Positions 1 to 40,372 of a stretch of DNA of 40,372 nucleotides are shown piece by piece; position 1 is the stretch's first letter, and the number at the start of each line of letters is the position of its first letter. The translations under genes were made by a program, and so were the position numbers. A model generated the notes under the pieces. That model did no database searches and was not told where the DNA came from. It saw only the letters and a program-made list of their open reading frames with translations. The stretch lies in contig QMPO01000002.1 of assembly GCA_003648625.1 (NCBI GenBank), positions 1 to 40,372 on the forward strand, given 5' to 3'. Source of the DNA: Bacteroidota bacterium (GTDB taxonomy: Bacteria > Bacteroidota > Bacteroidia > Bacteroidales > F082).

Positions 1-429
1 CGGGAGATTGATGTCCTTGTTAAAGAAAATCTTTTCCCGGTAGGCATATTCGAGTTCTTTGATTATGTAGGCAATGATGTGATGCTGCAATCGGTAAGAA
101 ATTATTTGGCATACGAAAAAGATCCTGATTTTTATCTCCCGATGATAAAAATGCTGGAACAAAAAGTGAAGGAAGGAAAACTGGGTAAAAAGACTAAAAC
201 CGGGTTTTATGATTATCCGGTGAAAAAGATTTCCTCCAAAGATCCTGGAGTATCAACAAAGCGGGAGAAAATACTCCAGCAGATCATCCACTGGTATCTG
301 GATGGTGTTTTTGATATACTGCAGCGAAAAATTTGCAGTAGGAAAGAACTGGAGTTTCTGGTGAAAGAATATATGGCGGTCGAACAAAGCCCGTTTGACC
401 TGGCTATGGAAAACGGATATAAATCCTGA
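1..429 (+). CDS. 3-hydroxyacyl-CoA dehydrogenase, C-terminal part (truncated by window edge)
   Basis: Frame open from base 1 (REIDVLVKENLFPVGIFEFFDYVGNDVMLQS...) to TGA at 427-429. 'PVGIFEFFDYVGNDV' and 'EGKLGKKTKTGFYDYP' are typical of the 3HCDH C-terminal domain. Confidence 0.8.
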   Translation, partial: REIDVLVKENLFPVGIFEFFDYVGNDVMLQSVRNYLAYEKDPDFYLPMIKMLEQKVKEGKLGKKTKTGFYDYPVKKISSKDPGVSTKREKILQQIIHWYLDGVFDILQRKICSRKELEFLVKEYMAVEQSPFDLAMENGYKS

Positions 430-479
430 CAAATGCCTTACCGTATTTATGCGTAGGGAATAGCGTGGTAATATTTTTT

Positions 480-487
480 TACTTTTG
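480..487 (+). promoter_or_regulatory. Bacteroidota-type -7 promoter element TACTTTTG
   Basis: Matches TAnnTTTG, 43 bp upstream of the ATG at 531. Confidence 0.45.
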
Positions 488-530
488 ACCATAGATACCT
501 CAATAAATTAGTTTTTCAATAAAACCTGTT

Positions 531-2021
531 ATGAAAGAATTTGCTTATACCTCTGTGTTTGCGATACTGTTTTTATTTGGTGGCGTTGCCACGGCCCAGT
601 CCGGTCATGGAATCATTTATGCAGATACCAATAACCTGATAGTAATAAAAGTGTCAGGAACCCACTACGAGCGTGGGTTTGCCCAGGGGGAGCTGCTTGC
701 CGACCGTATTACAGATATCATACAGAACTATATCATGCCGGGATTTGGAACGGAGGTAGCCTATAATTATATAAAAGCAATTGTTGCTTCAGGTGACTTG
801 TTTAAGATCGACAGCCTGTACATTGTTGAGGCGAGAGGAATGATTGACGGCATGAACGCTGTACAGAACAACCCTCTGAATCTGGATTATACAGATATTC
901 TGCTGGCAAATTCAATGCTGGATATCAGCGGTATTTTTCAGACAATGGAAGGAATAGAATGTTCCAGCCTGATGAGTTGGGGCGATGCAACCGCAGGAAC
1001 TGACCTGGATGGTAAGTCGGTTCTTACACGGCATTTAGACTGGGTTGTGGACGAAGTTTTAATTCGGACTCAGGCGATGGTCATCCATATTCCTGCCGAA
1101 ACAAACGAGCAACCCTGGGCCGAAATCGGCTTTGCCGGCATGATCTCTGTTTTATCAGGTTTTAATGCCAATGTGGGCGTATTTCAGCATATGATGGCAG
1201 ATAATTTTGACATGGGCATTCAAAGTGCGCAATACGAGCCCGTCTGGTTTACTTTACGTAAATCGTTAGAACAGAAAGACCCGAACCAGGACGGAGCTAA
1301 CAATGTGCTGGACGTTGCTTATTGCATCGATCAGCAGGAAGAAGGGTATGCGGATGGTTACATCATCAGCGTGCTGGCAAGGTCAACGGAAGTTTATGAC
1401 AGCCTGATTGCTATGGTTGCTGAGATTGCCCCTGCCACTCCTTACATTACATTCAGAACAAATGCATATCCTGACAGTATACCCGGGGATAATTTATATA
1501 CTGCTAATAACCAGATAGCCCGCAACAACAGTATGAATTTTTGCAGCAGATATAATGGAATACGAGAAAACATAGGAAACGGAACGTCCATAAGCCTTGC
1601 ATCGAACAGGGAGCTGATGAGGGACTATTCCAGCCTGTCGTTTAATTATCAATTTATGACGTATGCCCCGGAAATGGATTTGTTCAGGGTTGCTGTTCGC
1701 GAAGATTTTTATACGGCTGCATATTTAAACCCTGCAGTTGATTTCAGCATCAGCCGGATGTTTGAGAATATATCCTCCGTAAACGATAATGAGGTTATGA
1801 ACAGCTTAAAGGTTTATCCGAATCCTGCCGGCAGTTTTATTCATCTTGATGTAAAGGTCTTGTCCTATTTTCTTCAGGTTGTAGATGTTACCGGCAGAGT
1901 GGTTACGGCCAAAACTATGAACTCGCGCACACTGGATATCAGCAAGCTGAAAAGAGGGGTGTATTCATTGCGGGTTTTCTACGATGACGAAGTATTCTTC
2001 TCTGTTTTTGTTAAGCAATAA
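531..2021 (+). CDS. C45-type (Ntn-hydrolase / acyltransferase-like) secreted protein with T9SS type A C-terminal sorting domain
   Basis: Signal peptide; 'GTHYERGFAQGELLADRI'; candidate nucleophile Cys in 'GIECSSLMSWGDATAGTDLDGKSVLTRHLDW'; C-terminus 'LKVYPNPAGSFIHLDV...LKRGVYSLRVF' is a T9SS sorting domain. Confidence 0.75.
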   Translation: MKEFAYTSVFAILFLFGGVATAQSGHGIIYADTNNLIVIKVSGTHYERGFAQGELLADRITDIIQNYIMPGFGTEVAYNYIKAIVASGDLFKIDSLYIVEARGMIDGMNAVQNNPLNLDYTDILLANSMLDISGIFQTMEGIECSSLMSWGDATAGTDLDGKSVLTRHLDWVVDEVLIRTQAMVIHIPAETNEQPWAEIGFAGMISVLSGFNANVGVFQHMMADNFDMGIQSAQYEPVWFTLRKSLEQKDPNQDGANNVLDVAYCIDQQEEGYADGYIISVLARSTEVYDSLIAMVAEIAPATPYITFRTNAYPDSIPGDNLYTANNQIARNNSMNFCSRYNGIRENIGNGTSISLASNRELMRDYSSLSFNYQFMTYAPEMDLFRVAVREDFYTAAYLNPAVDFSISRMFENISSVNDNEVMNSLKVYPNPAGSFIHLDVKVLSYFLQVVDVTGRVVTAKTMNSRTLDISKLKRGVYSLRVFYDDEVFFSVFVKQ

Positions 2022-2113
2022 CAAGCGCACACGGGTCAGGTTTAAAACTCCGCTTCATGGCGGTGTAATACTGAAATTATTAGTTTCTTTGCGTTTTAAA
2101 TTTTTCAACAAAT

Positions 2114-3334
2114 ATGGCCAGTAATAATAAAGTGGTAATCACCGGAATGAACATTGTTTCGGCACTGGGATTGAGCGCAAAGGAAAACTGGGAAAACATG
2201 GTGCAGGGGAAAAGCGGTGTTCGTCGTATTACCTTATTTGATCCTTCTGATCTGGAAACTCAAATAGCTGCCCAGTTGCCTGCTTCTTTCGATGAATATG
2301 CTTCCGGAAAGGTGAAGAAGCGCCAGGCACACCAGATGACACGCGTTACGCGTATGTGTTATGTGTGCGCCAAAGGTGCTGTGGAGCAGGAGGGGATCGA
2401 TTTTGAATCAATGGATAAAAGCCGGGTAGCCGTAATCCTGGGTGTTGTAAATGCGGGCAATTCAAGTGTGGAAGGAAAAGAGCCAACAAGGAACTCAATT
2501 CTTAAGGGGATGAACAACGCGATGTCGGCCTGGATTTCCATGCAATATGGTTTGACGGGTCCCAGTTATACGGTAGCCACAGCCTGTTCTTCTTCGGCTT
2601 ATGCTATTGCTTTGGGCTACGACCTTATTAAAAGTGGGAAGGCGGATATGGTGATTACAGGAGGAGCTGATTCCACGATCAATCCGGAAGAAATTGCCGG
2701 ATTTAACCTTCTGTACGCCCTTTCAACACAAAACGATGGGCCGGAGAAAGCAAGTAAACCTTTTTCAGAAGATCGTGATGGCTTCGTTATCGGTGAAGGT
2801 GCCGGGATTATGATCCTGGAATCGGAAACCTCAGCCAAAAAAAGGAAGGCAAAAATTTACGGTGAACTTGCAGGTTATGGGTTGACAACAGAAGGATATA
2901 ATATTATGGCACCCAAAAAAGATGGTGAAGGGATGGCCGAAACAATGGAGAAGGCCCTGGCGGATTCAGGTATTGATAAATCGGAAGTTGATTATATAAG
3001 CGCACATGGAACAGGAACTACCCTGAATGATCTGTATGAAACCATGGCTGTCAAAAGAGTGTTTGGCAAAAAGGCATACGATGTTCCCGTTTCTTCCCAG
3101 AAATCCATGATCGGCCATACGGTGGGAGCTGCCGGGGTAATTGAAGGAATTGTTACTGTTATTAGCATTCAAAACAATTTCCTTACACCAACCATCAACC
3201 TTGATCAGCCTGATCCTGATCTGGATCTTGATTATGTCCCTAACACCGGAAGGAAGGAAGAACTGAGGGTGGCTTTGTCTAACTCCTTTGCCTTTGGCGG
3301 GCATAATGCTACGCTGGTTTTCAGGAAATATTAA
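2114..3334 (+). CDS. beta-ketoacyl-ACP synthase (KAS II/FabF-like), complete Cys-His-His
   Basis: 'TVATACSSSAYAIA' (Cys), 'SAHGTGTTLND' (His), 'MIGHTVGAAGVIEG' (His), C-terminal 'NSFAFGGHNATLVF'. Confidence 0.93.
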   Translation: MASNNKVVITGMNIVSALGLSAKENWENMVQGKSGVRRITLFDPSDLETQIAAQLPASFDEYASGKVKKRQAHQMTRVTRMCYVCAKGAVEQEGIDFESMDKSRVAVILGVVNAGNSSVEGKEPTRNSILKGMNNAMSAWISMQYGLTGPSYTVATACSSSAYAIALGYDLIKSGKADMVITGGADSTINPEEIAGFNLLYALSTQNDGPEKASKPFSEDRDGFVIGEGAGIMILESETSAKKRKAKIYGELAGYGLTTEGYNIMAPKKDGEGMAETMEKALADSGIDKSEVDYISAHGTGTTLNDLYETMAVKRVFGKKAYDVPVSSQKSMIGHTVGAAGVIEGIVTVISIQNNFLTPTINLDQPDPDLDLDYVPNTGRKEELRVALSNSFAFGGHNATLVFRKY

Positions 3335-4431
3335 ATCTTTCTTCCTTCAACTACACTGAAAGGCGATACGGTTTTAACTACCCTTGTCAATTTAAAACCG
3401 GCCTCTTTAAATAGTTGTCTGAATTCTTCTTCGGTTCTCTCTTTACCTCTTTCTGTTCCGAGAAGCATCTCCAGGTCGAACATTTTACCGAAATGTGGCT
3501 TGTTATCCGGCCGGATAACAGTCTCAAGGATCAGAATTTTTCCTTCCTCCGGAATGATCTGGCCAATTCTTTTTAGTAACAACACACAGGTTTCATCATC
3601 AAAGATGTGCAAAATGTTTTTTAGAAGATAAGCATCGGCAACAGGGATGTCCATGTCGAAAAAGTTACCCGGAATAATTTCCACCCGGTCTTTTACACCG
3701 TATTCCCCGGCTATTTTCCCTGCAGTAGCTACCACGTGTGAAAGGTCGAATAGAATTCCTTTAAGACCAGGGTTTTTCTCCATCAATTTAAAAAGAAAAG
3801 AGCCTTCGCCTCCGCCGATATCGGCCAGCGTATCAATTCCTTTAAATGAATATGCAGAGACCACGGCATTACTCAATAAGCCAATGGTAGCAGTCATGGC
3901 TTTGTTGTACAATTCATTTTTTTCGGGAGAATTTTCCAGGTGAGAGAAAGCATCCGTTCCAAAAACTTTAAATGCTGAGCTTTTCCCGGTTACAACACTG
4001 CTTTTTAATTCGTTTACCAGTGTCCAGTTCATGTCATTCAGCTGGTGCAGGATCATGTATTTTGGATTGCCCGGAGCTTCGCGAAGGGCATAAGAAAGTT
4101 TGGTATTTTTAAAAAAACCGGATTTTGTTTCTTTAAAAACACATTCTCCGGCCAGTGCACGCATCAACCTGTACAAAGCTTGAGGGGCAGCATTTGCCTT
4201 CCGGGCAATCTCCTGCACGTCCATCTCTTTATCACCGATAATTTCCGCTAGGTTAAGTTCGCAGGCTACACCAAGTGCTTTAGACAGCCAGAATCCCTGT
4301 GATTTTTCAAATACAGCCATACCGGCAGGCGTGAACCGGTAATATAATTTCTTCAAAAAAAACCGGAACCGGTTGATAATGGAAACAAACCAGACCGGCG
4401 GAATTATACTAACTGAAGGTTGCCTGTTCAT
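3331..4431 (-). CDS. SAM-dependent O-methyltransferase-like protein (Methyltransf_2 / CrtF-like, N-terminal dimerisation domain)
   Basis: 'LADIGGGEGSFLFKLMEKNPGLKGILFDLSHVV' SAM-binding motif; winged-helix-like N-terminus 'ALYRLMRALAGECVFKETKSGFFKNTKLSYALR'. Confidence 0.85.
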   Translation of the reverse strand: MNRQPSVSIIPPVWFVSIINRFRFFLKKLYYRFTPAGMAVFEKSQGFWLSKALGVACELNLAEIIGDKEMDVQEIARKANAAPQALYRLMRALAGECVFKETKSGFFKNTKLSYALREAPGNPKYMILHQLNDMNWTLVNELKSSVVTGKSSAFKVFGTDAFSHLENSPEKNELYNKAMTATIGLLSNAVVSAYSFKGIDTLADIGGGEGSFLFKLMEKNPGLKGILFDLSHVVATAGKIAGEYGVKDRVEIIPGNFFDMDIPVADAYLLKNILHIFDDETCVLLLKRIGQIIPEEGKILILETVIRPDNKPHFGKMFDLEMLLGTERGKERTEEEFRQLFKEAGFKLTRVVKTVSPFSVVEGRKI

Positions 4432-4462
4432 ACTTTGCTGATTGAATCCGTAAAGTTATTTT

Positions 4463-5554
4463 TTATTTCGAAACAGAAGTGTCTTCCGGCCGGTCAGAAT
4501 TGCTTACAAGTAATAAACTGTGATTTACATTCCGGTAATGATTGTAAATTAGAATGTTTTTCAATTCGCTCACAGGTTTGCCATTTAGTCGGATGGACTC
4601 CGGAACCACTTGTTTGCGGAGTATATTGGTGGCAAGCCATAAGGCGAAGGCTGAAGATGTATGGTATTCGCCGCAAAGGTGTTTGTAATATGCCTGTTTG
4701 TTCTCTAAGAAGATTGTTTTCGAAAGTTCGTAGTAAACATTATCAAACTTTGGATATCCGTTCAGGCCCAGTAGCACCAAATCTATGTCTTCTGTTGTGA
4801 GGTCTTCCTTTTTTAGAAAACTATTGATCTCCAGTCTGATCATATTAGTGTCGAAAGGATTGGAAAACGTATGTACTGCCCTGATACCAGCATAAGCATG
4901 GGTGCTGCGTTGTTTTTCCAGCAGGAAAAAAGTACTTCCTTCACCGGCAATGGTTCCTTGCGAGTTGTCATTTAAAAGTTGTAAGTTGCTCACGCCCGGT
5001 TTTTTATAATGGCCGATCCGTTCAAAAGTTCTGAATTGTATCTCTTCAATTTCATCCACACCGCCTAATAATACGTTGGCGTATTTCCCTTCTTTCAACA
5101 ACATCATGGCATCCAACAGGGCACTCTCGAAAGAAAAAGCACGATGTGCGTAGGTCATATTATAATTCTGGCAGCCGGTTTGAATGGCAATTTGTGCAGC
5201 AATGGAGCTGTGTGCCGACTGGATAAACGGAGAGGGGGGGACAAATTGTTCTTTGTTTTTATCCACAGACAATAGGAATGTTTCCGTGCTCTTAAAACAG
5301 CCTTTACCCGTGCCCAGGCAAATGGACCCGGGAACGTTGATCCCGGCATCGTCCAGGCATAATTTGGCTCCGGCCCAGCCCAGTTTCAGAATACGGCTTA
5401 CCCGGCGCAAAGCATTCGGGCGAAAAAATAAACCATAGTCCGGTTCAATGCATTGCAGCATATTGGTCTGTTGTTCTTTTATCTCTGCAAGAAGTACATT
5501 TCCGTTTAAAGTTGGCTGGGGTGATATGGCGGCGGTTCCGTTGATGTAAATCAT
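4463..5554 (-). CDS. ketosynthase-like protein lacking catalytic Cys/His (possible chain-length-factor/KS-beta partner)
   Basis: Thiolase-fold motifs ('GICLGTGKGC'-like region, 'YANVLLGGVDEI', 'GTIAGEGSTFFLLE'), but the active-site Cys segment reads 'MTYAHRAFSFESAL' and the HGTG segment reads 'LGLNGYPKFDN'. Overlaps the upstream KS gene by 4 bp. Confidence 0.8.
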   Translation of the reverse strand: MIYINGTAAISPQPTLNGNVLLAEIKEQQTNMLQCIEPDYGLFFRPNALRRVSRILKLGWAGAKLCLDDAGINVPGSICLGTGKGCFKSTETFLLSVDKNKEQFVPPSPFIQSAHSSIAAQIAIQTGCQNYNMTYAHRAFSFESALLDAMMLLKEGKYANVLLGGVDEIEEIQFRTFERIGHYKKPGVSNLQLLNDNSQGTIAGEGSTFFLLEKQRSTHAYAGIRAVHTFSNPFDTNMIRLEINSFLKKEDLTTEDIDLVLLGLNGYPKFDNVYYELSKTIFLENKQAYYKHLCGEYHTSSAFALWLATNILRKQVVPESIRLNGKPVSELKNILIYNHYRNVNHSLLLVSNSDRPEDTSVSK

Positions 5555-6756
5555 GGCTGTACTTTTGAAAAAACGAGTGAAGTATTATTGCCGCCAAACC
5601 CGAATGAGTTGGACAAGACATGATTTATTTTCCTGCCGGTTATCTTTGTGGCCGTAGGTTTTATAGAAACTTCTTCCATGGGTTGCCTGAAGTTAAGATT
5701 TGGAAAAACCAGGTTGTTTTGCAGGGTCAGGATCGAAAAAACAGCCTCCAGGGCACCGGCACTTCCCAGTGTGTGGCCCGTAAAAGGTTTGGTGGAGCTG
5801 AATGGTGGCGGGTTCTTGCCGAAAACCTTCTCCAGTCCCAGTGCTTCCGAAAGGTCGCTGTTCAGGCTGCCTGTTCCGTGGGCGTTAATGTAATCAATAT
5901 CTTCAGGTTTCAGACCACTTTCTTCAAGTGCATTGTTCATGGCCATAGCTGTTCCCTCGCCGTCAGGAGAAAGGGCAGTAAGATGGTAGGCTTCGTTGGA
6001 ATTTCCGTAGCCGCTCAGTTCACAGAGGATTTTTTCTTTCCGTGCTGTTCTTTCCGATTCTATAACCAGAAAAGCAGCTCCTTCGCCAATGTTAAGTCCC
6101 TGCCTGTCCCGGTCGAACGGCTTGCATACCTCCGGATCAACGATCATCAGTGCATGAAAACCGTTCAGCATCACTTTCGATAAGGCATCCGTTCCACCCA
6201 CCAAAACCCTGTCGAGCAGGCCGTGCCTGATCATCCGGGCGCCGGTCATGATGGCATTGGCCGCCGAGGAACAGGCTGTGTTGATGGTGCTCATATACCC
6301 GTGAATGCTAAGCTCACGGGCAATGACTTCTGTGCTGAATCCCCAGTCCTGCGATTCGATGTATTCATTTTTGCTGTCGTTCTCCAGAAAGTCTTTCAGG
6401 TAACGTTCAATGTTTGTCATGGCCTCGGCCGTGGTGCCTGAAATAATGCCTGTCCTGACCTGCGGGTCATTGAAAACGGCATCTTTCATGGCTTCGCGGG
6501 CGGCTATAACACCTAATAAAGCACCCCGGCTGATCCCTTTGGTGTCTTTAACTCCGGCCAGCCCGGCCAGTTCCCTGTAGGTAAACGGAATTTCTCCTGC
6601 CGTCAGTTTTCCGGAAAGCCTGGTTTTCAGGTTCCGGATAGGGCCTATGCCTGTTTCTTTTGCCGTAAGTTTTTTCAGTTGTCCGGCTACACCTGTTCCC
6701 AGTGAGGAAATAATCCCCATGCCGGTAACAAATATTTTGTCGTGCTTCCCGCTCAT
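5551..6756 (-). CDS. beta-ketoacyl-ACP synthase, complete Cys-His-His
   Basis: 'STINTACSSAANAIM', 'INAHGTGSLNSD', 'KPFTGHTLGSAGALE', C-terminal 'NSFGFGGNNTSLVF'. Confidence 0.93.
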   Translation of the reverse strand: MSGKHDKIFVTGMGIISSLGTGVAGQLKKLTAKETGIGPIRNLKTRLSGKLTAGEIPFTYRELAGLAGVKDTKGISRGALLGVIAAREAMKDAVFNDPQVRTGIISGTTAEAMTNIERYLKDFLENDSKNEYIESQDWGFSTEVIARELSIHGYMSTINTACSSAANAIMTGARMIRHGLLDRVLVGGTDALSKVMLNGFHALMIVDPEVCKPFDRDRQGLNIGEGAAFLVIESERTARKEKILCELSGYGNSNEAYHLTALSPDGEGTAMAMNNALEESGLKPEDIDYINAHGTGSLNSDLSEALGLEKVFGKNPPPFSSTKPFTGHTLGSAGALEAVFSILTLQNNLVFPNLNFRQPMEEVSIKPTATKITGRKINHVLSNSFGFGGNNTSLVFSKVQP

Positions 6757-6914
6757 CTTTTAAGCCTGTGTCAAATAAGCCGTAAAAATACCAAATACTG
6801 TGGTTTTCCAAGAGAGTTATATATGAACCTTTAAACATTTATATTTCTATATTGAATAAATATAATGCTATGTGCGCCAACTGCGGGCGGACATGCAGAT
6901 GATGATAAAGATTA

Positions 6915-7002
6915 TACACTTAAACGTCCGAAAAAATGTAAGAAAACACATAAATACGTCCGAAAAAGTGTATATTTGCACATAAATACGTCCGAAAAAG
7001 TG
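6915..7002. repeat. Three direct repeats at exact 32-bp period upstream of AAA/DUF4143 gene
   Basis: CACATAAATACGTCCGAAAAAGTG is perfect at 6947-6970 and 6979-7002; a diverged copy (18/24 matches) lies at 6915-6938. Core ACGTCCGAAAAA starts at 6924, 6956 and 6988. Confidence 0.9.
6971..6978 (+). promoter_or_regulatory. -7 promoter element TATATTTG
   Basis: Matches TAnnTTTG; lies exactly between repeats 2 and 3, 31 bp before the ATG at 7009. Confidence 0.6.
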
Positions 7003-7008
7003 GAAAAT

Positions 7009-8304
7009 ATGAAAAGAAATGCCATTAACTATTTGGAAAAGTGGAAAAAGAGCAAAGACCGTAAACCGCTAATCATCAGAGGTGTGCGCCAGGTCGGAAA
7101 AACCTGGTTGATGAAAGAGTTCGGCCGAATTCATTACCGGAATGTGGCCTATATTAACTTTGAAAGCGCCCTGTCTTTAAAACGTGTTTTTAGTGCTGAT
7201 TTCGATATTCAACGAATCATAACAGCTTTTGAAATAGAAACCGGCGTAAAAATCGAAAAAAACAACACATTGATTATTTTAGATGAAATACAGGAGGCCG
7301 AACGCGGTGTTACGGTGCTTAAATACTTTTACGAAGAAGCACCTCAATATCATGTGATGGCAGCCGGTTCATTGTTGGGTGTTGCCTTACATCAGCAGAC
7401 ATCCTTCCCTGTCGGGAAAGTTGACTTCATGGATTTGCAGCCGATGGGGTTTACCGAATTTCTGGAAGCCATCGGGCAGTCAAAGCTTGCCGGACTGTTA
7501 TACAACAGGGAATGGGATTTGATAAAGGCATTTAAAGAGCGGTTCGTTAATTTGTTAAAACACTATTATTTCACCGGCGGAATGCCCGAAGCAGTTTTGG
7601 AATATAAGGCATCCAATGACTTTAACAGGATCAGAACTATCCAGAAAAGTATTTTAAGGGGTTATGAACAGGATTTTTCAAAACATGCGCCTGTATCCGT
7701 CATTCCTCGAATCAATATGCTTTGGAATTCGGTGCCTGCCCAACTGGCAAAAGAAAATAAAAAGTTTATTTATGGTGCCATACGCAAAGGTACCCGCGCC
7801 AAAGATTTTGAATTGGCGTTAAATTGGCTGTGCAACAGTGGTGTGCTTTATAAAGTACACAGAATAAAGAAACCGGGTATGCCGCTTAAAGCTTATGAAG
7901 ATTTTAACGTTTTCAAGCTTTTTATTTTTGATGTTGGATTGTTGGGTGCCATGAGTGAGTTGAGTGCCAAAACATTAATAGAAGGAAACAGAATCTTTGA
8001 AGAGTTTAAAGGTGCTTTGACCGAACAATATGTTCTTCAGCAATTAAGGTTGAAGTATGCATCGGATATTTATTATTGGTCTGCCGAAAGATCGTCCGGC
8101 GAAATTGATTTTATTGTTCAGGATGAAGAAGATATCATCCCCATTGAAGTAAAGGCGGAAGAAAATTTAAAAGCCAAAAGCCTTAAATCGTTTATTAAAA
8201 AATATCCGCATACCAAACCTGTACGTATTTCCATGTCGGATTACCGGGAAGAAAGCTGGATGGTAAACCTGCCGTTGTATGCGGTGGAATCGGGTTTGCG
8301 GTAA
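7009..8304 (+). CDS. ATP-binding protein, AAA domain + DUF4143
   Basis: 'LIIRGVRQVGKTWLMKEF' Walker A, 'TLIILDEIQE' Walker B, C-terminal 'YYWSAERSSGEIDFIVQDEEDIIPIEVKAEEN' nuclease-like motif. The ORF track start at 6865 is over-extended because promoter and repeats lie inside it. Confidence 0.9.
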   Translation: MKRNAINYLEKWKKSKDRKPLIIRGVRQVGKTWLMKEFGRIHYRNVAYINFESALSLKRVFSADFDIQRIITAFEIETGVKIEKNNTLIILDEIQEAERGVTVLKYFYEEAPQYHVMAAGSLLGVALHQQTSFPVGKVDFMDLQPMGFTEFLEAIGQSKLAGLLYNREWDLIKAFKERFVNLLKHYYFTGGMPEAVLEYKASNDFNRIRTIQKSILRGYEQDFSKHAPVSVIPRINMLWNSVPAQLAKENKKFIYGAIRKGTRAKDFELALNWLCNSGVLYKVHRIKKPGMPLKAYEDFNVFKLFIFDVGLLGAMSELSAKTLIEGNRIFEEFKGALTEQYVLQQLRLKYASDIYYWSAERSSGEIDFIVQDEEDIIPIEVKAEENLKAKSLKSFIKKYPHTKPVRISMSDYREESWMVNLPLYAVESGLR

Positions 8305-8340
8305 TAATATAAACCCCTCGTCTCCATCGCTCCGTCTCCC

Positions 8341-9678
8341 TCAAATCACATCCGTTCCTTTCTTGATCAGCCATAGCCTGCCCATGTTCTCGTAAAACTG
8401 TTCCGTAGGCAGCTTCGTCTTCATCACACTGTTGAAGAAATTATATTTGAGGTAATCGTGATCAATGATGCGGTCTTTCACCTGCTCGTAATAGACGGTG
8501 CCGGGCATTGGCGTCAGAATGGTATAACCGGCATAGGTTACCTTGTGCGAATTGGCATATTCCGCCAGCGCTTTAAAATCATCTTCATCATAATCAGGAG
8601 GGACCACATAGTTCCCTCGTAACAATATGTCGTTGGCATGGAAAACGTCAATGGCTTTTTTGATGGTGGCCGCTTCCGATTTTTTATTGTAAAATTTAAG
8701 TTCTTCATCGCGGAACGACTCGAAACCGGTGATCACCACTTTCAGGCCTCCTTTGGCCAGTTTTTCAATCAACTGGGGATGACTGGCAGCCGTGTCGGCC
8801 CTGATGTCCATAATATATTCTTTCTGAATGCCTTCTTCTGCAATTCGGTCGAAAAGCCTGTCAATAAATTTAATATTGACAATGGTGTTGGCATCAGCAA
8901 AACGAACGATTTTGTAATCAATCAGTTTCAATTCCTCAATGACACTTTCCACTTGTCTTTGAAAATAGCCGCCCTTGTGTTCCTTCCAGATAGAGCAGAA
9001 CGTGCAGCTATACGGACATCCCAGTGAAGTGAACAGGTAGGTGACTGGTTCCGGCCTGCCACCCACAACATAGGTAGAGCGCCACCGTTCCAGATGGTTG
9101 CGGTCGGGCATCAGAAAGTGTTTGTCGGCGGCATCAAAATACAAAGGAGGCGGCCCCGTTGGTACAAGTTTTCCGTTTTCTCTGACAAAAATTCCTTTGA
9201 CCTTTTTAACCGGTTTTTTTGCTTCCAGGGCTTCAACAACTTCCCTGAAGGTAAAAGATGCCTGTCCCGGACAAATAACATCCACATCGGGGTCATCAAA
9301 TTCGTACGGTAGCAGAGTGGTATGCACACCTCCGACAACGGTTACGATGTTTGGGTTGAATTTTTTAGCAGCACGCAGAATTTCCAGTGCATAATACATC
9401 TCGGAAGTAATGGCCGTTGTGCCAACAATATCAGGGTTGGTCTTTTCCAGCACTTCCTGTATCATCTGGTTGAGTGGAGGGGCATCGGGAATCAAATCGT
9501 ATTCACCTTTTGTATCAAAAACTTCCACGTCAAAATCTTTTACGGCTTCGGCAATAGTGAGTAATCCAAGGGGAGGCCCGATGAGTTTTTTATGAATAAA
9601 ATACCGGGCTTCTGCAGGGGCAGAGGCAAGAATCATATTTTCAGGCGACCGTGGCGGGTTGATTAATAGTATTTTCAT
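8341..9678 (-). CDS. B12-binding domain-containing radical SAM protein
   Basis: N-terminal Rossmann B12-binding-like domain ('MKILLINPPRSPENM...VVGGVHTTLLPYEF'); radical SAM motif CPYSCTFC (CX3CX2C). Start at MKILLINPP preferred. Confidence 0.92.
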   Translation of the reverse strand: MKILLINPPRSPENMILASAPAEARYFIHKKLIGPPLGLLTIAEAVKDFDVEVFDTKGEYDLIPDAPPLNQMIQEVLEKTNPDIVGTTAITSEMYYALEILRAAKKFNPNIVTVVGGVHTTLLPYEFDDPDVDVICPGQASFTFREVVEALEAKKPVKKVKGIFVRENGKLVPTGPPPLYFDAADKHFLMPDRNHLERWRSTYVVGGRPEPVTYLFTSLGCPYSCTFCSIWKEHKGGYFQRQVESVIEELKLIDYKIVRFADANTIVNIKFIDRLFDRIAEEGIQKEYIMDIRADTAASHPQLIEKLAKGGLKVVITGFESFRDEELKFYNKKSEAATIKKAIDVFHANDILLRGNYVVPPDYDEDDFKALAEYANSHKVTYAGYTILTPMPGTVYYEQVKDRIIDHDYLKYNFFNSVMKTKLPTEQFYENMGRLWLIKKGTDVI

Positions 9679-9750
9679 GATTGTGGTGAGCAAAGATGAG
9701 GAAAATTATTATTCGTATAAAGATCAAACATTTCATTAGTCAATTTTTAA

Positions 9751-9758
9751 TATTTTTG
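9751..9758 (+). promoter_or_regulatory. -7 promoter element TATTTTTG
   Basis: TAnnTTTG match, 22 bp before the ATG at 9780, at the head of the rightward operon. Confidence 0.5.
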
Positions 9759-9779
9759 GGCACAATAATTTATACGGTC

Positions 9780-10253
9780 ATGAAAGAAAAAGAAGCGCAG
9801 ATAAATCACGATGTGCATCCGTTGGTTTTGTATGTTGAAAAGGAAGACGGGACATATGGCCGCCTTGAAACGGCATCTTTTCTTTCGAAGAATTACCTGG
9901 ATGATTATTTTGATAAGGTGAGAAAATGGGATGCCGAGCTGAAAGAAAAGCTGGACAAAGGAGAGATCAGCCCGGTGTATTATTATATGATCATGCTGGA
10001 AATGGGTGAAGGCGACCTGGCTTCGCGGGTGGGTATTTCAAAATGGAAGCTCAGAAGGCATCTGAAAATGAAGGCTTTTGAGAAGATGAACCTCAGAATG
10101 CTGAGACGGTATGCCGACGTGTTTGATATACCTGTGAGTAACCTTTTGCATTTTACGGTTATTAAAGAGAAAGATCAGCATAAATTGAAGATCACTTATC
10201 AAAAAGCAACAAGTAATCCGTATATTTCCGTATCAAAAATTGAAACAGTGTAA
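9780..10253 (+). CDS. helix-turn-helix (XRE-like) domain protein
   Basis: 'GEGDLASRVGISKWKLRRHLKMKAFEKMNLRMLRRYADVFDIPVSNLL' resembles an HTH_3 domain. Start placed at MKEKEAQ, downstream of the promoter. Confidence 0.65.
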   Translation: MKEKEAQINHDVHPLVLYVEKEDGTYGRLETASFLSKNYLDDYFDKVRKWDAELKEKLDKGEISPVYYYMIMLEMGEGDLASRVGISKWKLRRHLKMKAFEKMNLRMLRRYADVFDIPVSNLLHFTVIKEKDQHKLKITYQKATSNPYISVSKIETV

Positions 10254-10281
10254 CTAAACAAGGCTATAGCAGACAGAAAGT

Positions 10282-11286
10282 ATGAAGGAAATTGATTTTG
10301 AGCATAAAATGGCGGCCCACTGCGAGTCGGGAACGGTAACGGCCTTGTTAAATCACGGAGGGCTGGAAATTACCGAGCCGATGATTTTTGGGATAGCAAG
10401 CGGAATATTTTTTGGTTATTTTGAATCGTCCGTTTTTTCTTTTCCAATGTTCATCGTAAGGAATAAACCAGGGTCGATTCGCAAAAATATTATCAAGCGG
10501 CTGGGCGTAAATTTCTATACCAGGAGTTTCAGGAGCCAGGAAAAAGGTATTGAAGAACTGGATAGCTTACTAGCCGAAGGTCGCCCCGTTGCTACGCAGG
10601 TTGATTTTTACTACATGGAGTATATGCCTGAGTATCTGCGAACACACATGAACGTGCATTTTATCAATGTTATTGGTAAGAATGAAAAAAGTTACCTGAT
10701 CAGCGATAGCTATTATAAAGAAAAAGCAGAGTTAAGGACAGAACTATTGCATAAAGCGCGGTTTGTTGGAGGAAACATGGCGCCAAAGGGTTTTTTGTTT
10801 TATCCTGTTTCCATACCTGAAAATATTGATTTCGAAAAAGCCATAAGGAAGGGAATAAAAAAAGCAGCACATGATATGATCAAACTACCCGTACCTTTTG
10901 TTGGCGTGAAAGGCATAAGGAAATTCGCCAAAAAGGTAACCGGCTGGCCCGACCTGGCTCGGGATATAGATCACCTCTCGCACGAGATAATGAAAATCAA
11001 TGTGTTCCTAGAAGACCAGGGAACGGGTGGTGCCGGATTCAGGTTTTTATATGCTACGTTTTTACAGCAGGCAGCACAAAAGATCAACGATGCACAACTC
11101 GAAGGAATGTCGAAAAGGATGATGGCAATCGGCGACGACTGGCGAAATATTTCTTATTTTGCAGCCAGAATTGGTAAAAACAGGGATTTGGGAGAGAGTC
11201 GGTTGGATGAATTGAGCCAGATGATTTACATGATGGCCGATAAAGAGCAGGAATTTTTTACCGAACTCTACAAAATGGTAAAGTAG
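10282..11286 (+). CDS. BtrH N-terminal domain-like protein (putative ACP-dependent acyltransferase, BtrH_N/DUF4872 type)
   Basis: 'HKMAAHCESGTVTALLNHGG' (Cys), 'NVHFINVIGKNEKSYLISDSY' (His, Asp), overall BtrH-like layout; directly upstream of an ACP gene. Confidence 0.75.
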   Translation: MKEIDFEHKMAAHCESGTVTALLNHGGLEITEPMIFGIASGIFFGYFESSVFSFPMFIVRNKPGSIRKNIIKRLGVNFYTRSFRSQEKGIEELDSLLAEGRPVATQVDFYYMEYMPEYLRTHMNVHFINVIGKNEKSYLISDSYYKEKAELRTELLHKARFVGGNMAPKGFLFYPVSIPENIDFEKAIRKGIKKAAHDMIKLPVPFVGVKGIRKFAKKVTGWPDLARDIDHLSHEIMKINVFLEDQGTGGAGFRFLYATFLQQAAQKINDAQLEGMSKRMMAIGDDWRNISYFAARIGKNRDLGESRLDELSQMIYMMADKEQEFFTELYKMVK

Positions 11287-11287
11287 T

Positions 11288-11584
11288 ATGACGAAGCAAA
11301 ATATGGTAACTGAGGCGGATTTGCAGAGAATCAAAAGAGAAGTTAAGGAAGTCATTATTGACGCCCTCAATATAAAAAAGATCAACCCGGATGAGATAGA
11401 CGACAGCGCCCCGCTGTTTGCCCCGGGCAATGCTTTTGGCCTTGATTCGGTGGATGCCATTGATATCATTATGCGGATACAAGGTCACTTTAATGTCCGT
11501 ATAGGCGACCAGAACCTTGCCCGCGACGTGCTCGAGTCAGTTGATACACTCGCAGCTTTCATCGTCAAAGAAAAAAGTTCGTAA
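11288..11584 (+). CDS. acyl carrier protein (phosphopantetheine-binding)
   Basis: 'FGLDSVDAIDIIMRIQGHFNVRI' with the DSx phosphopantetheine Ser. The true start may be an internal Met. Confidence 0.9.
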   Translation: MTKQNMVTEADLQRIKREVKEVIIDALNIKKINPDEIDDSAPLFAPGNAFGLDSVDAIDIIMRIQGHFNVRIGDQNLARDVLESVDTLAAFIVKEKSS

Positions 11585-11602
11585 TAAGTTCTAAGTAAAG
11601 GC

Positions 11603-12685
11603 TTGATGAAGCAATCTTATCTGTTGGCGGGCATATCATCAGGAAATCTTATGCGGCTTTTAACCCGGAATGGTTTTTCGCTTCACCCGAAATATTTAGC
11701 AAGAGTACTTTTTTTGTTGCAGGGATCGCTGTTCGCTTCTTTTTTAAAGCGGATGGAAAAAAGTAAAATGGGATCAAAACTCAGGGATTACACCATGACG
11801 GAAGATCCCGTTTTTATCATCGGTCATTGGCGGACAGGAAGTACTTTTCTGCATCAGCTGATGTCGCTGGACAATAAGCTGGTAACGCCGAACGTATTTC
11901 AGGTTTCGGCTGTTGATAGTTTCCTGGTATCCGAAAAATACTATAAACCGGTAATGACGAAACTGATGCAGCCTACCCGGCCGATGGACAACGTAAAACT
12001 CGGTTTTTATGAACCCCAGGAGGATGAATACGCACTGATTAAACTGATAACGGACTCACCACTCGAAAAAATGCTGTTTCCGAAAGACGATAATTATTTC
12101 TTAAGGAATTATAGTGACTATTACCCTGAAAATATTGAAAAATGGAAAAAATTGTTTTACAGTTTCTGCCACCGGCTGAGTTTTATCGGGGGGAAAAGAG
12201 TCCTGTTGAAAAACCCATTCCATTCCATGCGGTTGCCCTTGCTGTTTGAGATGTTCCCGAATGCCAGATTTATTCATATTCACCGGCATCCTTATGATGT
12301 AGTGCCCTCCACCATCCATATGTGGCATGTTGTAGGCAACGAAAACAAGCTGAAAAACAGGTCGTCGAAATTTGGTGTAGAGGAGGTGTCGAAAATGATG
12401 AGCAAACTGTTGGATTATGTCCGAAAGCATCTGAAAGATATTCCTGAGCATGCCAAAATTGAAGTTAGTTTCGATGAACTGGAAAGTAATCCGGAAGCAA
12501 CAATAAAGAAAATTTATCAAAAGCTGGACATGGTACCGGCTCCTGATTTTGGGCAAAAACTGAAAGATAAGCTGGCCGAAACAAAATCATACCAAAAAAA
12601 CAGATACACGTTGAAGCAGGACGACAAAGAAATCATTAAAAAAACGCTTGGGAAACATTTTATTTACTATAATTACCAGGCTTAA
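11603..12685 (+). CDS. PAPS-dependent sulfotransferase family protein
   Basis: 5'-PSB-like 'FIIGHWRTGSTFLHQLMSLD' and 3'-PB-like 'RFIHIHRHPYDVVPSTIHMW'. Confidence 0.88.
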   Translation: MMKQSYLLAGISSGNLMRLLTRNGFSLHPKYLARVLFLLQGSLFASFLKRMEKSKMGSKLRDYTMTEDPVFIIGHWRTGSTFLHQLMSLDNKLVTPNVFQVSAVDSFLVSEKYYKPVMTKLMQPTRPMDNVKLGFYEPQEDEYALIKLITDSPLEKMLFPKDDNYFLRNYSDYYPENIEKWKKLFYSFCHRLSFIGGKRVLLKNPFHSMRLPLLFEMFPNARFIHIHRHPYDVVPSTIHMWHVVGNENKLKNRSSKFGVEEVSKMMSKLLDYVRKHLKDIPEHAKIEVSFDELESNPEATIKKIYQKLDMVPAPDFGQKLKDKLAETKSYQKNRYTLKQDDKEIIKKTLGKHFIYYNYQA

Positions 12686-12712
12686 CCAAGATAAAAGAAA
12701 GAAGGAGGAGAA

Positions 12713-13978
12713 TTGAAGATAAAACTAATATATCCGAGGTGGAAAAAACTAGACGGCCAAACAGAATTTAATCTGCCACCCCACGGCCCTGTTGTTTTTG
12801 CCGCAGCGCTACCCGATTATGTGGAAGTAGATTTTGTGGATGAGAACATGCAATCGTTTAGCTACGACGATCCGGTGGACCTTGTCTGTATCTCGATGAT
12901 GTTGACTTCACAGGTGAAGCGCGGCTGGGAAATTGCTGATACGTATCGTTCCCGGGGTATCAAAGTTTTATTTGGAGGCATCTCAACTATGCTCCATGCC
13001 GAAGAAACTATGCTCCATGCCGACAGTGTGTTTATGGGCGAAGCCGAGGGGCATATGGAAGAAGTGCTGGACGATTTTGCCCGGGGCGGGATGAAAAAGC
13101 TGTATAATTTTATGAATCAGCAACCTGACACAGAACTAATTGGTCCGGCAAGGCGCGATCTTTATAATCGGGATCTTTATTACCACAAAGGAGTGCAGAT
13201 GGTGGATCTTTTTCACGCTTCGAGGGGATGTAAGTTCAACTGTTACCCGTGTGCTGTTTCGTTCCTCGGAGGACGACGGTTCAGAGCTCGTCCGTTCGAC
13301 CGGATTGCTGAAGAACTGGATACCATCGACAACAACAGGCTGTTCGTGGTGGATAATACGCTGGCACAGGATAAAGAATGGACGAAGGAGCTATTTCGGA
13401 CGATGATACCTTTTAAGAAAAACTGGTGCAGCCATACCATCAGCGATGATCCGGATGTGCTTGACCTGGCAGCACAGGCAGGTTCGTGGTATGTGTACCA
13501 GGCTGTGTTTGATACGTCTGATTACATTAAAGAACGAGTCAAGCGTTACCACGATTATGGTATCAGCGTTGAAGGAACAATTTTACTTGGGATGGATAAT
13601 CAGACGGAAGATGACATTATGCGTTTGCTTGACTTTTTGGGAGAGATCAACCTTGACCTGGCCGAATTTACCATACTGACACCATTCCCCGAAACCAAAG
13701 CGTATGACGATATGTTGAAAGAAGGCCGGATTTTTGACCATGACTGGAACCACTATACGGCTGACCGTGCAGTGTACAAACCACGTCATATGTCACCCGA
13801 ACGTTTGCAGGAACTGTATGAATATGCCTGGGAGAGTTTCTATGATACTGAGACGCAGGAACAGAAAATGTTCCGGCTGATGATGAAAGTAGTGGAACGG
13901 GAAATAGCCGCAGGTACCTATCGAAAACCACGTGTTGACCTGATGGAATCCAGTTTCGGAAGGGTTGTTGACAGATAG
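12713..13978 (+). CDS. B12-binding domain-containing radical SAM protein (second, distinct)
   Basis: CKFNCYPC (CX3CX2C); N-terminal B12-binding-like domain with 'VLFGGIS...ADSVFMGEAEG'. TTG start preceded by GAAGGAGGAG. Confidence 0.9.
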   Translation: MKIKLIYPRWKKLDGQTEFNLPPHGPVVFAAALPDYVEVDFVDENMQSFSYDDPVDLVCISMMLTSQVKRGWEIADTYRSRGIKVLFGGISTMLHAEETMLHADSVFMGEAEGHMEEVLDDFARGGMKKLYNFMNQQPDTELIGPARRDLYNRDLYYHKGVQMVDLFHASRGCKFNCYPCAVSFLGGRRFRARPFDRIAEELDTIDNNRLFVVDNTLAQDKEWTKELFRTMIPFKKNWCSHTISDDPDVLDLAAQAGSWYVYQAVFDTSDYIKERVKRYHDYGISVEGTILLGMDNQTEDDIMRLLDFLGEINLDLAEFTILTPFPETKAYDDMLKEGRIFDHDWNHYTADRAVYKPRHMSPERLQELYEYAWESFYDTETQEQKMFRLMMKVVEREIAAGTYRKPRVDLMESSFGRVVDR

Positions 13979-13983
13979 CTGAG

Positions 13984-14358
13984 ATGGAAACCGGTAAAAA
14001 AAATTATATAGATCAGATTTATCATTTTAAAGGCAAATGGGATATTCCCAGCCTTTGCGGATTAAAAGTTATACAGAGACCCGGTAAAACCATTGTTATC
14101 GCTACCAACCTTTACGAGGAAAATCCTGGGACTTCCATTTCACGCTGGTCGCCGCAACTGGCAACCACAATTTGTAATGAGCTTGGTATTAAAGCTGAAG
14201 AATTGATCTTCATTGAACACAATCCGGATATCCATTCCCGTTTGGAATTTTATGCCGAAACATTTGATATAGTAGAGTTTGACAGAGACGGAGAGCGTTT
14301 TGTAAACCCGCAGTGGAAACGTGTCGGCAGGGAAGAAGTAGAAGAACTGATAGCATAA
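13984..14358 (+). CDS. uncharacterised 124-aa protein
   Basis: Tightly spaced (5 bp) after the radical SAM gene, ATG start, same strand; no family recognised. Confidence 0.75.
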   Translation: METGKKNYIDQIYHFKGKWDIPSLCGLKVIQRPGKTIVIATNLYEENPGTSISRWSPQLATTICNELGIKAEELIFIEHNPDIHSRLEFYAETFDIVEFDRDGERFVNPQWKRVGREEVEELIA

Positions 14359-14369
14359 AAGGTAATGAT

Positions 14370-14377
14370 TAACTTTG
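14370..14377 (+). promoter_or_regulatory. possible -7 promoter element TAACTTTG
   Basis: TAnnTTTG match in the short gap before the TonB receptor gene; the leader would be very short. Confidence 0.35.
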
Positions 14378-14387
14378 CGTGATATTC

Positions 14388-16787
14388 ATGGTGCTGTTCA
14401 GAAAAAATATTCCGCTGGGTTTTTCCACACACTGCTTCTTTTTTGTGTTTTTTGCAGCTGTCTTATTAGCTCCAAAGCTTCATTCCCAGGAAGATTTCAC
14501 ACAAACCATCAGGGGGAAAGTAATTGATAAAGATGCCCGTTACGGTCTGCCCAAAGCCAATATCATTTTATTGAATACAGATCCTCCCAAGGGTACCTCA
14601 ACAGATGAAGATGGTGAGTTTGTACTGACAGGTGTGCCTGTTGGCAGGCAAAGCCTGAAGGTAAGTTACACAGGTTACCAGGCGGTAGTACTGTCGGATC
14701 TGTATGTGAGTACAGGAAAAGAACTGGTGCTGGCTATTGAACTGAAAGAGCTGGTAGAAACTATGAGCGAAGTGGAGATCGTAGCCGACTACAACAAAGC
14801 TGAACCCATCAACCCGATGGCCCTTATCAGTGCCCGGTCGTTTTCTATTGAAGAAACCAATAAATATGCCGGTAGCTATGGTGATCCGGCACGTATGGCC
14901 GCTAACTTTGCCGGTGTGCTGACCTCGCGCGACAACCGGAACGATATCATCATCCGCGGTAATTCACCCATCGGTGTGCAGTATCGGCTGAACGGTATTA
15001 AAATTACCAATCCAAACCATTTTGGTGCTGAAGGAACTACCGGTGGCCCGGTGACGATGCTGAACACAAACCTTCTGGCAAATTCAGACTTCCTGACGGG
15101 AGCTTTCCCGGCTGAATACGGTAACGCCTTGTCGGGTGTGTTTGACCTGAAACTGCGTACCGGAAACTCCGAAAAACATGAATTCTGGGCACAGATGGGA
15201 TTTAACGGGCTGGAGTTCGGGCTGGAAGGGCCTTTTTCGAGAAAAACGGGAGCCACCTACGTGGCAGCTTACCGATACTCGTTAACTGACATCATCGAAA
15301 AAATGGGGGTAAAACTGAAAGAAAGTGCCCGTTATCAGGATTTATCGTTCAACCTGAATTTCCCTACCAAAAAAGCAGGTGTGTTTACCTTATTCGGAAT
15401 AGGAGGAAACAGCAGTATCAGCAAGATGGATTCGGATAAATATGTGGAAAACTGGACGTTTCAGACACATGGTGAAGATTTGCGTTCGAAAAGTGCTATG
15501 ATGGCAGCAGGACTGGCACATCACTATTTTTTTAATGAGAGCACGAGCATGCAGACCAGGTTGTCGGTTGTGGGTAACCATGTAGAAACGCAAATCGATA
15601 CATTCAGCGTAATCAACAAAGAGCTGTTCCTGAAAAACGGTGAGCGCTCTTCAGAAATGACCTGGGCTTTGTCAACGCATGTTACCAAAAAGTTTAATGC
15701 TGCAAATACCCTGGAAGCAGGTGCCAGCTGGGAGCTATACGACGTGAATTATTCGGACAGTATCTATTTTAAAAATGCCTACAGGCAACAGACCGGAACA
15801 AAAACACAATTTTCGCTTGCCAGTGCTTTTACCGAATGGCTGCATCAGTTCAATAATGCACTTTCATCGTACGTTGGGCTGCACTACCAGTTTTTTACTC
15901 TGAATAGCCACCAGATGCTGGAACCTAGGGCAGGGTTAAAATGGCAGGTCAGTCAGCAACATGCTCTGAACCTTGGCGCCGGTCTGCAAAGCCAGACACA
16001 GGCACGGGTGATGTATTTTGTCCAGACACCACTACCTGAAGGAGGGTATACGCTCACGAACAAACAGATGAATTTTTCCAAAAACATGCAGGTGGTGCTG
16101 GGATACGATTATTCGATCAATGAATTTTTACGGTTTAAAGCTGAAACCTATTACCAGCATTTGTACGATATACCTGTCAAGGAAAGTATTCCGCAGTATT
16201 CGATCCTGAACGAGGGAACGGCCTATTTTGTGGATCGCATGGACAGTCTGGTGAACCTGGGTAACGGAACCAATTACGGTCTTGAACTAACACTGGAAAA
16301 GTTTATGAGCAGGAATTATTTTTTCCTGGTAACAGCGTCGTTGTTTGAATCGAAATACAAGGGCTACGACGGTATTGAACGCAACACCTCATTCAACAGT
16401 AATTTCATTATCAATGCTGTAGGTGGTTACGAATGGCCGTTTGGTAAGATGAAAAACAGAGCGCTGGTTCTGGGTTTGCGCATGACCTGGGCAGGAGGAA
16501 GACCGTATTTACCATATAATCAGGAAGGCACAGTAGCAGCAGGTTATCCGGTTTTTGACTGGGAAAATGCTTATGTTCCGAGGTTTGATGATTATTTCCG
16601 TACCAGTTTCAGGGTGGGGCTGCGCCGTAACGAACGCAAATTCAATGTTGCTTTTTTAATAGATGTGCAATACCGGGCCAATTACACCTACATCTACATG
16701 TACCGTATTGACGTTGTAACGGGCGAGATCGTGAAAGACTTTAATATGGGCTGGTATCCGAATGGAACGGTTCGGTTTCAGTTTTAA
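14388..16787 (+). CDS. TonB-dependent receptor with CarboxypepD_reg-like N-terminal domain
   Basis: 'IRGKVIDKDARYGLPKANIILLNTDPPKGTSTDEDGEFVLTGVPVGRQSLKVSYTGY', plug 'NDIIIRGNSPIGVQYRLNGIKI', beta-barrel C-terminus ending in F. Confidence 0.9.
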   Translation: MVLFRKNIPLGFSTHCFFFVFFAAVLLAPKLHSQEDFTQTIRGKVIDKDARYGLPKANIILLNTDPPKGTSTDEDGEFVLTGVPVGRQSLKVSYTGYQAVVLSDLYVSTGKELVLAIELKELVETMSEVEIVADYNKAEPINPMALISARSFSIEETNKYAGSYGDPARMAANFAGVLTSRDNRNDIIIRGNSPIGVQYRLNGIKITNPNHFGAEGTTGGPVTMLNTNLLANSDFLTGAFPAEYGNALSGVFDLKLRTGNSEKHEFWAQMGFNGLEFGLEGPFSRKTGATYVAAYRYSLTDIIEKMGVKLKESARYQDLSFNLNFPTKKAGVFTLFGIGGNSSISKMDSDKYVENWTFQTHGEDLRSKSAMMAAGLAHHYFFNESTSMQTRLSVVGNHVETQIDTFSVINKELFLKNGERSSEMTWALSTHVTKKFNAANTLEAGASWELYDVNYSDSIYFKNAYRQQTGTKTQFSLASAFTEWLHQFNNALSSYVGLHYQFFTLNSHQMLEPRAGLKWQVSQQHALNLGAGLQSQTQARVMYFVQTPLPEGGYTLTNKQMNFSKNMQVVLGYDYSINEFLRFKAETYYQHLYDIPVKESIPQYSILNEGTAYFVDRMDSLVNLGNGTNYGLELTLEKFMSRNYFFLVTASLFESKYKGYDGIERNTSFNSNFIINAVGGYEWPFGKMKNRALVLGLRMTWAGGRPYLPYNQEGTVAAGYPVFDWENAYVPRFDDYFRTSFRVGLRRNERKFNVAFLIDVQYRANYTYIYMYRIDVVTGEIVKDFNMGWYPNGTVRFQF

Positions 16788-16876
16788 TTTTGTCTATCTG
16801 TTTCTCATCTTCATATAGCGAGGCTTAGCAAGGATGATCCTGTGGCTGGCATTTGAAGTATTGCCCTTGATCCGGA

Positions 16877-17716
16877 TTATTTTGCTTTTAAATAAGTGCT
16901 GGCAGATGTGGAAGCAAATGCTGCAAAGTATCCTACAGCGCCATTGTCAACATTTGATCGCACATTCGCCGGAGGGCCGCTGAACATGGGGTCGTGAGGT
17001 TGCATCTCGGTTTGCGCTTCTAAAATAAAATTGTAGTAATCTTCAGAAATGAGGGAAACAACCAAAGTAACTTTGTCACCGGGTTGAATATCTTCCTTGT
17101 CGATCCCCATAACGGCCAGTCCGTAAAAATATTCATCGTTAAGATATTCATCGTCAAATACATTGACCTCGGAAATTTTTGCCGTAACCAGGGAGTCATT
17201 CGTCAGTTGTTGGAGCATATAAAAATTTCTTCCCGGTGGGTTAGGGGCGTACAGTGTGAGCATCCAGAAATCGAAAGATGTATTTAACTCCAGGGCTATC
17301 GAATCAATATGAAATGTCATGGCAGGCATGTAGGCGTTCGCCCTGTACTCGGTATATCCCCCAATGGCTTCTGGTAGTTGCACATCAAGGGTGTAGTTCT
17401 GCTCAGGCCGGCCGTTAAAGCCTTCTGGAAAAAGATACATTCCTGCCTTGTCAAAATCTTCGTGCAAAAGTACGGTATCCGTTCCGTCATCTACTTTTAT
17501 AACGGCATTTGAAACCACAGATACTGGTTCATTCGAGAAATAGTTTCCCGTTTCGGTCAGGCGGACATAGCAAAGGCTGTCGTCAGGTGTCAGGTATCCT
17601 TCAACAGCGAGTTTGATATATCCTTCTTCAAGCTCAATATCAATACGTTCGGTACATGCACTGAGCATTACCAGCCCCAGCATCATTACCATCAGATATG
17701 TTGTTTTCTGTCTCAT
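16877..17716 (-). CDS. DUF4249-type lipoprotein
   Basis: 'MRQKTTYLMVMMLGLVMLSACTERIDIELEEGYIKLAVEGYLTPDDS'; lipobox Cys; directly downstream of a TonB receptor. Confidence 0.85.
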   Translation of the reverse strand: MRQKTTYLMVMMLGLVMLSACTERIDIELEEGYIKLAVEGYLTPDDSLCYVRLTETGNYFSNEPVSVVSNAVIKVDDGTDTVLLHEDFDKAGMYLFPEGFNGRPEQNYTLDVQLPEAIGGYTEYRANAYMPAMTFHIDSIALELNTSFDFWMLTLYAPNPPGRNFYMLQQLTNDSLVTAKISEVNVFDDEYLNDEYFYGLAVMGIDKEDIQPGDKVTLVVSLISEDYYNFILEAQTEMQPHDPMFSGPPANVRSNVDNGAVGYFAAFASTSASTYLKAK

Positions 17717-17717
17717 C

Positions 17718-20066
17718 TTAAAATCGAAAGTTCCATGTGAATGTTGGTACAATACCAAATAAATAAGTCATCTCGGCATACGTAACCGATGGGTCAACAG
17801 GGTCGGTCTGGAAGTTGATCATCCATGCATTTTTGCGATTATAGGCATTATATATCGATATATTGAACTCGTTGTGAAACCTTTTTTTCCTGGTCTGATC
17901 ATCACGCCATGTGAAGGAAATATCCAATCGGTGATAATCAGGCATGCGGTATGAGTTTCGATCTGAATAGACAGGGATGTTATCACCGCCATATTCAAAT
18001 TTGCCAACGGGAAATGTAACCGGTTGCCCCGTCAGGTAGATCCATGACAGGCCGAAGCTTATACGTGGATTCAGGTCGTAATTAGCAACAATTGAGAAGT
18101 CGTTTGGCCTGTCGTAAGAAGACGGGTAGGCGTTGCCATCATTGATACCTGCCACTTCTTTGAACGCCCTTGAATAAGCATAACTGACCCACCCGGTAAG
18201 TTTACCTATGTTTTTTCTGAACATCAACTCGATACCGTAGCCCTTGCCTTTGCCTTCAAGCACCTGCCCCTCCAGAAATTTGTTGAGCAATAAGTCGGCA
18301 AAATCCCTGAAATCGACGGCATTTTTTATAGATTTGTAGTAGACCTCCACTGAGGCTTCAAACATCCCTTTCTTAAAATTTCTGAAATACCCGGTAGCCA
18401 CCTGGTCGGCAGATTGTGGTTTTACATTCGGGCTTGAAGGAAACCAGATACTAAAGGGGGAACCGGCTACTGAATTTTGTGCCTGCTGAATATACTGGTT
18501 ATTGCGCGAGTAGCTCAGTTTGAGCGAACTTGATTCGGTAAGCAGGAACACCATGCCTATGCGTGGCTCAAGACCTGTATACGTATGGTAAAAATCACCT
18601 TTGCCATAAACCGTTGAGTCGGTAGCAACTCCGTCATTGTCGTAATGATACACTGTAGCAGGTCCGATGTTGTTGAAAATGGAGAAACGAAGGCCGTACT
18701 TAATCGTGAACCTGTTGCCTATTTTTTGCTCATTGCTCAGGTAAAGTGCACTCTCGAGCGAATAATTACTGGCCAGGGCATAATTGCTGATAAACGAGTC
18801 GTCAGAAGTACCTTCGATAGTTCCAGGAAAAAAATCATGATAAATAGTTGAAAAGCCGAAAGTAACCTTATTGTTCGGATTGGCAAACCAGGTAAAATCA
18901 CCTTTTGCATTGTAATCGGTGATGGCCGACTGCCATAAAAAAGCGAACGGACTGTCTGCCTTATAGCTCAGGTTGTAGTTGAATCGATTGACGACTACCG
19001 TAAAATTGGAGAACAGTTTTTCATCGAAGATATGATTCCAACGAAGGGTTCCTGTTGCGTTTCCCCAGTTCATCCCGAAAAAATCGCTTTTAAAAACATC
19101 TTTGCCAAAATATCCTGACAAGTAGAGGTGATTGTTCTGGTTGATCCGGTAATTAACCTTGCCGTTGATGTCGTAGAAATAAAGAATATTGTTTTTAATC
19201 TCTTCATCCTTCGATAGCCGTAAAAACAAATCGGCATACGACCGGCGGCCGGCCACCATAAATGACGCTTTGTCTTTTACGATGGGGCCTTCCAGCATCA
19301 ACCGGCTTGAGATCATACCAATACCACCGTTGCCGTGAAATTTTTTCATATTCCCTTCCTTCATCCGTATGTCCACCAGCGAAGAAAGCCGTCCGCCATA
19401 TTTTGCCGGAAGATCGCCTTTATAAAGTTCCACGCTTTTTACAGCATCGTTATTAAACACCGAAAAGAAACCCATCAGGTGGCCGGCATTATACACATTG
19501 GCTTCATCAAGGAGGATCAGGTTCTGGTCAGGGCCACCACCACGCACACTGATGCCGGAGGATCCCTCGGCGGCGAATTTGACACCTGGCAACAGTTGTA
19601 GAGCCTTGATCAGATCCACTTCGCCCAGAAGAGCCGGAATGGATTTGATGGTTTTATTGTCCATTTTGGTTACACTCATCTGTGTTGACGTAACCTGCAC
19701 ATTTACAGCCTTGTCAGTAATTTCTACCTCATCCAGATTTTTGGCGGCAGGCATCAGTTCAATATTAATAGAGGTGTCGGAGAGCAATTCGATCTCAAGC
19801 GTAATATCGTTATAACCAATATACGAATACACTACTTTATAGGTGTCCGGTTTAAGCGAAATAGAATAATATCCGTAAACATTTGATGCTGTACCTTTTT
19901 TCAGATTAGTAATGTACACGGTTGCTCCCGGTAGATACTCACCGTTGCTTTTGTCAGTAATTGATCCACTCAGCGAATACTCATTCTTTACATTGCCGCT
20001 GGCCCCGAGCGTCAGGCAAACGGAGAATAGCAGTAAAAAAAAGAGAATGTGTCTTAAAGTGTTCAA
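17718..20066 (-). CDS. TonB-dependent receptor with CarboxypepD_reg-like domain
   Basis: 'SLSGSITDKSNGEYLPGATVYITNLKKGTASNVYGYYSISL', plug 'GISVRGGGPDQNLILLDEANVYN', C-terminal barrel. TTG start directly abuts the upstream stop codon. Confidence 0.92.
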   Translation of the reverse strand: MNTLRHILFFLLLFSVCLTLGASGNVKNEYSLSGSITDKSNGEYLPGATVYITNLKKGTASNVYGYYSISLKPDTYKVVYSYIGYNDITLEIELLSDTSINIELMPAAKNLDEVEITDKAVNVQVTSTQMSVTKMDNKTIKSIPALLGEVDLIKALQLLPGVKFAAEGSSGISVRGGGPDQNLILLDEANVYNAGHLMGFFSVFNNDAVKSVELYKGDLPAKYGGRLSSLVDIRMKEGNMKKFHGNGGIGMISSRLMLEGPIVKDKASFMVAGRRSYADLFLRLSKDEEIKNNILYFYDINGKVNYRINQNNHLYLSGYFGKDVFKSDFFGMNWGNATGTLRWNHIFDEKLFSNFTVVVNRFNYNLSYKADSPFAFLWQSAITDYNAKGDFTWFANPNNKVTFGFSTIYHDFFPGTIEGTSDDSFISNYALASNYSLESALYLSNEQKIGNRFTIKYGLRFSIFNNIGPATVYHYDNDGVATDSTVYGKGDFYHTYTGLEPRIGMVFLLTESSSLKLSYSRNNQYIQQAQNSVAGSPFSIWFPSSPNVKPQSADQVATGYFRNFKKGMFEASVEVYYKSIKNAVDFRDFADLLLNKFLEGQVLEGKGKGYGIELMFRKNIGKLTGWVSYAYSRAFKEVAGINDGNAYPSSYDRPNDFSIVANYDLNPRISFGLSWIYLTGQPVTFPVGKFEYGGDNIPVYSDRNSYRMPDYHRLDISFTWRDDQTRKKRFHNEFNISIYNAYNRKNAWMINFQTDPVDPSVTYAEMTYLFGIVPTFTWNFRF

Positions 20067-21050
20067 TTAATTCAGATTTTTTAACATAACTTCGATCTCA
20101 AATAGATCCGAACTTCCGTCATCATTGTCACTAACTGACAAAACAACCACTTTATCGCCTGTTGTTGATTTACTGACAATGCTTTCCAGCTTTGTGTTAA
20201 TCGGTGTTTTGTCTTTATCCGTTAGCAAAACGGAATAATAAGTTCCTTGATCCAGATGCTCAAAAGGAATATAGCCAATATAACTACCCAGTATGGTGCC
20301 GTCATAAAGTTCACTTTTCGTGTCTTCCAGCGATGCCGTGAACAACATTCCATCTCTGCCCGGCACGATGCAGGCACCGGAAAAACCGGAAGGCACCTCT
20401 TTGTATACGGGAAGCTCAAATTTGTATACTGTGATCTTCGGAAGCTGGTTGTCATCTGATACTAAGTAATTCATCAGGGATTCCAGCTTTACAGCTACCA
20501 CAAAATTTTCGTTGACATTGCCTCTGTGGAGCAGATACGCTGCTTTATCCGATATGGCAAGACCTTCAATGTTGATCTCGCTGCCGTCAGGAATTCCCGC
20601 CTGTTTCTTGATTTTATCGTACAGTCCCCTGATGTTTTTTCTTAAAACCATAGTGTCTCCGGTAAGGTTTATCAGGTGAGCCGTATCTCTTGTAATTGTC
20701 ATAGAACCTGAAGACAATACAAGCAAATAATCATTTTCTTCATATTCAAACAGGGCAATTGATTCAAAATCGGCTTTAACATTCCATGGGGTCCGGTTAT
20801 TGACGACTGTATCAATGGCCGAGAGTGCCAAACTATCAGTAACATTCCATTCGTCGTTGAGCGAAACCAGCCAACGCAGATCGTCACCTGTAAGATAAAT
20901 AGTATGATGTGCATATTCGATACCTGAAGCCGACGGAATGTGTGCCAAATAGGCATGTTTGGTAACTTTCGCCTGTATATTTGGTTTCTTCTGCGTGCAG
21001 GAAGTCAGGAATATCAGCGCTAAAGCAAGGTAAAACAGTATGTTTTTCAT
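20067..21050 (-). CDS. lipoprotein of unknown function (possibly beta-propeller-like)
   Basis: Start at 'MKNILFYLALALIFLTSCTQKK' (lipobox). Repeated 'EGLAISDKAAYLLHRGN'-type segments suggest blades; family not certain. Confidence 0.7.
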   Translation of the reverse strand: MKNILFYLALALIFLTSCTQKKPNIQAKVTKHAYLAHIPSASGIEYAHHTIYLTGDDLRWLVSLNDEWNVTDSLALSAIDTVVNNRTPWNVKADFESIALFEYEENDYLLVLSSGSMTITRDTAHLINLTGDTMVLRKNIRGLYDKIKKQAGIPDGSEINIEGLAISDKAAYLLHRGNVNENFVVAVKLESLMNYLVSDDNQLPKITVYKFELPVYKEVPSGFSGACIVPGRDGMLFTASLEDTKSELYDGTILGSYIGYIPFEHLDQGTYYSVLLTDKDKTPINTKLESIVSKSTTGDKVVVLSVSDNDDGSSDLFEIEVMLKNLN

Positions 21051-21068
21051 TTTTCCGGTATTGAAGGA

Positions 21069-21076
21069 CAAATATA
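21069..21076 (-). promoter_or_regulatory. -7 promoter element TATATTTG
   Basis: TAnnTTTG on the minus strand, 18 bp before the ATG at 21050. Confidence 0.55.
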
Positions 21077-21170
21077 ACGGATAAGCTTTATAACCGCTGT
21101 TATCTTTAGGTAAAATTATCCGGGCATGTTTTTTGACGATGATATTTTTTCTATTTTGCAAAGTACTCAT

Positions 21171-21839
21171 ATGAATACGGAAAAGAAAAGATTTATTGGA
21201 GCGGTTTATATTCCACTGACGTTGCTGGTTATTATGTGGGTGGTGAAACTGGTGGAACTGGCTTTTAACCTGAGATTTTCGTGGTTGGGTGTTCATCCGT
21301 TGCGTTTGGAGGGTTTGCCGGGTATTTTATTTTCGCCCCTGCTGCATGGCGACATCAATCATTTGACAGCTAACTCTGTGCCCTTCCTCGTTTTGGCTAC
21401 GGCCCTGTTTTATTTCTATCGGGAAATTTCGATCAAAGTACTTATTGGTATCTGGTTGTTATCCGGGGTATGGATTTGGTTTGGCGGCCAGAGCGGCTCG
21501 GTGCATATTGGTGCCAGCAGCCTGATATACGGTTTGTCATCGTTTTTATTTGTGAGCGGACTTATACGAAAAGATACGCGCTTAGCGGCGCTGGCACTTA
21601 TCGTGGCATTTCTTTACGGCAGCATAGTCTGGGGTGTGTTTCCTGATTTTTTTCCAAAGAAGAATATATCGTGGGAAGGCCACCTCGGAGGATTAGTAGC
21701 AGGTATCATTTTAGCTTTTTATTATAAAAAAGCAGGACCACAAAGAAAAAGATACTCGTGGGAATTCGAGGAGGAAGATGACACTTCGGAGGACACAGAA
21801 GCTTACTGGAATATTAAAAACAGAGACTCGACTTCCTAA
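21171..21839 (+). CDS. rhomboid family intramembrane serine protease
   Basis: 'HGDINHLTANS', catalytic 'HIGASSLIYGLSSF' (Ser), 'WEGHLGGLVAGI' (His), multiple TM segments. Confidence 0.92.
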   Translation: MNTEKKRFIGAVYIPLTLLVIMWVVKLVELAFNLRFSWLGVHPLRLEGLPGILFSPLLHGDINHLTANSVPFLVLATALFYFYREISIKVLIGIWLLSGVWIWFGGQSGSVHIGASSLIYGLSSFLFVSGLIRKDTRLAALALIVAFLYGSIVWGVFPDFFPKKNISWEGHLGGLVAGIILAFYYKKAGPQRKRYSWEFEEEDDTSEDTEAYWNIKNRDSTS

Positions 21840-22393
21840 TCAAAATCTTCAAGGTTGTACCACCCTTTGTTTTTCCCGGTGAACCCGCGCAAATAGTCAT
21901 GAATGATCTCAAAATCTTTTTCAATATCGCCTGAGGGGTATATGAAAGGTCCAATACCTCCGATTTTTTTTGGATAGTCGATAAAACCGATGATAATGGG
22001 AACATTGGCTTTCAGCGCAATGTAATAAAACCCTTTTTTCCAGTTATCGACACGTGTTCTGGTTCCTTCGGGCGTGACAACTAAAAAAAGCGAATCCCTT
22101 TCTTCGAACATTTTAGCTACGGTATCAACCAGGTTGGTGTTTTTACTCCTGTCAACGGGTATTCCGCCCATAGCTTTTAATAACCCACCATACCACGTAT
22201 TAAAAGCTTCCTTTTTAATGAGCAGGTTTATTTTAACTCCGTAATGCCAGAAAGCCATCCGCCCGATCACAAAATCCATCATACTTGTGTGCGGTGCCTG
22301 TAGGATGACACCTTTTTTTACATCTTTCGGGATTTCATTTATCAGGGTCCACCCGATGAGCTTTAAAATAAGTGTTGCCAGTTTTTGTAACAT
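21836..22393 (-). CDS. 1-acyl-sn-glycerol-3-phosphate acyltransferase-like (PlsC family)
   Basis: 'APHTSMMDFVIG' HX4D motif and 'LVVTPEGTRTRVDNWKKGFYYIA'. Confidence 0.9.
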   Translation of the reverse strand: MLQKLATLILKLIGWTLINEIPKDVKKGVILQAPHTSMMDFVIGRMAFWHYGVKINLLIKKEAFNTWYGGLLKAMGGIPVDRSKNTNLVDTVAKMFEERDSLFLVVTPEGTRTRVDNWKKGFYYIALKANVPIIIGFIDYPKKIGGIGPFIYPSGDIEKDFEIIHDYLRGFTGKNKGWYNLEDFD

Positions 22394-22410
22394 TCTTTTT
22401 CTTTATAGGG

Positions 22411-22418
22411 CAAATTTA
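22411..22418 (-). promoter_or_regulatory. -7 promoter element TAAATTTG
   Basis: TAnnTTTG on the minus strand, 17 bp before the ATG at 22393. Confidence 0.5.
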
Positions 22419-22496
22419 TACATTCTTTATAAAAGGCAGGGAGCTTTTTTATACACCTTGCTGTTTATTAGTTTATACCAGGCTTATTCTGTCAAT

Positions 22497-22533
22497 AAAA
22501 AAACCGTCAGTATTTTAGTTTGACGGTTTTTTT
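22497..22533 (-). terminator. Rho-independent terminator (potentially bidirectional)
   Basis: Perfect 13-bp inverted repeat AAAAAAACCGTCA / TGACGGTTTTTTT, A/T-tailed on both sides, downstream of the M13 peptidase gene. Confidence 0.85.
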
Positions 22534-22550
22534 TTGTTGAAGTGTATCTG

Positions 22551-24590
22551 TTACCAGATATAAGCTCTTTTTTCTTTCGGGATATACAATTTGTCATCAG
22601 GTGAAATTCCGAAAGCGTCAAGAAAAATATCCATATTAAATGGAGGGATGTTCACCCTCGCTTCTCCGGGGCTGTGTACATCTTCCTTCAATTGACGCAT
22701 TAATGCCTTGTCGCGGACATTTTGCCGCCAAACCTGGGCGTAAGCCATAAAAAAGCGCTGGTCAGCTGAATAACCGTCAATCATTTCCGGTTGTGCACCG
22801 TTCAATGCCATCAGGAACGCATCGTATGAAATGTTCAAGCCACCCATATCGGCAATATTTTCGCCCATAGTAAGGTTTCCGTTGATGTGCAGCGAGTCGA
22901 GCATCGTATAGTCATCATATTGTTTTGCCAGAATGGCAGCCTTTGCCATAAATCGCTCGGCATCTTCATCGGTCCACCACTCATTCATATTGCCGTCTTT
23001 GTCGTATTTTCTTCCCTGGTCGTCAAACCCGTGGGTCATTTCATGTCCGATAACAACGCCAATAGCGCCGTAATTTACGGCATCGTCAGCATCTTTATTA
23101 AAAAATGGAGGCTGTAAAATACCGGCGGGGAATACAATTTCATTATTGGTAGGATTATAGTAAGCATTTACTGTCTGTGGTGTCATACCCCACTCCGTTT
23201 TATCAACCTTCTTCCCGATTTTGGCAAAATCCCTTTTAAACTCGAATGCACGGGCATTTTGTACGTTCAGAAGATAATTGTCCGGAACAATATTTAGTGT
23301 TGAGTAATCTTTCCATTTGTCAGGATAACCAATTTTTACGGTTATGGCTTCCAGTTTGGCCAACGCTTTTTCTTTGGTCTCATCTGTCATCCAGTCCAGT
23401 TTTTTTATTCTTCCGGCAAATGCGAGGCGCAGGTTTTCTACGAGTTTTACCATCCGTTCTTTCGACTCAGGCGGAAAATAGCGTTCTACATAAATTTGGC
23501 CCAGCCCTTCTCCAAGTCCTCCTGAAGTAGTAGCAAGCACACGCTTCCAACGTGGCCTTAATACTTCGCTTCCGGACAGCGTTTTTCCGAAGAAATCAAA
23601 GTTTTGCTGAACAAAAGCATCACTCAGGTAATTTGCCGATCCATCCAGTAAATGCCATGGCAGATAAGTCCTCCAGTCTTCAACCGGGTATTTGGCTATC
23701 AGTTCCGACATGCCTTTCATAAATTCTGTCTGGCTGACATTCAATTCGCCCGGGTCGGGAAGACCTAATGCGGTAAAATAAGCATCCCAGTCGAAACCGG
23801 GAGCTAACACTTTAAGGTCATTCAGTGACATTTTGTGAAAGTTCTCTTCTGCGATTCTTGTTTCCATCCTTGTTTTGGAAACTTTGGCCAGGTCTGTTTC
23901 CATAGCAAGAATAGTTTCTGCAGTTTTTGTAGCAGCAGACTCATCATCACCTTTCAGCAGAAACATTTTTGTGATGTGTGTTTTGTAATCTTCCCGAATT
24001 TGCTGCATACGTTCACTCTCGTCAGTGTAGTAGGTAACATCGGGCAATCCCAGGCCACCCTGCCAGAAGTTAGCGATATTCCATTTGCTGTCCGACTGGT
24101 CAGCAGCCGTAAATAAATAGAATAAAGGACTTAATCCTTTTTGCTGCATCACAGCTATGTGCCGGCTGATATCTGTTGCAGACTGCAAATTGTTTATTTC
24201 ATCAAATTCCGGTTGCAGAACTGTAATACCCAATTCTTCAATACGCATGGTGTCCATGCCGCTGTTGTAAAAGTCTCTGATTTTCTGACTGATACTCCCC
24301 TCAGCAGCTTCCTTGTCAGCTGAAACTTCCTTTACAAGTGTCTGGAGCATTTTTTCATTTTCTTCGTACAAAACCGTAAACGCACCGTACGAACTATATT
24401 CGGGGGGCACCGGATTGTTTTTGATCCAGTTGCCGTTCACAAACCTGAAAAAATCGTCTCCGGGTTTGATGTTTAAATCCATGTTTGCTGGATCAAGAGC
24501 TTTTGTCATTGTTTTTTCCTGTTTGTTCTCGCACGCGTATGCCAATAGCAATACAATTGCGATCATTGCAAAAAAATTGAATCTTTTCAT
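22551..24590 (-). CDS. M13 family metallopeptidase (neprilysin/PepO-like), lipoprotein
   Basis: 'VIGHEMTHGFDDQGRKYD' (HEXXH), 'MGENIADMGGLNISYDA', C-terminal 'PPFNMDIFLDAFGI'; start at MKRFNFFAMIAIVLLLAYAC. Confidence 0.95.
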   Translation of the reverse strand: MKRFNFFAMIAIVLLLAYACENKQEKTMTKALDPANMDLNIKPGDDFFRFVNGNWIKNNPVPPEYSSYGAFTVLYEENEKMLQTLVKEVSADKEAAEGSISQKIRDFYNSGMDTMRIEELGITVLQPEFDEINNLQSATDISRHIAVMQQKGLSPLFYLFTAADQSDSKWNIANFWQGGLGLPDVTYYTDESERMQQIREDYKTHITKMFLLKGDDESAATKTAETILAMETDLAKVSKTRMETRIAEENFHKMSLNDLKVLAPGFDWDAYFTALGLPDPGELNVSQTEFMKGMSELIAKYPVEDWRTYLPWHLLDGSANYLSDAFVQQNFDFFGKTLSGSEVLRPRWKRVLATTSGGLGEGLGQIYVERYFPPESKERMVKLVENLRLAFAGRIKKLDWMTDETKEKALAKLEAITVKIGYPDKWKDYSTLNIVPDNYLLNVQNARAFEFKRDFAKIGKKVDKTEWGMTPQTVNAYYNPTNNEIVFPAGILQPPFFNKDADDAVNYGAIGVVIGHEMTHGFDDQGRKYDKDGNMNEWWTDEDAERFMAKAAILAKQYDDYTMLDSLHINGNLTMGENIADMGGLNISYDAFLMALNGAQPEMIDGYSADQRFFMAYAQVWRQNVRDKALMRQLKEDVHSPGEARVNIPPFNMDIFLDAFGISPDDKLYIPKEKRAYIW

Positions 24591-24629
24591 GTTTTTTGAT
24601 TTAATGGTTGCGATAACATTAATTACGGG

Positions 24630-24637
24630 CAAAGATA
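24630..24637 (-). promoter_or_regulatory. -7 promoter element TATCTTTG
   Basis: TAnnTTTG on the minus strand upstream of the M13 peptidase ATG at 24590. Confidence 0.5.
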
Positions 24638-24678
24638 CGAATGTTGCAGAGATATAAATTTTATTTTATGAAAAAGTA

Positions 24679-26409
24679 TTAAAAATCCAGCTCCAGGTTA
24701 AGCTGTTCTTTCAGGTCAGCTAGGTCGGGATATTTTTTGGCCATTTCTTCGAATTTCTCCCGGTCGGTATAAGCTGTTTTATGGGTTGTTTTGTCGGCTA
24801 CAACCGGAGCCAGTTTGATCTGGTTGTTATTTAATTCCTTTTTAAAGTATTCCAGCATAGCAGACACATTGATTTTATCTTTGGCAATCAATATATTGTC
24901 CACTTTGAACTCGATAATAAAATTGTCTTTCAATACCGGTTTGTATTTTGCCAGGGCATGAGCGAAACTGGGAGCTGTAGCGTTATAAACTTCGGTAAAA
25001 TTACGCCAGACTTCAATCAGCCGGCTCTGGTCAAATTCATTAGTGATCGGTTCTTCGGCAGCCTCTTTCGTATCGTCACTTTTTTGTTTAAGGGCATTCA
25101 ATCCGTCCCTGATCGAAATGTTTTTAATCTTTCTGCCGTTTTCTTCTTTTTTAACTGCGGGTTCTTTTTTCTTTATTTCCTGAGAAACCTCCGGGGTTTT
25201 GATTTCTTCGTCTTTCGGGATTTCCTTATCCGCTTCCTTACCATATATTTTTTTTGGTTCATTTACTGTTTTCGGTGCAGCCGAAACAGCCTTTTTAACG
25301 ACCTGAACAGCCTGGTCGGTATTGACCTGCGCAAGTTGCATCAGTGCAATTTCCACATGTAATTGCTTGTTGTTGCTTGTTTTATAACTCAGGTCGAATT
25401 TATTGCATATATCAATGGCCCGAAATAAAACAGGCACCTCTATTTGTTCTGATTGTTCTTTATAGTGTTCTTTAAGCGAAGGGCTGGCCAGCAACAGTTG
25501 CAGGGTTGCAGGGTCTTTTATAACCAGTAAATTGCGTAAATGCTCGGTGAGGCCGGTAATGAAATGCTGCCCGTCAAATCCATTCTCCATAATCTCGTTG
25601 AAGATCAGGAGCAGATCGGAAAAGTTTCCATTAAGAAGAGCATCGGTTACTTTAAAATAATACTCGTAATCGAGTATGTTGAGGTTTTCGATAACGTTTT
25701 TGTAAGTCAGTGTGTCGCCGCTGTAACTAACGATCTGATCGAATGTAGAAAGGGCATCACGCAAAGCTCCGTCGGCCTTCTGGGCAATGATGTGCAGGGC
25801 TTCTACCTCTGCGTCAACGCCTTCGTTTTTGGCTACATAATCAAGGTGTGCTGCAATGTCTTCAACGCGGATTCGCTTAAAATCAAAAATCTGGCACCGA
25901 GACAAAATAGTGGGTAGTATTTTGTGTTTTTCCGTAGTAGCAAGAATAAATTTTGCATAGGCCGGCGGCTCTTCCAATGTCTTCAGGAAAGCATTGAAAG
26001 CCGCTTGCGACAACATATGTACCTCATCAATAATATATACTTTGTATTTACCCACCTGGGGAGGTATGCGTACCTGATCAACCAGATTCCTGATGTCATC
26101 GACGGAATTATTTGAAGCAGCATCTAATTCATGAATATTGAAAGATGCATTGTTGTTGAACGAAGTACACGATTCACATTTGTCACATGGTTCCAGGTTT
26201 TCGGTAAGGTTTTCGCAGTTGATTGTTTTAGCCAATATCCGGGCACATGTGGTTTTTCCCACACCCCTGGGTCCGGTAAACAGAAAAGCCTGCGCCAGAT
26301 GATTGTTTTTTATGGCATTCTGCAAAGTGGAAGTTATTGCTTCCTGTCCCACTACCTGCTTGAAAGTGGCCGGCCGGTATTTTCGTGCTGATACAATAAA
26401 TTTTTCCAT
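24679..26409 (-). CDS. dnaX: DNA polymerase III subunit gamma/tau
   Basis: 'SARKYRPATFKQVVGQEAITSTLQNAI', 'FTGPRGVGKTTCARILAKTINC', 'VYIIDEVHMLSQAAFNAFLKTLEEPP'; start at MEKFIVSARKYRP. Confidence 0.96.
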   Translation of the reverse strand: MEKFIVSARKYRPATFKQVVGQEAITSTLQNAIKNNHLAQAFLFTGPRGVGKTTCARILAKTINCENLTENLEPCDKCESCTSFNNNASFNIHELDAASNNSVDDIRNLVDQVRIPPQVGKYKVYIIDEVHMLSQAAFNAFLKTLEEPPAYAKFILATTEKHKILPTILSRCQIFDFKRIRVEDIAAHLDYVAKNEGVDAEVEALHIIAQKADGALRDALSTFDQIVSYSGDTLTYKNVIENLNILDYEYYFKVTDALLNGNFSDLLLIFNEIMENGFDGQHFITGLTEHLRNLLVIKDPATLQLLLASPSLKEHYKEQSEQIEVPVLFRAIDICNKFDLSYKTSNNKQLHVEIALMQLAQVNTDQAVQVVKKAVSAAPKTVNEPKKIYGKEADKEIPKDEEIKTPEVSQEIKKKEPAVKKEENGRKIKNISIRDGLNALKQKSDDTKEAAEEPITNEFDQSRLIEVWRNFTEVYNATAPSFAHALAKYKPVLKDNFIIEFKVDNILIAKDKINVSAMLEYFKKELNNNQIKLAPVVADKTTHKTAYTDREKFEEMAKKYPDLADLKEQLNLELDF

Positions 26410-26587
26410 ACGGGGATGTGAAATTTGAACTTCAAAATTACTAATTATTGAGGGCAGATGGGCTATTTTTGTATGCCTAATTATCAACATTGATGAATGA
26501 AACACGTACTTTTTGACAGGTTTTTCAGTTTATTGTTTTGTATGCCAGTAAAATAGTTTAATCTGAAATTTTGTTACTTTTACCTTC

Positions 26588-27901
26588 ATGGACCCGATAC
26601 TCATATATACACCGGCAAAAACAGGCAGAGTTCGTTATGTTTTTCGTCTTGTTTTTGAAGATATTTTAAAAGTCCCTTATGAGTTAACTAATGATCAGGA
26701 GGAGTTTCTGAAAGCAGATCAACCCAGGTTTATCTATGGAGACAAAGCGTTCTCGGATGAGCTTTTCTTCAAGTCCTCAGGTATGCTTTTCAAAAAAGGT
26801 GTGGAGTCTATTGATCCGGAGCCAGTTGAATTTGAAGGGATAAAAGCGTTTTTTCCTGTTTATGGGGAACATGCGGTCTTGCCATTTGATGTTTTTTCAG
26901 CCATTTTTTATCTGGTTACCCGATACGAAGAATATTTACCATTCGTAAAAGATTTGCATGGCAGGTTTACGGCACATTTGAGTACCAGTGCAAAAATGCA
27001 CATACTTAGCAAGCCTGTTGTAAATATATGGGCTGCCAGGATCAGGGAGATTCTGACAGAAAAATATCCATCTCTGGTTTTTCCCAAAAGAAAGTACAAG
27101 TTCATTCCAACCTACGATATTGATTCGGCATTCGCTTATAAACAGAAAGGACTGGTGCGTACCATTGGCGGTTATGTTTTGTCTTTACGTGATTTAAGGT
27201 GGAGTGACATAGCTCAGCGCACGCGCGTGCTGACCGGCAGGGAAAAAGACCCGTTTGACACATTTGATCTTCAGATAGCGTATCAGAAAAAGTACAAACT
27301 CAAGCCAATTTATTTTTTCCTGTTCGCCCACTACGGTCAATATGATAAGAACATCAATACACGGAATTCAAAATTCAGATTTCTGGTAAAAAGCATCGGT
27401 GATTATGCCAGTGTGGGAGTCCATTCGTCCTATTATACAAATGAGCATCCTGAAATGATCGCTAAAGAGATCAGGAATCTCAAAACGGTCTTAAATAAAG
27501 ACATTGCCTGCAACCGGCAGCATTTTTTACGCATTGTTCTGCCTACAACTTACCGGAACCTGATAGAAAATGATATTACAGCCGATTATTCTATGGGTTA
27601 TGCGGCTTTACCGGGTTTCAGGGCAGGGATATGCAGTTCATACAATTTTTACGATCTGGATCTGGAAGTAGAAACAAAATTGAGGATCCATCCGTTTGCT
27701 GTTATGGACGGAACGCTGAACGACTACATGGGATTAACACCTACAGATGCAATTGAACATATAAAAGCATTGATTGATGAAGTGAAAAAAGTAGACGGCA
27801 CATTCATTTCGCTTTGGCATAACGAATCGCTCAGCGATCAGAAACGATGGAAAGGATGGAAAAATGTGTATGAACAATTAATTGAATATGCGATTGCTTG
27901 A
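26588..27901 (+). CDS. polysaccharide deacetylase family protein (DUF7033-like)
   Basis: 'FIPTYDIDSAFAYK', 'ASVGVHSSYYTNEHPEMIAKEI', 'GTFISLWHNESLSD'. Confidence 0.85.
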   Translation: MDPILIYTPAKTGRVRYVFRLVFEDILKVPYELTNDQEEFLKADQPRFIYGDKAFSDELFFKSSGMLFKKGVESIDPEPVEFEGIKAFFPVYGEHAVLPFDVFSAIFYLVTRYEEYLPFVKDLHGRFTAHLSTSAKMHILSKPVVNIWAARIREILTEKYPSLVFPKRKYKFIPTYDIDSAFAYKQKGLVRTIGGYVLSLRDLRWSDIAQRTRVLTGREKDPFDTFDLQIAYQKKYKLKPIYFFLFAHYGQYDKNINTRNSKFRFLVKSIGDYASVGVHSSYYTNEHPEMIAKEIRNLKTVLNKDIACNRQHFLRIVLPTTYRNLIENDITADYSMGYAALPGFRAGICSSYNFYDLDLEVETKLRIHPFAVMDGTLNDYMGLTPTDAIEHIKALIDEVKKVDGTFISLWHNESLSDQKRWKGWKNVYEQLIEYAIA

Positions 27902-27939
27902 TGTAATAATAGGTCAAACTTTAGAGCCCAGATAAACCC

Positions 27940-28878
27940 TTGATCAGATACCTGACAAATAACGAGATTGATTCGGAAAAGTGGGATGCTTGTATTAAAT
28001 CCTCCTTTAACGGGATTATTTATGCCTATTCGTGGTACCTTGATATAGTTCACGAAAACTGGGATGCGCTTGTTGAAGACGATTATGTGCGTGTCATGCC
28101 CCTTCCTGTCTCAAAAAAGATGGGTGTCAGTTATATTATGCAGCCTTTTTTTGTGCAGCAACTGGGCGTTTTCTCAAAAGATATGCTTACGCCGGATATT
28201 GTCAGGTCATTCGTAGATAAACTGCCTGAAAAGTTTAAGGTCATTGATATCAATCTCAACAGTTATAATACGGTTTCCGGAAACGGTTTTAATATCATAC
28301 GCAATGACAATTATGTGCTTGATCTAATCAACAAATACACTGTTCTTTCCAAGAAATATTCGTCTAATACGAAGAGGAATCTGAAAAAAAGCCTGAAAAT
28401 CAAACTGTCCCTTGTAAAAGGCATTAAACCTGAAGAGCTGATCGACTTGTTTAAGGAGAACAGGGGGAAACGATTGAAGAAATGGGCAGAGCCTGAATAT
28501 GACCGCCTGAAACGCCTTATGTACAGAGTGTTTTACAAAGGTGGGGGCTTGTTATACGGGGTGTTCGATGAACATAACCAATTATGTGCAGGAGCTTTTT
28601 TCTTGCGGGCACAAAACCGGCTGATCTTTTTGTTTTCAGCAACAAATAATGCCGGAAGAGAATCGGCAGCCATGACTTTTTTAATAGACAGCGTCATCAG
28701 AGAGTTTTCCCCCGGTAAGCTGGTACTCGACTTTGAAGGTTCGAACGAAGAAAATCTGGCCCGTTTTTACAAAGGGTTCGGAGCCAAGAAGGTGACTTAT
28801 ATCCGTTTGCAAAGAAACACCCTGGGCATCGTGTTACGCTGGTTGTTCAGAATACGATTATTTGTAAAAAACCAATAA
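27940..28878 (+). CDS. GNAT/FemAB-like acyltransferase family protein
   Basis: 'YSSNTKRNLKKSLK', 'GVFDEHNQLCAGAFFLRAQNRLIFLFSATNNAGRESAAMTFLIDSVIREF', 'LDFEGSNEENLARFYKGFGA'; TTG start. Confidence 0.75.
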   Translation: MIRYLTNNEIDSEKWDACIKSSFNGIIYAYSWYLDIVHENWDALVEDDYVRVMPLPVSKKMGVSYIMQPFFVQQLGVFSKDMLTPDIVRSFVDKLPEKFKVIDINLNSYNTVSGNGFNIIRNDNYVLDLINKYTVLSKKYSSNTKRNLKKSLKIKLSLVKGIKPEELIDLFKENRGKRLKKWAEPEYDRLKRLMYRVFYKGGGLLYGVFDEHNQLCAGAFFLRAQNRLIFLFSATNNAGRESAAMTFLIDSVIREFSPGKLVLDFEGSNEENLARFYKGFGAKKVTYIRLQRNTLGIVLRWLFRIRLFVKNQ

Positions 28879-28905
28879 TTCTTTTTAAATTTAGGCTATT
28901 TCTGT

Positions 28906-28913
28906 TATCTTTG
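28906..28913 (+). promoter_or_regulatory. -7 promoter element TATCTTTG
   Basis: TAnnTTTG, 18 bp before the upp ATG at 28931. Confidence 0.55.
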
Positions 28914-28930
28914 TTTAAAAGCATCGTCTG

Positions 28931-29590
28931 ATGATTTATGAATTAGGAAAAAATAATTCGATCTTCAATCAGTTCTTATCCGAACTACGTGATCACGGGT
29001 TGCAGAAAGACAGCATGAGGTTCCGGCGTAATCTGGAACGGATAGGCGAGATATTCGCTTATGAGATCAGTAAGAAGCTGAATTATGTTGAGACCAGGAT
29101 CTCAACCCCTCTCGGGATGCTTGACATGAATACCATAGGGGAACAGCCTGTTCTGGCAACTGTTTTACGTGCTGGTTTGCCGTTACATCAGGGACTGCTG
29201 AACTATTTCGATAAAGCCGATAGTGCCTTTGTTTCGGTGTATAGGAATTTTACGAAAAACGAAGAAGGTTTTACCGTTAAGTTCGATTATATATCAGCAC
29301 CTGCTGTCGAGAAGCGGAATTTAATTATCAGTGATCCGATGCTGGCCACGGGAAGTTCGCTGGTGGCTTCGCTTAAAGCCTTATACGAAAAAGGAACGCC
29401 GGCACATACACACGTTGTATGTGTTCTTGCCAGCGATGAAGGAATAGCCAAATTAAAAAGAGCTTTCTCTTTTAAAAAACTGACTTTATGGGTAGGCGCA
29501 ATAGATGACGAACTGACGGCAAAAGCATTTATCGTTCCCGGGCTGGGTGATGCCGGCGATTTAGCTTTTGGCAGAAAAGATGATTTATGA
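28931..29590 (+). CDS. upp: uracil phosphoribosyltransferase
   Basis: 'ATVLRAGLPLHQGLLNYFDKADSAFVSVYR', PRPP motif 'LIISDPMLATGSSLVASLKAL', C-terminal 'VPGLGDAGDLAFG'. Confidence 0.93.
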   Translation: MIYELGKNNSIFNQFLSELRDHGLQKDSMRFRRNLERIGEIFAYEISKKLNYVETRISTPLGMLDMNTIGEQPVLATVLRAGLPLHQGLLNYFDKADSAFVSVYRNFTKNEEGFTVKFDYISAPAVEKRNLIISDPMLATGSSLVASLKALYEKGTPAHTHVVCVLASDEGIAKLKRAFSFKKLTLWVGAIDDELTAKAFIVPGLGDAGDLAFGRKDDL

Positions 29591-29600
29591 TCTTAGTTTT

Positions 29601-30851
29601 ATGGAATTAAATACAAAATTAGTCAGAGAGAACATCAGGATTGCGTTTACTTCCATTAAAAGCCACCTGTTACGCACCATTCTTACCATACTCATAATCG
29701 CTTTCGGTATCATGGCACTCGTTGGTATTCTTACTGCCATCGATGCGGTTGAGTCTTCACTGAATGAGAATTTTGCGATGATGGGTTCCAATACGTTTAA
29801 TATCCAGAACAGGGGATTGAGAGTTCATATTGGAGGGAAGCAGACAAACCCTGTTAATTACCGGGAGATAAGCTTCAGTGAAGCAATGGAGTTTAAAGAA
29901 CAGTTTGATTTTCCGGCAAAGGTTTCTGTGTTTACATATGGGACGGGGACGGCCACAATAAAGTACGGATCGGAAAAAACAAATCCGAACATCTCAGTTA
30001 TGGGTACGGACGAGAATTATGTATTTACGTCGGGGCAGGAGATTGCTAAAGGCCGGACGTTTACACCTAACGAACTTCACTTTGGAAACCACGTGGTAAT
30101 TATCGGAAACGACATTGTAAAAGCATTATTTAAAAAGAATGAAGAACCGTTGGGGAAAATCATTTCGGTTGGAGCCGGAAAGTACAGGGTAATCGGTGTT
30201 TTAAAAGAAAGAGGTTCCAGCATCGGGTTTAGCGGTGACAGATCGTGTCTGGTGCCGATTGCGAATGTCAGGCAGTACTTTTCATCGCCAAATATGAATT
30301 ACCAGATCAGCGTTATGGTGCCCGATCCATCTAAAATGCAGGCTGCTATCGGGGAAGCCACCGGATTGTTCCGGAAAATCAGGAAGGATAGGCTGGGAAA
30401 TGATGATTCTTTTGCTATCCTGAAAAGCGACAATATTGCCAATATGCTGATAGGTCTTACCAGTAAATTACAAATAGGTGCCACCATCATCGGGTTAATC
30501 ACTTTGCTGGGGGCAGCCATTGGTTTAATGAACATTATGCTTGTATCGGTTACCGACCGCACGCGGGAAATTGGTATTCGAAAAGCCGTCGGGGCTAAAA
30601 GTCATACAATACGTAATCAATTTCTGGCTGAGGCAATCGTTATTGCCCAGGCAGGGGGATTGCTTGGCATATTTGCCGGAGTGTTGATCGGGAATGTTGT
30701 TTCCTATTTTACCGAAAGTCCTTTCATTGTTCCCTGGCTGTGGGTAGTTCTGGGTGTTTTGCTTTGCTTTGTTGTTGCATTGCTGTCAGGAATTATTCCG
30801 GCTACCAAGGCAGCACGGCTGGATCCTATCGAATCACTCAGGTACGAGTAA
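29601..30851 (+). CDS. ABC transporter permease (MacB/FtsX type)
   Basis: 'LRTILTILIIAFGIMALVGILTAIDAV', 'NIMLVSVTDRTREIGIRKAVGAKSHTIRNQFLAEAIVIAQAGG', 'PATKAARLDPIESLRYE'. Confidence 0.93.
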   Translation: MELNTKLVRENIRIAFTSIKSHLLRTILTILIIAFGIMALVGILTAIDAVESSLNENFAMMGSNTFNIQNRGLRVHIGGKQTNPVNYREISFSEAMEFKEQFDFPAKVSVFTYGTGTATIKYGSEKTNPNISVMGTDENYVFTSGQEIAKGRTFTPNELHFGNHVVIIGNDIVKALFKKNEEPLGKIISVGAGKYRVIGVLKERGSSIGFSGDRSCLVPIANVRQYFSSPNMNYQISVMVPDPSKMQAAIGEATGLFRKIRKDRLGNDDSFAILKSDNIANMLIGLTSKLQIGATIIGLITLLGAAIGLMNIMLVSVTDRTREIGIRKAVGAKSHTIRNQFLAEAIVIAQAGGLLGIFAGVLIGNVVSYFTESPFIVPWLWVVLGVLLCFVVALLSGIIPATKAARLDPIESLRYE

Positions 30852-30854
30852 TAA

Positions 30855-32132
30855 TTATTTAATGCTTATTTCAAATGATTGAAATTTCTGATAGCCTATC
30901 AGACGGTCATATTCAGGCACCCTTTCTTTGTAATAGACAAATGCCGAATAAGTGTTTCTTGTTTCCCAATGATCGCCTTCTATCACAGTCACATCCCCGC
31001 TAAACAGACCGTAGGGGACAACAGCATACTGATAATCATAGTATCCTTGCTTTAAAAATAACCGGCCATGGTACTCACGGGTTCGTGCATTATACCTCAT
31101 TTTACTGTTTTCGTCAAGTTGCCAGTCGTTAAGGGCTCCCAGAATATAAACATCGGCATCTTCAATTTTCGGGTGTTTTAAGGTAAACGCAACATTGGCA
31201 TATTCGCCCTCAATCATTGTTACCTGGTCTTGCCGTGCTTTAATAAGTTTCTTGCCGTGTATGTCATCTAACGTTTCATACGGTTTGCTGGCTTTCGAAT
31301 AATCGGTATGCAGCAGGACAACATAGCCCTCTTTGTCGCTAATAATTTGCTTGATATACATCGACTGGTAATAAAAGCTTTTCATGTCAAAATGACGAAA
31401 CTGATTGCCACCGTCAAATACAATCCCGTCACGGTAGTTGTATTGCAGCTCATTCATCAGTACTGATGTAGCCCTGATCCCCATCTTGGCATTATCCCAT
31501 CGCCCGTTCTGCCGCAGAGTTACGGTAAGTCGTTGTTTTGGTTCGGCACTGAACAGGTCGGGAGTGAATATCCTCATGTCAATCTGCTGTTTTTTACGCG
31601 TGTATTCCAGCATTTTCGGATAATAGGGGATCGACAATTCAACTCTTGCCAACTGTTCCACAACAAAAAACCGCCTGGTGAATAAAACGTTCTCATCACT
31701 CGGATTATCAACATAGACTTTTAAAATATAATTACCTGAAAGTTTGATGTGCATATTCTGGGTAGGGAAAACATGTGTGTAGTGTATGTAGCCGGGAATG
31801 GCATTTAACGAGAAGTAGTAATCAGGTATCTCTTCTTCAAAATAACCGTCAATGTATTCAATTTGTCTTAGATCGGAAGGTTCCCAAAATTCGTTACAGT
31901 GAATAATGGTGTATTTAAACCGGTACGATTCATTGCTGAAGTCGTCAAAAGCAAGACGTAATTTATCATTTGAGTTTAACCGGATCACAGGCTCACTTAG
32001 TTGATTTCCTGCACGGAATAATAACACAGTTTCGATGTTGTCGTCATAAATCCGGTCTTCATAGGTAACAGTTTGTGCTGTTATTGAAAAACCGAATAAA
32101 CATAAAATGAAAAAAAACAAGACTCTGTTCAT
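30855..32132 (-). CDS. DUF5103 protein (type IX secretion system plug-like)
   Basis: 'YEDRIYDDNIETVLLFRAGNQLSEPVIRLNSNDKLRLAFDDF', 'YRFKYTIIHCNEFWEPSDLRQIEYIDGY'; start at MNRVLFFFILCLFGFSITAQ. Confidence 0.85.
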   Translation of the reverse strand: MNRVLFFFILCLFGFSITAQTVTYEDRIYDDNIETVLLFRAGNQLSEPVIRLNSNDKLRLAFDDFSNESYRFKYTIIHCNEFWEPSDLRQIEYIDGYFEEEIPDYYFSLNAIPGYIHYTHVFPTQNMHIKLSGNYILKVYVDNPSDENVLFTRRFFVVEQLARVELSIPYYPKMLEYTRKKQQIDMRIFTPDLFSAEPKQRLTVTLRQNGRWDNAKMGIRATSVLMNELQYNYRDGIVFDGGNQFRHFDMKSFYYQSMYIKQIISDKEGYVVLLHTDYSKASKPYETLDDIHGKKLIKARQDQVTMIEGEYANVAFTLKHPKIEDADVYILGALNDWQLDENSKMRYNARTREYHGRLFLKQGYYDYQYAVVPYGLFSGDVTVIEGDHWETRNTYSAFVYYKERVPEYDRLIGYQKFQSFEISIK

Positions 32133-32150
32133 AAGAAAAGATTTGAAGTT

Positions 32151-32158
32151 CAAACTTA
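32151..32158 (-). promoter_or_regulatory. -7 promoter element TAAGTTTG
   Basis: TAnnTTTG on the minus strand, 18 bp before the ATG at 32132. Confidence 0.5.
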
Positions 32159-32452
32159 CTTTTTTTATTTGAGAAGGATTCTGCTCTAAAACCATGCCGC
32201 TAAATAACCGGTGCCTTTTTACGCATGTAAAAGTAGGTGCTTTTTATAAAAAAGCGGAATAAAAAAAGAAAAACCTTTTTTGAATATTTGGGGTGATTGT
32301 TTTCTACCCGGCTTCCGGCTGGCTCCGAAAGCAGGGCGGAAATTGCTATTTAGAATTTTTAAAAATTCAACTTTAATTCTTCTTGTTCTGTTGTATATGG
32401 GCAATATTATATATTTTCGTTCCAGTAATAAAACACATGAATCTATATAGAT

Positions 32453-33802
32453 ATGTCAACTACTCATAAGATTAAAAAGGGCCTTGATATCAAACTGTTG
32501 GGAGAGGCTGAAAAAACCGTTGTTGACTTAAATGCGAAAAGATTTGCCATTAAACCACCCGATTTTACCGGGTGTTTTCCGAAAATGCTGGTAAAAGAAG
32601 GTGACGATGTAAAAGCCGGAAGCCCACTATTTTACGATAAGTATAGGGAAGAGATCAGGTTCACTTCTCCTGTAAGCGGAAAAGTAAAAGAGATTGTCAG
32701 GGGAGCAAAACGGAAATTGTTGCATGTTGTGGTTGAAACAGACGGAAAAGACGAGGCAATTGATTTTGGCAAAGCGGATATCAGCACTGTCGACAGGCAG
32801 GAAATCATTGACAAAATGCTTGCCAGCGGTGTATGGCCTATGATTCGGCAACGTCCGTATGCGGTTATTGCCAACCCGGAAGACGAACCGAAAGCTATTT
32901 TTATTTCAGCATTCGACACAGCGCCTTTAGCTGCCGATCTCGACCTGATCGTACATGGGCACGGAAAAGAGTTTCAAGCCGGACTTGATGTGCTGACGAA
33001 GCTTACAAGCGGGAAAGTTCATCTGAATATTGATGCGAAAAATACGACATCAAAAGTATTTCTGAATTCAAAAAATGTTCAGTTAAACAAATTCTCCGGG
33101 CCGCACCCTACCGGAAATGTGAGTGTACATGTCAGCCGGGTTGACCCGATCAATAAGGGTGAAATAATATGGTATACCGGACCGCAGGAAGTAATTACCA
33201 TTGGTAAATTATTCCTTGAAGGAAAATTCGACTCTGAAAGGGTCGTGGCGCTTGCCGGATCGGAAATATTACACCCAAAATATTATAAAACACATATCGG
33301 TGCACGTATTGTCAACATGATCAGTGGTAACGAAACCGGAGGCCATAACAGATACATCAGTGGTAATGTGTTGACGGGTGAAAAAATTGAGAAAGACGGA
33401 TTTGTCAGCTTTTATGATTCCATGGTTACGGTTATCCCTGAAGGAGATCATTATGAATTCTTTGGATGGCTGAAACCCGGATTGAATAAATTCAGTTTCT
33501 CTAATACTTTCTTGTCGCGGTTGTTCCCCAATAAGAAATTCAGAATAGATACCAATCTACACGGAGGCGTCAGGGGCTATGTAATGACAGGAAAAATGGA
33601 AAAAGTGTTCCCGTTTGATATTTATCCGCTGCAATTGATCAAAGCCATTATGGTTGAAGATATCGACCTGATGGAGAACCTGGGTATTTATGAGATTGAT
33701 GCCGAAGACTTCGCTTTATGTGAAGTTATTGACACCTCGAAGACTGACATACAGGAAATTGTACGTAACGGTTTGGAGCTGATACGTAAAGAAATGAGTT
33801 AA
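32453..33802 (+). CDS. nqrA: Na+-translocating NADH:quinone reductase subunit A
   Basis: 'HKIKKGLDIKLLGEAEK', 'SGKVKEIVRGAKRKLLHVVVE', 'FTHIGARI'-like 'KTHIGARIVNMISGNETGGHNRYISGNVLTG'; first gene of a complete nqr operon. Confidence 0.95.
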   Translation: MSTTHKIKKGLDIKLLGEAEKTVVDLNAKRFAIKPPDFTGCFPKMLVKEGDDVKAGSPLFYDKYREEIRFTSPVSGKVKEIVRGAKRKLLHVVVETDGKDEAIDFGKADISTVDRQEIIDKMLASGVWPMIRQRPYAVIANPEDEPKAIFISAFDTAPLAADLDLIVHGHGKEFQAGLDVLTKLTSGKVHLNIDAKNTTSKVFLNSKNVQLNKFSGPHPTGNVSVHVSRVDPINKGEIIWYTGPQEVITIGKLFLEGKFDSERVVALAGSEILHPKYYKTHIGARIVNMISGNETGGHNRYISGNVLTGEKIEKDGFVSFYDSMVTVIPEGDHYEFFGWLKPGLNKFSFSNTFLSRLFPNKKFRIDTNLHGGVRGYVMTGKMEKVFPFDIYPLQLIKAIMVEDIDLMENLGIYEIDAEDFALCEVIDTSKTDIQEIVRNGLELIRKEMS

Positions 33803-33825
33803 ATAAAAATTCACAATCATACCGC

Positions 33826-34971
33826 ATGAAAGCGTTAAGGAATTTATTAGATAAACAAAAACCCCATTTTGAAGAAGGGGGGAAGCTTGAGAAATTTCAT
33901 TCCATGTTTGATGCGATGGAAACTTTGTTTTTTGTTCCCAATCGGGTAACAACTAAAGGAGTGCACATACGTGATGCCATCGACATGAAACGGACAATGA
34001 TCGTGGTGTTCATAGCCTTATTGCCTGCCTTATTTTTCGGAATGTGGAATATAGGCTACCAGCATTTTCTATCCTACGGTGAGCATCCCGGTTTCTGGCC
34101 CATGTTCTGGTATGGCTTTCTGAAAATGCTTCCTATCATCATTGTTACTTATGGCGTGGGGCTTGGCCTGGAAATTATTTTTGCACAGATCAGGAGCCAC
34201 GATGTTAATGAAGGATTCTTTGTTTCAGGCCTGCTTATTCCAATGATCGTTCCTCCGGACATACCTTTATGGCAGCTTGCTATAGCCGTTGCCTTTGCTG
34301 TTGTTTTCGGAAAAGAGGTCTTTGGAGGTACCGGAATGAATATTATGAATCCGGCACTTTTGGCCAGGGCATTCCTGTTTTTTGCTTATCCGGGGAACAT
34401 CTCTGGTGATAAAGTGTGGATTTCCGATAAAGCGGACGCTTTTTCAGGGGCGACACCTTTAGGTGATGCACTGACAGGGCATTTTGATAATCTTCCATCG
34501 TTGTATGATATGTTCATGGGGTTCATTCCGGGTTCAAACGGTGAAACATCAACACTGATAATCTTACTGGGAGGCTTGTTTCTGCTGGTAACAGGAATCG
34601 GTAACTGGCGTGTGATGTTCTCGGTATTTATCGGCGGATATGTAATGGGCTTACTGTTCAATCTGTGGGGCTATAACGAGTACATGCAGCTTCCGGCGTA
34701 TTACCACCTGGTAATGGGTGGTTTTGCTTTTGGCGCTGTGTTTATGGCTACCGACCCGGTTACAGCCGCCCAGACCAACAAAGGGATGTATATCTACGGC
34801 TTCCTTACTGGTATGATCGCGATTTTGATAAGAGTGTTCAACCCGGCTTACCCCGAAGGGATGATGCTGGCCATATTATTAATGAACGTATTTGCTCCGC
34901 TGATCGACCATTATGTGATTGCAGGTAATATTAAACGAAGACAGAAAAGGCTGAAACTGGCCACGAGTTAA
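33826..34971 (+). CDS. nqrB: Na+-NQR subunit B
   Basis: 'VHIRDAIDMKRTMIVVFIALLPALFFGMWNIGYQ', flavinylation motif 'DAFSGATPLGDAL', 'FMATDPVTAAQTNKG'. Confidence 0.96.
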   Translation: MKALRNLLDKQKPHFEEGGKLEKFHSMFDAMETLFFVPNRVTTKGVHIRDAIDMKRTMIVVFIALLPALFFGMWNIGYQHFLSYGEHPGFWPMFWYGFLKMLPIIIVTYGVGLGLEIIFAQIRSHDVNEGFFVSGLLIPMIVPPDIPLWQLAIAVAFAVVFGKEVFGGTGMNIMNPALLARAFLFFAYPGNISGDKVWISDKADAFSGATPLGDALTGHFDNLPSLYDMFMGFIPGSNGETSTLIILLGGLFLLVTGIGNWRVMFSVFIGGYVMGLLFNLWGYNEYMQLPAYYHLVMGGFAFGAVFMATDPVTAAQTNKGMYIYGFLTGMIAILIRVFNPAYPEGMMLAILLMNVFAPLIDHYVIAGNIKRRQKRLKLATS

Positions 34972-34989
34972 AAATAAAAAGATACCATT

Positions 34990-35727
34990 ATGTATAGTAA
35001 CGGATATATATTCAGGTACGCTGCCATTTTAGTAATAATTGCTGCAGCACTGTTGTCAACAGCGGCTATGATGCTGAAACCTTTTCAGGAAAGGAACATG
35101 GCAATCGAAAAAATGGGAGGTATCCTCGCTTCAGCTAATGTTGAAAACATTGACAAAGAGGTTATGATTGACCAGTTCAATGAGTTTGTTACGGAAGCCT
35201 TGGTTGTTGACCAGGATGGTAACGTAGTTGAGTCGCTTACCGAAGGAGAAAAAGAAAACGGGAAGGCCTTTAACATTAATATGAAGGAGCAGCTTTACCG
35301 CAAAACAAACGGTATGGATTATGAGTTGCCCATTTATAAAATAGATGATAAGGGAAAAACCATTTACATCTTTCCACTTTATGGAACTGGTTTGTGGGGG
35401 CCGATTTGGGGCAACATAGCCCTGAGTCAGGATTTGAATACGGTTGTCGGCGTCACCTTCGATCATAAAGGAGAAACACCCGGCTTAGGTGCCGAAATTA
35501 CTACAAGTCCTTTTGAAGACCAGTTTATAGGAAAAGAAATATTTGACGACAACGGGCAGTTTACATCGATAGCGGTTGTGAAAGGCGGTGTTGCGAAACT
35601 TCCTGAGGCAGACCGTATTCATGGTGTCGATGCCATATCAGGAGGCACCATTACCAGCAACGGTGTAAACGACATGCTGAAGAATGTGTTAGAAAGTTAT
35701 GTACCCTATATAGAAAAACAGAAATAA
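34990..35727 (+). CDS. nqrC: Na+-NQR subunit C
   Basis: 'GTGLWGPIWGNIALSQDLNTVVGVTFDHKGETPGLGAEI', flavinylation site region 'DAISGGTITSNGV'. Confidence 0.95.
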   Translation: MYSNGYIFRYAAILVIIAAALLSTAAMMLKPFQERNMAIEKMGGILASANVENIDKEVMIDQFNEFVTEALVVDQDGNVVESLTEGEKENGKAFNINMKEQLYRKTNGMDYELPIYKIDDKGKTIYIFPLYGTGLWGPIWGNIALSQDLNTVVGVTFDHKGETPGLGAEITTSPFEDQFIGKEIFDDNGQFTSIAVVKGGVAKLPEADRIHGVDAISGGTITSNGVNDMLKNVLESYVPYIEKQK

Positions 35728-35729
35728 CG

Positions 35730-36386
35730 ATGAGTGAAGAGAAAAAAGAACGCGAACCTTTGTTTTCGCCGAAGAACTTAAAGCTGATCAAAGATCCTTT
35801 AAGCATCAATAACCCGATTACCGTGCAGGTATTGGGTATATGTTCGGCACTTGCTGTAACGGCAAAACTAAAGCCGGCCATAGTGATGGCTATTTCGGTT
35901 ATGGTGGTATTGGCTGTTTCCAATGTGGTCATTTCATTACTCCGGAACGGAATACCTCCACGTATCAGAATTATTGTACAATTGGTTGTTATCGCTACCA
36001 TGGTAATCCTTGTCGACCAAGTACTGAAAGCTTTTGTTTACGATGTGAGCAAACAACTCTCGGTATTTGTCGGACTGATCATCACCAACTGTATCATTAT
36101 GGGACGTCTGGAAGCTTTTGCGATGGGCAACAAACCGTGGCCTGCCTTCCTGGATGGAATTGGTAATGCGCTGGGGTATGGTATCATCCTTATAATCGTT
36201 GCCTTTTTCAGGGAATTCCTCGGATCGGGAACCATTTTCGATGTGCATGTAATTCCTCAGGGATTTTATGATTTCGGATACGAAAACAACGGCCTTATGA
36301 TTCTGCCGCCGATGGCACTGATCACAGTCGGAGTTATCATCTGGGTGCAGCGTTACAGGAACAGGGACTTAATTGAAGACCATTAA
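35730..36386 (+). CDS. nqrD: Na+-NQR subunit D
   Basis: 'NPITVQVLGICSALAVTAKLKPAIVMAISV', 'LIITNCIIMGRLEAFAMGNKPWPAFLDGIGNALGYG'. Confidence 0.96.
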   Translation: MSEEKKEREPLFSPKNLKLIKDPLSINNPITVQVLGICSALAVTAKLKPAIVMAISVMVVLAVSNVVISLLRNGIPPRIRIIVQLVVIATMVILVDQVLKAFVYDVSKQLSVFVGLIITNCIIMGRLEAFAMGNKPWPAFLDGIGNALGYGIILIIVAFFREFLGSGTIFDVHVIPQGFYDFGYENNGLMILPPMALITVGVIIWVQRYRNRDLIEDH

Positions 36387-36398
36387 AAACTTACGATC

Positions 36399-37016
36399 AT
36401 GCAGGAAATATTTAATATATTTATAAAATCCATCTTTATTGACAATATGATCTTTGCCTATTTCCTGGGCATGTGTTCATATCTTGCTGTCTCTAAAACT
36501 GTTGATACCTCCTTCGGATTGGGGTTGGCAGTAACCTTTGTGTTGGGAATTACCGTTCCGGTTGATTATTTGTTGAATGAATATATTCTGAAGCCGGGTG
36601 CTATGGCATGGCTCGATGAGGGGTTCGCTGATGTTGATCTGAGTTTCCTCAGTTTTATTTTATTCATCGCCATCATCGCTTCGATGGTACAACTGGTTGA
36701 GATGGTAGTGGAGAAATTCTCACCGGCGCTGTACGCTTCGCTGGGTATCTTTTTACCTCTGATTGCGGTTAACTGTGCCATCCTGGGTGGATCATTATTT
36801 ATGCAGGAGCGGGATTATCAGAATGTAGCCGAAGCAACTTCCTTCGGACTGGGTTCGGGTATTGGATTTTTCCTGGCCATTATTGGTATTGCCGCCATAC
36901 GCGAGAAGATCAGGTATTCAAATGTGCCTCCTGCTTTGCGTGGGCTGGGTATCACATTTATCATAACAGGACTTATGGGCATCGCCTTTATGAGTTTCCT
37001 TGGAATTAAACTGTAA
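36399..37016 (+). CDS. nqrE: Na+-NQR subunit E
   Basis: '[42 protein letters not shown]', '[17 protein letters not shown]'. Confidence 0.96.
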
Positions 37017-37038
37017 TTATTAAAATAAAGATAATAAC

Positions 37039-38301
37039 ATGATTTTGTTGCAAATAGGAATCGGTACAGTTGTCATAGCCAGCATCGTTATTTTTCTGGT
37101 GGTAACCCTGTTGCTGGTCAGTATATTGTTGTTCGCCAGAAAAAAACTGATGCCTCAGGGCGATGTAAAGATTACCATCAACGATGAAAAGGAAGTGGTT
37201 ACGGATCCGGGCAATACGTTGCTCTCGACACTTTCCGCCCAAAAGATATTCATCCCTTCGGCATGCGGAGGAGGTGGCACATGTGGTATGTGTCGTGTGC
37301 AGGTGACGGATGGTGGAGGAACAATTCTGCCAACGGAGAAAGGATTCTTCACCCGAAAAGAACAGATGAACGACTGGCGGCTGGCTTGCCAGGTAAAAGT
37401 CAGGAATGATATGACCATACAGGTTCCTCCGGAAATATTCGGTATTAAGAAATGGGAGTGTGAAGTGGTGTCGAATCATAATGTGGCCACATTTATCAAA
37501 GAGTTTGTTGTACGGCTTCCTGAAGGCGAAAACCTGGACTTCCGGTCGGGTGGTTACATCCAGATTGACGTGCCCAAGTGTGAGGTTGACTTTAAGGATA
37601 TGGATGTGGAAGAAGAATACCGCGAAGAATGGGATAAGTTCAAAATGTGGGATCTGAAAATGAAAAACCCGGAGCCGATCAACCGTGCCTATTCCATGGC
37701 CAACCATCCTGCCGAGGGCAACATCATTATGCTCAACATCAGAATTGCCACACCACCGTGGGACAGGAAGAAGAATGGCTGGATGAACGTAAATCCTGGA
37801 ATTTGTTCCTCCTTCATATTTTCACGCAAGCCGGGCGATAAAGTAACCATCTCAGGTCCTTATGGTGAATTCTTCATCAAAGAAACTGAGAATGAAATGA
37901 TGTTCATTGGGGGAGGGGCAGGGATGGCGCCGATGCGCTCGCATATTTTCGATCTGTACGAAACTAAGAAAACCAGCAGAAAATCTACTTTCTGGTATGG
38001 CGGTCGCTCGAAGCGGGAACTGTTTTATCTCGAAGATTTTGATAAAATCCAGAAGGAAAACCCCGACACATTCCGGTTTGAAGTAGCCCTGTCAGAGCCT
38101 CTGAAAGAAGATAACTGGAACGGTTATACAGGATTTATACACCAGGTGATCTATGATAATTACCTGAAAGATCATCCCGAACCGGAAGATATAGAGTATT
38201 ATCTCTGCGGCCCTCCGATGATGATTGATGCCGTGCTGAAGATGCTGGACGACCTGGGTGTTCCGGATGAAATGATCATGTTTGACGACTTCGGAAGTTG
38301 A
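37039..38301 (+). CDS. nqrF: Na+-NQR subunit F (2Fe-2S, FAD)
   Basis: '[16 protein letters not shown]' ferredoxin-type cluster, 'RAYSMANHP' FAD site, '[18 protein letters not shown]', '[13 protein letters not shown]'. Confidence 0.97.
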
Positions 38302-38324
38302 TCAATATAAAAGTCTTATATTTA

Positions 38325-38360
38325 GGGGTAATTTGAGAAATTGAATTACCCCGTTTTTTT
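38325..38360 (+). terminator. Rho-independent terminator after nqrF
   Basis: GGGGTAATT / AATTACCCC 9-bp stem followed by GTTTTTTT. Confidence 0.85.
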
Positions 38361-38422
38361 GAAGTAGTTATTTGGATGGAAAGTTGTCTTTAATACTGTC
38401 TTTTGTTAAAAATGAAAACATT

Positions 38423-39157
38423 ATGAAAAATATTTTTATTCTGGGTATCACATTTCTTGCCTTCTCCTCAGGTCTTTTTTCCCAGGATTACATTTACCTG
38501 CGTGATCAGCAACAGCGGATAGCTGCAAAAAATATCAGTATTAGTGCTACAGAAATATGGTACGAAGACTATAGCTCCAGTGAAGGGCATCTGTATTCAA
38601 TCAAACCTGAGCTGGTCAGTTTAATTGCTTATGAAAATGGTGAAGTCAGAGTGATCAAAAGCAGAGCTAAAGACATGAACACCTACGATTTCAAAAAGAA
38701 CCTGATTACTTATCATCTGTCCGACTTAATCATAAGTAATTTCACTATGTCATACGAACGAATACTTCAAAGCGGCAAGCTCGGAATACAAATCCCGGTT
38801 TCTTTTGGATATGCATCGGGAACTAACTTTGGAAATAATGTATTGATCAGTAAATTTTATAGCGGTGTATACGTTAATTTTTACCCAAATGGCCAGGGAA
38901 AAGTTCGCTATCTGCTGGGCCCCGGAATCAGAATCGGCGTGGGACATGATAATCACAATAGCAACAGTCAAAACTATACAGACACGTTTTACGGAAAATT
39001 ATTGATAAATAATGGCGTTGTTTTCAGCCCTATTCCTGACTTGAGCTTGTCGGCAGTTTTGTCGCTGGGTATTCGTTATTATCCTGAGGCAGTTAGCTAC
39101 AACAAAGATGTACGAACAACTGCTGCCTTTACATTCAATTTGTCGTACAGGTTCTAA
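38423..39157 (+). CDS. outer-membrane beta-barrel-like protein of unknown function
   Basis: Signal peptide 'MKNIFILGITFLAFSSGLFSQ'; alternating amphipathic C-terminal strands ending 'FTFNLSYRF'. Confidence 0.65.
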   Translation: MKNIFILGITFLAFSSGLFSQDYIYLRDQQQRIAAKNISISATEIWYEDYSSSEGHLYSIKPELVSLIAYENGEVRVIKSRAKDMNTYDFKKNLITYHLSDLIISNFTMSYERILQSGKLGIQIPVSFGYASGTNFGNNVLISKFYSGVYVNFYPNGQGKVRYLLGPGIRIGVGHDNHNSNSQNYTDTFYGKLLINNGVVFSPIPDLSLSAVLSLGIRYYPEAVSYNKDVRTTAAFTFNLSYRF

Positions 39158-39190
39158 AGAGAATGCTCACTTTTGAAAATATAAGGAGCG

Positions 39191-40189
39191 ATGAATAAAT
39201 TTTCCGTTTTCCTCTTAGGGTTTCTTTTTTCCTGCACATTTCAAAAAGAGATCAAACCGGTTAAATTTGTCGGTGAAGCTCAGGGTACATACTATTCCAT
39301 CATTTATTATGACAGTGCCGGGCGCAATTTTCAGCCGCAAATAGATTCGCTGCTGACAGCTTTTGACAGATCAGTTTCTTTATGGGTCCCAAATTCTGTT
39401 TTGTCATGCGTAAACAGGAACGAAGAAATATCTTTAGATAAGTATTTCGTTGATAATTTCAGCCTGAGCATGCAGGTGGCAGCAGAAACGGATGGTGCTT
39501 TCGATCCTACTGTGGGTTCGCTGGTGCGTGCGTGGGGGTTCGGTTTCGATGCCAGCCGGAAAGTGGATAGCAGAATTGTTGACTCAATCCTGGAATTTAC
39601 AGGATACCAAAAAGTGCGTATAGACAGCGGTAAGCTGCTAAAAGAAGATGATAGGACAACAATTGATTTTAACGCCATTGCCCAGGGGTATTCAGTAGAT
39701 CTTGTCGGAGAATTTCTCGAAATACAGGGTATTGAGAATTACCTTGTGGATATCGGCGGGGAGGTGAAAGCCAAAGGAACCAAGCCTGATGGAAGTTTGT
39801 GGAGAGTGGGCATTGAAAAACCTGCCCGACACAAAAACGATGAAAGAGAATTGAAAGAAGTCATTGAGTTGAGAAACAAATCGGTGGCCACCTCCGGAAG
39901 TTACCGTAAGTTTTACGAGAAAGACGGGGTACGCTATTCCCATACCATTGATCCCAAAACCGGATATCCGGTACAACATTCCTTATTAAGTGTGTCGGTA
40001 GTTGCCGGCAATACAGCCCTGGCCGATGCCTATGCTACCTCTTTTATGGTATTGGGACTTGAAAAAGCACAGCAATTCCTGAAAAATCATCCGGAATTGG
40101 ATGCCTTCTTCATATATGCAGATGACAAAGGCCACTACCAGACCTTTGCCACCGAAGGATTTAAAAAGTATGTTGTGGAAGAGTATTAG
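39191..40189 (+). CDS. apbE: FAD:protein FMN transferase
   Basis: 'GEAQGTYYSIIYY', 'FDPTVGSLVRAWGFG', 'TTIDFNAIAQGYSVDLVGEFLEIQGIENYLVDIGGEVKAKG', 'HTIDPKTGYPVQHSLLSVSVVA'. Confidence 0.96.
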   Translation: MNKFSVFLLGFLFSCTFQKEIKPVKFVGEAQGTYYSIIYYDSAGRNFQPQIDSLLTAFDRSVSLWVPNSVLSCVNRNEEISLDKYFVDNFSLSMQVAAETDGAFDPTVGSLVRAWGFGFDASRKVDSRIVDSILEFTGYQKVRIDSGKLLKEDDRTTIDFNAIAQGYSVDLVGEFLEIQGIENYLVDIGGEVKAKGTKPDGSLWRVGIEKPARHKNDERELKEVIELRNKSVATSGSYRKFYEKDGVRYSHTIDPKTGYPVQHSLLSVSVVAGNTALADAYATSFMVLGLEKAQQFLKNHPELDAFFIYADDKGHYQTFATEGFKKYVVEEY

Positions 40190-40372
40190 GTTTGAGAACA
40201 ATACTGTCCTAAATAAATATAATTTAGTAATGCCCTCAAGCCGTGCTGGCTCATCCTTTTTTTATTCATGGATTGTATATTTTCAAAGGAATTCATGAAT
40301 GCTTCGCATTTCAACAGCAAAAAAAAGGATGCAAAAAATGCCGCCACTGCTGAAAAAATTGCTAAAAATCAA

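Follow-up and report, generated by a model that had tools for sequence, protein, structure and literature searches.

Three tandem copies of a short sequence, set 32 bp apart over the promoter of a PDC-S01 gene, probably constitute a private autoregulatory operator array of that gene. The array was found in a window of 40,372 nucleotides (the whole stretch of DNA that was analyzed), and its counterparts in homologous loci keep the spacing and the position relative to the promoter, with recognition sequences that differ from locus to locus. The preliminary description had proposed an operator array for a repressor, perhaps the gene product itself. The comparative data favor this proposal, given that the spacing is kept, the register to the promoter is fixed and the array is exclusive to this one gene in its genome. 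The identity of the regulator and its action as a repressor are only inferred, as is cooperativity, since no binding or expression data are available.

The near-constant spacing, together with the fact that each relative has its own recognition sequence, suggests silencing of the promoter by the gene's own protein. In the proposed mechanism, the PDC-S01 protein would bind sites of ~20 bp, each combining a constant, A-rich half that contains RTGT with a core particular to the locus. With 32 to 33 bp, or about three helical turns, from one site to the next, several of the protomers or dimers would sit on the same face of the DNA in contact with each other, and their occupancy may be cooperative and possibly nucleotide dependent. 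Given that the sites overlap the core promoter, their occupation would silence the gene. Expression would then be released once the sites are vacated, for example by diversion of the protein to invading or damaged DNA; such an inducing event is inferred, as is any role in defense.

PDC-S01 is a candidate phage defense family of PADLOC composed of COG1373-type ATPases; it is uncharacterized, and its antiphage role is only suspected. The family is described as joining an ATPase and a PD-(D/E)XK-type domain in one protein and is ranked as the fourth most common defense across all prokaryotes (PMC12988326). No mention of regulation or repeats of PDC-S01 was found in the literature searched, and nothing was found there on the regulation of DUF4143, AAA_14, or COG1373 proteins; preprints and most subscription journals were not covered. 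The new element is the operator array, the family itself having already been named by PADLOC. This is a defense family reported to be very common, yet one for which nothing on control or ligand was found in the literature searched.

The array and its position

The two perfect copies of the repeat at an offset of 32 bp, the diverged third copy 32 bp upstream, and the −7 box exactly between copies 2 and 3, all put forward in the preliminary description, were recovered at the coordinates listed in Table 1. The array lies directly upstream of the AAA_14/DUF4143 gene. By direct comparison, copy 1 is identical to CACATAAATACGTCCGAAAAAGTG at 18 of 24 positions. In the 200 bp upstream of the gene, the best identity between 24-mers at lags of 20 to 60 was 24/24, at lag 32, compared with a maximum of 20/24 and a mean of 15.0 in 1,000 dinucleotide shuffles of the same region. 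The array is also the sole place in the 40-kb window with a repeat of at least 19/20 at any lag from 20 to 60. The unit that recurs in relatives is 20 bp long (positions 6952 to 6971, AAATACGTCCGAAAAAGTGT), accompanied by its neighbors at 32 bp.

Table 1 Positions, in the window, of the array, the adjacent gene, and the insertion that contains them
Feature	Position	Strand	Basis or remark
Insertion (array and gene) missing from relatives	approximately 6820..8338		Flanking genes 7 to 196 bp apart in four relatives
Operator copy 1 (diverged), TACACTTAAACGTCCGAAAAAATG	6915..6938	+	Exact 32-bp offset from copy 2
Operator copy 2, CACATAAATACGTCCGAAAAAGTG	6947..6970	+	3' end touches the −7 box; register is the commonest among homologous loci
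−7 promoter box of Bacteroidota (TAnnTTTG), TATATTTG	6971..6978	+	Sequence; register common to homologues
Operator copy 3, same sequence as copy 2	6979..7002	+	Over the likely transcription start (start inferred from the −7 box)
PDC-S01 gene (431 aa, counting Met), encoding an AAA_14 ATPase, a winged helix (predicted), and DUF4143, whose C terminus is PD-(D/E)XK-like	7009..8304	+	Pfam, PADLOC, AlphaFold2, alignment

The repeat had been regarded as noncoding, and this holds because the start codon is ATG 7009, where the homologues begin, downstream of the array. An in-frame ATG at 6865 opens a reading frame through the array (positions 6865 to 7008); automatic annotation would accept this frame and predict a protein of 479 aa whose N terminus is spurious.

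The PDC-S01 gene and its protein

Pfam assigns AAA_14 and DUF4143 domains to the gene product, and the PADLOC profile PDLC04786 of PDC-S01 matches it over residues 1 to 426 (606 bits, E = 6.7e-183). An alignment of 81 homologues revealed the Walker A and B motifs (GARQVGKT and DE, respectively) and four invariant residues, E364, D366, E379, and K381. The pattern E364/D366...E379/K381 is typical of PD-(D/E)XK enzymes; placement in that family is putative, resting on the motif and on two weak profile matches, to Cas4 and YraN, over residues 334 to 392. The AlphaFold2 model of the protein is confident (pLDDT of 87), and its best fold matches are DNA-bound Cdc6/Orc1 initiators, together with STAND NTPases that include Avs3 (8dgc) and Sr35 (7xx2). 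Residues ~226 to 305 are predicted to form a winged helix, as inferred from the order of helices and strands. Searches of PDB sequences with the single sequence and with a profile retrieved no credible relative.

Two criteria, a full-length match to PDC-S01 and the fusion of a Walker A/B ATPase with a PD-(D/E)XK-type domain, were fulfilled by this protein. A third, a neighborhood of defense genes, was not, the neighbors in the window being beta-ketoacyl synthase, O-methyltransferase, and radical SAM genes; such a neighborhood is how the family was found and is not required of each member. As a separate observation, some genomes of one genus (G099, G103, G104, G109, and G119) hold about 90 to 100 first-look PDC-S01 candidates each, an extreme multiplication.

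The spacing is conserved across homologous loci

In the 180 bp upstream of the best 80 homologues, taken from a public genome collection (Bacteroidota, Clostridia, and one MAG labeled Spirochaetales), repeats were observed at lags of 32 and 33 bp, at 64 to 66 bp, which corresponds to two periods, and at almost no other lag. This signal was absent for the same homologues in matched 180-bp stretches located downstream, within the gene, or 520 to 700 bp upstream. When 167 homologous loci were considered, many of them paralogues, upstream repeats of at least 17/20 occurred at lag 32/33 in 92 loci, against 4 for all other lags from 20 to 60 and 0 to 1 in shuffled sequences. The spacing was 33 bp in 56 and 32 bp in 40 of the 97 clear arrays, which contain two to six copies within 220 bp, mostly three.

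Depending on the threshold, about a third to 45% of the loci have no clear direct repeat at 32/33 bp. Some of them have inverted sites instead and were missed because the scan sees direct repeats only: in the Dyadobacter loci L030, L032, and L034 and in one orthologue group (L301 to L305), the two sites form a large inverted repeat. A spacing of 41 to 42 bp, close to four turns, was observed at a few loci, among them L192 and L195, which are members of profile PDLC04787. Internal stops that had been reported for one orthologue group were rejected, given that the in-frame stops were not internal in five members checked.

The same period was found at loci of the more distant PDC-S01 profiles PDLC04787 and PDLC04792 and in plasmid copies from Glaesserella, Fusobacterium, Collinsella, Acinetobacter, and Vibrio (Pseudomonadota, Fusobacteriota, and Actinomycetota). 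The sites at these loci are often unrelated in sequence and palindromic, e.g., TTTTATGCGCATAAAA in Acinetobacter. On a plasmid of Glaesserella parasuis (L252), the PDC-S01 gene with its array adjoins a type III restriction-modification system and metal-response genes. The array of Criblamydia is weaker, and no clear array was seen upstream of the Bacteroides (L258) and Ruminococcus (L259) copies; archaeal members of PDC-S01 were not part of the sample. Viral contigs provided only four relatives. A distant member on a viral contig (L263, 49% identity) has four TTTTCCGTCCGAAAAGTGT-like sites upstream of 1198, and its core nearly equals that of the window, so the two may possibly share a specificity.

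A search upstream of other DUF4143 genes for ACGTCCGAAAAAGTG and its spacing had been suggested as a check of the proposal. The expectation on spacing was fulfilled, whereas that on sequence was not: for most homologues, a literal search for ACGTCCGAAAAAGTG would have come up empty, since it is the geometry that is kept and the sequence that diversifies. The array satisfies the criterion of helically spaced repeats over the core promoter that are conserved with the gene.

Site anatomy and promoter register

In the main subfamily, the site of ~20 bp consists of the constant A-rich half AAAA(A)RTGT together with a core, about five to seven bases long, which varies between loci and carries little information across them. 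Neighboring copies within an array agree at 0.84 to 1.0 over the ~20-bp unit (0.71 at the A/G position), and the agreement drops at once to about 0.4 to 0.6 in the spacer; the unit window was selected on identity and the spacer was not. A recent duplication would have kept the spacer too. Since the spacer is not kept, it is selection that maintains the sites and the distance between them.

The position of the sites relative to the promoter is also fixed. In Bacteroidota, 38 cases have the R of RTG exactly 3 nt upstream of TAnnTTTG, and 38 more have it 35 to 36 nt upstream, where it belongs to the previous copy; no other distance accounts for more than 8 cases. In Clostridia, the −35 hexamer TTGnnn lies inside the site (TTGTAA, TTGCAT, or TTGAAT), typically 17 bp from the −10 box TATAAT. 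The presence of the same type of site on two types of promoter argues for repression, and recognition as DNA is favored because the sites of Clostridia lie upstream of the transcript.

This register also bears on a different function, in which the array would be a landing pad: the ATPase-nuclease would be parked or sequestered at its own locus as an inactive (or sensing) assembly, and transcriptional control would be secondary. Up to six sites within 220 bp are more than simple occlusion needs, and the four invariant residues of the nuclease-like domain are compatible with an effector held in this manner. A pure landing pad, however, does not need a promoter-proximal site in fixed register to the −7 or −35 box, such as that observed in two phyla, and we regard this explanation as unlikely.

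Specificity of the array for its own gene

The similarity between cores rises with the identity between the proteins (Mantel r of 0.24, 0/2000 permutations). Proteins from different genomes that are >85% identical share ~95% of the core, and paralogues from the same genome with <55% identity have a core likeness of 0.44 to 0.50, which is no more than that of distant proteins of other genomes. At >85% protein identity the spacers are also ~85% alike, and judging from these sequences the correlation in this range is partly plain shared ancestry; at 75 to 85% identity there is a modest excess of the core (0.71) over the spacer (0.63). Residue-level mutual information between core and protein columns and domain-wise partial correlations did not locate a specificity domain and did not single out the winged helix. 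For these analyses the sample was small after redundancy correction, and the alignment of the sites was uncertain.

In the host genome, a pattern search, on which the regulon check relied exclusively, found that the motif forms an array at this locus only. If at most one mismatch is allowed, the motif has a single further occurrence, an isolated site within a long open frame. With at most two mismatches, it recurs ten times, always as an isolated site without a second phased copy, and in frames of at least 165 aa. None of the seven further DUF4143 matches in this genome has the window motif, and three of them have weak lag-32/33 repeats of their own. The recognition sequence is specific to the gene and not to the genome, as was the criterion for a private array.

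These observations are relevant to the explanation that the sites belong to another host transcription factor controlling the gene. It is common for operators to serve unlinked regulators, binding of the array by the PDC-S01 protein has not been demonstrated, and the covariation gave no clear reader domain. Nevertheless, a single regulator would mean one site sequence per genome, whereas the sites of the array are unique to the locus and differ between paralogues of the same genome, and the geometry accompanies the gene across phyla and onto plasmids. Control by another host regulator is accordingly difficult to sustain, and we give it little credence.

Relation to known systems

In restriction-modification systems with controller (C) proteins and in toxin-antitoxin autorepressors, which are small HTH or RHH proteins, the gene product recognizes operators, repeated or palindromic, in the promoter of its own gene. 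PDC-S01 is similar in being a small defense-like locus with predicted own-product operators and specificities that differ between loci. It is, however, different in that the protein predicted to regulate is itself the ATPase-nuclease effector and in that its two to six sites repeat in phase every three helical turns. In fold, the region comprising the ATPase and the winged helix also resembles STAND NTPases (Avs3 and NLRs), in which the winged helix generally serves for autoinhibition and not for reading DNA; unlike these proteins, PDC-S01 has no sensor repeats.

Archaeal Cdc6/Orc1 and its origin recognition boxes likewise combine an AAA ATPase and a winged helix with repeated sites, binding being inferred in the case of PDC-S01, and DNA-bound Cdc6/Orc1 structures are the top fold matches. 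In contrast to Cdc6/Orc1, the sites of PDC-S01 overlap the promoter, many paralogues are found per genome, a nuclease-like domain follows, and there is no sign of origin function. An iteron-type origin, a partition site, or a mobile-element end for an Orc/Cdc6-like ATPase would be consistent with this fold, with the tandem phased sites, and with insertion of the unit as a block (see below). It appears highly improbable nonetheless, given that the loci are mostly chromosomal, with multiple paralogues in a genome, that matches in viral contigs and plasmids are few, and that neither repeats downstream of the gene nor flanking duplications were seen. Neutral tandem duplication of promoter DNA, to which the identity of copies 2 and 3 could point, is hardly credible and is refuted at the family level, since the sites are conserved and the spacers between copies are not, and the same spacing recurs with unrelated sequences.

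With the array taken as autoregulatory operators, a broader conjecture can be advanced, which is tentative and more doubtful than the operator assignment. PDC-S01 could be a self-recognizing system in which the AAA-nuclease rests assembled on its private array, with near-invariant 32- to 33-bp spacing and a diversified core, so that the gene is silenced and the effector held until titration by invading DNA arms it; the diversified cores would let dozens of copies coexist without cross talk. For about a hundred examined members of the family, the arrays predict a DNA ligand and a regulatory circuit and come with a built-in panel of specificities, making binding, cooperativity, and induction testable at once. 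The constant spacing across phyla, combined with the drifting recognition sequence, offers a natural data set for learning the protein-DNA code.

Insertion of the array and gene

In the window, the array and gene, on the opposite strand, separate a ketoacyl-synthase gene from a radical-SAM gene. These flanking genes are adjacent in four relatives, three genomes of the same genus and one of the same family, with gaps of 7, 15, 24, and 196 bp. From this comparison, the array and gene are read as a single insertion into an operon that is intact in the relatives; having entered the operon together, the array therefore travels with the gene. No flanking repeat or target duplication was seen at the insertion, the exact ends of which were not resolved. 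The biosynthetic cluster that the insertion splits (positions 2114 to 13978 of the window) encodes beta-ketoacyl synthases, an O-methyltransferase, a B12-binding radical SAM protein, and a BtrH-like protein.
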